From positions 150,514-214,513 of the forward strand of contig NZ_RJSF01000019.1 of NCBI RefSeq assembly GCF_003725535.1: 64,000 nt of DNA, given 5' to 3'. Source of the stretch: Nocardioides pocheonensis (GTDB lineage: Bacteria > Actinomycetota > Actinomycetes > Propionibacteriales > Nocardioidaceae). A program made the position numbers and the translations under genes. The first letter of the stretch is position 1, and the number at the start of each line of letters is the position of its first letter. Shown piece after piece: positions 1-64,000 of the stretch. Under the pieces are notes generated by a model. The model did no database searches. It was not told the origin of the DNA and was given only the letters and a program-made list of their open reading frames with translations.

Positions 1-52
1 CACTGCTCCGGAGGCCGCCGAGGAGGCTGCCCCGGCCGAGACCGAGGCCTGA
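1..52 (+). CDS. rpsP: 30S ribosomal protein S16, C-terminal end (partial)
   Basis: Only the last codons are in the window; the reading phase starts at base 2 and ends at TGA 50-52. The visible tail reads TAPEAAEEAAPAETEA, an Ala/Glu-rich acidic extension like those actinobacterial S16 proteins carry after the conserved fold. The identification rests mainly on position: it lies directly before khpA and rimM, the usual rpsP-khpA-rimM-trmD-rplS order. S16 is a small-subunit assembly protein. The conserved domain itself lies outside the window. Confidence 0.72.
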   Translation, partial: TAPEAAEEAAPAETEA

Positions 53-56
53 CCTC

Positions 57-299
57 GTGCTCGCGGAGGCGCTGGAGCACCTCGTCCGGGGAGTCGTCGA
101 CCACCCGGACGACGTGTCCGTCCGTGACAAGCAGCTGCGACGCGGCTCGATCCTCGAGGTCAGGGTCAACCCCGCCGACCTCGGCAAGGTGATCGGCCGC
201 GGCGGCCGCACCGCCACGGCGTTCCGCACCGTCGTCTCGGCCCTCGCCGGCCGCGACGGTGCCCGGGTCGACTTCGTGGACGTGGACCGGAGGCGCTAG
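57..299 (+). CDS. khpA: KH-domain RNA-binding protein KhpA
   Basis: This 80-residue protein is a single KH domain. The nucleic-acid-binding GXXG loop is in VIGRGGRTA, about residues 45-53. That size and position match KhpA (YlqC), a small RNA-binding protein that in other bacteria partners with KhpB and affects translation and cell division. GTG 57 follows the rpsP stop by 4 nt, with GAGG at 44-47 inside rpsP as a ribosome-binding site, so it is probably translated in the rpsP operon. A repeat and a strong hairpin follow it and may separate it from rimM. Confidence 0.9.
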   Translation: MLAEALEHLVRGVVDHPDDVSVRDKQLRRGSILEVRVNPADLGKVIGRGGRTATAFRTVVSALAGRDGARVDFVDVDRRR

Positions 300-306
300 C
301 CACATC

Positions 307-394
307 GGTGGTTGAGGTGCGAGCGCCAGCGAGCCTCGAAACCACGATCAACCATCAGGTGGTTGAGGTGCGAGCGCCAGCGAGCCTCGAAACC
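307..394 (+). repeat. Two tandem copies of a 37-nt REP-like palindromic repeat
   Basis: Two identical 37-nt units lie at 307-343 and 358-394, offset by 51 nt. Each begins GGTGGTTGAGG and ends CCTCGAAACC, and the ends pair imperfectly (GGTT-GAGG with CCTC-GA-AACC), so each copy can form a hairpin. The layout suggests a dispersed REP-like element, and I recognise this GGTTGAGG...CGAAACC style from Nocardioides-type genomes. A related but longer element is at 31164-31216. Confidence 0.85.
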
Positions 395-418
395 TCTCTC
401 CACCACCAGATCCATCAC

Positions 419-452
419 AATGGGCACCGACCCTCCGGGGTCGGTGCCCATT
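419..452 (+). terminator. Perfect 15-bp hairpin between khpA and rimM
   Basis: AATGGGCACCGACCC (419-433) pairs perfectly with GGGTCGGTGCCCATT (438-452) around the loop TCCG. The closing C-TCCG-G is a UNCG-type tetraloop, which is exceptionally stable in RNA. No U-tract follows, as is common for actinobacterial terminators. It sits 25 nt before the rimM start, so it may terminate or attenuate rpsP-khpA transcripts, or protect an RNA end. Confidence 0.7.
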
Positions 453-476
453 CGTCATCCCAGCAGGAGCGTGAGC

Positions 477-1019
477 GTGGAGGACTACCTCGTCGTCGGC
501 CGGATCGGGCGGCCGCACGGCCTGCGGGGCGAGGTCTCCGTGGAGCCGCGCACCGACGAGCCCGACCGCCGGTTCGCCGTCGGCTCGCGCCTGACCGCCG
601 AGCGGAGCAGGCCCGGGGCAGCCGCCCCGGCTGCGTTCACCGTCAGCGGGATGCGCTGGCACTCGGGACGCCTGCTGCTGACGTTCGAGGAGATCGCCGA
701 CCGCAACGCTGCCGAGGACGCGCGCGGCACCCTCCTCGTCGTACCGGTCGACCCGGACGAGACGCCGGAGGACCCCGAGGAGTTCTACGACCACCAGCTG
801 GTCGGTCTGTCGGTCGTGCTCGCCACCGGGGAGACCGTCGGCGAGCTGACCGAGGTCGTGCACGGCGCAGCGCAGGACCTGTTGGTCGTCGACGCGGGCG
901 GGCGCGAGGTGCTGGTGCCGTTCGTCTCCGCGCTGGTGCCCGAGGTGGACCTCGAGGGGCGCCGGGTCGTCGTCGACGACCGCCCGGGCCTGTTCGCCGC
1001 TGAGGAGAGCACGAGCTGA
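477..1019 (+). CDS. rimM: Ribosome maturation factor RimM
   Basis: This 180-residue protein helps mature the 3' domain of 16S rRNA in the 30S subunit and binds S19. The N-terminal RimM barrel is visible in [20 protein letters not shown], and the C-terminal PRC-barrel half includes [11 protein letters not shown] and ends VDDRPGLF. I chose GTG 477 because AGGAG at 465-469 lies 7 nt upstream; GTG 471 in the same frame would leave only 1 nt. The frame stays open upstream through the repeats, but that extension is not protein-like. The stop overlaps the trmD start (TGATG), indicating coupling. Confidence 0.92.
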
Positions 1020-2197
1020 TGCGGATCGACGTCATCTCGATCTTCCCGGCCTACCTGGCGCCCCTGGACCTGTCCCTGCCCGGCAAGGCCCGCGACAAGG
1101 GCCTGCTCGACATCGCTGTCCACGACCTGAGGGACTGGACCCACGACCGCCACCACACCGTCGACGACACGCCGTACGGCGGCGGCGCCGGCATGGTGAT
1201 GAAGCCCGAGCCCTGGGGAGAGGCGTTGGACGCCGTGGCGCCGGTCGTCGCCGGCGGGCGCAGTGCGGCGACGCTCGTGGTGCCGACGCCCTCGGGGCTG
1301 CCGTTCAGCCAGCAGGTGGCCGCCGACCTGGCGACGCGCGACCACCTGGTCTTCGCCTGCGGCCGTTACGAGGGCATCGACCAGCGGGTCCTCGACCACG
1401 CGGCCTCGCGGATGGAGGTCCGGGAGATCTCGCTCGGCGACTACGTGCTCAACGGCGGCGAGGTCGCCGCCCTCGTGGTGATCGAGGCCGTCGCGCGGCT
1501 GCTGCCGGGGTTCATGGGCAACGCCGAGTCGCTGGTCGAGGAGTCCCACCAGGACGGCCTGCTGGAGTACCCCGTCTACACCAAGCCGGCCGCGTGGCGG
1601 GGGCTGGAGGTCCCCGACGTGCTGCTGTCGGGCGACCACGGGCGGATCGCGGCGTGGCGGCGCGAGCAGGCGCTGCGGCGTACGGCGGAGCGGCGGCCCG
1701 ACCTGCGGCACCCGGCCGAGCTCCTCGACGACGTCGAGATCCGGCCGGCCGAGCCGGCCGACGCGGGGGAGCTGTTCACCCTGCAGCGGGCGTGCTGGGT
1801 GCAGGAGATGCAGGCCAACCCGGGGGTGGTCATCCCGGCGCTCGAGGAGTCCTTCGACGACCTCCGGCGGTGGCTCGCGACCGACACCGTGCTCGTGGCC
1901 CGCTCCGCCGGCCGGTTGGTCGGCGCCGTCCGCGCGCGCCTGCACCCCCGGTCGGAGGGCGACGTGTGGGACATCGGCCGGCTCATGGTCGCGCCCGACC
2001 TCCAGGGCCGCGGTCTCGGCCGGGTGCTGCTCACGCGCATCGAGGAGCGGGCGCCCGCCACCGCCACCCTCTTCGAGCTGTTCACCGGGGCCGGCAGCGC
2101 GCGGAACCAGAAGATGTACCGGAAGGCCGGCTACCGGCTCCGCGGGGAGGCGGAGCCGGGGGCGGTCGTCCTCACCAAGCGTCCGGCCCGCGGCTGA
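1019..2197 (+). CDS. trmD: tRNA (guanine-37-N1)-methyltransferase TrmD fused to a GNAT acetyltransferase domain
   Basis: Residues 1 to about 235 are a complete SPOUT-class Trm[22 protein letters not shown], the knotted SAM site with [13 protein letters not shown], and [13 protein letters not shown]. TrmD makes m1G37 in tRNA and prevents frameshifting. Residues 239-392 are a second domain with GNAT character, [15 protein letters not shown] at its start and the acetyl-CoA loop QGRGLG at 329-334. Bacterial TrmD is usually about 240-270 residues, so this 392-residue protein is a fusion. ATG overlaps the rimM stop. The acetylation target is unknown. Confidence 0.93.
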
Positions 2198-2406
2198 GGG
2201 ACGCAGACGGCCCCGATTTCCGTTCCCGCGGCGTTCTCTGGCAGACTTGCTCCTCGGCCCAGTCGGCCACGATCGTCCGGAGCACACCTGCGGAGATCCG
2301 CGCGAGCACCTGCCACAGGGGGCGCAGCGCGCGGCCACCAGACTGGCGCCCACGCTGATCATCACCATCGTCCGCGGCTGACCTGTGGCACTCGCGAGGA
2401 GACACC
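2198..2406 (+). promoter_or_regulatory. trmD-rplS intergenic region, probable rplS promoter and leader
   Basis: This 209-nt gap has no plausible gene. A CAGACT box at 2242-2247 preceded by T/C-rich sequence could serve as a -10 element, which would give a leader of roughly 150 nt before rplS. The GC-rich leader can fold, but I could not assign a known ribosomal-protein leader motif. The strong GAGGAGA Shine-Dalgarno at its end serves rplS. Confidence 0.35.
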
Positions 2407-2757
2407 ATGACCAACGTCATCGACACGCTCAATGCCGCCGCCCTTCGCGACGACGTCCCGGCCTTCCGCGCCGGCGACACCGTCAAGGTCCACGTGAAGG
2501 TCGTCGAGGGCAACCGCTCCCGCGTCCAGGTCTTCCAGGGCGTCGTGATCCGCGTGCAGGGCTCGGGCGTCGGCCGGACCTTCACGGTCCGCAAGGTCTC
2601 CTTCGGCGTCGGCGTCGAGCGCACCTTCCCGCTGAACTCCCCGATCTTCGAGAAGATCGAGGTCGTCACGCGCGGTGACGTCCGCCGGGCGAAGCTGTAC
2701 TACCTGCGCAACCTGCGCGGCAAGGCTGCCAAGATCAAGGAGCGGCGCGAGGCCTGA
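2407..2757 (+). CDS. rplS: 50S ribosomal protein L19
   Basis: This 116-residue protein has the normal length of L19, which sits at the interface between the two ribosomal subunits. Family motifs are visible: [47 protein letters not shown] and [21 protein letters not shown] 2407 follows a strong GAGGAGA ribosome-binding site. It closes the rpsP-rimM-trmD-rplS cluster, but the 209-nt leader suggests its own promoter. Confidence 0.96.
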
Positions 2758-2803
2758 GCCCCGCCACGCTCGACGAAATGCACCGAGCGTTGGGACGCAC
2801 CGT

Positions 2804-2809
2804 TAGGCT
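2804..2809 (+). promoter_or_regulatory. -10 box of a leaderless lepB promoter
   Basis: TAGGCT ends 6 nt before the GTG start of lepB, so the transcript would begin at or next to the start codon. No good -35 match is seen at 16-18 nt spacing. Confidence 0.55.
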
Positions 2810-2815
2810 CCGCTC

Positions 2816-3523
2816 GTGACCGACTCTGCCCCGGCCGCCGGGACACCCTCGGAGGAGAAGAAGAAGGAGTCCCTGCCGGTCTGGCAGGAGAGCCTGCTCC
2901 TCCTCGCGATCGCCCTCGTGCTCGCGATCGGCATCAAGTACTTCTTCGTCCAGGCGTTCTACATCCCGTCGCCGTCGATGGAGCCGATGTTCATCAAGAA
3001 CGACCGGATCCTGGTGCAGAAGGTGTCCTACTGGGGCGACAAGGGCCCGCGGCGCGGTGACATCGTGGTCTTCAAGGACCCCGGCGACTGGCTCAACGCC
3101 GACGAGACCCGTACGGCGAGCAACCCGGTCACGAAGACCCTCGAGGCGGTCGGCCTCTACCCCTCGGGCGGACACCTGGTGAAGCGGGTGATCGGGATCG
3201 GCGGCGACCGGGTGAAGTGCTGCGACGCCCAGGGCCGGGTCACGGTGAACGGCAAGGCGCTCGACGAGACGTCGTACCTGCCGAAGGGCACGCTGCCCTC
3301 CGAGGACCCCTTCGACGTGCGCGTCCCGGACGGGCACCTGTGGGTCATGGGCGACAACCGGAGCAACTCCGCGGACTCGCGCTACCACATGGGTGAGCCG
3401 GGTGGCGGGTTCGTCGCGGACGATCTGGTGGTCGGCAAGGTCTGGGCTCTGATCTGGCCGTGGAAGCGCGCAGAATGGGTGCACCGGCCCTCCACCTTCA
3501 AGGGCATCCCCAACCCCTCGTGA
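2816..3523 (+). CDS. lepB: Type I signal peptidase
   Basis: This 235-residue membrane protease removes signal peptides from Sec and Tat substrates. One N-terminal membrane segment spans about residues 26-44. The nucleophile is Ser54 in PSPSMEP and the general base is Lys123 in LVKRVIG; GDNRSNSADSR near residues 180-190 is the conserved late motif. An Asp/Pro-rich insertion around 88-105 lies between the catalytic boxes. It appears to be leaderless. The next gene, rnhB, follows after 33 nt. Confidence 0.95.
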   Translation: MTDSAPAAGTPSEEKKKESLPVWQESLLLLAIALVLAIGIKYFFVQAFYIPSPSMEPMFIKNDRILVQKVSYWGDKGPRRGDIVVFKDPGDWLNADETRTASNPVTKTLEAVGLYPSGGHLVKRVIGIGGDRVKCCDAQGRVTVNGKALDETSYLPKGTLPSEDPFDVRVPDGHLWVMGDNRSNSADSRYHMGEPGGGFVADDLVVGKVWALIWPWKRAEWVHRPSTFKGIPNPS

Positions 3524-3556
3524 CCGCAGTGAGACGCAACCAGTGAGAAGCCCGCG

Positions 3557-4270
3557 ATGAGCACCCTCCCTCGTGGCTCCACGATCCGGCGCGACGCCGG
3601 GTTGTACGGCTACGAGCGCGCTCTTCGTCGGGCAGGGCTCGCTCCGGTCGCCGGCGTCGACGAGGCCGGCCGCGGGGCCTGCGCGGGGCCGCTGGTCGCC
3701 GCCGCGGCGATCCTGCCCGAGGGCAAGGCCGGGCTGGTGCCCGAGCTCGCCGACTCCAAGCTGCTCACCGCGAAGGCCCGCGAGCGCTGCTACGCCCAGG
3801 TCACCCGGCGGGCGCTGGCCTGGTCGGTCGTCGTGGTCGAGTCCGAGGAGTGCGACCGGCTCGGCATGCACGTGGCGAACGTCGAGGCCCTGCGGCGCGC
3901 CCTGGCGCGCCTGGAGGTGCGGCCCGAGTACGTGCTCACCGACGGGTTCCCGGTCGACGGCCTCGGCGTACCGGGCCTGGCGATGTGGAAGGGCGACCGC
4001 GTCGCGGCCTGCATCTCGGCTGCGTCGGTGATCGCCAAGGTCACCCGCGACCGGATCATGATGCAGCTGCACGAGGAGTGGCCGGAATACGATTTCGCCA
4101 CCCACAAGGGCTACATCACCGAGGAGCACTCCGGCGCGCTGGCCGAGCACGGCCCGTGTCCGATCCACCGGATGCGGTTCGTCAACGTACGCCGGGCCGC
4201 GGGTGTCCTGGACGCCGAGCCGATCAGTCTCGAGCCACAGCTCGAGCTCGAGATGGAAGGTCTGTCATGA
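3557..4270 (+). CDS. rnhB: Ribonuclease HII
   Basis: RNase HII cuts RNA in RNA-DNA hybrids and removes single ribonucleotides from DNA. The 237-residue protein shows GVDEAGRG with Asp35 and Glu36, LADSKLLTAKARE, Asp129 in YVLTDGFPVDG, and the region AACISAASVIAKVTRD that supplies the last metal-binding Asp. The N-terminus is about 25 residues longer than the minimal enzyme. ATGA overlap with the following DUF2469 gene indicates translational coupling. Confidence 0.94.
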   Translation: MSTLPRGSTIRRDAGLYGYERALRRAGLAPVAGVDEAGRGACAGPLVAAAAILPEGKAGLVPELADSKLLTAKARERCYAQVTRRALAWSVVVVESEECDRLGMHVANVEALRRALARLEVRPEYVLTDGFPVDGLGVPGLAMWKGDRVAACISAASVIAKVTRDRIMMQLHEEWPEYDFATHKGYITEEHSGALAEHGPCPIHRMRFVNVRRAAGVLDAEPISLEPQLELEMEGLS

Positions 4271-4578
4271 GCGCGGAGGACCTGGAGAAGTACGAGACCG
4301 AGATGGAGCTGACGCTCTACCGGGAGTACCGCGACGTCGTCGGCATCTTCAAGTACGTCGTCGAGACCGACCGGCGCTTCTACCTGTGCAACCAGGTCGA
4401 CGTGAAGGCCCGCACCGAGGCCGGCGACGTCTTCTTCGAGGTCTCGATGACCGACGCCTGGGTGTGGGACATGTACCGCCCGGCGCGGTTCGCCAAGAAC
4501 GTCAAGGTGCTGACCTTCAAGGACGTCAACGTCGAGGAGCTGAACCAGTCCGACGACATCGAGGTCCCGAAGGCCTGA
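4267..4578 (+). CDS. DUF2469 family protein
   Basis: This 103-residue acidic protein starts MSAEDLEKYETEMELTLYRE and contains DVVGIFKYVVETDRRFYLCN, the hallmark of the DUF2469 family, which in actinobacteria nearly always follows rnhB. No catalytic motif is visible and its function is unknown. The ATG overlaps the rnhB stop by 4 nt, so the pair is co-translated. It marks the end of the conserved block before the TadE/TadG island. Confidence 0.88.
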   Translation: MSAEDLEKYETEMELTLYREYRDVVGIFKYVVETDRRFYLCNQVDVKARTEAGDVFFEVSMTDAWVWDMYRPARFAKNVKVLTFKDVNVEELNQSDDIEVPKA

Positions 4579-4596
4579 GCGTCGGCGGCGCCCGGC

Positions 4597-5895
4597 TCAG
4601 CGGTCGAGCGAGGCCGGGCTGGGGTCGCTGGTGAGGTTGGTGCTGGTCGCGTTCGTGACCGAGATCCCGCTGCCGTTGCCGACCCCGTCGGCCGACCTGA
4701 CCACGACCGGACCGCCGCTGACGCCGAACTTCGAGGTGCCGTTGAAGGTCATCGACGCGTTCGGTGCGTAGATCCCGCCGGTGACCTCGGTGCCGCCGTT
4801 GCCCTGCAGCTCGAGAGCGTTGGGGTTCTTGCGGTCGTAGATGATCGCGAACCCGGTGTAGCCGGGCGCCCCGGCCGCGATGCTCAGCGCGCCGTTCTTG
4901 GCGTCCAGGCGGCCGCCCGTCCCGGCGACGTCGGTGTCGAGGCAGGCACGCACCGCAGCGGTCGTGCCGCAGGTGAAGTAGAGCGTGACCCCGCCGGAGC
5001 TCTTCAGCAGCGAGTGGTTCCCCTCCTGCCACAGCCCGGTGATCACGTAGAGGCCCGGGGCGAGCGTGCAGGTGTCGTTGTTGCCGAGCGAGACGTTGCC
5101 GTAGACGCCGGGCTGGATGGTCGCGTTGCAGCCGGCGACGTTGCCGCGGACCTGCGCCGGCGTGGCCGGCATGGCCAGGGAGGCGAACGGGTCGGCGAAC
5201 GGCGCCGTCTGCTGCGGGTGCGGTGAGTAGTTGGAGCTCGTGATCGTGTCGGGGTCCAGACCGTTGACCGTCCCGGCGACGAGGATGCCGCCCGCGGTCC
5301 AGAAGGAGTTCGGCCCCGAGGTGATGCTGCCGTCGACGGCGATCGAGGCGGCCGAGACGGTGAAGTCGGAGTTGTTGGTGTCGACGTCGCCGAGGAAGCA
5401 GAGGGCGCACGACCCGGAGACCGGGCTGGCGACGACGGCGCGCGCCTGCGTCGAGATCGTGTAGGTGCTCACGCCGTACACCGCGCCGAAGCCGGCCCGC
5501 ACGGCCTGGGACGGCATGACGACGCGCACCTTCGTCGGCGAGGTCGCTGCGTCGAAGGAGATGCACTGGTTGCCCGGATCGGGCTTGTAGGTCTGGGCCC
5601 CGGCGTCGACGCAGCCGGACCAGCCCGTCGCCGAGTCGACCCCGAAGTTCTTCTGCGCGTACGTCTTGGCTGCCGCCACCGCGCCGACGAAGTCAGGGGT
5701 GCCGGTCATGTCCGGGTAGAGCGCCGTCGCTGCGGCCAGCGCCGAGGCGTCAGACGCGATCTGCGAGGCCTGCTTCGTGTCGCGTGCCAGGCCGAGGTCG
5801 ACGACCAGGGCGGCGATCCCGAACAGCACGACGCACGTGACCAGCGCGACCAGGATCGCGATCACGCCGCTCTCGTCGGTACGCCGGCGGCTCAC
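4597..5895 (-). CDS. TadG-like secreted or pilus-associated protein (tadG1)
   Basis: This 432-residue protein begins SRRRTDESGVIAILVALVTC: basic residues, a Gly-Val junction and one membrane helix, as in TadG-type Flp pilus proteins. The exported part is rich in Gly, Ser, Thr and Asn and contains GGIYAPNASMTFNGTSKF, consistent with a repetitive beta-fold. Paired cysteines (GSCALCF and others) suggest disulphides outside the cell. No von Willebrand A domain was recognised. GTG overlaps the upstream tadE1 stop (GTGA), so the two are co-translated. Its start SRRRT resembles that of tadG2 at 7253. The exact function is unknown. Confidence 0.75.
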   Translation of the reverse strand: MSRRRTDESGVIAILVALVTCVVLFGIAALVVDLGLARDTKQASQIASDASALAAATALYPDMTGTPDFVGAVAAAKTYAQKNFGVDSATGWSGCVDAGAQTYKPDPGNQCISFDAATSPTKVRVVMPSQAVRAGFGAVYGVSTYTISTQARAVVASPVSGSCALCFLGDVDTNNSDFTVSAASIAVDGSITSGPNSFWTAGGILVAGTVNGLDPDTITSSNYSPHPQQTAPFADPFASLAMPATPAQVRGNVAGCNATIQPGVYGNVSLGNNDTCTLAPGLYVITGLWQEGNHSLLKSSGGVTLYFTCGTTAAVRACLDTDVAGTGGRLDAKNGALSIAAGAPGYTGFAIIYDRKNPNALELQGNGGTEVTGGIYAPNASMTFNGTSKFGVSGGPVVVRSADGVGNGSGISVTNATSTNLTSDPSPASLDR

Positions 5896-6413
5896 GTGCA
5901 CCACGACCACCCGTCCCCGCTCGGGTCGGTGTCGGTGGCCGGGAACGTCCCCGTGGGCGCCGGCGTGTCCACCTCGATCGCCATCTGGGTCTTGGCCCGG
6001 ACGTAGCCGCCGTTGGGGACCGGCACGAGCCCGCCGGCCGCGACGGACTTCACGATCGCGCAGACCAGCAGCGGCTTGCCCTTGGTCCAGCCGGACGGCG
6101 TGACCACCCGTGCGGCGATGGTCCCGGTCACGGGCGCCACCTGGTCCTTGGTGTAGCACTTGATCAGGGCGGCGGTCGTGGTCGCGCCGGTGCAGGCCGG
6201 GACGGTCTGCACGACCCCGGTGCGCGCACCCTGACGGACGCCCTGGCGGACCTGCAGGTAGTCGTTGAACAGCAGGCCGTACTGGATCATCCCGAAGAGC
6301 AGCGGGAAGACGAACACCGCGACGAGGGCGAACTCGACCGCGGATGCTCCCTCGCTCGCGGACGGTCCACGGCGGGCGGGTCCCCGTGCCGCCCGTCGTG
6401 CTGGCTCTCCCAT
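5892..6413 (-). CDS. TadE-like pseudopilin (tadE1)
   Basis: This 173-residue protein has a basic N-terminus, then EG followed by ASAVEFALVAVFVFPLLFGM. The Glu at position +5 after Gly and the following hydrophobic helix are the class IV/TadE prepilin signature processed by TadV-type peptidases. I chose ATG 6413, which gives a short leader, over the longer open frame. It is the first gene of the leftward pair with tadG1. TadE proteins are minor pilins needed for Flp pilus assembly. No peptidase or ATPase gene is nearby. Confidence 0.78.
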   Translation of the reverse strand: MGEPARRAARGPARRGPSASEGASAVEFALVAVFVFPLLFGMIQYGLLFNDYLQVRQGVRQGARTGVVQTVPACTGATTTAALIKCYTKDQVAPVTGTIAARVVTPSGWTKGKPLLVCAIVKSVAAGGLVPVPNGGYVRAKTQMAIEVDTPAPTGTFPATDTDPSGDGWSWCT

Positions 6414-6625
6414 GACCGTCCTGCCCCCGTCGAACGTTGCCGCTGCGTCGCGGGCGCTCCCACACCGCTCGCCGCGCGTGGTCCGAGGGGCTCGGACCCG
6501 GCACCACTGAGTCTGGTCGGGACCGGGGGAGGGCACATCCGCTGTTCGGCCGACGTACTCGAGGCAGGGGGGCTGTCCGTTTCGGCACGTTCGGTCAGGT
6601 GGCCATCGGCCGGTCGGTCAGCGAC

Positions 6626-6667
6626 GTCTAGACCAAAAGTCCCAAACGTGAGACCTGGCGGTCGAAT
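6626..6667 (+). promoter_or_regulatory. Divergent tad promoter region with CTAGACCAAAA element
   Basis: GTCTAGAC (6626-6633) is a perfect palindrome. CTAGACCAAAA (6628-6638) is identical to 9428-9438 in front of tadE3. Aligning the two promoters puts a weak -35 at 6639-6644 (GTCCCA) and a -10-like TCGAAT at 6662-6667, with the same spacing. The region lies between the leftward tadE1 and the rightward tadE2, so one regulator could control both. Confidence 0.5.
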
Positions 6668-6743
6668 CGTCGTTATTGTGAGCATCCGGGCCGAGAGCGC
6701 TGGGTCTCTGGGCTGTACCACGATGTCTTTTGGGGGATCGTCG

Positions 6744-7256
6744 ATGGCAGCGAGGCGATCGCGCGATGACCGCGGCGCGGCGGCTGTCGAGTTCGCCCTC
6801 ATCGCGCCGTTCCTCTTCATGCTTCTCTTCGGCATGATCACGACCGGTCTCGCCTACAACGACCACGTCGCGGTCGCCAATGCGGTGCGGGAGGGCGCCC
6901 GGCTCGGGTCTGCCCTCGACTACACCCAGGGTGGTTGGGCCACGTCGGTGCGCGACCGCGTGAAGCAGACCTACTTCAACTCCGGCTCGACGCTCACCGA
7001 CGCCCAGATCTGCGTCAAGATCGTCGACAGCACGCACAACAACGCCAACAGCTCGAACTCCTGGACGGGAGCCAGCTGCGGGACGGCCCCGGACCTGACC
7101 AGCTTCACGATGGCCACCGGCAGCTGTGCCGTCGTGGTGTGGGTGAAGAAGCCCGAGACCATCTTGCTGGTGGTCGCCCCCACGCTGAGCTTCGACATCG
7201 GGGCGAAGTCAGTGACCTACTACGGCAGGACCCAGGGGTCATGCACGGCGTCGTGA
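6744..7256 (+). CDS. TadE-like pseudopilin (tadE2)
   Basis: This 170-residue protein starts MAARRSRDDRG and continues AAAVEFALIAPFLFMLLFGM, with Glu at +5 after Gly, the TadE-type prepilin signature. ATG 6744 is preceded by GGGGGA at 7 nt spacing; earlier in-frame ATGs lack one. The mature part has two or more Cys residues and ends YYGRTQGSCTAS. Its N-terminal helix closely matches tadE1. GTGA overlap couples it to tadG2. Confidence 0.78.
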   Translation: MAARRSRDDRGAAAVEFALIAPFLFMLLFGMITTGLAYNDHVAVANAVREGARLGSALDYTQGGWATSVRDRVKQTYFNSGSTLTDAQICVKIVDSTHNNANSSNSWTGASCGTAPDLTSFTMATGSCAVVVWVKKPETILLVVAPTLSFDIGAKSVTYYGRTQGSCTAS

Positions 7257-9340
7257 GCCGGCCCCGGGCAGCGGTTCGGTCGCTGCGTCCGCAGCGGCGC
7301 CGCGACGAGCAGGGTGTGGTCGCAGTCGTCGCCGCCATCAGCGTCACGTTGCTCCTCATGTGCGCGGCCCTGGTGCTCGACTTCGGCCTGGTGCGGGTCG
7401 ACCGGCAGATCGACAAGTCGGTCGCCGACTCGGCGGCGATCGCCGGCATGCACGGCCTCATCGCCGGCGACAGCAAGCCCCATCCGTTCATGGGTGTGTG
7501 CAGTGCGCTGCGCTACCTGCAGCAGAACAACGACCGCTTCAGCGGGCTCACCGACTCCAGCGGGACCTGGACGACGGGCGCGACGCCGGCGGTCGCGGCG
7601 CAGAACGGCTGCACCAGTGTCACGGCCCAGGCGCAGACGTGCACGGCGAACACCCCGTCGACCTGGGCGAAGTTCGCCTGGACAGGCTCTCTGGACGGCA
7701 AGCCGCTGACCGTCACGATCCAGAGCGGCTACCTGCTGACGGCGACCACGGGCTGGAACGAGGACGCCCTGTCGGCGGCGGCCGCGGACCTGGGCGACTC
7801 CGCCCAGGGCGGCTGCGACCAGCTTTCCGTGACGATCGCGCAGAGCCGCAGGCCCGGCCTGGGCAGCCTCGCGACCGGGTCCGACCTGCAGACCGCGGTC
7901 CGCACGGTCGCCCGCGTGAAGAAGGGTCCGGGGGGATATGCCCCGGCGATGTTGCTGCTCAAGCAGACCGGCTGCAACATCCTCACCGCGGGCTCCTCGG
8001 CCGGCGGGTCGCAGATCAAGGTGGCCGGCGTCTACTCCACGGCCAACGGACTGTCGCAGCCCGGCACGATCCACTCCGACTCCGACGGCTCGGGTTGCGG
8101 CAGCAACGAGAACATCTTCACCGGGCAGGCGAACTCCGGGATCGTCGCGTACGCCGCACCGCTGTCCACCGGTGCCGTGGACACGTCCAAGCCCGGCCAG
8201 ATCACCGCCTACGCGGCGAACCTGGGCCTCAGCGGCTCCGTGCTGCGTGACTCCGACAGCAACGTGTGCGGTTCGCTCGGTCTCTACCCCGGCGGCACCT
8301 GTCCCGGTAAGACCGTCACCGGCCGCGCGCAGGTCTTCCGCCAGCCGGTGGACGAGCGCTACCTCTCTGCGGTGCAGACCATGCGCGACAACGCCAATAC
8401 CGCGTTCGCGGCCGCTTCGTCCTGGCCGTTGAGGCTGAACAACTGCACCCCGACCGCGGCCCAGCTCACCGCCCTGAACCTGACCCTGACCGCCAGCTCG
8501 CAGCTCTACATCAACTGCAACGCGAACAGCGGCTTCAACCCCTCGCCGGCCGTGGCCACCATCAACGCCGGGACGATCGTGTTCTCCGGGACGGTCAAGC
8601 CGAGTGGAGTCCTGAAGCTGCCGAACGCCACCCACGTGTACGTCGCCGGCGACAGTGGTGACGCATTCTCACTGGGCAACGGCAGCACCTTCAGCATGCA
8701 CACCGGGGCGTCGGACGCGAACGTCTCCGGGGGCCTGTGCTCGAACGCCGCGACCAACGTCGCGAACAAGGCAGTCCTGGTCGTCCAGAACGGCGACTTC
8801 AAGCAGACCGGTGGCACGATCCAGCTGTGCTACACCACGGTGCTGATGATGGGTGGACAGACCAACGCCTGCATGCCGTCGGCACCGAGCACGGCAGCCC
8901 CGAACCCGACAACCCCGTGCGGCGGAAGCAACGGGACGGGTCAGTTCACCCAGACCGGAGGCAACGTCGACTGGACGGCGCCGAACCGGTACGACGCCAT
9001 GATGCTGTCCGACGGAAACGCAGACCCGACGAAGTCGGGTGAGTGGGCCGATCCCGAGGGGCCCGAGGACCTCGGTCTCTGGAGCGAGAGCGGCGGTATC
9101 TCGAGCAACCCGAAGTACCAGATGACGGGCGGTGGCTCGGTGCACCTCGTCGGGGTGCTGATGGCGCCGAACGCCCAGCCGTTCATCCTGTCCGGTCAGT
9201 TCAACCAGACTCTCGTCAACGCCCAGTACGTGGTCAGCAGCATCCAGCTGAACAGCAACAACACGAGCATCAACATGTTGGTCGACCCGAACGCAGCCGT
9301 CACGGTGGGCACTCTCACGAGTGTCGGCCTCGTGCGCTGA
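7253..9340 (+). CDS. Large TadG-like exported protein (tadG2)
   Basis: At 695 residues this is one of the two large proteins of the island. It starts SRPRAAVRS and has one membrane helix (GVVAVVAAISVTLLLMCAAL), then a long Gly/Ser/Thr/Asn-rich exported region with many scattered Cys. The C-terminus contains HLVGVLMAPNAQPFILSGQ, similar in form to the APNA segment of tadG1, which hints at a shared beta-helix or polymer-like fold. GTG 7253 is preferred because it overlaps the tadE2 stop exactly as in tadG1; ATG 7241 is the alternative. No enzymatic motif is visible. Confidence 0.72.
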   Translation: MSRPRAAVRSLRPQRRRDEQGVVAVVAAISVTLLLMCAALVLDFGLVRVDRQIDKSVADSAAIAGMHGLIAGDSKPHPFMGVCSALRYLQQNNDRFSGLTDSSGTWTTGATPAVAAQNGCTSVTAQAQTCTANTPSTWAKFAWTGSLDGKPLTVTIQSGYLLTATTGWNEDALSAAAADLGDSAQGGCDQLSVTIAQSRRPGLGSLATGSDLQTAVRTVARVKKGPGGYAPAMLLLKQTGCNILTAGSSAGGSQIKVAGVYSTANGLSQPGTIHSDSDGSGCGSNENIFTGQANSGIVAYAAPLSTGAVDTSKPGQITAYAANLGLSGSVLRDSDSNVCGSLGLYPGGTCPGKTVTGRAQVFRQPVDERYLSAVQTMRDNANTAFAAASSWPLRLNNCTPTAAQLTALNLTLTASSQLYINCNANSGFNPSPAVATINAGTIVFSGTVKPSGVLKLPNATHVYVAGDSGDAFSLGNGSTFSMHTGASDANVSGGLCSNAATNVANKAVLVVQNGDFKQTGGTIQLCYTTVLMMGGQTNACMPSAPSTAAPNPTTPCGGSNGTGQFTQTGGNVDWTAPNRYDAMMLSDGNADPTKSGEWADPEGPEDLGLWSESGGISSNPKYQMTGGGSVHLVGVLMAPNAQPFILSGQFNQTLVNAQYVVSSIQLNSNNTSINMLVDPNAAVTVGTLTSVGLVR

Positions 9341-9413
9341 CGCCCCCCGTCCTGGGCTCTGGGACCATCGGCCGTCATCCGGGGCCGATCGGCCCTTGCG
9401 TCCCGGAGCGGAC

Positions 9414-9467
9414 TGGTCTAGGCCAAACTAGACCAAAACGGACATTTCCCACATTTTCCCTTAGTCT
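9414..9467 (+). promoter_or_regulatory. tadE3 promoter with upstream inverted repeat
   Basis: TGGTCTAG (9414-9421) and CTAGACCA (9428-9435) form a perfect 8-bp inverted repeat with a 6-nt spacer. Directly downstream lie CGGACA (9439-9444), a 17-nt spacer, and TAGTCT (9462-9467), a good -35/-10 pair. An inverted repeat abutting the -35 is typical of an activator site. The element CTAGACCAAAA recurs at 6628. Confidence 0.65.
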
Positions 9468-9502
9468 CTCTGGTACGGGGGGGACCGGGGAGGACGTAGG
9501 GG

Positions 9503-9922
9503 ATGTGCGCTCGTCGCGCAAGGCGTTCTGAGCGGGGGGCCATGGCGGTGGAATTCGCCTTGGTCTTCCCGATTGTGTTTGCGGTGATGCTCGGGGTCAT
9601 CCAGTACGGCGTGTACTTCTGGGGTCGGTCGACGGCGGCGGCGAGTGCGCGCGAGTCGGCGCGCCAGCTCGCGGTCGGCACCGACTGGACGTGCAGCCAC
9701 GACCAGGCGGTGGCCAACACCAACCGAGCCGGCAAGAACGTCGTGGTCACGCGGACCTACCTCAACGACGACAACGCCGCGAAGATCGGTGACCTCGTGC
9801 AGGTGACGGTGACCGCGAAGACGCTCGCTCCGTCGCTGCTCCCGGTGCCGGACAGTGGCGCGATCACCGAGGTCGCCACCGCCCGGGTGGAGAACATCCC
9901 GAGCACGCCGGTGGCCTGCTGA
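9503..9922 (+). CDS. TadE-like pseudopilin (tadE3)
   Basis: This 139-residue protein reads RSERG then AMAVEFALVFPIVFAVML, with Glu at +5, followed by YGVYFWGRSTAAASARESAR, typical of the TadE/TadF helix continuation. AGGA at 9491-9494 gives 8 nt spacing to ATG 9503. The mature domain is short and ends in a Cys. It is the first gene of the third tad group and its stop overlaps the next start (TGATG). Confidence 0.78.
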   Translation: MCARRARRSERGAMAVEFALVFPIVFAVMLGVIQYGVYFWGRSTAAASARESARQLAVGTDWTCSHDQAVANTNRAGKNVVVTRTYLNDDNAAKIGDLVQVTVTAKTLAPSLLPVPDSGAITEVATARVENIPSTPVAC

Positions 9923-10392
9923 TGCGGCGGACATCGATGCGGCGCTCGGCGCGGCAGGACGAGCGCGGTGCGGCGGCCCTCGAGGCGGCGTTCTTCCTCA
10001 CCGTCGTGCTGATCCCGTTGCTGCTCGGCGTGATCACCTACGGGATGTACTTCTGGAAGGCCCAGCAGGTCGCGCCGCTCTCGCAGCGTCTCCCGCTGGA
10101 CAGCATCGTCGGGCAGTTCAACTGCGCCCAGCTCGTCGACCGGGTGAAGACCACCGTGCAGAACGCGCTGCCCAGCCTCACCGGACTGGTGCAAGGCCCG
10201 TTGCCGCTGACCGCCATCGGCGTGAACGTCGTCAACGTGCTGCCCACGGTGGGCGTGGACGTCTCGGTCTCGATCACGATCCCGGGTGCCAGCTCGCTCG
10301 GCGGGCTGCTCCCGCTCCCCAACGGCGGTTCGATCGTCACCGAGGCGACGTACCGCCTCCAGAACGTCGAGCTCACCACGGCGGGGTGCTGA
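9922..10392 (+). CDS. TadE/TadF-like pseudopilin (tadE4)
   Basis: This 156-residue protein has RQDERG then AAALEAAFFLTVVLIPLL, keeping Glu at +5 but with Leu-Glu-Ala-Ala in place of Val-Glu-Phe-Ala, so it is a divergent member. The region ITYGMYFWKAQQVAPLSQ matches tadE3. The mature part is hydrophobic and rich in Val, Leu and Gly, and ends TTAGC. ATG overlaps the tadE3 stop, and tadG3 starts right after its own stop. Confidence 0.75.
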   Translation: MRRTSMRRSARQDERGAAALEAAFFLTVVLIPLLLGVITYGMYFWKAQQVAPLSQRLPLDSIVGQFNCAQLVDRVKTTVQNALPSLTGLVQGPLPLTAIGVNVVNVLPTVGVDVSVSITIPGASSLGGLLPLPNGGSIVTEATYRLQNVELTTAGC

Positions 10393-10393
10393 C

Positions 10394-12385
10394 ATGACCG
10401 TTCCGACCTTCCTGCTCCGGCACCTGCGGACGTCGCGGCGGCGCGACGAGCACGGGGTGATCGCGGTGGTCACCGCGATCGCCGCCACCGTGATGCTCGT
10501 CGCCGGCGCGCTCGCGATCGACCTGGGCAACACCTGGGCCCGTCGCGGCAACCTCCAGGGCCAGGCCGACCAGGCGGCGCTGTTTGCCGCGCAGTACCTG
10601 CCGGCCAACGACAGCGCGGGCCGCACCCGGGCCGCGAAGGCGGCGGCGTACTACATCGTCTGCCACCCGGTGCCGGGCCAGCGCGAGATCGACAGCTCGA
10701 TCCCCGCCACCTGCCCGGCGAGTGCCAGCGACGCCTCCCTGGACACGTACGCCGCCCAGCTGCTGGCCTCGGGCAAGGTCACCTTCCCGACGATCGACAA
10801 CAGCACCGGCACCTACGTCCAGGTGACCACGCCCCCCGCCCGGATCGACTTCGGCTTCGGGGTGGCCGCGGGCAAGCAGAGCTCGACCCAGGCGAAGTCC
10901 GCGACCGCGCACGTGGGAACGCCCGGGTCGGTGTCGCCGATGTCGCTGTCGCTGAACTGCCTGCTCAGTGCGGCGATCAACCTGCCGGGCGGCCTGGGCA
11001 GCTCGCTCAGCGGGCTCCTCCCGCTGAACTACATCGCGCCCGGACCGATCACCGTCGACAACGTGATCACGAAGTGGCCGTCGTCGGGCATGACCAAGAG
11101 CAACACGATCGGGATCGCCTCGCTGACGCCGGGCTCGGCCACCCAGAACATCGACCCGGGTCCGGGTCTGATGACCGGCGCCGGGCTCACGCTGCTCCAG
11201 CCGATGCGCCTCGTCTTCGCCCTGGGGGACCAGTCGGGAACCGCGGTGGGTTCGCTGCCGTACTCCGACATCACCGGTGTGAACCTGGTCGCCCTCACCG
11301 GCACCTTCACGGTGCCCGCGGCGGTGTACGACAAGGTCGGCACGTGGCAGGTCAAGCTCGCGGTCAAGCAGCTGGACGGCAGCTGGAAGTACAGCCAGCA
11401 GGACTACGCCTACCCGGTCAACATCCCGTCGGTGACCGCCGACCTGCTCGGCTGCGCCCGGCTGATCAAGACGCCGCGCGACCTGCAGGTGGGTACGCCG
11501 GGCAACCTCGACTACAGCCTCAAGGCGGGCCTGGACCACCCGCTGAACTACAACCCGAACATGCTCACGATCAACACCACGTCGATCACCAACGTGCAGA
11601 GCATGCTCAACGCCATCAACGCCGTCACCGCGCTGACCTCGTGCAACAACCAGCTGCCGAACATCTACGACAACGGCGGGGTCCATCCGACCGCGAACTG
11701 CGTGATGCCGGAGCAGGGTGCGAACACCTACAAGGAGTTCACCGACGGGATGCTCGGCGCGGTGGAGACCGTGCCCGCGGACAACTCCACCCATCAGTCG
11801 GCCTTCCAGGCGGCGGGCCGGCTGGTGTGCACCGACGAGAGTCCGTGCAAGCACTCCTTCACGCTGCCCGGCTTCCCGGGTGAGCAGATCAACGACGACC
11901 AGCTGATGGACTTCGTCAAGCCGGAACGGCGCAACCTGCTCACCGAGTCGATGTTCTTCAACCTGAGCACCTACCTGACGCCGGGCATCCCGGCGGTGAC
12001 ACCCGAGAGCGCGCTGACCTCGGACCTCTACGACTCGGCGCGCTTCATGTGGGTGCCGGTGATCTCCAGCCCGGTGGCGCCGAACAACGCGAACTACTAC
12101 CCGATCCTCACCTGGCGACCGATCTTCGTCACCCAGTACGCCCCGCTGGGCATCGACTCGGTGGACATGGTCGCCGACCTGGTCGACAACTGGGTGAAGA
12201 CCCTGCTGGGCATCGACCCGGCCAACGACCACGGCCTGCTCATGTCCGCGGACGGCACGACGCTGCGCGCGATGCGGTTCATGACGATCGAGCCGTCGGC
12301 GCTGCCCGCGGTTCCGCAGAACTACGACGGCCCGATCACGGACTACGTCGGCAGCGGGCCGAAGGTGGTCCGGCTCGTGCGCTGA
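10394..12385 (+). CDS. Large TadG-like exported protein (tadG3)
   Basis: This 663-residue protein starts MTVPTFLLRHLRTSRRRDEH and has one membrane helix (GVIAVVTAIAATVMLVAGAL). After it comes IDLGNTWARRGNLQGQADQA, the conserved TadG/Flp-pilus region, then a large exported domain. The C-terminal half is not Gly/Asn-repetitive as in tadG1 and tadG2 but contains well-ordered segments such as WRPIFVTQYAPLGIDSVDM. I recognise no catalytic motif. It begins 1 nt after tadE4 and ends the island. Confidence 0.72.
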   Translation: MTVPTFLLRHLRTSRRRDEHGVIAVVTAIAATVMLVAGALAIDLGNTWARRGNLQGQADQAALFAAQYLPANDSAGRTRAAKAAAYYIVCHPVPGQREIDSSIPATCPASASDASLDTYAAQLLASGKVTFPTIDNSTGTYVQVTTPPARIDFGFGVAAGKQSSTQAKSATAHVGTPGSVSPMSLSLNCLLSAAINLPGGLGSSLSGLLPLNYIAPGPITVDNVITKWPSSGMTKSNTIGIASLTPGSATQNIDPGPGLMTGAGLTLLQPMRLVFALGDQSGTAVGSLPYSDITGVNLVALTGTFTVPAAVYDKVGTWQVKLAVKQLDGSWKYSQQDYAYPVNIPSVTADLLGCARLIKTPRDLQVGTPGNLDYSLKAGLDHPLNYNPNMLTINTTSITNVQSMLNAINAVTALTSCNNQLPNIYDNGGVHPTANCVMPEQGANTYKEFTDGMLGAVETVPADNSTHQSAFQAAGRLVCTDESPCKHSFTLPGFPGEQINDDQLMDFVKPERRNLLTESMFFNLSTYLTPGIPAVTPESALTSDLYDSARFMWVPVISSPVAPNNANYYPILTWRPIFVTQYAPLGIDSVDMVADLVDNWVKTLLGIDPANDHGLLMSADGTTLRAMRFMTIEPSALPAVPQNYDGPITDYVGSGPKVVRLVR

Positions 12386-12544
12386 TGCCGGCCGCCAGGG
12401 GTCGATCTCGGCGACCCGGATACGCCCCCGGGCGTCCGTTCCGCATCCACTGCTGCCCCGTGGCGCTCGCCGCTCCACAGCGAACGCCCCGGGCGCGGCA
12501 CGGGTAGCCGCTCCTCGGGTTCGCTGCTCGGCGGAGGTGGACCG

Positions 12545-12910
12545 ATGAGCACAGGACGGCAGAACGGCGCCCTCGGCGCGTACGGCGAGCGCGTGGCGGC
12601 GCGCCACCTGGTCGAGGAAGGCCTGGAGCTGCTCGACCGCAACTGGCGGTGTGACGCCGGCGAGATCGACCTGGTCCTGCGCGACGGCGAGGTGCTGGTC
12701 TTCTGCGAGGTCAAGACGCGCACCGGCACGGCGTACGGGCACCCGCTGGAGGCGGTCGACGAGGTGAAGACCCGGCGCCTGGTCCACCTGGCTTCGCGGT
12801 GGATCGACGCCCACGGGGTCGTGCCCGCGGACGTCCGCTACGACGTGGTCGCGGTCCTCAAGTCGCCCCGAGGCGCCGCCGAGGTGGAGCACGTGCGGGG
12901 GCTGGGCTGA
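12545..12910 (+). CDS. yraN: YraN/UPF0102 family endonuclease-like protein
   Basis: This 121-residue protein has the PD-(D/E)XK-like core GEIDLVLRDG followed by VFCEVKTR, with the acidic residues and Lys in the expected order. The family is annotated as endonuclease-like but its biological substrate is not established. A good SD (GGAGG) lies before ATG 12545. TGATG overlap couples it to comM, and the yraN-comM-dprA order is standard in actinobacteria. Confidence 0.92.
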   Translation: MSTGRQNGALGAYGERVAARHLVEEGLELLDRNWRCDAGEIDLVLRDGEVLVFCEVKTRTGTAYGHPLEAVDEVKTRRLVHLASRWIDAHGVVPADVRYDVVAVLKSPRGAAEVEHVRGLG

Positions 12911-14499
12911 TGTGGGCCAGCACCCGCACCGTGTCGTTGCAGGGAGCGGTGGGCCACGTGATCGACGTCCAGGTGGACGTCAGCCAGGGGCAGATCGCCA
13001 CGAACCTGGTGGGGCGTGCGGACGCGTCGATCAACGAGGCCCGCGACCGCTGCCGAGCCGCGATCGAGAACAGCGGCTACCACTGGCCGACCAGCCGACG
13101 CATCACGATCCTGCTGTCCCCGGCCGACCTCCCGAAGCGTGGGCCGCACTTCGACCTGGGGATCGCCGTCGGCGTGCTCGCCGCCGGCGAGGAGGAGTTC
13201 CCGGCAGGAGCGCTCGACGACGTGGTGCTGATCGGTGAGCTGACGCTCGACGGGCGGCTGCGGTGCGTTCCCGGTGTGCTGCCCATGGTGATGTCGGCCT
13301 CGGCCCGCGGCATCACCCGGGTGATCGTCCCGGAGCCCCAGGTCGGAGAAGCCGCGCTGGTGCCGGGCGTCGAGGCGTACGGCGCCCGGTCGCTGCGCCA
13401 GGTGGTCGCCCTGCTCCGGGGCGAGCAGGAGATCCCGGAGGCGCCGCCGGTCGAGCCGCCGACCGGACAGCTGCTGCTGAGCTGGCGCGGCGAGGCCCGA
13501 CTCGAGGACGTCGACCTCGTCGACGTGCTCGGCATGGAGGACGCGCGCTTCGCCCTCGAGGTGGCGGCCGTGGGCGGCCACCACCTGCTCCTCACCGGCC
13601 CGAAGGGGGCCGGCAAGACCACGCTCGCCGAACGGCTGCCGACGATCCTGCCGGACCTGACGCCCGAGGAGTCCCTCGAGCTCACCGCGATCCACTCCCT
13701 GTGCGGAGCGCTCCCGGCGGCGACCCCGGTGCTCACCCGACCGCCGTTCCGCGCGCCGCACCACTCCGCCTCGCGCGCGGGCATCCTCGGAGGAGGCAGC
13801 GGTCGAGTTCGCCCGGGTGAGGTGAGCAAGGCCCACCTCGGTGTGCTGTTCCTCGACGAGTTCCCGCTGCTTCCGAGCGACATCGTCGAGGCCCTCCGAC
13901 AGCCGCTCGAGAGCGGCGAGATCACGATCGCCCGCGGTGACGAGGACGCCACCTATCCCGCTGCAGGGATGCTCGTGCTCGCGGCGAACCCGTGCCCCTG
14001 TGGCGAGTACCACCCCTACAGCCGCGACCACCGGTGCACCTGCGGCGAGGTGAAGCGTCGCGACTACCGGCGCAAGCTGTCCGGCCCGATCGCCGACCGG
14101 ATCGACATCACCCGCTTCGTCGAGCCGGTCAAGCCGCACCAGCTGCGCGACCGGTTCGCGGCACCGGAGTCGTCGGCGACCGTGCTCGCCCGCGTGACCC
14201 TCGCACGGCAACGGCAGCGCGCCCGGTACGCCGACACTCCCTGGCGGCTGAACGCGCACGTCCCCGGACCGCTGCTCCGGGAGTGCTGGCCCCTCGACGC
14301 TGCCGCAGGACAGCGGCTCGACCAGGAGGTCTACGGCGGCGCCCTGACCCGGCGGGGCGCGACCCGGGTCCACCGCGTCAGCTGGTCGGTCGCGGACCTC
14401 CGCGGGATCGAGCGCCCCGGGCTCGACGAGCTCGAGGTCGCCCTCCGCCTGCGCGCTGCTGCCCCGCTGGACCTGGCCATGATCGGCGGCGCCGCGTGA
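12910..14499 (+). CDS. comM: ComM/YifB family Mg-chelatase-like AAA+ ATPase
   Basis: This 529-residue protein has an N-terminal Lon-protease-like domain, then an AAA+ core: Walker A GPKGAGKTT at 230-238 and Walker B GVLFLDEFPL at 311-320. Four cysteines at 362, 364, 376 and 378 (PCPCG, CTCGE) are the family's zinc-like insert. In naturally competent bacteria ComM is a helicase that promotes branch migration during transformation; in actinobacteria its role is less clear. It is coupled to yraN (TGATG) and to dprA (GTGA). Confidence 0.93.
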   Translation: MWASTRTVSLQGAVGHVIDVQVDVSQGQIATNLVGRADASINEARDRCRAAIENSGYHWPTSRRITILLSPADLPKRGPHFDLGIAVGVLAAGEEEFPAGALDDVVLIGELTLDGRLRCVPGVLPMVMSASARGITRVIVPEPQVGEAALVPGVEAYGARSLRQVVALLRGEQEIPEAPPVEPPTGQLLLSWRGEARLEDVDLVDVLGMEDARFALEVAAVGGHHLLLTGPKGAGKTTLAERLPTILPDLTPEESLELTAIHSLCGALPAATPVLTRPPFRAPHHSASRAGILGGGSGRVRPGEVSKAHLGVLFLDEFPLLPSDIVEALRQPLESGEITIARGDEDATYPAAGMLVLAANPCPCGEYHPYSRDHRCTCGEVKRRDYRRKLSGPIADRIDITRFVEPVKPHQLRDRFAAPESSATVLARVTLARQRQRARYADTPWRLNAHVPGPLLRECWPLDAAAGQRLDQEVYGGALTRRGATRVHRVSWSVADLRGIERPGLDELEVALRLRAAAPLDLAMIGGAA

Positions 14500-15659
14500 C
14501 GCGTGGGCCGCTCGACCCGGAACGCGCCGCGCGGGTGGTGCTGAGCCGCGTGGGCGAGCCGGGCGACCCGCGCCTCACCGGCCTCGTGGCCGAGCTCGGC
14601 GCGGTCACCGTCCTGGAGTCCCTGCGTGAGCAGGGCCTGGCCGGTCAGCTCAGGGAGGACCTGGCGGCCCGCCTCGAGCGGGTCGACCCGGTGGTGGAGC
14701 TGGAGCGGGCCGCCCGCCTGGGCATCCGGTTCCTGACCCCGGCCGACGACGAGTGGCCGCGTGGGGTGGACGACCTCGCGCACGGTCCGCTGCTGCACGA
14801 GCGCGGGGGAGTGCCGGTCGGGCTCTGGGCGAAGGGGTCCGCCCGCCTCGACTCGTCGACCGCGCGGTGCGTCGCCGTGGTGGGCTCGCGGTCGGCCACG
14901 ACGTACGGCGCGGCCGTCGCCGGCGAGATCGCGGCGACCCTCGGTGCGGCCGGCCGCACCGTGGTCTCCGGCGCCGCCTTCGGGATCGACCAGGCCGCTC
15001 ACCGGGGCGCGCTCGCCGTCGAGGGCCCCACGATCGCGGTCCTCGCGTGCGGGGTCGACCGGGCCTACCCTGCGGCCCACAAGCCTCTGCTCGACCACAT
15101 CGCCGACGTCGGGGCGGTCGTGTCGGAGGCTGCGCCCGGGTGCGCCCCCACCCGGATCCGCTTCCTGGCCCGCAACCGCCTCATCGCCGCGATGTCCCAG
15201 GGCACGCTCGTGGTCGAGGCCGCGATCCGGAGCGGGGCGCTCAACACGGCCAACTGGGCAGCCAGCCTGAGCCGGACCCTCATGGGCGTCCCCGGGCCGG
15301 TGACGAGCGCACCCTCGGTGGGCGTGCACCAGCTGATCCGGGCGCGCGGCGCGTTGCTGGTCACCGACGGCCACGAGGTCCTCGAGGCGGTGTCACCGGC
15401 CGGTGAGCACACGGTCGCGTCGCTCCACGCGGAGCCGCACGCCCGCGACCTGCTCACCGCCGAGCAGCGTCAGGTGCTCGACGCCGTCCCGGTGCAGCGC
15501 GGCGCGGAGGCGGCGCAGATCGCCCGCACGGCCGGTGTGGCGGCCGTGCGGGTCACAGCCGCCCTGGGCGTCCTGAGTGCGGCCGGGCTGGTCGAGCACG
15601 CCGCCGGACGGTGGCGGCTCGCGTCCGGCGACCGGGATGCCGTCGCGCCTGCAGGATGA
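14496..15659 (+). CDS. dprA: DNA-processing protein DprA
   Basis: DprA binds incoming single-stranded DNA and loads RecA. This 387-residue protein has the Rossmann-like core: VVGSRSATTYG around 128-138, SGAAFGID at 158-165, then ACGVDRAYP and RNRLIAAMS. A C-terminal winged-helix segment follows (EAAQIARTAGVAAVRV). GTG 14496 overlaps the comM stop. Whether the organism is naturally competent cannot be judged here, because dprA is widely conserved in non-competent actinobacteria. Confidence 0.93.
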   Translation: MTRGPLDPERAARVVLSRVGEPGDPRLTGLVAELGAVTVLESLREQGLAGQLREDLAARLERVDPVVELERAARLGIRFLTPADDEWPRGVDDLAHGPLLHERGGVPVGLWAKGSARLDSSTARCVAVVGSRSATTYGAAVAGEIAATLGAAGRTVVSGAAFGIDQAAHRGALAVEGPTIAVLACGVDRAYPAAHKPLLDHIADVGAVVSEAAPGCAPTRIRFLARNRLIAAMSQGTLVVEAAIRSGALNTANWAASLSRTLMGVPGPVTSAPSVGVHQLIRARGALLVTDGHEVLEAVSPAGEHTVASLHAEPHARDLLTAEQRQVLDAVPVQRGAEAAQIARTAGVAAVRVTAALGVLSAAGLVEHAAGRWRLASGDRDAVAPAG

Positions 15660-15675
15660 CGCCCGCCCGGCTTCG

Positions 15676-15681
15676 TAGGCT
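15676..15681 (+). promoter_or_regulatory. -10 box of a leaderless xerC promoter
   Basis: TAGGCT ends 6 nt before the GTG start of xerC, implying a transcript that starts at the codon. It lies in the 28-nt gap after dprA. Confidence 0.5.
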
Positions 15682-15687
15682 GACGGG

Positions 15688-16608
15688 GTGCGCGACCTGC
15701 CCGAGGAGTTCGCGAGGGCGCTCGGAGAGTACGAGCGTCACCTCGTGTCCGAGCGCGACCTCACCTCCCACACCGTGCGTGCCTACCTCGGGGACGTCTC
15801 GGAGATGCTGGCGCACGCGGCTGCCCTGGGGCTCTCCTCGCTCGACGAGCTGGACGTGCGCACGCTGCGCAGCTGGCTGGCCAACCAGCAGGTGCGCGGC
15901 AAGGCGCGCACGACGATGGCGCGCCGGGCCACCGCGGTGAGGGTCTTCACGGCGTGGGTGCTTCGCACGGGACGAGCGCACTCCGACCCCGGTGCCCAGC
16001 TGGGCAGTCCCAAGGCGCACCGCCCGCTCCCGCTCGCGCTCGACGTGGCCGAGGCCCGGGCGCTGCTCGACGCTGCCGCCGCCTCGGCGGACGACGGCAG
16101 CCCGGTGGGGCTTCGCGACGCGGCCATCCTCGAGCTGCTCTACGCCACCGGGATCCGGGTGGGCGAGCTGTGCGGCCTCGACGTCGACGAGGTCGACCGA
16201 GCCCGCCGTGTCGTCCGGGTGTTCGGGAAGGGTCGCAAGGAGCGCACCGTGCCGTACGGCGTGCCGGCCGACGCGGCCCTCGGACGCTGGCTCGACCGGG
16301 GCCGCCCCGCGCTGGTCGTCCCCGGCGCCGGAGCCGCGCTCTTCGTCGGGGCGCGCGGCCGGCGGATCGACCAGCGCGCCGTGCGGGCCATGGTGCACCG
16401 TCGGCTCGGAGACGTGCCCGGCGCGCCCGACCTCGGCCCCCACGGCCTGCGGCACACCGCCGCCACCCACCTGCTCGAGGGGGGAGCCGACCTGCGCACC
16501 GTCCAGGAGCTGCTCGGCCATGCGTCGCTGGCGACCACGCAGATCTACACCCACGTCACCGCAGAACGGCTCCGAAAGGCATACCAGCTGGCGCACCCCA
16601 GGGCATGA
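15688..16608 (+). CDS. xerC: Tyrosine recombinase XerC
   Basis: This 306-residue enzyme resolves chromosome dimers with XerD at dif. The N-terminal SAM-like core-binding domain is followed by the catalytic domain with Arg157 (ATGIRVGE), Lys181 (GKGRKER), His252 and Arg255 (HGLRH), His278 (LGHAS) and Tyr287 (IYTHV). All catalytic residues are present. Its position between dprA and rpsB is the usual one for actinobacterial xerC. The 3' end overlaps the opposing M23 gene by 53 nt. Confidence 0.93.
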
Positions 16609-17104
16609 GCACCAGCGACGCTACGAGCGGGAGCAGCCGCACCGGCGCGACGCCCAGCAGGGAGAGCGGGTCGAGGTAGACCTCGCCCCTGAGCAGGCCC
16701 CAGTGCAGGCAGGTCTGCGGGAAGCAGTGGCTCGTCCCGGTCTGGAGGTGGCCGATCACCCCGCCCGTGGGCACCACGGCGCCGACGGACACGGTGGGGT
16801 CCACCGGTTCGTAGGTGGTCCGGGTCTCGCCGTGGCTGACGACCACCACGCCGCGACCCGCCAGCGTGCCGGCGAAGGTCACCGTCCCGGCCAGCGCCGC
16901 GTGCACCTCCTGGCCCGGCCGGCCCAGCAGGTCGACCCCCCGGTGCCCGGCGCCCCACGGGTCGTCGGGCGGGTCGAACGGACGGATCACGCTCGGCTCG
17001 GGCTGGAGCGGCCACACCGCGGGTCCGGGGCCGTCGGCGCGCGCCTGGCCAGGGGCGGCGACGAGCACCGCGAGCAGACCGGCGACCAGGAGGAGGACTC
17101 TCAT
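16556..17104 (-). CDS. Secreted M23 (LytM-like) peptidase-family protein
   Basis: The 182-residue product starts with a signal peptide ([19 protein letters not shown]). The M23 fold shows the zinc motif HRGVD with His54 and Asp58, and CLHWGL near the end. In active LytM enzymes the last motif is HxH; here the first His is Cys132 and only His134 remains, so peptidase activity is uncertain. I recall the same Cys-Leu-His-Trp form from other actinobacterial proteins at this locus. ATG 17104 is preceded by GAGGG. It may bind or remodel peptidoglycan. Confidence 0.82.
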
Positions 17105-17507
17105 CGGGCCACCCTCGGGTCCGCGCGGCGCCTGCGGCCAGTGTCGGCGGCGCCGGCTGTGGACGGCCCCGGGCGGGCCGGTCCTGTGGACGCTCGCCGG
17201 CCGGGCGGAGCACCGGCCCTCGCGGCCGGGTCGCCCGTTTCGACACCGTCCGCGGCGACGGTTAGACTCACCTCCAGCAACCCGCACGGGTTGACTTCGC
17301 ACGCCCGCACTCCGTGCCGGCCTCCAAGAGCAGCACAGCCCCCTGGGAGACCGGATCGCGCGGGTGAGGACCTTCAGTCCCGACCGGCCCCGGCCGCGAG
17401 GGTCCGGCCTCACGCAGGCGTCAGGGCAGGCCGACCGGCCTGCACGAACTGAAAACGGGACGGGCGCTCACACGTGCCCGGACCACTGACCAGGAGGCAA
17501 GACCGGC
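17105..17507 (+). promoter_or_regulatory. rpsB promoter region and long 5' leader
   Basis: This 403-nt stretch has no gene. It holds a strong promoter, TCGACA (17240-17245), a 17-nt spacer and TAGACT (17263-17268), which implies a leader of about 230 nt. The leader contains a perfect 7-bp stem, GCAGGCC (17426-17432) with GGCCTGC (17437-17443), and ends with AGGAGG before rpsB. Long leaders before rpsB are often sites of ribosomal-protein autoregulation; no known motif was assigned. Confidence 0.65.
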
Positions 17508-18530
17508 ATGGCCGTCGTCACCATGCGCCAGCTCCTCGAGAGCGGCGTCCACTTCGGGCACCAGACCCGTCGCTGGAACCCGAAGATGAAGCGCTTCATC
17601 ATGACCGAGCGCAACGGGATCTACATCATCGACCTGCAGCAGTCGCTGTCCTACATCGACTCCAGCTACGCGTTCATCAAGGACACCGTCGCCAAGGGCG
17701 GCACGATCATGTTCGTGGGCACCAAGAAGCAGGCCCAGGAGGCGATCGCCGAGCAGGCGACCCGCGTCGGCATGCCCTACGTGAACCAGCGCTGGCTGGG
17801 CGGCATGCTCACCAACTTCCAGACCATGCACCAGCGGATCAACCGCCTCAAGGAGCTCGACGAGATCGACTTCGAGCAGGTCGCCGGCTCCGGCCGCACC
17901 AAGAAGGAGCTCCTGCAGATGAAGCGGGAGCGCGACAAGCTCGACAAGACCCTCGGCGGCATCCGCGAGATGGGCCGTACGCCGTCCGCGGTCTGGATCG
18001 TCGACACCAACAAGGAGCACCTCGCCGTCGAGGAGGCGCGCAAGCTGCGCATCCCGATCATCGCGATCCTCGACTCCAACTGCGACCCGGACGTCGTCGA
18101 CTACCCGATCCCGGGCAACGACGACGCCATCCGCGCCGTCGGGCTGCTCACCCGCGTGGTCGCGGACGCCGTGGCCGACGGGCTGATCGCGCGTTCGGGC
18201 GCGGGCAGCAAGGACGCCGAGGCCGACGCGAAGGCGATCGGCGCCGACGAGCCGCTGCCCGACTGGGAGCGTGCGCTGCTCGAGGGCGAGGCCGACAAGG
18301 CCGCGGTCGAGGCCACCGGGGGCGACGCCGCCACCGAGACCACGCCGGCCGCCGAGTCCACCGGTGCGGCCGCCGAGGCGCCCGAGGCTGCCGAGGTCGT
18401 GCCGGCCGACGCCGCCCCCGCCGAGGCCGCTGCCGAGCCCGCCGCTGCCGAGCCGGCCGCCGTCGAGACCACCGAGGCCGCTGTCGAGCCGGCCGCTGCC
18501 GAGACCACCGACGAGACGAAGGAGGACTGA
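17508..18530 (+). CDS. rpsB: 30S ribosomal protein S2
   Basis: The S2 fold is clear from [36 protein letters not shown] and [15 protein letters not shown]. The protein is 340 residues because residues from about 263 on form an Ala/Glu/Pro-rich acidic tail that is unlikely to fold. S2 docks on S1 or its equivalent at the small-subunit neck. ATG 17508 follows a perfect AGGAGG. tsf begins 3 nt after its stop, so both are one operon. Confidence 0.96.
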
Positions 18531-18533
18531 GGC

Positions 18534-19343
18534 GTGGCGATCACCGCTGCCGACGTCAAGAAGCTCCGCGACCTGACCGCCGCGGGCATGATGGACGCGA
18601 AGAAGGCGCTCGAGGAGGCTGACGGCGACTTCGACAAGGCCGTCGAGATCCTGCGCGTCAAGGGTCAGGCGAAGGCCGAGAAGCGCGCCGGTGAGCGCGA
18701 GGCCACCGCGGGTCTCGTGGCGGCCTCCGGCGGGGCGCTGGTCGAGCTGAAGAGCGAGACCGACTTCGTCGCGAAGAACGAAGACTTCGTCGCCACCGCC
18801 CAGAAGATCGCCGACGCCGCCGCGGCCGCCAAGGCCGGCGACGTCGAGTCCCTCAAGGCGGTCGAGCTGGACGGCAAGACCGTCGGCGAGGTCGTCGAGA
18901 GCCTCGCGATCACCATCGGGGAGAAGATCGAGCTCGGTGAGGTCGCCTACTTCGACGGTCCGTCGGTCGTCTACCTGCACAAGCGTGCCGCCGACCTGCC
19001 GCCGGCCGTCGGCGTCATGGTCGAGTACGACGGCGACGCGGACGCCGCCCGCGCGGCCGCCATGCAGGTCGCCGCGATGAGGCCGCAGTACCTCACCCGC
19101 GACGAGGTGCCCGCCGACGTGGTCGCCGCGGAGAAGGACGTCCTGGAGAAGAAGACGCTCGAGGAGGGCAAGCCCGAGGCTGCGGTCGCCAAGATCGTGG
19201 AGGGCCGCCTCGGTGGGTTCTTCAAGGAGATCGTCCTGCTCGAGCAGGAGTCGGTCACCGAGTCGAAGAAGACCGTCAAGCAGGTCCTCGACGAGGCCGG
19301 CACGACCGTCAAGCGCTTCGCGCGGTTCGAGGTCGGCGCCTGA
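18534..19343 (+). CDS. tsf: Elongation factor Ts
   Basis: EF-Ts recycles EF-Tu by exchanging GDP for GTP. The 269-residue protein starts [20 protein letters not shown], the usual N-terminal module, and has the nucleotide-exchange motif [12 protein letters not shown] 18534 fits the conserved start and has AAGGAGG upstream inside rpsB. Length is typical for actinobacterial EF-Ts. A hairpin separates it from pyrH. Confidence 0.96.
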
Positions 19344-19386
19344 GCGACCGAGCGATCGGTTAGTTTTCGACACGACGTACACGAGG

Positions 19387-19428
19387 AGGCCGGTCCGATG
19401 AGCGAGACTTCGATCATCGGACCGGCCT
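19387..19428 (+). terminator. 15-bp hairpin between tsf and pyrH
   Basis: AGGCCGGTCCGATGA (19387-19401) pairs perfectly with TCATCGGACCGGCCT (19414-19428) around a 12-nt loop. It is followed by TCGTCGTTCC rather than a clean U-run. It lies 46 nt before pyrH and may end the rpsB-tsf transcript or attenuate read-through into pyrH. Confidence 0.72.
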
Positions 19429-19474
19429 TCGTCGTTCCAGTGACCCCGACCCGCGCGCGAGCAGGAGAGAAGCG

Positions 19475-20200
19475 ATGACCTACCAGCGAGTCCTCCTGAA
19501 GCTCTCGGGCGAGGTCTTCGGCGGCGGCAAGGTCGGGGTGGACCCCGACGTCGTGGCCGCGATCGCCCGCGAGATCGCCTCGGTGGTGCGCGCCGGCGTC
19601 CAGGTCGCCGTGGTCACCGGCGGGGGCAACTTCTTCCGCGGTGCCGAGCTGCAGCAGCGCGGGATGGACCGCGCTCGAGCGGACTACATGGGCATGCTGG
19701 GCATCGTGATGAACTGCCTGGCCCTGCAGGACTTCCTGGAGAAGGAAGGCATCGAGACCCGGGTCCAGACCGCGATCACGATGGGTCAGGTCGCCGAGCC
19801 GTACATCCCGCGACGCGCGATCCGGCACCTCGAGAAGGGGCGCGTCGTGATCTTCGGGGCCGGCGCCGGCATGCCGTACTTCTCCACCGACACGGTGGCG
19901 GCCCAGCGCGCCCTCGAGACCAAGTGCGAGGTCGTGCTGATGGCCAAGAGCGGGGTCGACGGCGTCTACAGCGCCGATCCGCACCGCGACCCGACCGCGA
20001 TCAAGTACGACGAGCTGACCTTCCAGGACGCCCTCGCGGAGGGTCTGAAGGTGGCCGACGCGACGGCGTTCGCGCTGTGCATGGAGAACGACCTGCCCAT
20101 GATCGTGTTCGGGATGGAGCCTGAAGGCAACATCCTCCGGGTGGTGCAGGGTGAGAAGATCGGCACGCTGGTGAGCAGCGGACACAAGGAGACCCAGTGA
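19475..20200 (+). CDS. pyrH: UMP kinase
   Basis: PyrH phosphorylates UMP to UDP in pyrimidine synthesis. The 241-residue protein has the amino-acid-kinase fold with [32 protein letters not shown] and [15 protein letters not shown], all typical of bacterial UMPK. A purine-rich SD (AGGAGAG) precedes ATG 19475. The stop overlaps the frr start (GTGA). Confidence 0.96.
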
Positions 20201-20754
20201 TCAACGAGACGCTCAACGAGGCCGACCAGAAGATGGACAAGGCGGTCGGTGTGGCGCGCGAGGAGTTCGCCGCGATCCGGGCCGGCCGGGTCAACCCGAG
20301 CATGTTCGCCAAGCTCACCGCGGACTACTACGGCACCCCGACGCCGATCCAGCAGCTCGCGTCGTTCACCTCCCCGGAGGCGCGGACGATCCTGGTCGCG
20401 CCGTTCGACATGAACGCGATGTCGGCGATCGAGAAGGCGATCCGCGACTCCGACCTCGGCGTGAACCCCACCGACGACGGCAGGGTGATCCGCTGCACGT
20501 TCCCGGAGCTCACCGAGGAGCGGCGCAAGGAGTACATCAAGGTCGCGCGCACGAAGGCCGAGGACGGCCGGGTCGCCGTCCGCAACATCCGGCGCAACGC
20601 CAAGCAGGAGCTCGAGCGGCTCGAGAAGGACGGTGAGGTCGGCAAGGACGACGTCGCCGGCGCCGAGAAGCGGCTGGACTCGCTGACCAAGAAGCACACC
20701 GACCAGATCGACGAGATGCTCAAGCACAAGGAAGCCGAGCTGCTCGAGGTCTGA
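20197..20754 (+). CDS. frr: Ribosome recycling factor
   Basis: RRF, with EF-G, splits post-termination ribosomes. The 185-residue protein is of normal length and shows [29 protein letters not shown] and [20 protein letters not shown], all family signatures. GTG 20197 overlaps the pyrH stop, so the two are translationally coupled. cdsA begins 4 nt after its stop. Confidence 0.96.
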
Positions 20755-20758
20755 GGCC

Positions 20759-21646
20759 ATGACGAGCACCGGCGCGGCCCCGCCCGCACCCGAGAAGGAC
20801 TACGGCCGCGCAGGGCGCAACCTGCCCGCCGCGGTCGGCTCCGCCGTCGTCCTGCTGGTGGCGATCGCCGGATCGCTGTTCTTCTTCAAGGCCGCGTTCA
20901 TGCTGATCGTGGCGGCGGCCGTCGTGGTCGCCGTCTGGGAGCTGCACCGCGGGCTGGCGGGCAAGGGCGTCGACATCCCCGAGCAGCCGCTGATGGCCGG
21001 CGGCGTGGTGATGGTCGTGGTCGCGTACTTCTGGGGCGCTCCCGCCCTGGTCACCGCCACGGCGGTCACCGCGCTGGTGGTCATGCTCTGGCTGCTGAGG
21101 CGGGGCGTCGACGGGTTCGTCCGCAACGCCAGTGCCGCCGTGTTCACGCTCGTCTACGTGCCGTTCCTCGGGTCGTTCGTGGCGCTGATGCTGGCCGAGG
21201 GCGGCGACCAGCTCGAGGCCAACCACTTCGACGACGGGGTGCGCGGCATCATCACGTTCATCCTGGTGACCATTGCCAGCGACATCGGCGGCTACATCGC
21301 CGGGGTCCTGTTCGGCCGGCACCCGATGGCGCCGGTGATCTCGCCGAAGAAGTCGTGGGAGGGCTTCGCAGGGTCCGCGGTCTTCTGCGTCGGTGCCGGC
21401 ATCGCGCTGGTGGTCTGGCTGCTGGACGGGCACTGGTGGGTGGGCGTCGCGCTCGGCCTGATCGCGGTCGTGATGGCCACGCTCGGCGACCTGGTCGAGT
21501 CGGTGATGAAGCGTGACCTCGGGATCAAGGACATGAGCCAGATCATCCCCGGGCACGGCGGCCTGATGGACCGGATCGACTCGCTGCTCGCGACCATCGC
21601 GCCGGTCTGGCTGCTGCTGCACTACCTGGTGTTCAGCAAGTCCTGA
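20759..21646 (+). CDS. cdsA: Phosphatidate cytidylyltransferase
   Basis: CdsA makes CDP-diacylglycerol, the precursor of membrane phospholipids. The 295-residue protein has several hydrophobic segments and the CDS signature KRDLGIKDMSQIIPGHGGL followed by DRIDSL. SPKKSWEG is the other conserved block. It sits 4 nt after frr, as in many bacteria. The 3' end faces the anti-sigma gene with a 4-nt gap. Confidence 0.94.
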   Translation: MTSTGAAPPAPEKDYGRAGRNLPAAVGSAVVLLVAIAGSLFFFKAAFMLIVAAAVVVAVWELHRGLAGKGVDIPEQPLMAGGVVMVVVAYFWGAPALVTATAVTALVVMLWLLRRGVDGFVRNASAAVFTLVYVPFLGSFVALMLAEGGDQLEANHFDDGVRGIITFILVTIASDIGGYIAGVLFGRHPMAPVISPKKSWEGFAGSAVFCVGAGIALVVWLLDGHWWVGVALGLIAVVMATLGDLVESVMKRDLGIKDMSQIIPGHGGLMDRIDSLLATIAPVWLLLHYLVFSKS

Positions 21647-21650
21647 CCGC

Positions 21651-22301
21651 TCACGTCCGGCTCGGTCGCAGCCGCAGCAGCGGCGTACCCGAGGTCAACC
21701 GGATCTCCACGCGGTCGATGTGCTCGGGCTGCACCGGCACCGAGCCGGAGACCGACGCGGTCTTGCCCGGCCCGACCACCCAGGTGCCGATCTCGTACGA
21801 CGTGCCGCGGTCGTCCACCGCGACCAGGGTGTAGGGCCGCGACCACTCGGACTTGTCGGAGTACCGGCACTTCATCGTGATCTCGGTGCCCCAGCCGTGG
21901 CGCACGAGCGCGGCGGTCGCGGTCACCGGGCTCGGCACGACCGCCTGCATCGCCACGCCGGCGGCCGGTGACTGCGGCTGTGCGCGGTCCACGATCGTGG
22001 CCGTGCCGGCGACGGCGAGCGCGACGGCGGCCGCGGCGAGACCGCTCACCAGGAGCCGGCGCCGGCGTCCGGAGCGGCGTACCTCCCGCAGCAGGCGCGG
22101 CACCAGCGTGTCCGGCACCGGTGCCGTGTCGGTCAGGTCGGCGGGCGAGACCCGCGAGAGCAGGCCGGGCAGGCCGGCGAGCTCGGTGACGGTCTGGCGG
22201 CAGTCCTCACAGCCGGCCAGGTGCTGCTCGAAGGTCGCCCGCTCGCCCGCGGGGAGCGCGCCGAGCACGTAGGCCGCCGCGGACTCGCACGGAACGCTCA
22301 T
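21651..22301 (-). CDS. Zinc-finger anti-sigma factor, membrane anchored
   Basis: This 216-residue protein has an N-terminal anti-sigma zinc finger, His27-x3-Cys31-x2-Cys34 (FEQHLAGCEDC). One membrane segment at about 82-104 is followed by an RskA-type extracellular domain ending GTPLLRLRPSRT. It would sequester the adjacent ECF sigma factor until a surface signal causes release. ATGA overlap with the sigma gene stop shows coupling. Confidence 0.88.
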   Translation of the reverse strand: MSVPCESAAAYVLGALPAGERATFEQHLAGCEDCRQTVTELAGLPGLLSRVSPADLTDTAPVPDTLVPRLLREVRRSGRRRRLLVSGLAAAAVALAVAGTATIVDRAQPQSPAAGVAMQAVVPSPVTATAALVRHGWGTEITMKCRYSDKSEWSRPYTLVAVDDRGTSYEIGTWVVGPGKTASVSGSVPVQPEHIDRVEIRLTSGTPLLRLRPSRT

Positions 22302-22825
22302 CGCGTGACCCCTCTCTCCTCGAGCGCCAGCCTCAGGGCGCGCATGCCGTAGTGCAGTCTCGACTTCACCGTCCCGGGAGGGACGCCGAGCCGGTCGGCC
22401 GCCTCGGCGACCGTCCGACCGCCGTAGTAGCACTCGACGATGGCGGCGCGGTGGTCGGCGCTCAGCGACCGGAGCGCGTCGACGACCAGCCACTGCTGGA
22501 GCAGCTCGTCGGTGCGGTCCGGGGCCACCACCTCGAGGTCGACGGGGTCGGTGCTGTCCTCCGGTCGCACCGACCTGGCCCGCCACGCGTCGATCGCCAC
22601 GTTGCGCGCCACCGTGAACAGCCACGCCCGGACGCCGTCCGGCTCGCGCCCGAGGACGCTCGGGTGCCGCCATGCGCGCAGCAGCGTCTCCTGGGCGATG
22701 TCCTCCGCGCGGGCGGCGTCGCCACGGGTGAGGCGCAGGCAGAAGCTCCACAGCGCGTCCGCATGGTGCTCGCACGCGGTGCGCATGAGCTGTTCGTCCA
22801 GGTCGGGCGTGCGGACCACCTCCAC
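22298..22825 (-). CDS. ECF-family RNA polymerase sigma factor (SigL-like)
   Basis: Region 2 is visible as [20 protein letters not shown] and ETLLRAW, and region 4 as [20 protein letters not shown]. The best recalled match in style is mycobacterial SigL. I place the start at GTG 22825 (175 residues) because a SigL-like promoter ends 7 nt before it, giving a leaderless transcript; the longer frame begins with TTG and has no support. It is coupled to its anti-sigma factor. Confidence 0.88.
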
Positions 22826-22832
22826 ATCTGAC

Positions 22833-22860
22833 ACCACGCACGTCGGCACGGGAAGGTTCA
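22833..22860 (-). promoter_or_regulatory. SigL-like autoregulatory promoter
   Basis: On the minus strand TGAACC (22860-22855), a 16-nt spacer and CGTGGT (22838-22833) match the recalled mycobacterial SigL consensus (TGAACC and CGTgtg). The -10 box lies 7 nt before GTG 22825. This implies that the sigma factor activates its own operon. Confidence 0.6.
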
Positions 22861-22881
22861 AGCGGACCTGTCGTCGACGAA

Positions 22882-22911
22882 TTGGGCCCGTGCCCGTCCC
22901 GGTGGGAGAAT
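22882..22911 (+). promoter_or_regulatory. Probable rlmN promoter
   Basis: TTGGGC (22882-22887), an 18-nt spacer and GAGAAT (22906-22911) lie 9 nt before ATG 22921. The gene would be leaderless or nearly so. It is divergent from the sigma promoter. Confidence 0.45.
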
Positions 22912-22920
22912 CGGCCGGTC

Positions 22921-24078
22921 ATGTCCCATGCCGAGAGCACCCAGCCGATCAAGACCCTCCCCCTCGTCTTCGAGGAGCCCAAGGGCCGGGGCAAGCCACC
23001 GCGCCACCTGGCGGACCTCACGCCCGCCGAGCGCAAGGCCCGCCTGGAGGAGCTCGGCCTGCCCGGGTTCCGCGCGCGACAGCTCTCGACCCACTACTTC
23101 TCCCGGCTGGTCGACGACCCCGCCGAGATGACGGACCTCCCGGCGAGCCAGCGCGACGAGCTGGTCGAGGGGCTGCTGCCCGACCTGATGACCCCGTTGC
23201 GCACGCTCGAGGCCGACCGGGGCACGACCCGCAAGACGCTGTGGAAGCTGTTCGACGGCGCGCTGGTCGAGTCGGTGCTGATGCGCTACCCGAGCCGGAC
23301 CACGATGTGCGTCTCGAGCCAGGCCGGTTGCGGCATGGCCTGCCCCTTCTGCGCCACCGGCCAGGGCGGCCTCCAGCGGAACATGTCGACCGCGGAGATC
23401 GTCGAGCAGGTGGTCGCCGGGGCTCGTTCGCTGGCGCGTGGGGAGGTCCCCGGCGGTCCGGGCAGGGTCTCGAACGTGGTGTTCATGGGCATGGGCGAGC
23501 CGATGGCCAACTACAACGCGGTGATCGGGGCGGTCCGCAGGCTCACCGACAAGGCGCCCGACGGGCTGGGCATGTCCGCCCGCGGCATCACGGTCAGCAC
23601 GGTCGGGCTCGTGCCGCGGATGAAGCAGCTGGCCGACGAGGGCATCCCCGTGACGCTGGCGCTCAGCCTGCACGCGCCCGACGACGAGCTGCGCAACGAG
23701 CTGGTGCCGATCAACACCCGCTTCTCGGTGGCCGAGACCGTCGAGGCGGCCTGGGACTACGCGCGCCGGACGAAGCGCCGGGTGTCGATCGAGTACGCCA
23801 TGATGCGCGGCATCAACGACCAGGCGTGGCGCGCCGACCTCCTCGGCGACGTGCTGAACTCTTACGGCCCCCAGGATCAGACACGGTGGGGTTGGGTGCA
23901 CGTCAACCTGATCCCGCTCAACCCCACGCCGGGATCGAAGTGGACCGCCTCCGACCCGCGCGACGAGAAGGAGTTCGTACGCCGGCTCGAGGCCAAGGGC
24001 GTGCCGACCACGGTCCGCGACACCCGGGGCCGCGAGATCGACGGTGCCTGCGGCCAGCTGGCCGCGGCCGACTCCTGA
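22921..24078 (+). CDS. rlmN: Dual-specificity 23S rRNA/tRNA adenine-C2 methyltransferase RlmN
   Basis: RlmN methylates A2503 of 23S rRNA and A37 of tRNAs by radical SAM chemistry. The 385-residue protein has the radical SAM cysteines Cys137, Cys141 and Cys144 (CGMACPFC), the GMGEP motif ([12 protein letters not shown]), and the C-terminal substrate Cys377 (GACGQL). All catalytic residues are present. ATG 22921 gives the shorter form. In this genome it follows cdsA after an inserted sigma/anti-sigma pair. Confidence 0.95.
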
Positions 24079-24085
24079 GGGCCGC

Positions 24086-25867
24086 CTACGCGCGGGCTCC
24101 GGCCGGTACGGCCGCTGCGCAGAGCCGCCCGCGCAGCTCAGGAGGCGTCGCCAGCAGCAGCTCGGTGTTGTGGGCCGCGGCCGGACCGCTGAGCGAGGCC
24201 AGGTCGGACTGCGGGTCGTTCGCGGCGAGCTCGCGCGACAGCGCCGCCAGGCTGACCGTGGAGGACAGGTCACCGTTGTAGTCGGCCGGACCCGCGTGGT
24301 CGAAGATCGTCGTGAAGATCGACAGCGTGTCGTCGGCGTTGTCGACGACCTCGATCAGGCGCGCCTGCTGCGGGAAGTCGATGTGCGAGGCCGTGTTGAT
24401 CTCCCAGAAGCCACCGCTGCCGTCCGCCCGCACGTGCGGGGTGATCTGGTTGCGGTGGGTGTGCCCGTTGACCCAGGCGATGACCCGGGGCTGGGAGAGC
24501 AGGTAGGCGGTGACCGCCGGCCCCCGCACCCGGGGCGTCGCGTCGAGACCGGTGAGCACCAGCGGGTTGCCCATCGTGTCGGAGGTGTGGTGGCTGAAGA
24601 CGATCACGGCCTTGCCGGCCGCGGCTTCGATGGTGCTCTGCAACCAGGCGAACTGCGGCTGGTCCAGGGAGCCGTCGGCGTACCCGTTCGGGTTCACCGA
24701 GTCCATCACCACGAACCGGAACGTGCCCTGGTCGAAGAAGTAGTACGCCGTCCCGTCGGCGCGGTTCGCCGCGGTGAAGCCGTGGCCGACCGGCGTGCCG
24801 GTCGTGTCGAAGTGCTCGGCGACGATCTCTGCGCGGCTGACCACGCGCCGGGCTGGATCGGCGGGCACGATCCGGGCCAGCGGCGAGAGCAGCAGGTTGT
24901 CCAGGATGCTGTCGAGGTTCTGCTCGGTCACGGCGTTCAGCACGTCGGACTGGCTGAGTCCGGCGGGGCTGCTCATCACCTTGAGGTTGCCGGTCGCGAG
25001 GACACCGAGCTGGGTCGACTTCGCAGGGAAGTTGCCCTGCATGAGGCCGTCGTGGTTGCCGAAGCAGGTGTACCAGGGGATGTCGAGGCCCTCGGCGTCG
25101 AACGGCCGCCGCGCGGCGTCGAGCAGGCCGGTGATCCTCGGGAACCCGTGCTGGTCGCGGTAGACGTCGTCCTTCTTGCCCAGCGGCGTCCCACCCGGGT
25201 GCCAGTAGTGCGTGTCGTAGTACAGCGCGTTGTTGTCCATCACGCCGTCGTAGCGGGAGTAGCTGCCGCTGTCCGGCCTCACCCCGGCCTTCCCGTCGAG
25301 GATGTCGATGTTCCAGCGGACCTCGTTGTGCTGGCAGTTGTCGGAGTTGTCGCCGGTCTCGATCATGAACGCGAGCGGGAGCTCGGTGACCGGACCCTTC
25401 CGGATCGCGTTGACCGCGCGCACCATGGCGTCGAGCACCTGGGCGGTGAGCAGCTCCTGGGGCCGGTACGACGCCGACAGCAGCCCGGGAGTCAGCCCGA
25501 GGTCGTTCGGGTCCTCGAAGCGGTCCATCCACTCGACGCGCGCGGGCGACTGGCAGTCGACCACGTGCACGTCGCTGAACTGCGCGAACGCCAGCAGCGG
25601 GGTGCGGCAGTCCTCGCGGCCGGCAGCGGCCTCGATGCCGAGGTCGGTGCGCACCACCCGCGGCTCCCCGGCCAGGCGGACCACCTTCGCGTAGCCCTTC
25701 GCGTTCGGCGCACCGCGACCGTACGTGCCGGCGAGGGTGGTGCCGGACGCGCCCGACGTCGTGCCGGCGACGGCGGACTCGGCGAGAGAGGCGAACAGCG
25801 GTGGGACGGCGGCGAGACCGGTGACCACTGCGGCAGAGCGCAGCAGCCCGCGTCGGGACAGCTCCAT
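24086..25867 (-). CDS. Tat-exported metallophosphoesterase
   Basis: This 593-residue protein starts MELSRRGLLRSAAVVTG, a twin-arginine signal, so it is exported folded. Calcineurin-like motifs follow: FSDVHVVD, GNHDG, SHHTSD and NGHTHRNQ, which coordinate two metals. It resembles the TIGR03767 phosphoesterase family, though its substrate is unknown. ATG 25867 is chosen for the signal peptide. It is divergent from the cyclic-nucleotide-binding gene. Confidence 0.88.
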   Translation of the reverse strand: MELSRRGLLRSAAVVTGLAAVPPLFASLAESAVAGTTSGASGTTLAGTYGRGAPNAKGYAKVVRLAGEPRVVRTDLGIEAAAGREDCRTPLLAFAQFSDVHVVDCQSPARVEWMDRFEDPNDLGLTPGLLSASYRPQELLTAQVLDAMVRAVNAIRKGPVTELPLAFMIETGDNSDNCQHNEVRWNIDILDGKAGVRPDSGSYSRYDGVMDNNALYYDTHYWHPGGTPLGKKDDVYRDQHGFPRITGLLDAARRPFDAEGLDIPWYTCFGNHDGLMQGNFPAKSTQLGVLATGNLKVMSSPAGLSQSDVLNAVTEQNLDSILDNLLLSPLARIVPADPARRVVSRAEIVAEHFDTTGTPVGHGFTAANRADGTAYYFFDQGTFRFVVMDSVNPNGYADGSLDQPQFAWLQSTIEAAAGKAVIVFSHHTSDTMGNPLVLTGLDATPRVRGPAVTAYLLSQPRVIAWVNGHTHRNQITPHVRADGSGGFWEINTASHIDFPQQARLIEVVDNADDTLSIFTTIFDHAGPADYNGDLSSTVSLAALSRELAANDPQSDLASLSGPAAAHNTELLLATPPELRGRLCAAAVPAGARA

Positions 25868-25885
25868 GCCTGCCCAACGACGGGG

Positions 25886-25901
25886 TGTGTGCACGGTCAC
25901 G
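25886..25901. promoter_or_regulatory. CRP-like palindrome
   Basis: TGTGT-GCACGG-TCACG (25886-25901) keeps 4+4 of the TGTGA-N6-TCACA CRP consensus and its spacing. It lies in the divergent region beside a cyclic-nucleotide-binding gene and an adenylate cyclase gene, 19-34 nt upstream of the phosphoesterase start. Confidence 0.35.
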
Positions 25902-26012
25902 TCGCGGTCTGGACCACGGACGCGGTGCGTCGGTGGACACCTGCCGGGCCGGACGCGAGGATGGCCGAGGAGCGGTCCGTCCGGGACGCCCACCTCGAGG
26001 AGGACCAGACCG

Positions 26013-26417
26013 ATGGCCGATGCGCCCCCGCCGGAGCGGCTCGCCCGGCTCAACCGCCTCGAGGCGCTGAGCGACGACGACCTGCAGACCGTCGTGCGGG
26101 CCGGGCGTCACGTCCACCTGCCCGCGGACTGGTCGCTGATCTGGGAGAAGACCCCGGCCGACAAGGCCTACCTGATCGTCGACGGCGAGGTCTCGGTCCG
26201 CAAGGGAGGCGTGGAGGTGACGCGGCTCGGCCCCGGCGACGTCATCGGCGAGATGGCGATCGTCAACCACCGCCTGCGGTCGGCGAGCGTGGTGAGCCTG
26301 ACCCCGCTCGAGGTCATCCACTTCACCAAGGAGTCGCTGGAGCAGCTGCTCGACGAGGTCCCGGCGTTCGGTGAAGCGTTGCGCGGTACGACGGCCGACC
26401 GCCTCGGGCCCGCCTGA
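26013..26417 (+). CDS. Cyclic-nucleotide-binding domain protein
   Basis: This 134-residue protein is a lone CNB domain. The barrel reads KAYLIVDGEVSVRKGG, then LGPGDVIGEMAIVNHRLRSASV, where GDVIGEMAI and the following Arg form a phosphate-binding-cassette-like segment. No DNA-binding domain is present, so it is not a complete CRP. ATG 26013 has GAGGAGGA 8 nt upstream. It lies 4 nt before an adenylate cyclase gene, which suggests it senses or buffers the cAMP that gene makes. That pairing is an inference. Confidence 0.88.
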   Translation: MADAPPPERLARLNRLEALSDDDLQTVVRAGRHVHLPADWSLIWEKTPADKAYLIVDGEVSVRKGGVEVTRLGPGDVIGEMAIVNHRLRSASVVSLTPLEVIHFTKESLEQLLDEVPAFGEALRGTTADRLGPA

Positions 26418-26421
26418 GGCC

Positions 26422-27531
26422 ATGCCCGCCGCACGCGGCGACTCGCCGCTCGACCCGCAGCAGGTCGTCGACCTGCTCGAGGAGCACCTGCTCGGCAGCC
26501 ACCCCACCCTGACCGGACCGCAGATCGCCGAGGAGATCGGGATCAGCATGGACCTCGCCCGCCAGCGCTGGCGCTCGCTGGGGTTCACCGCGGTCGACGA
26601 CGACGCGGTGGTCTTCACGGAGGCCGATCTCGAGGCCATGCGGCTCACCCAGCGGCTGCGCGAGATCGGGATGATCACCGACGACGACGAGGCCGCGCTG
26701 ATCCGGACCCTCGGCCGCAGCTTCGCCCGGCTGGCGGAGTGGCAGCTGGCCCTGCTCGGGCGCGAGATCGACCCGACGACCCTCACGGGTGATGAGCTCG
26801 ACGCCGTGATCGGCGAGGTGACCCCGCTGATCGAGCAGGTGCAGAACTACGTCTGGCGGCGACACGTGCTCAACGCCGCGTCCCGGCTGCTGCTCGCCCC
26901 CCAGGGGGACGAGGGCGCGGTGAGCACCGCGATCGGCTTCGCGGACATCGTCGACTACACCCGGCAGACGCGGGCGCTGACGCAGGAGGAGCTCGGGCGC
27001 CTGGTCGACGTCTTCGAGGCGCGGGCGCTGGCGATCGTGACCGGGCACGAGGGCCGGATCATCAAGACCATCGGCGACGAGATCCTCTTCGCCGCCGACC
27101 GGCCGGAGGACGCCGCCCGGATCGCGCTGGACCTCGTCGAGGAGCAGGACCGCGACCCGGACTTCCCCCGGTTGCGGGTCGGGCTGGCGTGGGGACCGGT
27201 GCTGCACCGGCTCGGCGACGTCTTCGGGCCGACCGTGAACATCGCCGCGCGACTCACGTCGGTCGCCCGCCCGGGCCGGGTGCTGACCGACAAGGAGCTG
27301 GCCGAGGCCCTGCGCGACCACCCCGACTTCCGGCTCCGCCGGATGCGCCGCACGTCGGTCAAGGGCTACCGGCGGCTCGAGCCGTGGAAGCTCGGTCGGG
27401 CGGCCGACGACGACGACGAGCTACCGCCGGCTGCCGCCTATCTCCAGGAGAAGGGGGAGGACCTCCGCCGCGTCGTCGACGAGATGCAGGCGCGGGCCCA
27501 GCGCGCCGCGGCCGCCGAGGACCTCGAGTAG
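26422..27531 (+). CDS. Class III adenylate cyclase with N-terminal regulatory domain
   Basis: This 369-residue protein makes cAMP. The catalytic domain has the two metal-binding Asp residues (Asp175 in FADIVDYT and Asp219 in IGDEILF), Lys215 and Asp266 as the ATP-specifying pair, and Asn273 and Arg277 of VNIAAR. The N-terminal 150 residues contain a helix-turn-helix-like start (ISMDLARQRWRSLGF) and a helical module resembling the autoinhibitory domain of mycobacterial Rv1264. No membrane segment is present. The 3' end overlaps the opposing LOG gene by 111 nt. Confidence 0.92.
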   Translation: MPAARGDSPLDPQQVVDLLEEHLLGSHPTLTGPQIAEEIGISMDLARQRWRSLGFTAVDDDAVVFTEADLEAMRLTQRLREIGMITDDDEAALIRTLGRSFARLAEWQLALLGREIDPTTLTGDELDAVIGEVTPLIEQVQNYVWRRHVLNAASRLLLAPQGDEGAVSTAIGFADIVDYTRQTRALTQEELGRLVDVFEARALAIVTGHEGRIIKTIGDEILFAADRPEDAARIALDLVEEQDRDPDFPRLRVGLAWGPVLHRLGDVFGPTVNIAARLTSVARPGRVLTDKELAEALRDHPDFRLRRMRRTSVKGYRRLEPWKLGRAADDDDELPPAAAYLQEKGEDLRRVVDEMQARAQRAAAAEDLE

Positions 27532-28530
27532 CGGCCACGCCGGCAGCTGCTCGGCCCAGTAGTCCCGCCCGACGAGCACCATCGGCGCGACCAGCTCGGG
27601 CCGCGTGTAGTAGTTCGCGCAGGCTGCCTGGAAGATCTCCTGGACCGTGCCGGCCGCACCGGGCAGGAACACCACCCCGGCGCGGCACAGCGCCAGCAGC
27701 ACGTCCTCGCGCAGGGCGTTGCGGAAGTACTTCGCGACGCGGGTCGCGAACAAGTTGGGCGGCTCGTGCCCGTAGAACCACGTCGGGATCCCGAGCGACT
27801 CCGTGCCGCCGGGCCAGCGGGCGAGCACCGCGAACGCTGCTTGCGCCCAGGCGGTGACGTCCGGGGCGAAGTCCGGCACGGCGGCGAGGAGGCCGACCGC
27901 CTCGACCAGCTCGGCGTCGGGTGCGTCCGAGAGCCACGTGCCCAGGTTGACCGCCTCCATCGCGCCCGGACCCCCACCGGTCAGCACCGTGAGCCCCGTG
28001 TGGTCGGCGAGTGTGCGGCCGAGGCGGGCCGCCGCGAGGTACGCCGGCGCGTCCCGGCGTACGGCGTGGCCGCCCATGACCCCGACGATCCGCCGGCCCG
28101 CGGTGAACTCCTCGACGGCGTCGTCGATGGCGTGGTCGTGCAGCGCCATGGCCAGGCTCTTGTCCAGCGTGCGCGGTGTGCGCGACCAGGCGTACGCCGC
28201 GGCGTCCAGGGTCGCGGCGTAGCCCCGGTCGAGGCCGGCGTACAGCTCGGCGGGGGTGTAGAGCTCGGCGCGGTACGGGTTGAACGGCACGTCGGGCACG
28301 GCGGGGAAGACCAGACCCCCACGCCGGCGCACGTCGAGCTCGCTGCCCGGCCCCGTGCCTGCGACGAACCGGCAACCGAGGAACACCGCGCCCGCCACGT
28401 CCAGGCGCGCGAGCGCCTCCGACCGGTCGGCGAGGGCGAGCGACTGCAGGTGGAACCCGCTCAGCGAGCGGATCCCGCGCTCCACGAACCCGTCGAACTC
28501 CTCGAGGGATTCGATCTCCGTGGGCCGCAC
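27421..28530 (-). CDS. LOG-family Rossmann-fold protein
   Basis: This 369-residue protein has an N-terminal extension of about 160 residues and a C-terminal LOG/lysine-decarboxylase-like domain: VLTGGGPGAMEAVNLG and VFLPGAAGTVQEIF. Typical LOG enzymes, which release cytokinin-type bases from nucleotides, read PGGxGTxxE; here the second Gly is Ala. Whether activity is retained is unknown. GTG 28530 is placed 6 nt after a TATCTT box. It overlaps the cyclase 3' end by 111 nt. Confidence 0.82.
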   Translation of the reverse strand: MRPTEIESLEEFDGFVERGIRSLSGFHLQSLALADRSEALARLDVAGAVFLGCRFVAGTGPGSELDVRRRGGLVFPAVPDVPFNPYRAELYTPAELYAGLDRGYAATLDAAAYAWSRTPRTLDKSLAMALHDHAIDDAVEEFTAGRRIVGVMGGHAVRRDAPAYLAAARLGRTLADHTGLTVLTGGGPGAMEAVNLGTWLSDAPDAELVEAVGLLAAVPDFAPDVTAWAQAAFAVLARWPGGTESLGIPTWFYGHEPPNLFATRVAKYFRNALREDVLLALCRAGVVFLPGAAGTVQEIFQAACANYYTRPELVAPMVLVGRDYWAEQLPAWPLLEVLGGRGALGPRLHLVDDAAEVLPLLLEIGGSRR

Positions 28531-28536
28531 GGGTCG

Positions 28537-28542
28537 AAGATA
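28537..28542 (-). promoter_or_regulatory. -10 box of a leaderless LOG-family promoter
   Basis: On the minus strand TATCTT lies 6 nt before GTG 28530, the pattern seen at many other genes here. Confidence 0.5.
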
Positions 28543-28553
28543 GCCTCGCGACG

Positions 28554-29435
28554 TCACCAGGCGCTGGCCATCAGCTCCCCGAACAGCGCGTGCTCGTCGA
28601 CCTCGAGGCCGCGCCGCGCGAACCACGTGCACACGTTGTGGCAGTCGCGCTGGAGAAAGTCCGCGCCGAGCGGGTTCGCCACGAGGTCCACGACCTGTGG
28701 CAGGTCGATGATGACCAATCGGTCCCCGGCCGCGAGGATGTTGTACGGCGAGAGGTCCCCGTGGGCCAGGCCGTGCCGCGCCAGGGCGACCATCGCCTCG
28801 CGCAGCTGCTCGAACCAGTGCTCCAGCAGGTCGCGCCCGGGCCGGGTGCCGGCCAGCCGGGGTGCCGGCTCGCCGTCGACGGTGACCAGCTCCATGAGGA
28901 TCTCCGTGCCGTCGATCTGCACGGGGTAGGGCACCGGCACCCCGGCCTCGTGGCAGCGCTTGAGCGACTCCCACTCGGCCATCGCCCACTGGCCGGCCGC
29001 GACCTCGCGACCGAACGCGCTCTTCCTCGCGAGGGCCCGGGTCACCCGGCTGTCCCGGGTCCGTCGCCCGGCCGTGTAGTCCGTGGTGCGGTGGAAGGTG
29101 CGGTGCTCGGCGCCCCGGTACCGCTTGGCGGCGAGCACGCACGAGCGCGGGCCGTCGTGCGCGAGGTCGGCCGGCAGGGCGCGCTCGAGCAGGAAGACCT
29201 CGGCCTCCTTGCCGGTCTTCAGGACGCCGAGCTCGGTGTCGATGGCCGCCCGGCTCGTCACGAGCCAGTCCGGCGGGGGCTGAGGACCGCGCATGAGCGG
29301 CTCGACGTCCCAGTACGTCGAGAAGCGCTGGCCCTCGCCGACGTCGTCGAGGGCGACGTACTCGAAGGTGAAGGCCGGGTCGGTGGTGTGGTCAGGTACC
29401 AGGTCGGGCGAGGCGCCGGGACCGGAGTCGTGCAT
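28554..29435 (-). CDS. RIO1-like serine kinase
   Basis: This 293-residue protein has RIO-kinase features: KTGKEAEVFLLE, VLAAKRYRGAEHRTFHR with the ATP-binding Lys, HGDLSPYNIL as catalytic loop and VIIDLPQVVD as metal-binding Asp. It is shorter than archaeal and eukaryotic RIO1, and its bacterial role is not established. ATG 29435 lies inside a small ORF (29496-29392) that has a much stronger SD, so its translation may depend on that ORF. Confidence 0.88.
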   Translation of the reverse strand: MHDSGPGASPDLVPDHTTDPAFTFEYVALDDVGEGQRFSTYWDVEPLMRGPQPPPDWLVTSRAAIDTELGVLKTGKEAEVFLLERALPADLAHDGPRSCVLAAKRYRGAEHRTFHRTTDYTAGRRTRDSRVTRALARKSAFGREVAAGQWAMAEWESLKRCHEAGVPVPYPVQIDGTEILMELVTVDGEPAPRLAGTRPGRDLLEHWFEQLREAMVALARHGLAHGDLSPYNILAAGDRLVIIDLPQVVDLVANPLGADFLQRDCHNVCTWFARRGLEVDEHALFGELMASAW

Positions 29436-29496
29436 GGTGGATGCTCCGTGGGAGTGAGAGGTGGACGGCGGGCACGCCGACGACAGTGATGCGCAT
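29392..29496 (-). CDS. Small ORF with perfect SD overlapping the RIO1 kinase start
   Basis: The 34-residue frame starts MRITVVGVPAVHLSLPRSI. A perfect AGGAGG (29508-29503 on the minus strand) lies 6 nt upstream of ATG 29496. It is out of frame with the RIO1 gene, whose ATG 29435 lies inside it, and ends at 29392. It is basic and has no recognised domain. It could be a leader peptide or a coupling device for the kinase. No homologue was recognised. Confidence 0.45.
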   Translation of the reverse strand: MRITVVGVPAVHLSLPRSIHHARLRSRRLARPGT

Positions 29497-29597
29497 GTCA
29501 CGCCTCCTCTGCTCCCGGAGCCTCCTGCGCGAGGCTCGACGCGCCCACGATCCTCGATGCCGTCCCGGCTCGGCAACGGGTTTTCCCGACCGGGGCC

Positions 29598-29603
29598 TAG
29601 GGT
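29598..29603 (+). promoter_or_regulatory. Possible -10 box upstream of the succinate-semialdehyde dehydrogenase gene
   Basis: TAGGGT lies about 38 nt before ATG 29642 in the region divergent from the RIO1 gene. No clear -35 match is seen. Confidence 0.3.
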
Positions 29604-29641
29604 GAGCCTGAGGGTCGAGGACCGGACTGGGAGGAGTGCAG

Positions 29642-31123
29642 ATGAGCACCGGTGGCACCGAGCTGGGACCGGAGGAGCGCAAGGTCGTCGAGGCCGTGCC
29701 GAAGCAGCTGCTGATCGGTGGTGAGTGGCGCGACGCGACGGGTGGCTCGACGTTCGAGGTCGAGGACCCGGCGACCGGCGGGGTGCTGTGCGAGGTCGCC
29801 GACGCCACCCCCGACGACGCCCGCGCCGCGCTCGACGCCGCCGTCGCGGCCCAGGCCTCCTGGGCGGCCACCCCGCCGAACGAGCGCTCGGAGATCCTGC
29901 ACCGTGCCTTCCTCGCCCTGGGCGAGAGGTCCGACGAGCTGGCCCTGCTGATGACGCTCGAGATGGGCAAGGCGGTGTCCGAGTCCAAGGGCGAGATCGC
30001 GTACGCCGCGGAGTTCTTCCGCTGGTTCTCCGGTGAGGCGCTGCGCATCGACGGCTACTACAAGACGGCCGGCAACGGGCAGAGCCGCGTCCTGGTCATG
30101 CGCCAGCCGGTCGGGCCCTGCTACTTCATCACGCCGTGGAACTTCCCCAACGCGATGGGCACGCGCAAGATCGGCCCGGCGATCGCCGCCGGCTGCACGA
30201 TGGTCGTCAAGCCGGCCCACCAGACTCCGCTGTCGATGCTCGCGCTCGCGAAGATCCTCGAGGAGTGCGGGCTGCCGCCGGGTGTCCTGAACGTCGTGAC
30301 CTCGACCAGCTCGAGCGACGTCTCGGCGCCGATCATCGGAGACCCGCGGCTGCGCAAGCTGAGCTTCACCGGCTCGACCGAGGTCGGCCGCACGCTGATC
30401 GCCCAGGCCGCCGACCAGGTGCTGAAGGTCTCCATGGAGCTCGGCGGCAACGCGCCGTTCCTGGTGTTCGAGGATGCCGACCTGGACGCCGCGGTCGACG
30501 GCGCGATGCTCGCCAAGATGCGCAACATGGGCGAGGCCTGCACCTCGGCGAACCGCTTCCACGTCCACGAGTCGGTCGCCGAGGAGTTCGGCCGCCGGCT
30601 GGCCGAGCGGATGGGCGCGCTCACCGTCGGCCGGGGGACCGAGGACGGCGTCGACGTCGGTCCGCTGATCGACGACAAGCAGCAGGCGAAGGTGGCCGAG
30701 CTGGTCGACGACGCGGTCAGCAAGGGCGCGACCTGCGTGACCGGCGGGCGTGTCCCGGACGGTGCGGGCTACTTCTACGAGCCGACCGTGCTCACCGGCG
30801 TGCCCTCGGACGCGCGCGTGCTCAGCGAGGAGATCTTCGGCCCGGTGGCGCCGATCGCGACGTTCCGCACCGACGAGGAGGCGATCGAGGCGGCGAACCG
30901 CACCGAGTTCGGCCTGGTCTCCTACGTGTTCACCCGCGACGTCCAGCGCGCCCTGCGCGTGTGCGAGGCGCTGGAGACCGGCATGGTCGGGCTGAACCAG
31001 GGCATCGTCTCGAACGCCGGGGCTCCGTTCGGCGGGGTCAAGCAGTCCGGCACGGGCCGCGAGGGCGGCAACGAGGGGATCGCGGAGTACCTGGAGACCA
31101 AGTACGTCGCGGTGAAGCTCTGA
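29642..31123 (+). CDS. gabD: Succinate-semialdehyde dehydrogenase (NADP+)
   Basis: This 493-residue aldehyde dehydrogenase would oxidise succinate semialdehyde to succinate. The catalytic Glu266 (MELGGNAPF) and Cys300 (GEACTSANR) are 34 residues apart, as in E. coli GabD. FITPWNFPNAM, SFTGSTEVGR and FGPVAPI support the GabD group over other ALDHs. ATG 29642 has GGGAGGAG upstream. No GABA transaminase gene is adjacent, so its source of substrate is not shown here. Confidence 0.9.
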   Translation: MSTGGTELGPEERKVVEAVPKQLLIGGEWRDATGGSTFEVEDPATGGVLCEVADATPDDARAALDAAVAAQASWAATPPNERSEILHRAFLALGERSDELALLMTLEMGKAVSESKGEIAYAAEFFRWFSGEALRIDGYYKTAGNGQSRVLVMRQPVGPCYFITPWNFPNAMGTRKIGPAIAAGCTMVVKPAHQTPLSMLALAKILEECGLPPGVLNVVTSTSSSDVSAPIIGDPRLRKLSFTGSTEVGRTLIAQAADQVLKVSMELGGNAPFLVFEDADLDAAVDGAMLAKMRNMGEACTSANRFHVHESVAEEFGRRLAERMGALTVGRGTEDGVDVGPLIDDKQQAKVAELVDDAVSKGATCVTGGRVPDGAGYFYEPTVLTGVPSDARVLSEEIFGPVAPIATFRTDEEAIEAANRTEFGLVSYVFTRDVQRALRVCEALETGMVGLNQGIVSNAGAPFGGVKQSGTGREGGNEGIAEYLETKYVAVKL

Positions 31124-31163
31124 GCCGCGACATGCGAGGAACGAGCAGGTCGCGACGCGAAGA

Positions 31164-31216
31164 GGTTGAGCGAGCCCGCGGGTGAGCTCGCGAACCCGCG
31201 ACGGCGGGCCGAAACC
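31164..31216 (+). repeat. Longer REP-like element
   Basis: This 53-nt element starts GGTTGAGCGAGCC and ends GGGCCGAAACC, the same terminal pattern as the 307-394 repeats with a longer middle. An inner stem pairs GCGGGT with ACCCGC. It follows the dehydrogenase stop and contains the GTG used as the NUDIX frame start. Confidence 0.7.
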
Positions 31217-31757
31217 TGAGCAGGTACCTGACGAGCAGGTGGCCCTGGTCCACCGCGACGGCCACGTGCTCGGCGGCGCGCCGCGGTCCGTCGTACGCCG
31301 GGACAACCTGCTGCACTCCGCCACGGCCGTGCTCGTGCGCGACGGGTCCGGGCACATCTACGTCCACCGCCGCAGCGACTCGAAGGACTGGGCACCCGCT
31401 CACTGGGACGCCGCGGCCGGCGGCGTGATCGTCGTGGGGGAGGAGCCCGAGGAGTCGGCGGTGCGCGAGCTCGGCGAGGAGCTCGGGATCACCGGCGTAC
31501 CGCTGCGCGCGCTCGTCACGCACCTGTACCAGGACGAGGGCACGCGCTGCTTCGAGCACGCCTTCGAAGCCGTCTGGAGCGGTCCGGTCCGGCACCAGCC
31601 GGAGGAGGTTGCGGAGGGCCGGTGGATGACGCTCGGCGAGCTGGCCGGGATGCTCGCCGATCCCTCGATCGCCTTCGTTCCGGACACCCGTCAGCTGCTC
31701 GGTCGGCTGGCTGACGCGGGCATCGGCGACTACGGCACCCTCGCCTCGCCAGGATGA
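31182..31757 (+). CDS. NUDIX hydrolase
   Basis: The Nudix box is complete: AAGGVIVVGEEPEE followed by SAVRELGEELGI (G-x5-E-x7-REL-x-EE-x-G). The substrate is not predictable; the protein resembles YfcD-type hydrolases in DNLLHSATAVLVRDGSGHIY. The start is uncertain: GTG 31182 (191 residues) lies inside the REP-like element, while GTG 31239 (172 residues) is clear of it. Family members often have the DEQVALV-like residues that lie before 31239, which favours the longer form. Confidence 0.82.
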   Translation: MSSRTRDGGPKPEQVPDEQVALVHRDGHVLGGAPRSVVRRDNLLHSATAVLVRDGSGHIYVHRRSDSKDWAPAHWDAAAGGVIVVGEEPEESAVRELGEELGITGVPLRALVTHLYQDEGTRCFEHAFEAVWSGPVRHQPEEVAEGRWMTLGELAGMLADPSIAFVPDTRQLLGRLADAGIGDYGTLASPG

Positions 31758-31769
31758 CCCGTCCGCGTC

Positions 31770-31798
31770 TTGCGGCGTCCCGGAGCCGGTCGTAGCGT
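31770..31798 (+). promoter_or_regulatory. Promoter of the SnoaL-like gene
   Basis: TTGCGG (31770-31775), a 17-nt spacer and TAGCGT (31793-31798) form a good promoter ending about 20 nt before GTG 31819. Confidence 0.5.
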
Positions 31799-31818
31799 CG
31801 AACGTCGAGGGGGACCAA

Positions 31819-32205
31819 GTGAGGTTCCGCATGGAAGCAACAGTCAACAAGCAGGCAGCCATCAACGGGTACCAGGCGTTCGGCGCCATGGACCCCGAAG
31901 GTGCCATGAAGGACATCTCCGACTCGATCGAGTGGATCGTCGGCGGAGACAACGCCCTCACCGGCACCTACCGCGGCAAGGACGAGGTCGGCGGGTTCTG
32001 GATGAAGCTCCTGGAGAGGGGCTTCCGGACCACGCCGAAGGAGTTCATCGCCGAGGGCGACAAGGTAGCCGTCGTCTGCGACGTCGAGCTCGGAGGAGAG
32101 ACCGCCGAGTCGGTCAACCTGCTCAGCTACGACAGCGACGGCAAGCTGATCCGGTTCGAGACCTTCGGTGGGGAGGCGATGATCGACCGCGCGTACCCGC
32201 GCTGA
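31819..32205 (+). CDS. SnoaL-like (NTF2 fold) protein
   Basis: This 128-residue protein has the NTF2-like pattern INGYQAFGAMD, DSIEWIVGGDNALTGTYRGK and AEGDKVAVVCDVE. Members include isomerases and ligand-binding proteins, so no reaction is assigned. GTG 31819 follows GAGGGGGA; the in-frame ATG 31831 is an alternative. It has its own promoter and precedes dxr by 24 nt. Confidence 0.75.
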   Translation: MRFRMEATVNKQAAINGYQAFGAMDPEGAMKDISDSIEWIVGGDNALTGTYRGKDEVGGFWMKLLERGFRTTPKEFIAEGDKVAVVCDVELGGETAESVNLLSYDSDGKLIRFETFGGEAMIDRAYPR

Positions 32206-32229
32206 CCCGGCGGCTGGGAGGATGCTCCG

Positions 32230-33339
32230 GTGACCTCCCCGGATCGTCGTGACGTCGTGGTCCTGGGCTCGACCGGCTCGATCGGGACCCAGGCCCTCGA
32301 CGTCGTCCGCGCGAACCCCGACCGCTTCCGGGTGGTCGGTCTGACGGCCGGCGGCTCGCAGCCCGACCTGTTCGAGGCCCAGGTGGCGGAGTTCGCGCCT
32401 GCCTTCTCCGGGCTGGGGGAGGAGGCGTCGGTCGAGGCAGCCGCGCTGCGCGCGGACGTCGTGCTCAACGGCATCACCGGCGCGGTCGGCCTGCGGCCGA
32501 CCGTCGCGGCCCTGGAGGCCGGCAACACGCTCGCGCTGGCGAACAAGGAGTCCCTGATCATGGGCGGCTCCGTGGTCACGTCGCGCGCCGCGGAGGGCCA
32601 GATCGTGCCCGTCGACAGCGAGCACAGCGCCCTCGCGCAGTGCCTGCGCGGCGGACGGGCCGAGGAGGTCCGCCGACTCGTGCTCACCGCGAGCGGTGGC
32701 CCGTTCCGCGGTCGCACCCGGGACGACCTCGCCGACGTGACCCCGGCGGAGGCGCTCGCCCACCCGACCTGGGACATGGGGCCGGTCGTCACGATCAACT
32801 CGGCGACCCTGGTCAACAAGGGCCTCGAGGTGATCGAGGCGCACCTGCTCTTCGACATCCCGATGGACCGGATCGAGGTGGTCGTCCACCCCACCTCGGT
32901 GGTGCACTCGATGGTGGAGTTCACCGACGGGTCGACGCTGGCGCAGGCGTCGCCGCCGACCATGCTCATCCCCATCGCGCTGGGGATGGCCTGGCCCGAT
33001 CGAGTGCCCGACACCGCGCCGCCGGTGGACTGGACCCAGCCCCAGGCGTGGGAGTTCTTCCCGCTCGACGACGAGGCCTTCCCCGCCGTACGCCTGGCCC
33101 GTGAGGCGGGCGCGCGCGGCGGCACCGCCCCGGCGGTCTACAACGCGGCCAACGAGGTGTGCGTCGCGGCGTTCCGCGACGGCCGGCTCCGCTTCCCGGC
33201 GATCGTCGACACGGTCGCCGACGTCCTGACCAGCCACGACGTAGGCTCGACGCCGACAGACCTCTCCCTCGACGACGTGCTGGCGGCCGACGCCTGGGCC
33301 CGCGCCGAGGCCCACCGCCTGCTGGAGCCCACCCGATGA
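32230..33339 (+). CDS. dxr: 1-deoxy-D-xylulose 5-phosphate reductoisomerase
   Basis: DXR makes 2-C-methyl-D-erythritol 4-phosphate, the committed MEP-pathway step to isoprenoids. The 369-residue protein has [16 protein letters not shown] for [23 protein letters not shown] with metal-binding residues, and [18 protein letters not shown]. It is a little shorter than most DXRs. GGGAGGA precedes GTG 32230. dxr-rseP-ispG is the usual actinobacterial cluster; ispG, the later MEP step, lies just downstream. Confidence 0.94.
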
Positions 33340-33349
33340 GCACCGTCCG

Positions 33350-34660
33350 ATGAGCGACGCCCTGATGTACCTCGCCGGCGTCCTGCTGTTCACCGTCGGC
33401 GTGGCCGCGTCGATCGGGCTGCACGAGGTCGGTCACCTCGTGCCGGGCAAGCTCTACGACGTCAAGATCACGCAGTACTTCATCGGCTTCGGGCGCACGA
33501 TCTGGTCGCGGCGCCGCGGCGAGACCGAGTACGGCGTCAAGGCGATCCCGCTCGGCGGCTACGTCAAGCTCGTCGGCATGCTGCCTCCGGCGCCCGACCA
33601 GGACCCGGAGAAGGTGCGCGCGACCAACACCGGCATCTTCGCCCAGCTGGTCAGCGACGCCCGCTCGGCGGAGTACGAGCACGTGTCGCCCGAGGACCAC
33701 GACCGGCTGTTCTACCGGCTGCCCTGGTGGAAGCGGATCGTGATCATGGGCTCGGGCGTGACGATCAACCTGGTGCTCGCGTTCGGCCTCTTCGCCGTGG
33801 TGTTCATGGGCTACGGCATCAACGACGCGACCACGACGGTCGGCACCGTGTCGCGGTGCGTGAAGGTCGTCGAGACCGGCCACGAGGCCGGCCCGTGCAC
33901 CGCCGCCGACCCCGTCACCCCGGCCCTGCGCGCGGGCCTGAAGCCCGGCGACCGGATCGTGCGGTTCAACGGGCAGGCGATCGGCTCCTACGACGAGCTG
34001 CAGCGACTGATCCGTGCCAACGAGGCGGGCGCTGCCGACCTGGTCGTCGAGCGCGGCGGCACGACCCTCACCCTGCACACCAGCACCACCGTGAACGGCA
34101 TCCCATCGCTCACCGACCCCACCAAGACGGTCCACGCGGGATTCCTCGGCATCAAGCCCGCCGTCGCACGTCAGCGCCAGGGCGTCGGCTACGTGGTCAG
34201 CACCATGGCCGACGGCACCTGGCAGACGCTGAAGTCGATCGCGGCCATGCCGCAGAAGGTCTACCACGTGTCGCGGGCAGCCCTCGGGCTGGAGAAGCGC
34301 GACGTGAACAGCCCGATGAGCGTGGTCGGCGCGGGTCGCGTGGCCGGGGAGTTCGCGTCCGACACCCAGAGCTCGCTGGCCAGCCGGTTCTTCTCACTCG
34401 TGCTGCTGCTCGCCGGGCTCAACCTCTTCCTCGGCCTGGTCAACCTGGTGCCGCTGCCGCCGTTCGACGGTGCCGGCATCGCCACCACGCTCTACGAGGC
34501 CGCGCGGCGCGCCTTCGCGCGCGTGCTCGGCCGTCCCGACCCGGGCGCGGTGGACGCCGCCAAGCTGCTGCCGGTCACCTACGTCGTGGCGAGCCTGCTG
34601 CTCGTGATGACCGCGATCCTCGTGTACGCCGACATCGTCGCGCCGGTCTCGCTCTCGTGA
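33350..34660 (+). CDS. rseP: Site-2 protease (RseP/M50 family)
   Basis: This 436-residue intramembrane metalloprotease has HExxH (His25, Glu26, His29 in GLHEVGHL), a PDZ domain around residues 180-260 and the C-terminal LVPLPPFDGAG helix with the third ligand region. Such proteases cut anti-sigma factors in response to stress, so it could act on membrane anti-sigma factors such as the one at 21651; that link is not shown by the sequence. It starts 11 nt after dxr. Confidence 0.93.
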   Translation: MSDALMYLAGVLLFTVGVAASIGLHEVGHLVPGKLYDVKITQYFIGFGRTIWSRRRGETEYGVKAIPLGGYVKLVGMLPPAPDQDPEKVRATNTGIFAQLVSDARSAEYEHVSPEDHDRLFYRLPWWKRIVIMGSGVTINLVLAFGLFAVVFMGYGINDATTTVGTVSRCVKVVETGHEAGPCTAADPVTPALRAGLKPGDRIVRFNGQAIGSYDELQRLIRANEAGAADLVVERGGTTLTLHTSTTVNGIPSLTDPTKTVHAGFLGIKPAVARQRQGVGYVVSTMADGTWQTLKSIAAMPQKVYHVSRAALGLEKRDVNSPMSVVGAGRVAGEFASDTQSSLASRFFSLVLLLAGLNLFLGLVNLVPLPPFDGAGIATTLYEAARRAFARVLGRPDPGAVDAAKLLPVTYVVASLLLVMTAILVYADIVAPVSLS

Positions 34661-34676
34661 CCTTCGCGACCCTCCC

Positions 34677-34682
34677 TAGGAT
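34677..34682 (+). promoter_or_regulatory. -10 box of a leaderless ispG promoter
   Basis: TAGGAT ends 6 nt before ATG 34689. It may add an internal start to the dxr-rseP-ispG cluster. Confidence 0.5.
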
Positions 34683-34688
34683 GGACTC

Positions 34689-35840
34689 ATGACATCGGTC
34701 TCCCTCGGCATGCCGCAGGCACCCCCTCCCGTGCTCGCACCGCGCCGGCCGACCCGTCAGATCAAGGTCGGCAAGGTCGGGGTCGGCAGCGAGTCCCCGA
34801 TCTCGGTGCAGTCGATGACCACGACGCTCACCGCCGACGTCAACAGCACCCTCCAGCAGATCGCCGAGCTGACCGCGGCCGGCTGCGACATCGTCCGGGT
34901 GGCGTGCCCCTCGCAGGACGACGCCGAGGCCCTGCCGGAGATCGCGCAGCACTCGCAGATCCCGGTCATCGCCGACATCCACTTCCAGCCGCGCTACGTC
35001 TTCGCGGCGATCGAGGCCGGCTGCGCCGCCGTACGGGTCAACCCCGGCAACATCAAGAAGTTCGACGACCAGATCAAGGAGATCGCGGCGGCCGCCAAGG
35101 ACCACGGCACCTCGATCCGGATCGGGGTCAACGCAGGCTCGCTCGACCCGCGGCTTCTGAAGAAGCACGGGAAGGCGACCCCCGAGGCACTGGTCGAGTC
35201 GGCCGTGTGGGAGGCGTCGCTCTTCGAGGAGCACGACTTCCACGACTTCAAGATCTCGGTCAAGCACAACGACCCGGTCGTGATGGTGCGCGCCTACGAG
35301 CTCCTCGCCGAGCGCGGCGACTGGCCGCTGCACCTGGGCGTGACCGAGGCGGGGCCCGCGTTCCAGGGCACCATCAAGTCCGCCACGGCCTTCGGCGCGC
35401 TGCTCTCGAAGGGCATCGGCGACACCATCCGGGTGTCGCTCTCGGCGCCCCCGGTCGAGGAGGTCAAGGTCGGCATCCAGATCCTCCAGTCGCTGAACCT
35501 GCGCCCCCGCAAGCTCGAGATCGTCTCTTGTCCGTCCTGCGGCCGCGCGCAGGTGGACGTCTACACCCTCGCCGAGAAGGTGACCGCCGGCCTGGAGGGC
35601 ATGGAGGTCCCGCTCCGAGTCGCGGTCATGGGGTGCGTCGTCAACGGGCCCGGTGAGGCCCGCGAGGCCGACCTCGGCGTGGCGTCGGGCAACGGCAAGG
35701 GTCAGATCTTCGTCCGCGGCGAGGTGATCAAGACCGTTGCCGAGGCCGACATCGTCGAGACGCTGATCGAGGAGGCGATGCGCCTCGCCGAGGAGATGGA
35801 GCCGGTCGAGGGAGCCTCGGCCGAGGTGTCCGTCTCCTAG
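34689..35840 (+). CDS. ispG: 4-hydroxy-3-methylbut-2-en-1-yl diphosphate synthase
   Basis: IspG converts MEcPP to HMBPP in the MEP pathway with a [4Fe-4S] cluster. The 383-residue protein has [24 protein letters not shown] and the C-terminal cluster ligands CPSCGR and [10 protein letters not shown]. It is the second isoprenoid enzyme in this cluster. Its stop shares the CTAG at 35837-35840 with the opposing lipoprotein gene. Confidence 0.95.
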
Positions 35841-36595
35841 GACGTCGGCGACGCCGACGGGGCGGCCGACGGCGTGGTCGACCCGGTGGTCGACCCGGAG
35901 CCCGAGAGGCCCTCCTGCGCGCGGATCGCCGCGACCAGCACCTGCAGGGCCTCCTCGCACGCCCGCCAGTGCGGGCTGTCCTGGGCGAGGAAGTCGAGGT
36001 CCTGCATCGTCTTGGTCAGCGCGGACACGTCGGTGAGGTCCACCGAGCTGGTCTCCTGCCAGCCGGGCTCCAGCTCGGCGTTGGCCTGCGCTGCGTTGTC
36101 GGTCAGGGTCTTCATCGCCGCGCTGACCGCGTCCTTCGTCGGCGGCTCCACCTTCCGGCCGCTGTCGTCGCGGACCGGCGCCGGCAACGGGTCGTGCAGG
36201 TAGAGGTCGATCGCCGCCTCCACCTGGCCGAGCTGGTAGGTCATGTCGTACGGGCGCAGCTGCTGGCTGAACTGGCGCAGCGCGGTCACCGCCTTGATCT
36301 GGCCGTCGACGCGGGCCCGGCAGTCCTTGACCGAGCCGCTGCTGCGGTAGTACGCCACGGTCGCGATCACCGACGTCCACCGGTCCGCCAGCGCTGAGGG
36401 GTTGGTGTCCTGGTCCATGCCGAGCACGCTGTCCCCGACGTCCTTCCACTGCGACCGGCAGTCCGCGAGGCGGTGGGTCGCCGAGGTGGAGGCGGTCGGG
36501 GAGGTGCTCGCGCCGCAGGCGACCAGGGCAGCGGCGCTCGAGGCCACCAGCACGGCCATGACGCCGGCCCGCAGCCACTTGGGAGGACGGGGCAT
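35837..36595 (-). CDS. Lipoprotein of unknown function
   Basis: This 252-residue protein has a signal peptide ending in the lipobox ALVAC, with Cys27 as the lipidation site. The mature part is mostly helical with two or more Cys (DCRSQW, CEEALQ), and the C-terminus is a low-complexity Ser/Thr/Ala/Pro tail. No domain was recognised. ATG 36595 is chosen for the signal peptide. It overlaps the ispG stop by 4 nt, sharing the CTAG. Confidence 0.78.
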
Positions 36596-36615
36596 GGGGC
36601 CACCGTATCTGTCGG

Positions 36616-36621
36616 TACAGT
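36616..36621 (+). promoter_or_regulatory. -10 box of the leaderless DUF4081-GNAT gene
   Basis: TACAGT ends 6 nt before GTG 36628, between divergent genes. Confidence 0.5.
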
Positions 36622-36627
36622 CCCCAT

Positions 36628-37506
36628 GTGCTGGCATCGCAGGGGCGACACGCGGAGCGGCCCCAGGGCCGTTCGACGGGCGTGCGCGTGCTCGGTCCGG
36701 CAGACCTGCCGGCCGCCCTGGAGGTGCTCGCCGGCGACCCGGTGACCAACGTCTTCGTCGAGTACCGCAGCCGGCTCACGCAGCTCGACCCGCGCTGGCT
36801 CGGCGGCCAGATGTGGGGCTACCTGGTCGACGGGAAGCTGCAGGCGCTGTGCCACGTGGGCGCCAACATGGTGCCGGTGGCGGGCACTCCCGAGTCGTGC
36901 GCGGCCTTCGCCGCGCGTGCCCTGCGTCACCGTCGGGTCAGCTCGACCATCGTCGGGCCGCGCGAGGCGGTGGAGCTGCTGTGGTCGGACCTCGCCGAGG
37001 AGTGGGGCGCACCCCGTGAGGCCCGCTGGGACCAGCCGCACCTCGAGATCGCGACGGCCTCGGAGGTCACGGCCGACGCGCTGGTCCGGCGCACCACACC
37101 CGAGGAGATCGACACGCTCTATCCCGCCTGCGTGGCGATGTACGAGGAGGAGGTCGGGGTCTCGCCCGAGCTCGACGGCGGCCGCAACCTGTACCGCGCC
37201 CGGGTCGCCCAGCTGGTCAACCGCGGCTGGTCGTTCTCGCGGATCGAGGACGGCAAGGTCGTCTTCAAGGCGGAGGTCGCCTGCGCGACGCCGACCGCGT
37301 GCCAGATCCAGGGAGTCTGGGTCGACCCGGAGCGTCGCGGGGAGGGCCTGTGCACCCGTGGCATGGCCGCGGTCGTCGACGTGGCGCTGCGCGAGATCGC
37401 CCCGAACGTCGCCCTGTACGTCAACGCGCACAACATCGCTGCGCGGACGGCGTACGAGCGGGTCGGCTTCCGGCAGTCCGGCACGTTCTCGACGATCATG
37501 TTCTGA
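36628..37506 (+). CDS. DUF4081-GNAT acetyltransferase
   Basis: This 292-residue protein has an N-terminal DUF4081 module and a C-terminal GNAT domain with VWVDPERRGEGLCTRGM, the acetyl-CoA loop, and LYVNAHNIAARTAYERVGF. This arrangement is commonly found next to ispG in actinobacteria. The acceptor is unknown. The GTG start lies directly after a -10 box; the ATG two bases earlier is out of frame. Confidence 0.85.
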   Translation: MLASQGRHAERPQGRSTGVRVLGPADLPAALEVLAGDPVTNVFVEYRSRLTQLDPRWLGGQMWGYLVDGKLQALCHVGANMVPVAGTPESCAAFAARALRHRRVSSTIVGPREAVELLWSDLAEEWGAPREARWDQPHLEIATASEVTADALVRRTTPEEIDTLYPACVAMYEEEVGVSPELDGGRNLYRARVAQLVNRGWSFSRIEDGKVVFKAEVACATPTACQIQGVWVDPERRGEGLCTRGMAAVVDVALREIAPNVALYVNAHNIAARTAYERVGFRQSGTFSTIMF

Positions 37507-37546
37507 GTCGTCCGACGGTCGCCTGCTGCCCCTCCGCGCCGGTCGC

Positions 37547-37552
37547 TAGGCT
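37547..37552 (+). promoter_or_regulatory. -10 box of a leaderless DoxX-like gene
   Basis: TAGGCT ends 7 nt before ATG 37560. Confidence 0.5.
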
Positions 37553-37559
37553 CCCGGCC

Positions 37560-37928
37560 ATGACCGCACCCCTGCGCCGTGACGCAAAGATCGTGGTCGG
37601 GGCGTTCCTGGCCTCCGGCACCGTCCACCTGGTCCGGCCGGAGGTGTTCGAGCCGCTGATGCCCGGCTGGGTGCCGGCGCACCGCGAGGTGATCCTCGGC
37701 TCCGGCATCGCCGAGCTGGCGTGCGCCGTGGGCCTGCTCGCACCGCCGACCCGGCGGCTGGCGGGTCTCGCGAGCGCCGCGCTGCTGGTCGCGGTCTTCC
37801 CCGGCAACGTGAAGATGGCGCTCGACGCGCAGCGCGGGCGCAACACCGGGTTCAAGGCCGCGGCCTGGGCCCGGCTGCCGCTCCAGCTGCCGATGATCCG
37901 CGGGGCGCTCCGGGCCGCGCGCGCCTGA
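37560..37928 (+). CDS. DoxX-like small membrane protein
   Basis: This 122-residue protein has hydrophobic helices and the DoxX-like pattern ELACAVGLLAPPTRRLAG and VFPGNVKMALDAQRGRNTG. Such proteins are found in quinone and redox-related complexes but have no proven general role. The start is set by the -10 box; the ORF continues upstream in frame without a good start. Confidence 0.75.
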   Translation: MTAPLRRDAKIVVGAFLASGTVHLVRPEVFEPLMPGWVPAHREVILGSGIAELACAVGLLAPPTRRLAGLASAALLVAVFPGNVKMALDAQRGRNTGFKAAAWARLPLQLPMIRGALRAARA

Positions 37929-37964
37929 GCGCAAACCCCGTCGAGGGGGCGGGGCAGGCGCAAG

Positions 37965-37970
37965 TAGCCT
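37965..37970 (+). promoter_or_regulatory. -10 box of a leaderless proS promoter
   Basis: TAGCCT ends 6 nt before ATG 37977. Confidence 0.5.
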
Positions 37971-37976
37971 TCACCC

Positions 37977-39746
37977 ATGATCATGCGGATGTCGTCGTTG
38001 TTCGTGCGGACCCTGCGGGAGGACCCGGCGGACGCGGAGGTCCCGAGCCACCGCCTCCTGGTGCGGGCCGGCTACATCCGTCGCGCCGCGCCCGGCATCT
38101 ACACCTGGCTGCCCCTGGGGTTGCGGGTGCTGCGCAACGTCGAGCGGATCATCCGCGAGGAGATGGACGCGATCGGCGCGCAGGAGCTGCAGTTCCCCGC
38201 GCTGCTGCCTCGCGAGCCCTACGAGGCGACCGGACGCTGGACCGAGTACGGCGACGGCATCTTCCGGCTCAAGGACCGCAAGGACGGCGACTACCTCCTC
38301 GGCCCGACGCACGAGGAGATGTTCACCCTGGTGGTGAAGGACCTCTTCTCCTCGTACAAGGACCTGCCCGTCTGGCTGTACCAGATCCAGACCAAGTACC
38401 GCGACGAGGCGCGCCCCCGCGCCGGCCTGCTGCGCGGCCGCGAGTTCATCATGAAGGACTCCTACTCCTTCGACACCACCGACGAGGGCCTGGACGCCTC
38501 GTACGCCGCCCACCGGCAGGCCTACGTCAAGACGTTCGACCGGCTCGGGTTCGACTACGTGATCGTCAAGGCCACCAGTGGGGCGATGGGCGGGTCCAAG
38601 TCCGAGGAGTTCCTGGCCAAGGCCGACGTCGGCGAGGACACCTACGTGCGCTGCACGAGCTGTGACTACGCCGCGAACGTCGAGGCCGTGCAGGTGCGGC
38701 CGCCCGCGCCCGTCCCGTACGACGACGCGCCGGCCGCGCACGCCGAGGACACCCCCGACACCCCCACCATCGAGAGCCTGGTGGCGCTGCTCAACGAGAA
38801 GTACCCCCGGGACGACCGGCCCTGGGCTGCCGGCGACACGCTCAAGAACGTGCTCGTGCTGCTCAAGCACCCCGACGGCACCCGCGAGCCGCTCGCGATC
38901 GGCCTGCCCGGCGACCGCGAGGTCGACCAGAAGCGCCTCGAGGGCCAGCTCGAGCCGATCGAGGTCGAGCCCATGGACGACGCCGAGCTGCGCAAGCACC
39001 CCACGCTGGTCAAGGGCTACATCGGCCCCGGGGCCCTGGGCGAGAAGTCCGACTCGGGCATCCGCTACCTCGTCGACCCGCGGGTCGCCGAGGGCACCCG
39101 CTGGGTCACCGGCGCCGACGTCGCCGGCAGCCACGTCCTCGACCTCGTCGCGGGGCGCGACTTCACCCCGGACGGCACCATCGAGGCCGCCGAGGTCCGC
39201 GACGGCGACCCCTGCCCGAACTGCGACTCCGGCACGCTCGAGTCCGCCCGCGGCATCGAGATGGGCCACATCTTCCAGCTCGGCCGCAAGTACGCCGACG
39301 CGCTCGACCTGCAGGTCCTCGACGAGAACGGCAAGCTGGTCACGGTGACGATGGGGTCCTACGGCATCGGCGTGTCTCGTGCCGTGGCGGCCATCGCCGA
39401 GGGCAACAACGACGAGCTCGGGCTCGTGTGGCCGCGGGAGATCTCGCCCGCCGACGTGCACATCGTCGCCACCGGCAAGGACACGGCGGTCTACGACGCC
39501 GCGGCCGAGCTCGCCGACGAGCTGTCACGCCGCGGCATCACGGTGCTCTACGACGACCGCGAGAAGGTCAGCCCGGGCGTGAAGTTCAAGGACGCCGAGC
39601 TGATCGGCGTACCGACGATCCTCACGGTCGGTCGCGGGCTCGTCGACGGCAAGGTCGAGGTCAAGGACCGCCGGTCGGGGGAGCGCACCGAGGTCCCGTT
39701 CCTGCAGGCGGCCAACCACGTCGTGCACCTCGCGCACGGGTCCTGA
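37977..39746 (+). CDS. proS: Prolyl-tRNA synthetase
   Basis: ProRS charges tRNA-Pro. The 589-residue enzyme is the bacterial type: motif 2 [16 protein letters not shown], motif 3 [10 protein letters not shown], and the inserted editing domain (about residues 230-400) that clears misacylated Ala. CTSCDYAAN and CPNCDSG frame the insertion. ATG 37977 is chosen over a shorter internal start because of the -10 spacing. Confidence 0.95.
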
Positions 39747-39787
39747 GGTACGCCGAAACCCGATCGCTCCCGGCCCGGGCGGGCCAC

Positions 39788-39793
39788 TACCTT
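39788..39793 (+). promoter_or_regulatory. -10 box of a leaderless HAD gene
   Basis: TACCTT ends 7 nt before ATG 39801. Confidence 0.45.
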
Positions 39794-39800
39794 CGGCGCC

Positions 39801-40517
39801 ATGGACATCGAGGCAGTGATCTTCGACTGGGGCGGCACGCTCACCGCGTGGCACGACATCGACTTCCACGCGGAGTCCCTGGCGCTGGCCCAGGCAGTGG
39901 TCGCCGCCGACGGTGCCGAGCACGGCTACGACGTACACGCCGCGCGGCTGCACCAGGCCGGCGCGACGGTGTGGGGCTGGAGCCGCGACCACCAGCGGAG
40001 CGCGACGATCGGCGACCTCTTCGCCGAGGCCGGCCTCGACCACGACCCGGAGCTGCTCACGGCCTACTACGACTTCTGGGAGCCGCACACGCTGACCGAC
40101 CCCCAGGTCGCGCCGATGTGGACCGCGCTGCGCGAGCGGGGCATCAAGGTCGGGGTGCTCTCCAACACGATCTGGCCCCGCGCGTGGCACGAGGGGTTCT
40201 TCCGGCGCGACGGGGTGCTCGACCTGGTCGACGGAGACGTGTACACCAGCGAGGTGCCGTGGACGAAGCCGTCGCCGCACGCGTTCGAGGCCGCGATGGC
40301 GGCCGTCGGCGTGACCGACCCGAGCCGGTGCGTGTACGTCGGCGACCGACTGTTCGACGACGTCTGGGGAGCGCACAACGCCGGGATGCGGGCGATCCAC
40401 GTCCCGCACAGCGCCATCCCGCCCGAGCAGGTCGGCCACTCCGAGGGGACACCCGACGCGGTGGCCCACGAGCTGGCGGAGATCCCTGCAATTGTTGCCG
40501 GGTTGTGCAGTGCATGA
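39801..40517 (+). CDS. HAD-superfamily hydrolase
   Basis: The 238-residue protein starts MDIEAVIFDWGGTLT. Motif I has the nucleophile Asp9 with the DxGGT form common in this branch; LSNTIWPR is motif II, KPSPHAFE motif III, and YVGDRLFDDVWGAHNAGM motif IV. The substrate, probably a small phosphate ester, is unknown. It begins 54 nt after proS. Confidence 0.88.
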   Translation: MDIEAVIFDWGGTLTAWHDIDFHAESLALAQAVVAADGAEHGYDVHAARLHQAGATVWGWSRDHQRSATIGDLFAEAGLDHDPELLTAYYDFWEPHTLTDPQVAPMWTALRERGIKVGVLSNTIWPRAWHEGFFRRDGVLDLVDGDVYTSEVPWTKPSPHAFEAAMAAVGVTDPSRCVYVGDRLFDDVWGAHNAGMRAIHVPHSAIPPEQVGHSEGTPDAVAHELAEIPAIVAGLCSA

Positions 40518-40565
40518 ACACGAAGCGGCAAGAGAGTTCCGAACCGAGTCCGGCCACGCGAAGAT

Positions 40566-40985
40566 TCAGTCAGTACCGGGGAACATCTCGGGGGTTCCTC
40601 GGAACTCCAGTTGACGGACGGCCGAGTCGTCGAGAGCGACAAGGGCCCATCGGCGTTCAGCGCCGGCGGTGCTCTCGATGAGTTGGCCGTAGGTCCTGGC
40701 GATGCGGCGCTCCACCTGGAGCGCCGCATCGTTCAATTCTGCGGCCGTGGACATCGCCGCCGGCAGGTCGTAGGACACCTCCGCGGGCACCGGGTCGGCG
40801 CCCGACCCGGCGATCGTCACGGTGAGCTGGTCGCGGCGCCTCCGGTGGGTGTGGAAGGCGTCGAGCAGGCGGGCGTAGAGGTCGGGCTGCCGGGACTCCG
40901 ACGCCTGCGCGCCGAGCACGCCGAAGAGGTACACCGCGGCGTGCTCGCCCGCGAGCGTCGCCTGCTCGGCCTCGAGGGGCGTCAT
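40566..40985 (-). CDS. DUF4439 ferritin-like protein
   Basis: This 139-residue helical protein starts MTPLEAEQATLAGEHAAVYL and contains acidic and His residues (EHAAVYL, HTHRRRR) as in DUF4439 proteins, a ferritin-like group. Whether it binds metal is unclear. ATGA overlap shows that it is co-translated with the lipoprotein at 41509. This pair commonly precedes rimP in actinobacteria. Confidence 0.75.
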   Translation of the reverse strand: MTPLEAEQATLAGEHAAVYLFGVLGAQASESRQPDLYARLLDAFHTHRRRRDQLTVTIAGSGADPVPAEVSYDLPAAMSTAAELNDAALQVERRIARTYGQLIESTAGAERRWALVALDDSAVRQLEFRGTPEMFPGTD

Positions 40986-41509
40986 CCGGCCAGCCCTCGC
41001 AGCTGCTGGCTCGTCGCCGCGGCCATCGCGCCGAGCAGGCGGGCGAACGGACCGCTGCGCGCGCGCATCGCGAGCCCGACCAGGCCGTCGTGCAGCGACC
41101 GCTCGGCGGTGCCCAGCTGCGCCAGGGCCGCGGCGGGTCGCTCCGGCACGACGTACGGCGTCGCCGTGGCCGAGAGGTCCACGCCGTCGGGCACGGCGGC
41201 GGAGACCCGGTCGAGGTGCGCGCGATGGGTCGCGAGCGGTCCGGCAAGCCGGGCAGCCAGGCCGGGGTGGCGCTCGGCGGTGGCGCTCGCCGCCGCCTGC
41301 GCCGTGCGCAGGAGGGCCGCGGCCTCGACGGCCACGGCGACGTCCGGCTCCAGGTCGCGGACCGCTCGCGCCGCGGGCGTCTTGTCCTCGCGGAGCGGGT
41401 TGTTCAGGGCACAACCCGCGGTCGCGAGCACGGTCGCGGCTCCCACACCCATCCCGAGCGCGGTCCGGCGGCTGGGCCGCGCGGCGGCGGAGCGTGTCTG
41501 GGACCTCAT
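40982..41509 (-). CDS. Tat-type lipoprotein upstream of the DUF4439 gene
   Basis: This 175-residue protein has twin Arg (PSRRTALGMG) and a lipobox ending ATAGC with Cys33, so it is likely exported by Tat and lipidated. The mature part is helical and Ala-rich with no recognised domain. ATG 41509 is 8 nt after a TACGAT box (minus strand); GTG 41512 is an alternative. Partner: the DUF4439 gene with ATGA overlap. Confidence 0.75.
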   Translation of the reverse strand: MRSQTRSAAARPSRRTALGMGVGAATVLATAGCALNNPLREDKTPAARAVRDLEPDVAVAVEAAALLRTAQAAASATAERHPGLAARLAGPLATHRAHLDRVSAAVPDGVDLSATATPYVVPERPAAALAQLGTAERSLHDGLVGLAMRARSGPFARLLGAMAAATSQQLRGLAG

Positions 41510-41517
41510 CACGGCGC

Positions 41518-41523
41518 ATCGTA
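41518..41523 (-). promoter_or_regulatory. -10 box of the leaderless lipoprotein/DUF4439 operon
   Basis: On the minus strand TACGAT lies 5-8 nt before the GTG 41512 / ATG 41509 starts, opposite the rimP promoter. Confidence 0.4.
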
Positions 41524-41533
41524 ACGACAGCCC

Positions 41534-41541
41534 TATAGGGT
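41534..41541 (+). promoter_or_regulatory. rimP -10 box
   Basis: TATAGGGT (41534-41541) lies about 34 nt before ATG 41576, giving a short leader that ends in AGGAGG. It would drive the long rimP-nusA-infB operon. Confidence 0.45.
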
Positions 41542-41575
41542 GGGTTCACCACAACAACACAGCAGGAGGTCGCTC

Positions 41576-42067
41576 ATGAGTGCGCCGGGCACGCCCGACA
41601 TCACCGACCGCCTGGCTGGGTTGCTCGCCGGGCCGATCGAGGCGCTCGGCCTCGACCTCGAAGCGGTCGACCTCTCCAGGGCAGGCAAGCGCTCGGTGCT
41701 GCGCGTCGCCGTGGACAAGGACGGCGGCGTCGACCTCGACGACATCGCGGCGGCCACCACCGAGGTCTCCCGCGTCCTCGACGACTCCGACGCGATGGGC
41801 AACAGCCCCTACACCCTGGAGGTCTCGTCGCCCGGCGTGGACCGTCCGCTGACCCACCCCCGGCACTGGCGCCGCAACGCCAGCCGGCTGGTCAAGGTGA
41901 CGCTCGCCGACGGCGGCGAGGTGACGGGCCGGATCGTCGCGTCCGACGAGGCGGGTGCCGAGCTGGACGTCGACGGCACGCAGCGCCGCGTCGCGTACGA
42001 GGACGTCACGAAGGCGCGGATCCAGATCGAGTTCAAGCGGCCGGCTGCCGCGTCCCAGGAGGACTAG
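41576..42067 (+). CDS. rimP: Ribosome maturation factor RimP
   Basis: RimP acts in early 30S assembly. The 163-residue protein has [35 protein letters not shown] and [17 protein letters not shown], all RimP signatures, and a C-terminal SH3-like barrel. AGGAGG (41564-41569) lies 6 nt before ATG 41576. nusA starts 2 nt after its stop, giving the conserved rimP-nusA-ylxR-infB order. Confidence 0.95.
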
Positions 42068-42069
42068 CC

Positions 42070-43059
42070 GTGGACATCGACATGAGCATCCTGCGGATGC
42101 TCGAGCGCGAGAAGGAGATCTCGTTCGAGGTCCTCGTCGAGGCGATCGAGCAGGCACTGCTGACGGCGTACCACAAGACGCCGGGGGCGCTCGAGCACGC
42201 GCGGGTCGAGCTGGACCGCAAGAACGGCCACGTCGTGGTCTACGCCCGGGAGTCCGACGACGAGGGCAACCCCGAGGGTGAGGAGTTCGACGACACCCCG
42301 GCGGACTTCGGCCGGATCGCGGCGACGACGGCCAAGCAGATCATGCTGCAGCGGCTGCGGGACGCCGAGGACGAGATGAGGTTCGGTGAGTTCTCCGGCA
42401 AGGAGGGCGACATCGTCTCCGGGCTGATCCAGCAGGGGCGTGACCCCAACGACGTGCTGGTCGACCTCGGCAAGCTGGAGGCGCTGCTGCCGCAGGGCGA
42501 GCAGGTGCCCGGCGAGGACTACTCCCACGGCACCCGGATCAAGTGCCTGGTGGTGAGCGTGCGCAAGGGCATGCGCGGACCCCAGGTGATGCTGTCGCGC
42601 ACCCACCCGAACCTCGTCAAGAAGCTGTTCGCGCTCGAGGTGCCGGAGATCGCCGACGGCACCGTGGAGATCGCGGCGATCGCCCGTGAGGCCGGGCACC
42701 GGACCAAGATCGCCGTGCGCTCGCACGTACCGGGTGTGAACGCCAAGGGCTCCTGCATCGGGCCGATGGGCCAGCGGGTGCGCAACGTCATGAACGAGCT
42801 GCACGGCGAGAAGATCGACATCGTGGACTGGTCGGACGACCCCGCGCAGATGGTCGGCAACGCCCTGAGCCCCGCACGCGTCTCCAGCGTCGAGGTCGTC
42901 GACCTCGCCGCCCGGTCCGCGCGGGTCGTCGTCCCGGACTTCCAGCTGTCCCTGGCGATCGGCAAGGAGGGCCAGAACGCGCGCCTGGCCGCCCGCCTGA
43001 CCGGCTGGCGGATCGACATCCGCAGCGACGAGGCTCCACCGGCCGCCACCGGCGAGTAG
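42070..43059 (+). CDS. nusA: Transcription termination/antitermination factor NusA
   Basis: This 329-residue NusA has the N-terminal RNA-polymerase-binding part ([18 protein letters not shown]), an S1 domain, and two KH domains ([21 protein letters not shown] and [19 protein letters not shown]). It lacks the C-terminal acidic repeats of E. coli NusA, as is usual in actinobacteria. It influences pausing, termination and rRNA antitermination. GTG 42070 follows rimP. Confidence 0.95.
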
Positions 43060-43099
43060 CGAGCGGGCGGCTCGGTTCGGCGTACGCCGCCCGAGCGGC

Positions 43100-43105
43100 T
43101 AGACT
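43100..43105 (+). promoter_or_regulatory. -10 box of a leaderless ylxR promoter
   Basis: TAGACT ends 8 nt before GTG 43114, so ylxR-infB can be transcribed independently of nusA. Confidence 0.45.
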
Positions 43106-43113
43106 CGCCGCTG

Positions 43114-43449
43114 GTGACTCCACGTGACGACGCTGCTCCCGGCCCGGTCCGGACCTGCATCGGATGTCGCAAGCGGGCCGCCAAGCGTGAGTTGCTGCGG
43201 GTCGTCGCAGGACCGGGCGCGCACGGTGCGGATTCCTCCGCGGCCGTCGTACCCGACCCGGGCGGCACCGCGCCGGGACGTGGAGCGCACTTGCACCCCA
43301 CCCTCGAGTGTTTCGAACTCGCCGAGCGCAGACGAGCCTTCGCCAGGGCCTTGCGGCATGATGCCGGAGGACGTGGCGGCCCGGGCCCGCTGAGCCTGAC
43401 AGTTCTGAGGGAGTACCTCACGTCCTCTGTGACCGACCAACCGAGATGA
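43114..43449 (+). CDS. ylxR: YlxR (DUF448) RNA-binding-like protein
   Basis: The 111-residue protein has RTCIGCRKRAAKRELLRVV, the DUF448 signature, and ends ARALRHDAG...SLTVLREYLTS. The family is almost always between nusA and infB; it is thought to bind RNA or RNase P, but its role is unsettled. The stop overlaps ATG 43446 (ATGA), the first of a series of tiny frames leading to infB. Confidence 0.92.
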   Translation: MTPRDDAAPGPVRTCIGCRKRAAKRELLRVVAGPGAHGADSSAAVVPDPGGTAPGRGAHLHPTLECFELAERRRAFARALRHDAGGRGGPGPLSLTVLREYLTSSVTDQPR

Positions 43450-43512
43450 AACTGGAGCATCAGCTCATGAGCCTGCGATGAGAACTTCGCGATGAGCGTG
43501 CACATCAACTAA
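43446..43512 (+). other. Chain of three ATGA-linked mini-ORFs between ylxR and infB
   Basis: Three short frames follow one another, each starting in the ATGA of the one before. ATG 43446 overlaps the ylxR stop and gives MKLEHQLMSLR, ending at 43481; ATG 43478 gives MRTSR, ending at 43495; ATG 43492 gives MSVHIN, ending TAA at 43512. infB starts 41 nt later. Ribosomes could pass from one to the next by re-initiation. Chance is possible, as ATGA is common, but three exact links in a row are notable. Confidence 0.45.
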
Positions 43513-43552
43513 CGGTCCGCAGCACCGCTCGGACCAACCATGAGGAGTGTTT

Positions 43553-46375
43553 GTGGCAAGGGTCCGAGTCTCTGAACTCGCCAGGGAGTACGGGGTCACC
43601 TCCAAGGAGGTCCTCGAGAAGCTCACCGAGATGGGTGAGTTCGTCAAGGCCGCGTCGTCCGCGGTGGAACCGCCGGTGAAGATGCGGTTCGAGCAGACCT
43701 ACGGCGCGGAGCTCCGCGCCAAGGCCGAGGCCGCGGCGGCGAAGAAGGCCGCCAAGAAGGCCCCGGCGAAGAAGGCGGCCGCGAAGACGGCCGAGCCCGA
43801 GCCGGCCGCGGAGCCGGCGCCGGCCGAGGTGCCCGTCGAGGCCCCGGCCGCCGAGGCGCCCACCGAGACCGATGCTCCGGCCGCGCGGACGGCCCCGAAG
43901 CCGGGCCCGCGCGTCGCGAAGCCCGAGGTCGACGAGGAGGTCGCGCCGGAGCCGCCGGCCGAGGAGCCTCCTGCCGCCGCCCCCGAGTCGTCGTCCCCGG
44001 CTCCGGCCGCTCCGGCTGCCCCGCGTCCGGGCGCTCGCCCGGGTGCACCGCGTCCGGGCAACAACCCGTTCTCCTCGACCCAGGGCATGGGTCGTCGGCC
44101 GGCCGCTCCGGCCGCCCGTGAAGGGGCTGCGCCCACGGCGCCTCCGGGTCGTCCCGGCATGCCCCGGCCGAACCCCGCGATGATGCCGAAGTCGCCTGCC
44201 GCCTTCGGTGGTGGTCCTGGTGGCCGTCCGCGTCCGGGTGGTCCCGGTGGTCCCGGTGGTCCCGGTGGCCGCGGGCCCGGTGGTCCGGGTGGTCGTCCGG
44301 GTGGTCCCGGCGCGGGTCGCCCCGGCGCCGGCGCGGGTGCCGGCGCTCCGGGCCGTGGCGGCTTCGGCGGTCCCGGCGGTGGACCGGGTGGTGGTCCGGG
44401 TGGTCCCGGTGGTCGCCCCGGTGGCGGTCGCCCCGGCCAGCGCGGCAGCACGCAGGGTGCCTTCGGTCGCCCCGGTGGCCCGTCCCGGCGTGGGCGCAAG
44501 TCCAAGCGGGCGCGTCGCCAGGAGTTCGAGCAGATGGAGGCCCCGACGATCGGCGGCATCCGGGTCCGCAAGGGCAACGGTGAGACCGTCCGGCTCGCCC
44601 GCGGTGCGTCCCTGACCGACTTCGCCGAGAAGATCGGCGTCGAGCCGGCCGCACTGGTCCAGATGCTGTTCCACCTGGGCGAGATGGTCACCGCGACCGA
44701 GTCGGTCAACGACGCGACGCTGGAGCTGCTCGGCGAGGAGCTCAACTACGTCGTCGAGGTCGTCTCCCCGGAGGACGAGGACCGCGAGCTGCTGGAGTCC
44801 TTCGACCTGGAGTTCGGTGCCGACGAGGGCGCGGACGCCGATCTGGTCGCGCGCCCGCCGGTCGTCACGGTCATGGGTCACGTCGACCACGGAAAGACCA
44901 AGCTCCTCGACGCGCTGCGCAACGCGAACGTCGTCGGCGAGGAGGCCGGCGGCATCACCCAGCACATCGGCGCCTACCAGGTGCACACCGAGGTCGACGG
45001 GACCGATCGCAGGATCACCTTCATCGACACCCCGGGCCACGAGGCGTTCACCGCCATGCGAGCCCGTGGCTCGAAGTCCTCGGACATCGCGGTGCTGGTG
45101 GTCGCGGCGGACGACGGCGTGATGCCGCAGACCGTCGAGGCGCTCAACCACGCCAAGGCGGCCGGCGTGCCGATCGTGGTCGCGGTCAACAAGATCGACA
45201 AGCCCGAGGCCGACCCCACGAAGGTGCGCGGCCAGCTCACCGAGTACGGCCTCGTCCCCGAGGAGTACGGCGGCGACGCGATGTTCGTCGACGTCTCGGC
45301 GAAGGCGAACCTCAACCTCGACAAGCTGCTCGAGGCGATCGTGCTCACCGCGGACGCGTCACTGGACCTGCGGGCCAACCCCGACCAGGACGCCCAGGGC
45401 CTCGTGGTCGAGGCGCACCTGGACCGCGGTCGCGGTCCGGTGGCGACGATCCTCGTCCAGCGCGGCACCTTGCGCGTCGGCGACTCGATCGTGGCGGGTC
45501 CGGCGCACGGCCGCGTCCGCGCCATGCTCGACGAGTACGGCGAGAACCTCGAGGTCGCCGAGCCGTCCCGTCCGGCGATGGTGCTCGGCCTGTCCGGCGT
45601 ACCGGGTGCGGGTCAGAACTTCATCGTGGTCGAGGACGACCGGATGGCTCGCCAGATCGCGGAGAAGCGCGAGGCGCGCGAGCGGGCCGCGATGCAGGCG
45701 AAGCGTCGCGTGCGCCGCAGCCTGGAGGACTTCATGGCCTCGATGGAGAAGGGCGAGAGCCAGGAGCTCAACCTGATCCTGAAGGGCGACGTGTCCGGTT
45801 CGGTCGAGGCGCTCGAGGACTCGCTGGCCAAGATCGACGTCGGCGACGAGGTGTCGCTGCGCGTGATCGACCGCGGTGTCGGTGCGATCACCGAGACCAA
45901 CGTCGACCTGGCGGCCGCGTCCGACGCGATCATCATCGGCTTCAACGTCCGCCCGCAGGGCAAGGCGACGGAGCTGGCGGAGCGCGAGGGCGTCGAGATC
46001 CGCTACTACTCGGTGATCTACCAGGCCATCGAGGAGATCGAGGCGGCACTGAAGGGCATGCTCAAGCCCGAGTACGAGGAGCAGACCCTGGGCCAGGCCG
46101 AGATCCGGGCGATCTTCCGGTCCTCCAAGATCGGCAACATCGCCGGGTGCATGGTCACCAGCGGGGTGATCCGCCGCAACGCCAAGGTGCGGGTCATCCG
46201 CGACGGTGCCGTGGTCGTCGAGAGCGCCGACCTGGCGTCGCTGAAGCGCGAGAAGGACGACGCGTCCGAGGTCCGCGAGGGCTTCGAGTGCGGTCTGGTG
46301 ATCAAGGGCTTCAACGACATCAAGGAGGGCGACATCGTCGAGGCCTTCGAGATGCGGGAGATCCCGCGGAGCTAG
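43553..46375 (+). CDS. infB: Translation initiation factor IF-2
   Basis: IF-2 delivers fMet-tRNA and joins the subunits. The 940-residue protein has an N-terminal IF2N module ([19 protein letters not shown]), a long Ala/Pro/Glu region, a Gly/Pro/Arg-rich part at residues 218-312, and the GTPase domain: G1 [11 protein letters not shown]3 DTPGHEAF and G4 NKID. Domains II-IV follow. GTG 43553 has GAGGAG 5 nt upstream. Length is typical of actinobacterial IF-2. Confidence 0.96.
44206..44490 (+). repeat. Gly/Pro-rich low-complexity repeat inside infB
   Basis: Repeats of GGTGGTCCC and related units encode a run of Gly-Pro-Gly-Gly-Arg-type residues (218-312 of IF-2). It is a tandem low-complexity tract prone to length changes between strains. 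It lies in the N-terminal linker, not in the GTPase. Confidence 0.85.
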
Positions 46376-46386
46376 TCCAGTCGTGA

Positions 46387-46423
46387 TCCGGCGGGCCCCG
46401 TGGTGACACGCGGGCCCGCCGGA
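46387..46423 (+). terminator. Long hairpin with a GNRA loop between infB and rbfA
   Basis: TCCGGCGGGCCC (46387-46398) pairs with GGGCCCGCCGGA (46412-46423); inside, CGTG pairs with CACG around loop GTGA, a GNRA tetraloop, with one bulged C. The 16-bp stem is very stable and ends 32 nt before rbfA. No U-tract follows. It may terminate or modulate read-through, or protect the infB 3' end. Confidence 0.7.
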
Positions 46424-46455
46424 CACCCACCCGCTCAGACCAGAGAGAACAACCC

Positions 46456-46920
46456 ATGGCCAGCCCACGGGTCCGCAAGATCGCGGACCGGATCAAGGTG
46501 ATCGTCGCCGAGATGCTGGAGCGGCGGGTCAAGGACCCGCGGCTCGGCTTCGTCACGGTCACCGACGTGCGCGTGTCGGGTGACACCCAGCAGGCGTCGA
46601 TCTTCTACACCGTCCTCGCCCTCGACAACGAGCAGAGCGGCATGGACCTGGCCGGCACCGCGGCGGCGCTGGAGTCGGCCAAGGGGCTGATCCGCTCCGA
46701 GGTCGGCAAGCAGCTCGGCATGCGGCACGTGCCGAACCTGGAGTTCATCCACGACGCGCTCCCCGAGAGCGCCCGCCACATCGACGACCTCCTCGAGCAG
46801 GCGCGTCAGGCCGATGCCGCGGTCGCCGCGTCGGCGAGCAGCGCGGCGTACGCCGGCGAGCCCGACCCGTACAAGAAGCCGCGGGCCGAGGACGCCGACG
46901 AGGCGGACGAGGACGCGTGA
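46456..46920 (+). CDS. rbfA: Ribosome-binding factor A
   Basis: RbfA is a late 30S assembly factor. The 154-residue protein has the KH-like fold with [37 protein letters not shown] and [13 protein letters not shown]. An acidic tail ([10 protein letters not shown]) follows the usual 120 residues. GTGA overlap couples it to truB. Confidence 0.94.
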
Positions 46921-47777
46921 CCGACCCCGGCCTCGTCGTCGTCGACAAGCCGGCCGGGATGACCTCGCACGACGTGGTCGCCCGCGTGCGCCGTGCCGCC
47001 GGGACCCGCAAGGTCGGCCATGCCGGCACCCTCGACCCGATGGCGACCGGCGTGCTGGTGCTGGGCGTCGACCGGGCGACCCGGCTGCTCGGCCACCTGA
47101 TGCTCACGGAGAAGGCCTACGACGCCACCGTGCGCCTCGGTGCGGCCACCACGACCGACGACGCCGAGGGCGAGGCGGTCGCCACGGCGCCGACCGCCGA
47201 CCTCGCCGAGGAGGACGTGCGCGCGAGCCTGCGGGCCTTCGAGGGGGAGATCCAGCAGGTGCCGTCCGCGGTCTCGGCGATCAAGGTCGACGGCAAGCGC
47301 GCCTACGCGAGGGTGCGCAGCGGCGAGGCGGTCGAGCTGGCCGCGCGGCCCGTGACGGTGCACGCGATCGAGGTGGACGCCGTCCGGCGCGTCGGCGACT
47401 TCCTGGACGTCGACCTTCGCGTCTCCTGCTCGAGCGGCACCTACATCCGCGCGATCGCGCGCGACCTCGGGGCGGCGCTGGGCGTCGGCGGGCACCTGAC
47501 CGCGCTGCGGCGCACGGCGGTCGGGCCGTTCACGCTGGCCGGCGCCACCACCGACCTCGATCACGTGCACGTCATCCCGATCGCCGACGCGGCCCGGGCG
47601 GCCTTCCCGTCCGTCGACCTCGACGACGAGCAGGCGCACGACGTCCGGTTCGGGCGCAAGCTGGCGCTGTCTCTCGGCGACGACCGCCCGCATGCCGTGT
47701 TCGCGCCCGACGGGGAGTTCCTCGCGCTCTACCAGCAGGACGGCGATCTGGCGCGCGCAGTCGCGGTGTTCGTGTGA
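46917..47777 (+). CDS. truB: tRNA pseudouridine-55 synthase
   Basis: TruB converts U55 to pseudouridine in the T loop of tRNA. The 286-residue protein has the catalytic Asp40 in [14 protein letters not shown], plus [16 protein letters not shown] and the C-terminal PUA-like part. GTG 46917 overlaps the rbfA stop; its stop overlaps the next gene (GTGA). rbfA-truB-ribF is a conserved cluster. Confidence 0.95.
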
Positions 47778-48097
47778 GCGCCCGGATCTACCACCTCGCG
47801 CTGGCCCGTGACTGGGCCGAGGCGCAGGTCGCCGGCGAGTACGCCGTGTCGACGCTCGGCCGCACCCTCGCCGAGGAGGGCTTCATCCACGCGTCGCGGG
47901 AGGAACAGTGGCGCGGCGTGCGCGAGCGGTTCTACGCCGACGTGACCGAGCCCCTCGTGCTGCTCGCGATCGACCCGGACCGGCTGCACGCCGAGGTCCG
48001 GGAGGAGGAGGTGCCCGGGAGCGAGGAGACGTTCCCGCACCTCTACGGCCCGATCAACCTCGATGCCGTCGTCGAGGCCCGGACCCTCGGACAGTAG
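47774..48097 (+). CDS. DUF952 family protein
   Basis: This 107-residue protein reads RIYHLALARDWAEAQ, EEGFIHASREEQWRGV, FYADVTEPLVLL and FPHLYGPINLDAV, the DUF952 pattern. Function is unknown. GTG 47774 overlaps the truB stop. The stop TAG (48095-48097) is also the first half of the ribF -10 box. Confidence 0.85.
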   Translation: MSARIYHLALARDWAEAQVAGEYAVSTLGRTLAEEGFIHASREEQWRGVRERFYADVTEPLVLLAIDPDRLHAEVREEEVPGSEETFPHLYGPINLDAVVEARTLGQ

Positions 48098-48100
48098 TCT
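48095..48100 (+). promoter_or_regulatory. -10 box of a leaderless ribF promoter
   Basis: TAGTCT ends 6 nt before GTG 48107. Its TAG is the stop codon of the DUF952 gene. Confidence 0.45.
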
Positions 48101-48106
48101 CAGCGC

Positions 48107-49066
48107 GTGCGCGTGTGGCATTCCCTCGACGAGATCCCGGCCGACCTCGGTCGGACCGCGGTGGTCATCGGGAACTTCGACGGCGTGCACCTCGGGCACC
48201 AGCACGTGGTGCGCACCGCGCGCGAGATCGCGGACGCCGACGGCCTGCGCGTCGTGGCGGTGACGTTCGACCCGCACCCCATGGCCGTGCTCCGACCCGA
48301 CCATGCGCCGGTCACCCTCACCGACCTCGACTCGCGCGCACGCCTGCTGACCGAGGCGGGCGCCGACGACGTGTTCGTGATCCGGTTCTCCCGCGAGATC
48401 GCGGCCTGGACCCCGGAGGAGTTCATCGAGCGGATCCTCGTCGACGGCCTGCACGCCCGGCACGTCGTGGTCGGGGCGAACTTCCGCTTCGGGAACCGTG
48501 CTGCCGGCGACGTCGCCACCCTGGAGCGGGCCGGCGCGGCCGGGGACTTCGTCGTCGACGGGATCGCCCTGGACGGCGGCCCGCAGGTGTGGTCCTCGAC
48601 GTACGTGCGGACGTGCCTGACCGCGGGTGACGTGGAGGGCGCGGCGGAGGCGCTCGGCCGTCCGTACTCGGTCACCGGCGTGGTCGTCGAGGGGGACAAG
48701 CGCGGGCGCGAGCTCGGGTTCCCCACCGCGAACGTGCCGGTCGGCGCCCTCGCGGTCCCCGCCGACGGCGTGTACGCCGGCTGGCTGCGTGTCCTCGCCG
48801 ACGCGGACGCCCCCGACTTCGAGCCCGGTGAGCCGATGCCGACCGCGATCTCGATCGGCACGAACCCGACCTTCGCCGGCGTGCGTGACCGCCGGGTCGA
48901 GGCCTACGTGCTGGACCGCACCGATCTCGACCTCTACGGCCGCCGCGTCGAGGTCGCGTTCGTGGGCCGGATCCGCGGCATGGTGACCTTCGACGGCGTC
49001 GACGCCCTCGTGGCCACGATCCGCGACGACGTCGACCGCACCCGCAGCCTGCTCGGCCTGGTGTGA
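48107..49066 (+). CDS. ribF: Bifunctional riboflavin kinase / FAD synthetase
   Basis: RibF makes FMN and FAD. The 319-residue enzyme has the N-terminal nucleotidyltransferase motif VVIGNFDGVHLGHQ and the C-terminal kinase part with KRGRELGFPTANV and PTAISIGTNPTF. It is the usual neighbour of truB. GTGA overlap couples it to cobS. Confidence 0.95.
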   Translation: MRVWHSLDEIPADLGRTAVVIGNFDGVHLGHQHVVRTAREIADADGLRVVAVTFDPHPMAVLRPDHAPVTLTDLDSRARLLTEAGADDVFVIRFSREIAAWTPEEFIERILVDGLHARHVVVGANFRFGNRAAGDVATLERAGAAGDFVVDGIALDGGPQVWSSTYVRTCLTAGDVEGAAEALGRPYSVTGVVVEGDKRGRELGFPTANVPVGALAVPADGVYAGWLRVLADADAPDFEPGEPMPTAISIGTNPTFAGVRDRRVEAYVLDRTDLDLYGRRVEVAFVGRIRGMVTFDGVDALVATIRDDVDRTRSLLGLV

Positions 49067-49821
49067 ACGCTCCGACCAAGGCGGTCCGTGCGCTGGCGGC
49101 CGCGGTCAGCTTCCTCACCGTGGTGCCGGTCGCGCGCCGGGTCGCCCTCGACGGCGCGGACGTCGCGCGCGGCTCGGTGCTGTTCCCCGTCGTCGGCGCC
49201 GGCATCGGTGCACTCAGCGGCGGACTGGTGTGGGCCCTGGGCGACCACGTGCCCCCGCTGCTCGCCGCCGTGATCGGCGTCGCCGCCGGTGCCGCCGTCA
49301 CCGGGGCTCTCCACCTCGACGGCCTGGCCGACTGCGCCGACAGCTACGGGGGCCGCACGCCCGAGGACCGGCTGCGGATCATGCGCGACCACACGATCGG
49401 CACCTACGGTGGCACCGCGCTGCTGCTGGACCTGCTCGTGCGGGTGAGCGCGCTGGCCGCGCTCGCCGGCACCTCCGACGCGCTGCTCGTCGCCGCGGCG
49501 GCGGGTGGCATCGGTCGGGCGGGCGGGCCTCTTCTCGCGGCTGCGTTGCCGTACGCCCAGACCCGGCCCGGGGCGGGCGAGGCGCTGTCCGCCCATCCCA
49601 GCCGGGCGCGCGCCGTGGTGGCTGTCGTCGTCGGCGCGGTCGTGGCGGTCGCCTGTGTCGGGGTCGATGCCTGGGCCGTGCTGCTGGTCACGGCCGTGGT
49701 GGTCCCGCTCGCCGGACGGTCGGCGAGCCGCCGCCTCGGTGGCGTCACCGGGGACGTGATGGGCGCCACCGCCGAGCTCGTCGAGATCGGCTCGCTCGCG
49801 CTGCTGGTCGCGCTGCGCTGA
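49063..49821 (+). CDS. cobS: Adenosylcobinamide-GDP ribazoletransferase
   Basis: CobS joins the lower ligand to adenosylcobinamide-GDP, the last part of B12 synthesis. The 252-residue membrane protein has LHLDGLADCADSYGGRTPED and IMRDHTIGTYG, which bear the conserved acidic residues, and many hydrophobic helices. The other B12 genes are not nearby; it is coupled to ribF by GTGA. Whether the pathway is complete cannot be seen. Confidence 0.9.
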   Translation: MNAPTKAVRALAAAVSFLTVVPVARRVALDGADVARGSVLFPVVGAGIGALSGGLVWALGDHVPPLLAAVIGVAAGAAVTGALHLDGLADCADSYGGRTPEDRLRIMRDHTIGTYGGTALLLDLLVRVSALAALAGTSDALLVAAAAGGIGRAGGPLLAAALPYAQTRPGAGEALSAHPSRARAVVAVVVGAVVAVACVGVDAWAVLLVTAVVVPLAGRSASRRLGGVTGDVMGATAELVEIGSLALLVALR

Positions 49822-49867
49822 GGGGCGGGCGCGGTCGACGCGCACCGGCGGGGTGACACGGGCCCGC

Positions 49868-49897
49868 TTGACACCCAAATAGTAAGCGCGCATACTA
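49868..49897 (+). promoter_or_regulatory. SRPBCC-MarR promoter with internal operator
   Basis: TTGACA (49868-49873), a 17-nt spacer and CATACT (49891-49896) form a near-consensus promoter ending 6 nt before ATG 49903. A palindrome, TAGTA (49880-49884), 8 nt, TACTA (49893-49897), lies between and over the boxes. It is a typical operator site for the MarR protein encoded downstream. Confidence 0.7.
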
Positions 49898-49902
49898 AAT
49901 CC

Positions 49903-50361
49903 ATGACCACGATCGCCACCGCAACCGTCACCTCGTCCGCCGCGCCTTCAGCCTTCTTCGCCGAGTGGGCCGACATGGCCGGCTGGCCGGAGTGGAACCT
50001 CGACACCGAGTGGGTCCGTCTCGACGGACCCTTCGTCGAGGGCGCCACCGGCGAGCTCAAGCCGAAGGGCGGGCCCAAGGTGCGGTTCGTCGTCGCGCGG
50101 CTGGTCGACGGCGAGGAGTTCACCGACGTCTCCACGTTGCTCGGCGCTCGCCTGACCTTCCGGCACCTGGTGTCGGTGGTCGACGGGCTCACGACCGTCG
50201 CTGTCGAGGCGACCCTGGAGGGGCCGCTGGCACCGGTCTGGCGGCTGATCCTCGGCAAGGGTGTCCGCGCGTCGATGCAGCCCGACCTGGAGCGCCTGGT
50301 CCAGCGCGTGGAGAGCGCCGACCGCGCGGACCGGGTGGGACCCTCCGACATCGGCCGATGA
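49903..50361 (+). CDS. SRPBCC-family protein
   Basis: This 152-residue protein has the START/Bet v 1-like pattern APSAFFAEWADMAGWPEWNLD and LDGPFVEGATGELKPKGG, then VDGEEFTDVSTLLGARLTF. These proteins bind hydrophobic ligands; the ligand is unknown. Being cotranscribed with a MarR regulator (ATGA overlap) behind an operator suggests it handles the molecule that MarR senses. Confidence 0.82.
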   Translation: MTTIATATVTSSAAPSAFFAEWADMAGWPEWNLDTEWVRLDGPFVEGATGELKPKGGPKVRFVVARLVDGEEFTDVSTLLGARLTFRHLVSVVDGLTTVAVEATLEGPLAPVWRLILGKGVRASMQPDLERLVQRVESADRADRVGPSDIGR

Positions 50362-50816
50362 GCCGGCTCGGCTCGCGGCACGGCGCGGACGAGAGCGCCG
50401 GCCTGCTGCTCTGGCAGGTGACCAACCGGTGGCAGGCCGCGCAACGCGCGGTGCTCAAGCCCTTCGGGCTCACCCACGTGCAGTTCGTCCTGCTGGCCTC
50501 CCTGGCCTGGCTCTCGGACGCCGAGCGGCCCGACGACCCGGTCAGCCAGCGCGCCCTGGCCGACCAGGCGGCGACCGACCCGATGATGACCTCCCAGGTC
50601 GTCCGCGTGCTGGAGTCGCGTGGCTGGTTGCTCCGCGAGCCGCACCCGGCGGACGGGCGCGCCGTCGCGTTGCGGATCACCGATGACGGGGTCGCGCTCG
50701 TCCGCCGGGCCGTGGTCGCCGTCGAGCAGTGCGACGAGGACTTCTTCGCCGCGCTCGGCTCACGGTCGGCGGGGTTCGCCCATGGCCTCAGGGTGCTGCG
50801 CGACGCCCACGCCTGA
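50358..50816 (+). CDS. MarR-family transcriptional regulator
   Basis: This 152-residue regulator has the winged-helix pattern HVQFVLLASLAWL, SQRALADQAATDPMMTSQVVRVLESRGWL and HPADGRAVALRITDDG. Ligand type is unknown. It probably represses its own operon through the palindrome at 49880. It ends 2 nt before the end of the opposing oxidoreductase gene. Confidence 0.87.
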   Translation: MSRLGSRHGADESAGLLLWQVTNRWQAAQRAVLKPFGLTHVQFVLLASLAWLSDAERPDDPVSQRALADQAATDPMMTSQVVRVLESRGWLLREPHPADGRAVALRITDDGVALVRRAVVAVEQCDEDFFAALGSRSAGFAHGLRVLRDAHA

Positions 50817-50818
50817 CC

Positions 50819-52945
50819 TCAGAGCGCGGCCACCGTCACCGGCACCCCGCTGAGCGCGGCGTTGCCCGACAGGTCGAGCCGCTCCGGGTCGGTGAGGTCG
50901 TTGATCGAGACCCCCGTGACCTTCGTGGCGTGCTCGAGGCGGGTGCCGTCGACCTGGTGGCCGAAGCCGTGGGGGAGTGAGACCACCCCGCGCATCATGT
51001 CGTCGGCCGCAGCGACCTCGACGGCGACCGACCCCACGCGGGACGTGACCTCCACCAGCGCGCCGTCGGTGAGACCCCGCGCCGCCAGGTCGTCCGGGTG
51101 CATGAGCAGCTGGTGGCGGGCGCGCCCCTTGGTCAGCCGCTCGGTGTTGTGCATCCAGGAGTTGCAGTCCTTCTGGTGCCGCCGACCGATCAGGACCAGG
51201 CCGTCGGCACCGTCGAGCTCGGTCATCTCGGCGCGCAGGCGGGTGAGGTCGTCGGTGAGCACGGCCGGTGCCAGGTCGATCCGCTTGTCCCTGGTCATCA
51301 GGCGCTCCGGCAGCGTCGGACGCAGCGGGCCGAGGTCGACGCCCTCGGGGTGCTTGCGCAGCTCGCTGATCGTGGTGCGACCGCCGGTGCGCAGCAGCAT
51401 CCCGATCAGGAACGTCGGGCTCAGCGACAGCGTCAGCCGCTCGCGCAGCCGGGCGGCCAGCGGCGGCTTGCGGTCCAGGCGCGCCTGGATGCGCAGCACC
51501 AGGTCGCGGAAGATCTCCCAGTCGTGGCGAGCGCCGCGGGGCTTGGGCAGCACCGCCGGCGTGAACCGCGCGGTGTTCCGGACCGCCAGCCCGTGGAACA
51601 CGATGTCGTAGTGGTCCCGCTCGAGCGCGGTCGTGGGCGGCAGGATCACGTCGGCGTGCCGCGTGGTCTCGTTGAGGTAGATGTCCACGGCGGCCATGAA
51701 GTCGAGCTTGTCGAAGGCCTCGCCCAGTCGCCTGCCGTCGGGCGTGGAGAGCACCGGGTTGCCTGCGATGGTCAGCACCGCGCGGATCTGGCCCTCGCCC
51801 GGCGTCTCGATCTCCTCGGCGAACACGCTCACCGGCAGCTCGCCGCCGTACTCGGGGGCGTTGCGGACCCGGCTGCGGTACTTGTCGAAGTGCCCGCGCC
51901 CGATCAGGCCCCGCTCGACGAAGTCGACGGCCGGCTCGGTGAAGAGCATGCCGCCCTCCCGGTCGAGGTTGCCGGAGAGGATGTTCAGGCAGTTCAGGGC
52001 CCACTGGCAGACGGAGCCGAAGCCCTGGGTCGAGAGCCCGATCCGGCCGTACGCCGCCGCCCCGTCGGCCGCGGCGTACTCGCGCGTGATCCGCCGGATG
52101 TCCTCGGCCGCGACCCCGCTGAGGGTCTCGGCGCACTCAGGGGTGAAGTCGGCGACCAGCTCGCGCACGCGCTCGACGTTGTCGACGTACGCCGCCGGGC
52201 GGGTCAGCCCCTCGGCGAAGAGGACGTGCAGCATCGCCAGCAGGACCACCGCGTCGGTGCCGGGACGGACGAAGAAGTGCTCGTCGGCGATCTTGGCGGT
52301 CTCGGTGCGGCGCGGGTCGAAGACCACCATCCGGCCGCCGCGGCGCCTCAGCTCGCGGACGCGGTTCGGGAAGTCGGGCACGGTCATCAACGACCCGTTC
52401 GAGGCCATCGGGTTGGCCCCGAAGACCAGGAAGTAGGACGTGCGGTCGATGTCGGTGATCGGGATCATCAGCTGGTGGCCGAACATCAGGGAGGCGACGA
52501 ACTGGTGCGGGATCTGGTCGACCGACGAGGCGCTGAACCGGTTGCGGGTGCGGAACGCCTTGACCAGCCGGACGCCGTGCGTCGCGGAGCCGAGGGAGTG
52601 CGCGTTCGGATTGCCCAGGTAGATGCCGAGGGCGTCCTTGCCGTGGGTGTTGATCACGCGGGCGACGTTCTCCGCCACCAGGTCGAGCGCGTCGTCCCAC
52701 GTGGTCTCGACCCACTCGCCGTCCACCTTCTTGACCGGCGCCCGCAGCCGGTCCGGATCACTGTGGATGTCGGCCAGCGCCACGCCCTTGGGGCAGATGT
52801 GCCCGCGCGACAGCGGATCGGACGGGTTGCCCCGGATGCCGGTCACGCGGTCACCCTCGGCTCGGTGCTCGATGGTCAGCTCGAGGCCGCAGATCGCCTC
52901 GCAGAGGTTGCACACGCCGAGCGTGCGGGTCGTGGTCGGGTCCAT
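50819..52945 (-). CDS. Molybdopterin oxidoreductase (catalytic subunit)
   Basis: This 708-residue protein has the N-terminal [4Fe-4S] site Cys12-x2-Cys15-x3-Cys19 and Cys51, the bis-MGD domain and a C-terminal MopB-binding domain (GALVEVTSRVGSVAVEV). It belongs to the DMSO-reductase superfamily; formate-dehydrogenase-like and assimilatory members look alike, so the substrate is not assigned. There is no Tat signal, so it may be cytoplasmic. No electron-transfer subunit or molybdenum cofactor gene is adjacent. A CAGGAT box lies 6 nt before ATG 52945. Confidence 0.87.
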   Translation of the reverse strand: MDPTTTRTLGVCNLCEAICGLELTIEHRAEGDRVTGIRGNPSDPLSRGHICPKGVALADIHSDPDRLRAPVKKVDGEWVETTWDDALDLVAENVARVINTHGKDALGIYLGNPNAHSLGSATHGVRLVKAFRTRNRFSASSVDQIPHQFVASLMFGHQLMIPITDIDRTSYFLVFGANPMASNGSLMTVPDFPNRVRELRRRGGRMVVFDPRRTETAKIADEHFFVRPGTDAVVLLAMLHVLFAEGLTRPAAYVDNVERVRELVADFTPECAETLSGVAAEDIRRITREYAAADGAAAYGRIGLSTQGFGSVCQWALNCLNILSGNLDREGGMLFTEPAVDFVERGLIGRGHFDKYRSRVRNAPEYGGELPVSVFAEEIETPGEGQIRAVLTIAGNPVLSTPDGRRLGEAFDKLDFMAAVDIYLNETTRHADVILPPTTALERDHYDIVFHGLAVRNTARFTPAVLPKPRGARHDWEIFRDLVLRIQARLDRKPPLAARLRERLTLSLSPTFLIGMLLRTGGRTTISELRKHPEGVDLGPLRPTLPERLMTRDKRIDLAPAVLTDDLTRLRAEMTELDGADGLVLIGRRHQKDCNSWMHNTERLTKGRARHQLLMHPDDLAARGLTDGALVEVTSRVGSVAVEVAAADDMMRGVVSLPHGFGHQVDGTRLEHATKVTGVSINDLTDPERLDLSGNAALSGVPVTVAAL

Positions 52946-52951
52946 CCGCCG

Positions 52952-52957
52952 ATCCTG
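52952..52957 (-). promoter_or_regulatory. -10 box of the leaderless oxidoreductase gene
   Basis: On the minus strand CAGGAT lies 6 nt before ATG 52945. Confidence 0.4.
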
Positions 52958-53080
52958 TCACCGCGGGCGCCGGGGCCGAAAGTCATCCCATCACCGGTAC
53001 GACGGCCCATCCCCGGGCGCAGCCCCTGCCGGAGAGTGGAAGGAGAAGGCCGCTCGGGCGCTCCGACGGAGGGACCTGCC

Positions 53081-53911
53081 ATGACCGACGTGACCGGGCA
53101 CGACCACCGCCTCGACTGGCGGCACGTGGAGGTCGACGGGCGCGAGGTGGCCTTCGCCGCGACCCGCGGGGAGGGGCGGCCGGTCGTGTTCCTGCACGGG
53201 TGGGGCCTCAACCACCGCAGCTACCGACACGCCCTCGGCGGTCTGGCGCGCCTGGGGATGAGCGTCTACGCCCCGTCGATGCCTGGCTTCGGCGGCACGG
53301 CGGATCTCCCGGCGGAGGAGTTCAGCCTCGGCGGCTACGCGCGCTGGGTCGACCGGTTCCTCACCGCGGTCGAGGTGACCGAGCCCGTCGTCCTCATCGG
53401 CCACTCGTTCGGTGGCGGCGTTGCCATCCAGCTCGCCCACGACGTGGTCGGCCGGGTCAGCCAGCTGGTGCTGGTGAACTCGATCGGCGGCTCGGTGTGG
53501 ACCGACCGGCAAGGCCGTGAGCGACACATGCGCGACCGACCGCTGTGGGACTGGGGTCTGCACCTGCAGGCCGACACCTTCTCGCTCCGCCAGCTGACCC
53601 GGATCGCCCCGGTGATCGTCGCCGACGCGCTGCCGAACGTGCTGCGGCAGCCGCGGTCGCTCTGGCAGGTGGGCCGGCTGGCGCGCGACGCGGACCTCGG
53701 GGCGGAGCTGAGGGAGCTGCGGAAGCGGCGGATGCCGGTCACGATCCTCTGGGGGCGTCACGACACGGTGCTCCCGCAGGCGGGGCTGGAGTCGATGCGC
53801 GCCGCCCTCGGCAAGCGGGCCGTCCGCACCATCGACGGCAGCCACAGTTGGCTGCTGGTCAACCCCGGGCGCTTCGCCGAGGAGCTCACGAACATCCTCG
53901 ACGTGGGGTGA
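53081..53911 (+). CDS. Alpha/beta hydrolase
   Basis: The 276-residue protein has the classic fold: HGWGLNHRSY, GHSFGG with Ser109, GRHDTVLP with Asp228 and DGSHSW with His255, a complete catalytic triad. The substrate is unknown; it resembles epoxide hydrolases and esterases of this group. ATG 53081 is the clear start. The long region divergent from the oxidoreductase may hold its promoter. Confidence 0.88.
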   Translation: MTDVTGHDHRLDWRHVEVDGREVAFAATRGEGRPVVFLHGWGLNHRSYRHALGGLARLGMSVYAPSMPGFGGTADLPAEEFSLGGYARWVDRFLTAVEVTEPVVLIGHSFGGGVAIQLAHDVVGRVSQLVLVNSIGGSVWTDRQGRERHMRDRPLWDWGLHLQADTFSLRQLTRIAPVIVADALPNVLRQPRSLWQVGRLARDADLGAELRELRKRRMPVTILWGRHDTVLPQAGLESMRAALGKRAVRTIDGSHSWLLVNPGRFAEELTNILDVG

Positions 53912-53936
53912 GTATCCGACACGCCGCTGCGCGACG

Positions 53937-53964
53937 CGTAGTACTCCGCATTCCGTAGTACTGT
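53937..53964 (+). promoter_or_regulatory. padR promoter with direct-repeat operator
   Basis: CGTAGTACT occurs at 53937-53945 and again at 53954-53962, a 17-nt period that spans the -35 to -10 region; AGTACT is itself palindromic. TACTGT (53959-53964) serves as the -10 box, 7 nt before ATG 53972. This layout suits autoregulation by the PadR protein. Confidence 0.6.
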
Positions 53965-53971
53965 GCACCGC

Positions 53972-54307
53972 ATGGACACCACGCAGCTGCTCAAGGGCGT
54001 GCTCGATCTCGCCGTGCTGGCGGTGGTCGACGGCGAGGACGGCTACGGCTACGACATCGTCCGCCGGCTCCGCGACGGCGGCCTGACCGAGGTGGGGGAC
54101 GCATCGGTGTACGGCACCCTGCGCCGGCTCTACTCCGCCGGGGCCCTGACCTCCTACGTCGTCCCGTCGGAGTCCGGCCCGCACCGCAAGTACTACGGCA
54201 TCACCCCGACCGGTCGGGCGCAGCTCAAGCAGCAGCGCGACGCCTGGGCGCTCTTCTCCGACACCGTCACCGGGATCCTCCAGCACCGAGAGGCAGTCAC
54301 CGCATGA
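53972..54307 (+). CDS. PadR-family transcriptional regulator
   Basis: The 111-residue protein starts MDTTQLLKGVLDLAVLAVV and has GYGYDIVRRLRDGG and GDASVYGTLRRLYSAGALTSY, the PadR winged-helix pattern. ATG 53972 fits a leaderless start; GTG 53963 is in frame but overlaps the -10 box. ATGA overlap with the next gene matches the common PadR-HAAS membrane protein pair. Confidence 0.9.
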   Translation: MDTTQLLKGVLDLAVLAVVDGEDGYGYDIVRRLRDGGLTEVGDASVYGTLRRLYSAGALTSYVVPSESGPHRKYYGITPTGRAQLKQQRDAWALFSDTVTGILQHREAVTA

Positions 54308-55431
54308 ACACCACCGACGCTCCGACCGTCGCCCCGGAGGTCCAGGAGTTCCTGACCGCCGTCCGTGCCCAGCTCGCCGACCTGGATCCCGAGGAGCAGC
54401 GCGAGATCCTCGACGGCCTCGAGGCCGACCTCACCGACCTGGTCGCCGAGCGGGGCAGGGGAGCGCTCGGCGACCCGGTCGACTACGCCCGGGAGCTGCG
54501 CACGGCGGCCGGCCTGGAGCCGCAGGTGGCGGGCGCTGCCGCACGCCGGCCCCTGGGGGAGCGGATCAACGGAATGCTCGACACCGTCCGTCAGCGCTGG
54601 CTGGCGGCGACGGCGACGGTGCCTGGCCGTCCGTGGGAGATCGCGGTCGCACTGCGGCCCGTGTGGTGGGTGTTCCGGGCCTGGCTCGCGGTGCAGCTCC
54701 TCGACGTCGCGGTCCACGCCCATCAGGCCCACATCTCCGGCCAGCTGGTCCCGCACCTGCGTGGATTCGGCGCTCCGGTGCTCGTCCTGGCCGTCCTCCT
54801 CAGTGTCCAGCTCGGGCGCGGGCACCTGTGGCCCGCGAGCCGGCGGGCCGCGACGGCGCGCCTCTTGATCGCCGGGTTGAACGTCTGCGCGGTCGTCCTC
54901 ACGCCGATGCTGGTCGGGCGCGCGCACCCAGCCTCGAGCGACGCGAGTACCTATGGCCGCGCCTACCAGAACGGCTATGCCGACGCGCAGGCCCAGTACG
55001 CCAGCCCCAAGAAGGGCCTGTACGCCGACGGCAAGTGGGTCAGCCAGATCTACCCGTACGACGCCCAGGGCCACCCGCTGGTCGGTGTCCAGCTGTTCAA
55101 CCAGATCGGCAAGCCGCTCGACGTCGTCTCCCAGCCGGAGTGCGTGTACGGACCGGACGGGCAGCCGACGGAGACGAGCCGGGTCTACTACCCGTGGAGC
55201 AACGGCGCCACCCAGGTCACCAACGTCTACCCCGTCCCGAGCCGCGTGCAGGCGTCTCGCGAGCGTGACCCGGCGGCCTTCGCGCAGGACCTGAAGCCGA
55301 CCGTCGGGCAGTTCCCGTTCCTGAGCGTGCCCACGGTGTCGCTGCCGGGCATCGAGCCGAGCAAGGCCAGGCCGGAGCCCGCGTCGTTCGACCCTGGTGT
55401 GCTGGTCCAGCCGAAGGACATCGGCTGCTGA
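54304..55431 (+). CDS. HAAS-domain membrane protein paired with PadR
   Basis: This 375-residue protein begins with a HAAS-like domain (LDPEEQREILDGLEADLTDL), as in proteins paired with PadR regulators. Two or more membrane segments follow (about residues 120-200), then a large C-terminal region with Tyr and Pro, such as YGRAYQNGYADAQAQYASP and SQIYPYDAQGHPLVG. The outer part is unusually long for this group. It may sense an extracellular signal and affect PadR. The function is unproven. Confidence 0.8.
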   Translation: MNTTDAPTVAPEVQEFLTAVRAQLADLDPEEQREILDGLEADLTDLVAERGRGALGDPVDYARELRTAAGLEPQVAGAAARRPLGERINGMLDTVRQRWLAATATVPGRPWEIAVALRPVWWVFRAWLAVQLLDVAVHAHQAHISGQLVPHLRGFGAPVLVLAVLLSVQLGRGHLWPASRRAATARLLIAGLNVCAVVLTPMLVGRAHPASSDASTYGRAYQNGYADAQAQYASPKKGLYADGKWVSQIYPYDAQGHPLVGVQLFNQIGKPLDVVSQPECVYGPDGQPTETSRVYYPWSNGATQVTNVYPVPSRVQASRERDPAAFAQDLKPTVGQFPFLSVPTVSLPGIEPSKARPEPASFDPGVLVQPKDIGC

Positions 55432-55463
55432 TCGGCTGATTTCTGCTCAGCGATCCCCGCTGA

Positions 55464-55469
55464 TAACCT
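55464..55469 (+). promoter_or_regulatory. rpsO -10 box
   Basis: TAACCT lies about 90 nt before rpsO. With TTCTGC 17 nt upstream as a weak -35 it would give a leader of about 85 nt, where S15 autoregulation often acts. Confidence 0.4.
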
Positions 55470-55559
55470 TGAGCGTTGCCGTCGATCGGCCGCGGATCAA
55501 GAGTGCCCGGGTGGATGTGCCCCGGCGCGCCGCGCAGCGAAGTGAAGAAGGGAGTCCAC

Positions 55560-55835
55560 GTGTCCATCGGTACCGACGCGGAGACCAAGAAGAAGATCAT
55601 CGCCGAGTACGCCACCGTCGAGGGCGACACCGGCTCCCCGGAGGTGCAGATCGCGCTGCTGTCGCACCGCATCTCCCACCTGACCGAGCACCTCAAGGAG
55701 CACAAGCACGACCACCACAGCCGTCGTGGCCTGCTGCTCCTCGTCGGCCAGCGTCGTCGGCTCCTCAACTACCTCGAGAAGACCGACATCGAGCGGTACC
55801 GCTCGATCGTGCAGCGCCTCGGCCTGCGTCGATGA
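55560..55835 (+). CDS. rpsO: 30S ribosomal protein S15
   Basis: The 91-residue protein is S15, a primary 16S rRNA binder: [38 protein letters not shown] and [19 protein letters not shown] 55560 follows AAGGGAG. The rpsO-pnp pair is conserved, with a hairpin between them. Confidence 0.97.
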
Positions 55836-55840
55836 CTCTT

Positions 55841-55874
55841 GCGTGGCGGCTCGCCCCCGGGTGGGCCGCCTCGC
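55841..55874 (+). terminator. rpsO-pnp intergenic hairpin
   Basis: The 16-nt arms at 55841-55856 and 55859-55874 can pair with a few mismatches. In Streptomyces the rpsO-pnp intergenic hairpin is a terminator and RNase III processing site; this one is in the same place. Confidence 0.6.
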
Positions 55875-56056
55875 TACGTTCACCGCACAACTGAAGAGAA
55901 CCACCACCCACAGGAGCGGCCCGCGAATGCCGGCCTTTGGTAGTGGCCCCCGGACCTCGTACGAGCACCGTGGGCCTCGATCGAAGACCGGCCCCCAGCA
56001 GGGCAGGCGCCCAGCACGGGCTCGCGGCTCGCTCCGCGAAGAGAAAGGGAAACCCT

Positions 56057-58309
56057 TTGACTGAGGGACCCGTCGTTTCCGCCGTCGAGACCGTTCTGGA
56101 CAACGGCAAGTTCGGCACCCGCACCGTCAAGTTCGAGACCGGGCTCCTCGCCCGCCAGGCCGCCGGTTCGGTGACCGCCTACCTCGACGACGACACGATG
56201 CTGCTCTCGGCGACCACCGCCGGCAAGCAGCCCAAGGACCAGTTCGACTTCTTCCCGCTCACGATCGACGTCGAGGAGCGGATGTACGCCGCGGGCCGCA
56301 TCCCCGGCTCGTTCTTCCGCAGCGAGGGTCGCCCGGGCGAGGACGCGATCCTCACCTGCCGGCTGATCGACCGCCCGCTGCGCCCGACCTTCAAGAAGGG
56401 CCTGCGCAACGAGGTCCAGGTCGTCATCACCGTCCTCGCGCTCAACCCGGACGCGCCGTACGACGTGCTCGCGATCAACGCCGCGTCGGCGTCGACCCAG
56501 CTCTCCGGCCTGCCGTTCAGCGGCCCGGTCGGCGGCACGCGGGTCGCGCTGATCGACGGCCAGTGGGTGGCGTTCCCCAGCCACAGCCAGCTCGAGGAGG
56601 CCGTGTTCGACATGGTCGTCGCCGGGCGGGTCACCGAGACCGGTGACGTCGCGATCATGATGGTCGAGGCCGAGGCCACCGAGCAGACCTGGAACCTCGT
56701 GCAGTCCGGCAAGCAGGCGCCGACCGAAGAGGTCGTCGCGAGCGGCCTGGAGGCGGCGAAGCCGTTCATCAAGCAGCTCTGCGAGGCGCAGGTCGAGCTG
56801 GCCAAGCAGGCCGCGAAGCCGGTCCAGGAGTTCCCGATCTTCCTCGACTACGAGGACGACGTGTACGCCGCCGTCGAGGCCGCGGTGAAGGACGAGACCG
56901 CTCAGGCGCTCACCATCGCCGGCAAGCACGAGCGCGAGGACCGGCTCGACGAGATCAAGGCCGGTCTCCTGGAGAAGGTCGGCGGCCAGTTCGAGGGCCG
57001 CGAGAAGGAGATCGGCGCGGCGTTCCGCTCGCTGAACAAGGCGCTGGTCCGCCAGCGGGTGCTCCGCGACAAGGTCCGCATCGACGGCCGTGGCCTGACC
57101 GACATCCGCACGCTGTCGGCCGAGGTCGGCGTGCTCCCGCGGGTGCACGGCTCGGCGCTGTTCGAGCGCGGCGAGACCCAGATCCTGGGCGTCACCACGC
57201 TGGACATGCTCACCATGGAGCAGAAGCTCGACACGCTCTCGCCGGAGACGTCGCGGCGCTACATGCACAAGTACGTCTTCCCGCCGTTCTCCACCGGTGA
57301 GACCGGTCGGGTCGGCTCGCCGAAGCGGCGCGAGGTCGGTCACGGCGCGCTCGCTCGCCGGGCGCTCCTGCCGGTGCTCCCGACCCGCGAGGAGTTCCCG
57401 TACGCCATCCGCCAGCTCTCCGAGGCGATGGGGTCCAACGGCTCGACCTCGATGGGCTCGGTCTGCGCGTCGACGCTGTCGCTGCTCCAGGCCGGCGTGC
57501 CGCTGCGTGCGCCCGTCGCCGGCATCGCGATGGGCCTGGTCTCCGACCAGGTCGACGGCGAGACCCGGTACGTCGCACTCACCGACATCCTCGGCGCCGA
57601 GGACGCGTTCGGCGACATGGACTTCAAGGTCGCCGGCACGCGTGAGTTCGTCACCGCGCTCCAGCTGGACACCAAGCTCGACGGCATCCCCGCCGACGTG
57701 CTGGCCGGCGCCCTGACCCAGGCTCGCGACGCGCGCCTGGCGATCCTGGACGTGATGGCGGAGGCGATCGACGCTCCCGAGGAGATGTCGCTGCACGCGC
57801 CGCGGATCATCACCGTGAAGATCCCGATCGACAAGATCGGCGAGGTGATCGGGCCCAAGGGCAAGGTGATCAACCAGATCCAGGACGACACCGGCGCCAA
57901 GCTGTCCATCGAGGACGACGGCACGATCTACATCGGTGCGACCAACGGCGAGGCGGCCGAGGCGGCCCGCCAGGCGGTCAACCAGATCGCCAACCCGACG
58001 ATGCCGGAGGTCGGCGAGCGCTACCTGGGCACGGTCGTCAAGACGACCAACTTCGGTGCGTTCGTCTCCCTGATGCCGGGCAAGGACGGCCTGCTGCACA
58101 TCAGCAAGCTGCGGGCGCTCGCCGGCGGCAAGCGGGTCGACAACGTCGAGGACGTCGTCTCGGTCGGCCAGAAGATCCAGGTGCAGATCGGCGAGATCGA
58201 CGACCGGGGCAAGCTGTCGCTGGTTCCCGTCGTCGAGGACTCCGGCTCGGAGGCCCCCGAAACCGCGGCGGACGACGCCGCCGAGCCAGCCGAGTCGTCC
58301 GCAGAGTGA
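56057..58309 (+). CDS. pnp: Polyribonucleotide nucleotidyltransferase
   Basis: PNPase degrades RNA from the 3' end and can add tails. The 750-residue protein has two RNase PH domains, then KH ([20 protein letters not shown]) and S1 ([18 protein letters not shown]). I chose TTG 56057: no ATG or GTG lies near the expected N-terminus, and AAAGGGA is 7 nt upstream. A 221-nt gap separates it from rpsO. It is coupled by GTGA to an M16 peptidase. Confidence 0.95.
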
Positions 58310-59604
58310 CGCTCGCCGCCGAGCAGAAGCCCGGCACGACCCGCACCCTCATCGAAGGCGTCCGCAGGACGGTCCTTCGGGGAGGGCTGCGGGTCGTGAC
58401 CGAGCACGTCCCGGGCGTCCGCTCTGCGGCGATCGGCGTGTTCGTGGGCGTCGGCTCGCGCGACGAGAGCCCGGCGCTCAACGGGGCGTCGCACTTCCTC
58501 GAGCACCTGCTCTTCAAGGGCACCGACACCCGCTCGGCGATGGACATCTCCTCGGCGCTGGACTCCGTGGGTGGCGAGTTCAACGCCTACACGGCCCGGG
58601 AGTACACCTGCTACCACGCGCGGGTCCTCGACGAGGACCTGCCGATGGCGGTCGATGTCCTCGGTGACATGACGACCTCGTCGCTGATCGCCCCGGAGGA
58701 CGTCGAGGCCGAGCGCGAGGTGATCCTCGACGAGATCGCCATGCACGACGACGACCCGGACGACGTCGTGCACAACCTCTTCGCCGCCCAGGCCTGGCAC
58801 GGCACGCCGCTCGCCCGTCCGATCGCCGGCACCACCGAGTCGATCCAGGCCCTCACGCGCAGCCAGATCAACCGCTACTACCGCTCGCGGTACGTCGCCC
58901 CGGCCATGACCGTCGCCGTCGCCGGCAACGTCGACCACGCGGCCGTCGTACGCCTCGTCAAGAAGGCTTTCTCCCGGCGCGACTTCCTCGCCGACGTCGA
59001 CGCCCGCCCGCTGCCGCCGCGGCTGGCCGCCCGCCCGCGCGCGACGAAGCCGGGCGACGTGCGCACCGGCCGCGCGTTCGAGCAGGTCAGCCAGGTGCTC
59101 GGCATGCGCGGCATGACCCGCTCCGACCAGCGTCGCTACGCCCTCGGGGTGCTGAACGCTGCGTTCGGGGGCGGCTCCTCCTCACGCCTCTTCCAGGAGG
59201 TGCGCGAGCACCGCGGCCTGGCGTACTCGGTCTACTCCTTCGCGACCAGCTACTCCGACGCCGGCATGGTCGGCGTCTCCGTCGGGTCGCTGCCCAGCAA
59301 GTCCACCGAGGTGCTCGAGGTGATCCGCGGCGAGCTCGCCCGCGTGGTCGACTCTGGGCTCACGCAGGAGGAGCTCGACCGTGGCCGCGGCCAGATGCGC
59401 GGCGGCCTGGTGCTCAGCCTCGAGGACACCGGCTCACGGATGACCCGGCTCGGCGAGGTCGAGCTCTTCCAGGAGCGCCTGCTCTCGCTCGACGAGGTGC
59501 TGGCCCGGCTCGACGGCATCACCCTGGACGAGGTCAACGAGCTCGCCGCCGAGCTCTTCAGCCGGCCCGAGACGCTGGCGATCGTCGGACCGAACGGCAG
59601 CTAG
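58306..59604 (+). CDS. M16-family zinc peptidase
   Basis: This 432-residue protein has HFLEH (His63, Glu66, His67), the inverted zinc motif of M16 peptidases, and EREVILDEI, which supplies the second acidic ligand region. It is homologous to mitochondrial processing peptidase but its substrate is unknown. GTG overlaps the pnp stop; pnp-M16 is a conserved pair in actinobacteria. Confidence 0.93.
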
Positions 59605-59703
59605 GCAACATCCTCGCCACCCGGGCGCGCAGTCGTCCTGGGCTGCGGCGCGAGCGGCGTGCTCCGCCTGGTCATCACGACGCGATCACGGCAGCCGCGG
59701 CGG

Positions 59704-60777
<1,074 letters not shown>

Positions 60778-60806
60778 CGCGGAGCTCCCCGACGGGACCC
60801 GGGTGG

Positions 60807-60849
60807 GCGAAACGTCTGTTTCTGCACCTTCGTGCAGCGCACGTTTTGC
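60807..60849 (+). terminator. Compound inverted repeat after dapB
   Basis: Inner arms CTGCAC (60822-60827) and GTGCAG (60832-60837) enclose loop CTTC; outer arms GCGAAACGT (60807-60815) and ACGTTTTGC (60841-60849) match with one mismatch. A T-containing stretch follows. It could end dapB transcription. Confidence 0.55.
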
Positions 60850-60932
60850 GTCTTCCCCTCGGGTGGTGAAGGGCGCGAGGGTGTCCCCGAGGACCCCTCC
60901 CAGGTCTCGCTCACCGCTCGGAAGGAACCAGC

Positions 60933-62546
60933 ATGCGCACCCGTGCTCGTCTCGCTGCCCTGGCCGGTACGGCCGCCGCAGTCACCGCACTCTCCGGTCT
61001 GGCCCCCGCCGGACCGGCGGCCGGATCGGTCTCCGGTGACCACGACTCGATCGTCGCCACCGCGCTCGCAGCCGCGCGTGCACACGTCGCCGCGACGCGG
61101 TTCGGCGCGGACCAGAAGCTGCGCGCCGTGGGCACCGTCGTCGACGCCAACGGCACGTCCCACGTCCGCCTGGACCGCACGTATCGCGGGCTGCAGGTCG
61201 TCGGGGGAGACCTCGTCGTGCACCAGACGCGCGGGCAGGCCTGGAAGGGCGTGAGCCAGACCCTCCGCCAGCGGATCGCGCTGAGCACGGTGCCGACGGT
61301 GAGCCGGGCCGCGGCCGAGGCAGCGGCGGTCGCTCCGAGCGCAGTCACGAGCAGGATCTCCGGCGAGCAGGCGCGTTCGGCGACCCTGGTCGTCGACGCG
61401 ACCGGTGCGCAGCCCCGGCTGGCCTGGCGCGTGATCAGCGACGGGACGCAGGCCGACGGCACGCCCAGCCGGCTGGCGTCGTACGTCGACGCCCGCACGG
61501 GCGCCGTGCTCCGGGCCGAGCAGCAGATCGAGACCGCCGACGGCTCCGGCCAGTCGCTCTACAGCGGCACGGTGCCGCTGCAGCTCACGCTGTCGGGCAC
61601 GACGTACCAGCTGAAGGACCCGACGCGCGGCAACACCTACACGACCGACATGGGCAACGCCTCGGACAGCTCGCTGTGCCAGCTGCTCGGCTGGGGCTGC
61701 AAGGCGGGCACGCTGTTCACCAGCCCGGACAACAGCTTCGGCAACGGCTCGACCAGCTCGCGTGAGTCCGCCGCGGTCGACGCGCAGTACGGCACGAACA
61801 TGACCTGGGACTTCTACAAGACCACGTTCGGCCGCAACGGCATCTTCGGCAACGGCACCGGCTCCTACAACCGGGTGCACTACGGCTCGAACTACGTCAA
61901 CGCCTTCTGGGACGGCACCAAGATGACCTACGGCGACGGTGACGGCACCAACTACGGACCGCTCACCTCGCTCGACGTGGCCGGCCACGAGATGTCCCAC
62001 GGCGTCACGGAGAACACCGCGGGGCTCAGCTACAGCGGAGAGTCCGGCGGCCTCAACGAGGCCACCTCGGACATCTTCGGGACGATGGTCGAGTTCTTCG
62101 CCAACAACCCCAGCGACCCGGGCGACTACCTGATCGGTGAGCAGTTCGACCTCAAGAAGCACCTCGGCTTCCGGCGGATGGACAACCCCGCCTCCGACGG
62201 CAGCTCGGTGAACTGCTGGAGCTCGACGACGAAGAACCTCGACGTGCACTACTCCTCGGGCGTGGGCAACCACTTCTTCTACCTGCTCTCCGAGGGATCG
62301 GGTGCGAAGACGCTGAACGGTGTGTCCTACAACAGCCCGACGTGCAACGGCTCGTCGGTCACCGGGATCGGTCGCGACGCGGCGGCACGGATCTGGTACC
62401 GCGCGCTGACCGTGTACATGACGTCGAGCACGAATTACTCGGGTGCGCGCACGGCGACGCTCAACGCCGCGAAGGACCTGTACGGCGCGGGCAGCACCCA
62501 GTACAACGCGGGTGCCGCGGCGTGGAGCGCCGTGAACGTGGCCTGA
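60933..62546 (+). CDS. Secreted M4-family (thermolysin-like) metalloprotease
   Basis: The 537-residue precursor has a signal peptide, an FTP-like propeptide (about 40-200) and a thermolysin-type catalytic domain: His352, Glu353 and His356 (GHEMSHGVTEN) and Glu376 (GGLNEATSD), with DVHYSSGVGNHFF near the active site. All zinc ligands are present. GGAAGGAA precedes ATG 60933. It would digest extracellular protein as a nutrient source. Confidence 0.93.
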   Translation: MRTRARLAALAGTAAAVTALSGLAPAGPAAGSVSGDHDSIVATALAAARAHVAATRFGADQKLRAVGTVVDANGTSHVRLDRTYRGLQVVGGDLVVHQTRGQAWKGVSQTLRQRIALSTVPTVSRAAAEAAAVAPSAVTSRISGEQARSATLVVDATGAQPRLAWRVISDGTQADGTPSRLASYVDARTGAVLRAEQQIETADGSGQSLYSGTVPLQLTLSGTTYQLKDPTRGNTYTTDMGNASDSSLCQLLGWGCKAGTLFTSPDNSFGNGSTSSRESAAVDAQYGTNMTWDFYKTTFGRNGIFGNGTGSYNRVHYGSNYVNAFWDGTKMTYGDGDGTNYGPLTSLDVAGHEMSHGVTENTAGLSYSGESGGLNEATSDIFGTMVEFFANNPSDPGDYLIGEQFDLKKHLGFRRMDNPASDGSSVNCWSSTTKNLDVHYSSGVGNHFFYLLSEGSGAKTLNGVSYNSPTCNGSSVTGIGRDAAARIWYRALTVYMTSSTNYSGARTATLNAAKDLYGAGSTQYNAGAAAWSAVNVA

Positions 62547-62565
62547 CCTCTCCCCAGGCCAGGAG

Positions 62566-62597
62566 ACGAGGGTCCGTCCGGAGGGGCGGGCCCTCGT
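62566..62597 (+). terminator. Hairpin at the 3' end of the M4 protease gene
   Basis: ACGAGGGTCCGTCC (62566-62579) pairs with GGGCGGGCCCTCGT (62584-62597), counting two G-U pairs, around loop GGAG. It lies between convergent genes and may serve both. Confidence 0.7.
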
Positions 62598-62612
62598 CGT
62601 CGTCCCGGAGCC

Positions 62613-63164
62613 TCAGCCGAGTGCGGTGTGCAGGCGGACCTGCTTGACCTGCACGGTGCCGTCACCGGTGAGGTCGAGGGTCCGGTGCGCGCCGTCGGGC
62701 GCCCAGCCCGCCTCGGTGAGGAAGGAACGGGCCGCGTCGTCCTGGGCGGCGAGCCACGTGACCGCGCGCGTGAACCGGTCGGCCCGGAGCGTGTCCACGA
62801 CGGCCTGGACCAGGCGCGACCCGTGGCCCTGGCCCCGCTTGTGCGGGTCGACCGTGAGGTCGGTGACCTCGCCGTCCGCCAGGGGGTCGCAGTCGGGGTC
62901 GGCGGCCGGCCCGGTGAGGGCGAAGCCGGTGACCAGGTTGCGCTCGAGGGCCACCAGCACGCGGTTGCGGGCGTCCGGCGGCCGGGTCAGGGAGGTGCGC
63001 CAGTGCTCGGCAAGCTCGTCGACCGACATCGAGTCGAGCAGGTCGGGCGGCAGGATCCCGGCGTACGACGCGCGCCAGGCCCGCACCTGGACGGCGGCGA
63101 TCGCGGGTGCGTCGTCGCCCCACGCCACCCTGCAGGAGACGTCCGCGCTCGCCGGTCCGGTCAC
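62613..63164 (-). CDS. GNAT-family acetyltransferase
   Basis: The 183-residue protein has LTVDPHKRGQGHGSRLVQAV, the acetyl-CoA site, and WRASYAGILPPDLLDSM. The acceptor is unknown. GTG 63164 overlaps the kinase stop (GTGA), so the two are translated together. Confidence 0.85.
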   Translation of the reverse strand: MTGPASADVSCRVAWGDDAPAIAAVQVRAWRASYAGILPPDLLDSMSVDELAEHWRTSLTRPPDARNRVLVALERNLVTGFALTGPAADPDCDPLADGEVTDLTVDPHKRGQGHGSRLVQAVVDTLRADRFTRAVTWLAAQDDAARSFLTEAGWAPDGAHRTLDLTGDGTVQVKQVRLHTALG

Positions 63165-63787
63165 GGAGCCATCCAAGCAGGCAGGTCCGCGAGGTCGACG
63201 ACGAGGTCGGCCCGGGCCGCCGTGCCGGCGACCAGACGAGCGTTCGGCTCGTCCGTGCGCTCGACCCACGCCCGAGCGGCGTCGGGCGTGCGGCCGTGGA
63301 GCACGTGCCGGAGCTCGAGGCGCCGCCGCCGTTCCTGGTCGTCACCGGTGAGGAACCAGCACTCGTCGAGCAGGTCGCGTACGCCGCTCCATCCCGGGGT
63401 GTCCAGCAGGACGTAGTTGCCCTCGGTGAGCACCCAGCGGTGCTCGGGCAGCACCGCGATGGCGCCGGCCAGGGAGAGCTCGCGGTCGCGGTCGAACGCC
63501 GGCGCGTACACCGCCCCGGCATCGGCGCGGAGCCGGGCCAGCAGGGCCAGGTAGCCGTCGACGTCGAACGTGTCGGGGGCGCCCTTGCGCTCCAGGCGCC
63601 CGAGGCGGCGCAGCTCGTCGTCGTGGAGGTGGAAGCCGTCCATGGGCACCACGATCGCTGCGGGACCGAGGGCGTCGGCGAGCCGGTGGGTGAACGTCGA
63701 CTTCCCGGCTCCCGGCGCGCCGCAGATCCCGAGCAGCACGCGCCGGTCGCGGCCGAGGCGGCGTACGCGCTCGAGCAGGTCCTCCAC
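63161..63787 (-). CDS. P-loop nucleoside or sugar kinase-like protein
   Basis: This 208-residue protein has Walker A GAPGAGKST and VPMDGFHLHDDELRRLGRL and RKGAPDTFDVDGYLALL, matching the YggC/uridine-kinase-like group of putative nucleoside or pantothenate kinases. The substrate is not established. GTG 63787 has GGGAG upstream. It is divergent from the paaA-like gene. Confidence 0.82.
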   Translation of the reverse strand: MEDLLERVRRLGRDRRVLLGICGAPGAGKSTFTHRLADALGPAAIVVPMDGFHLHDDELRRLGRLERKGAPDTFDVDGYLALLARLRADAGAVYAPAFDRDRELSLAGAIAVLPEHRWVLTEGNYVLLDTPGWSGVRDLLDECWFLTGDDQERRRRLELRHVLHGRTPDAARAWVERTDEPNARLVAGTAARADLVVDLADLPAWMAP

Positions 63788-63859
63788 GGCGCCAGTCTCC
63801 CAGCCGCCCGATCGAGCGGAGGCCACCACCCGGGCATTACACCTGCACCGTCGCGCACC

Positions 63860-63889
63860 GTGTGATCTGTAACACTCGTGGGTTAGGCT
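63860..63889 (+). promoter_or_regulatory. Operator-like palindrome and -10 box for the paaA-like gene
   Basis: GTGTGA-N4-TAACAC (63860-63875) is an inverted repeat with one mismatch over the -35 region. TAGGCT (63884-63889) ends 7 nt before GTG 63897. Confidence 0.5.
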
Positions 63890-63896
63890 CCTCGTC

Positions 63897-64000
63897 GTGA
63901 GCACGTTCGAGGAGCTGATCGCCGCCAACGAGCGGGTCGAGCCGCGCGACGACATGCCCGATGCCTACCGCGCGACGCTGGTCCGCCAGATCGCCCAGCA
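63897..64000 (+). CDS. paaA: Probable phenylacetyl-CoA epoxygenase subunit PaaA (partial)
   Basis: Only about 34 codons are in the window: [19 protein letters not shown] followed by [15 protein letters not shown]. The segment [18 protein letters not shown] closely resembles the N-terminus of PaaA as I recall it (EPQDWMPDAYRKTLIRQI in E. coli). PaaA is the catalytic subunit of the multicomponent oxygenase for phenylacetate. The rest of the gene and the paa cluster lie outside. Close relatives in the same family remain possible. Confidence 0.65.

Follow-up and report, generated by a model that had tools for sequence, protein, structure and literature searches.

A predicted TAGACCA operator at tad pseudopilin and SsgA-like genes in the Marmoricola clade

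Background

Regulons defined by a shared operator are a known kind of system. AraC/XylS-type activators bind an asymmetric box in direct repeats with a spacing of about 21 bp, the proximal box lying by the -35. The dre palindrome of DasR is TGGTCTAGACCA. In Streptomyces, ssgB, ssgR, and whiB are among the direct targets of BldM or BldM-WhiI (PMC4125116). Streptomyces BldC binds direct-repeat sites, and its targets include ssgB and wblA; its AATT(N3-4)(C/G) consensus is described as too loose for prediction (PMC6428758). A literature search for the 7-mer TAGACCA gave only unrelated matches among the matches listed, and a regulon of this kind with a TAGACCA operator was not found in the literature searched, of which coverage was partial.

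The tad island and its shared element

The window (the whole stretch of Nocardioides pocheonensis DNA analyzed, 64 kb) contains TadE/TadG pseudopilin modules in a row (PF07811 and PF13400), of which one is divergent and encoded on the minus strand and the other two are on the plus strand. The minus-strand module consists of a tadE (5892-6413, start codon predicted; PF07811) and a tadG-like gene (4597-5889; PF13400). On the plus strand, a tadE (6723-7256, start codon also predicted; PF07811) is followed by a tadG-like gene (7241-9340) with a weak PF13400 match below the curated cut-off (E 0.0015). Then come another tadE (9503-9922; PF07811), a second tadE-like gene (9922-10392; PF07811), and a tadG-like open frame (10286-12385; PF13400) whose true start is probably near 10390. 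The island is flanked by lepB-rnhB on one side and UPF0102-yifB(comM)-dprA-xerC-rpsB-tsf on the other, with neither a Tad ATPase nor a platform gene detected in it. An apparent complete Tad/Flp operon lies elsewhere in the genome (L306, G000:C35:98000-116000), with genes that read from their ORF sequences as putative flp, tadE, tadG, and tadZ-like genes, and larger genes. Its promoters carry no TAGACCA.

Within 4597-16608 of the window, the tadE/tadG modules adjoin yifB(comM) and dprA, both of which are linked with DNA uptake elsewhere among bacteria. In another actinobacterium, Micrococcus luteus, transformation is reported to depend on the Flp pilus (PMC4322843). Also encoded in the window, at 26371-27531, is a protein of the class III adenylate cyclase type that carries a regulatory domain (PF00211 and PF16701) and is unrelated to the element described here.

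An 11-mer, CTAGACCAAAA, occurs in exact copies at 6628-6638 and 9428-9438 of the plus strand, as an earlier note on this DNA had reported. Allowing up to one mismatch, no further copy was detected in the 64-kb window (0.02 expected from shuffles). A scan of the 4.92-Mb genome recovered these two exact copies only, both at tadE promoters, and a single copy with one mismatch, located within apparent coding sequence.

At the second of these positions (site 2), TGGTCTAG (9414-9421), six bases, and CTAGACCA (9428-9435) form a perfect inverted repeat; a shuffled window is expected to contain 0.12 such repeats when up to three mismatches are allowed. Sequence and comparison with congeners resolve the site as TGGTCTA-N8-TAGACCA, with the upstream box on the minus strand (9414-9420, TGGTCTA on the plus strand) and the promoter-proximal box on the plus strand (9429-9435). 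Three base pairs later follow, also on the plus strand, a -35-like hexamer, CGGACA (9439-9444), a 17-bp spacer, and a -10-like hexamer, TAGTCT (9462-9467), 26 bp past the proximal box. The coordinates bear out the earlier claim that a perfect repeat lies directly upstream of CGGACA-N17-TAGTCT, a pair for which a strict sigma-70 consensus scan made no call.

Site 1 (GTCTAGACCAAAA, 6626-6638 of the plus strand, with its box at 6629-6635) lies between the divergent tadE genes. Its distance (from 6628) to TCGAAT (6662-6667) equals that at site 2, as had been noted, but TCGAAT is not conserved in a congener with the same island (G060), which speaks against the -10 role proposed for it.

Conservation at tad promoters

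The TadE proteins of G060 are only about 39% identical to those of the window, yet the island is syntenic and has three boxes. The first, GGTCTAGACCA (L067:5251), is the equivalent of site 1 and lies between the corresponding divergent tadE genes. A 15-bp block, CGTCGTTATYGTGAG, is found exactly 40 bp after CTAG in both genomes (CGTCGTTATTGTGAG at 6668-6682 of the window, listed on the plus strand, although the strand is not certain; CGTCGTTATCGTGAG in G060) and is the probable promoter core of site 1. The single box of site 1 is about one helical turn further from the conserved core than at site 2. The second G060 box, CTAGACC, precedes the next tadE and is accompanied by CGGACA-N17-TACCCT, and the third forms part of TGGTCTACCGAAAACTAGACCAAAAGGGACA-N17-TAATCT upstream of the third tadE. 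In Nocardioides marmorisolisilvae (G053), TGGTCTA-N8-TAGACAT-ATA-GGGACA-N17-TACTCT precedes an apparent orthologue of the third G060 tadE.

The composite TGGTCTA-N8-TAGACCA-N3-SGGACA-N17-TANTCT is thus kept in both congeners, with two mismatches in one half in G053, and shuffled sequence totaling 640 kb did not match a relaxed version of it. In an anchored comparison of the window's genome (G000) with G060 and G053, identity was 73-82% for the inverted repeat, 83-100% for the -35, and 83% for the -10. The 17-bp spacer (18-29%) and the 60-bp flanks (25-40%) were at background, the contrast expected from selection on a promoter and operator. Exact TAGACCA is absent from most other congeners' tadE promoters, and the tad sites are confined to three of the species examined.

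Profile of the box

Seventy-one aligned sites, which share TAGACCA by construction, yield a profile with an AT-rich tract at positions -4 to -2, a nearly free base immediately before the 7-mer, and T or C favored two bases past it. This profile and its free base describe an asymmetric box that does not need CTAG. The earlier description of CTAG as the motif's center, and with it the candidate of CTAG as an essential center, was rejected: the core is TAGACCA, and A, G, and T before it are equally common in conserved arrays. Two other readings were discarded. The palindrome TGGWCYRGWCCA is a poor predictor, found at 3 places in its own genome versus 12 for its reversed control, and at 26 bp the -10 is too far away for the box to be the -35 of an alternative sigma factor.

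SsgA-like genes

Because CTAG is rare, CTAGACCA has far fewer genomic copies (20) than its reversed control (356). Half of the 20 lie upstream of a coherent gene set: seven precede four SsgA-family genes (PF04686), and three are at tad promoters, those of two tadE genes. The random occurrence across the genome that the earlier note had named as evidence against its proposal did not materialize.

Most SsgA-like sites are direct repeats of two or three boxes, 21-22 bp apart. In the Marmoricola clade, 30 of 35 SsgA-like loci have two TAGACCA boxes spaced 21/22 bp when up to two mismatches are allowed (0.04 in shuffles), and 23 of the 35 have an exact pair (0 in shuffles), the 35 including paralogues within one genome and so not all being independent. 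Many also have an extra palindromic box, TGGTCTAGTCCA, one unit upstream. The Nocardioides, Kineosporia, and Streptomyces SsgA-like loci included for comparison showed no TAGACCA arrays. At the ssgA-like genes no -10 is evident at N26 from the box, so the mode of action there may differ from that at tad.

One class of ssgA-like paralogues (L107, L108, and L113; similarly L142, L146, and L149) has a conserved CGTGTCATG about 13 bp past the proximal box. Its complement contains GACAC, the WhiA motif. A lone CTAGACCA box (L117:4001) occurs just before a WhiB-family gene that sits between penicillin-binding protein and arsA-like ATPase genes, a wblA/whiB4-like neighborhood. The window's genome and G060 share another conserved sequence, TTCGACCCTAGACCAC (L110:3980-4010 and L098:1495-1530), in the intergenic region between an enoyl-CoA hydratase-like gene and a divergent gene of no assigned family. 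The box there was considered as a tRNA remnant, but ARAGORN finds none.

A clpX-linked target

The regulon search relied on patterns and targeted stretches of the genome, and targets with degenerate boxes may be missed. A genus-wide tandem-box scan identified one more recurrent target, a gene between clpX and valS (gene X). Its product, putatively secreted or located in the membrane, belongs to no Pfam family and has an N-terminus reading ...AEHRRPLAAFL... and one hydrophobic segment (L201, L178, L179, and L196). The tandem-box footprint is present upstream of gene X in six congeners; in the window's genome, gene X was not detected in the clpX-valS interval. The proximal box lies 25-26 bp before TANNNT, the same distance as at tad. 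Overall, TAGACCA-N26/27-TANNCT occurs six times in 24 genomes, and five of these occurrences, all with N26, are at tad or gene X promoters. The clpX-linked -35 is poor and variable, whereas neither the box nor its spacing from the -10 varies, a pattern that fits an activator. Since gene X joins the tandem layout of ssgA-like genes to the tad promoter geometry, it argues for one factor.

A candidate regulator and its alternatives

At orthologous tad, ssgA-like, and clpX-linked promoters the element is conserved above its flanks, as a regulatory site would be. At the tad and clpX-linked promoters, the box by the -35 with N26 to the -10 resembles class II-type activator geometry. We propose that a single sequence-specific transcription factor of the Marmoricola clade recognizes TAGACCA. 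The two inverted boxes of tad site 2 (TGGTCTA-N8-TAGACCA) would put the protein at about -60 to -39, and the proximal box, both there and at gene X, would lie at about -45 to -39 from the expected start. Positioned directly upstream of a weak -35 (SGGACA), the protein would most likely activate sigma-70-type transcription by contact with RNA polymerase, in a class II-like manner; the putative regulator probably works as an activator bound immediately ahead of the -35. The box of site 1 and that of the middle G060 tadE would each sit upstream by roughly one more helical turn, a displacement compatible with binding to the same face of the helix.

The occurrence of the box at both tad and SsgA-type division genes suggests that one regulator controls the two sets. 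The wider job of the factor would be at the SsgA-like cell-division genes, with their two or three direct-repeat boxes, and the clpX-linked putative secreted-protein gene would combine both layouts. The tad pseudopilin island, with sites in three species, looks like a later recruit to the regulon. We infer both that a single protein serves all boxes and that it activates rather than represses. The explanation as a whole, with one Marmoricola-clade factor, activation at tad, and a broader role at ssgA-like genes, seems to us reasonably probable. A regulator acting on the island as a unit had been suggested earlier. Conservation across species and rarity in the genome give good support to a regulator at both tad promoters; confining it to the island would be too narrow a view, with the box also at ssgA-like and clpX-linked genes.

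Similar positioning could serve repression, with a protein that abuts the -35 and keeps polymerase off tad and ssgA-like promoters until it is released by a signal. At tad, 3 bp separate the end of the box from the -35, and Streptomyces ssgB is repressed by BldC via direct repeats (PMC6428758). A poor, variable -35 at a fixed distance between box and -10, as at the clpX-linked promoters, is more typical of activator dependence, however, and we consider a repressor operator a minor though real possibility. Two regulators with similar half-sites, one for tad and one for ssgA-like genes, are unlikely. Such related but different proteins could account for the inverted arrangement at tad versus the direct one at ssgA, and for tad sites being limited to three species, but the 7-mer is identical and rare, and the clpX-linked promoters unite the tandem ssgA spacing with the tad distance between box and -10.

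Binding by a DasR/NagR-type (GntR/HutC) regulator, which would couple pilin and division genes to aminosugar supply, is suggested by the resemblance of sites 1 and 2 to dre and by the ssgA arrays that start with TGGTCTAGTCCA. Among genomic sequences that differ from the dre core at no more than one base, TGGTCTAGGCCA at 9414-9425 is the only one to retain CTAG. Against this, the 71 aligned boxes are asymmetric, with AT-rich bases rather than TGGTC before TAGACCA, and the genome has no perfect dre core where a canonical dre regulon would have several. The near-palindromic sites sought at several loci came down to one TAG-centered site within one mismatch genome-wide, and we now find this reading very unlikely. 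It is barely credible that the repeated 11-mer is a functionless remnant of a tadE promoter duplication. Paralogous tadE/tadG modules do stand side by side, but sites 1 and 2 have nothing obvious in common apart from the box, the conservation of the element in other species exceeds background, and unrelated genes carry it too. Genome rarity, shuffle controls, ssgA pairs, and three-way conservation already contradict it.

Comparison with known systems

The element provides SsgA-like genes outside Streptomyces with a concrete cis signal that spans the genus, and it would tie surface pseudopilins to the same control. Opinion is evenly balanced on a broader reading, that a hitherto undescribed Marmoricola-clade regulator coordinates SsgA-type division-site proteins with extracellular TadE/TadG pseudopilins, as a developmental regulon of an actinobacterial lineage outside Streptomyces in which tandem TAGACCA replaces the Streptomyces ssgB regulators. 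The regulator could be sought with two baits already at hand, the fragment 9405-9450 and an ssgA-like array (L109:4975-5040).

Like BldM, the proposed factor would be a developmental regulator with sites upstream of SsgA-family genes, but the BldM and BldM-WhiI consensus sequences, TCACcCgnncGgGTGA or TGnnCCGnnCGGGTGA (PMC4125116), have no similarity to the tandem boxes. The BldM Group I site, TCACcCgnncGgGTGA, was rejected on a comparison by eye of the published consensus with the box profile. The head-to-tail direct repeats recall BldC, which has ssgB among its targets, and an AT-rich tract precedes TAGACCA. However, BldC repeats are degenerate, AT-rich, and loosely defined in the published description, whereas here a strict 7-mer recurs with a 21-22 bp period, and the fit appears poor. 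The half-site CTAGACCA is shared with DasR dre and NagR sites, as is the palindromic form that some first boxes and tad site 1 take, but most TAGACCA boxes are asymmetric and tandem. Although the tad site is an inverted repeat, the TAGACCA sites appear to share with those of AraC/XylS-type activators the asymmetric box, the direct repeats about 21 bp apart, and the proximity to the -35.
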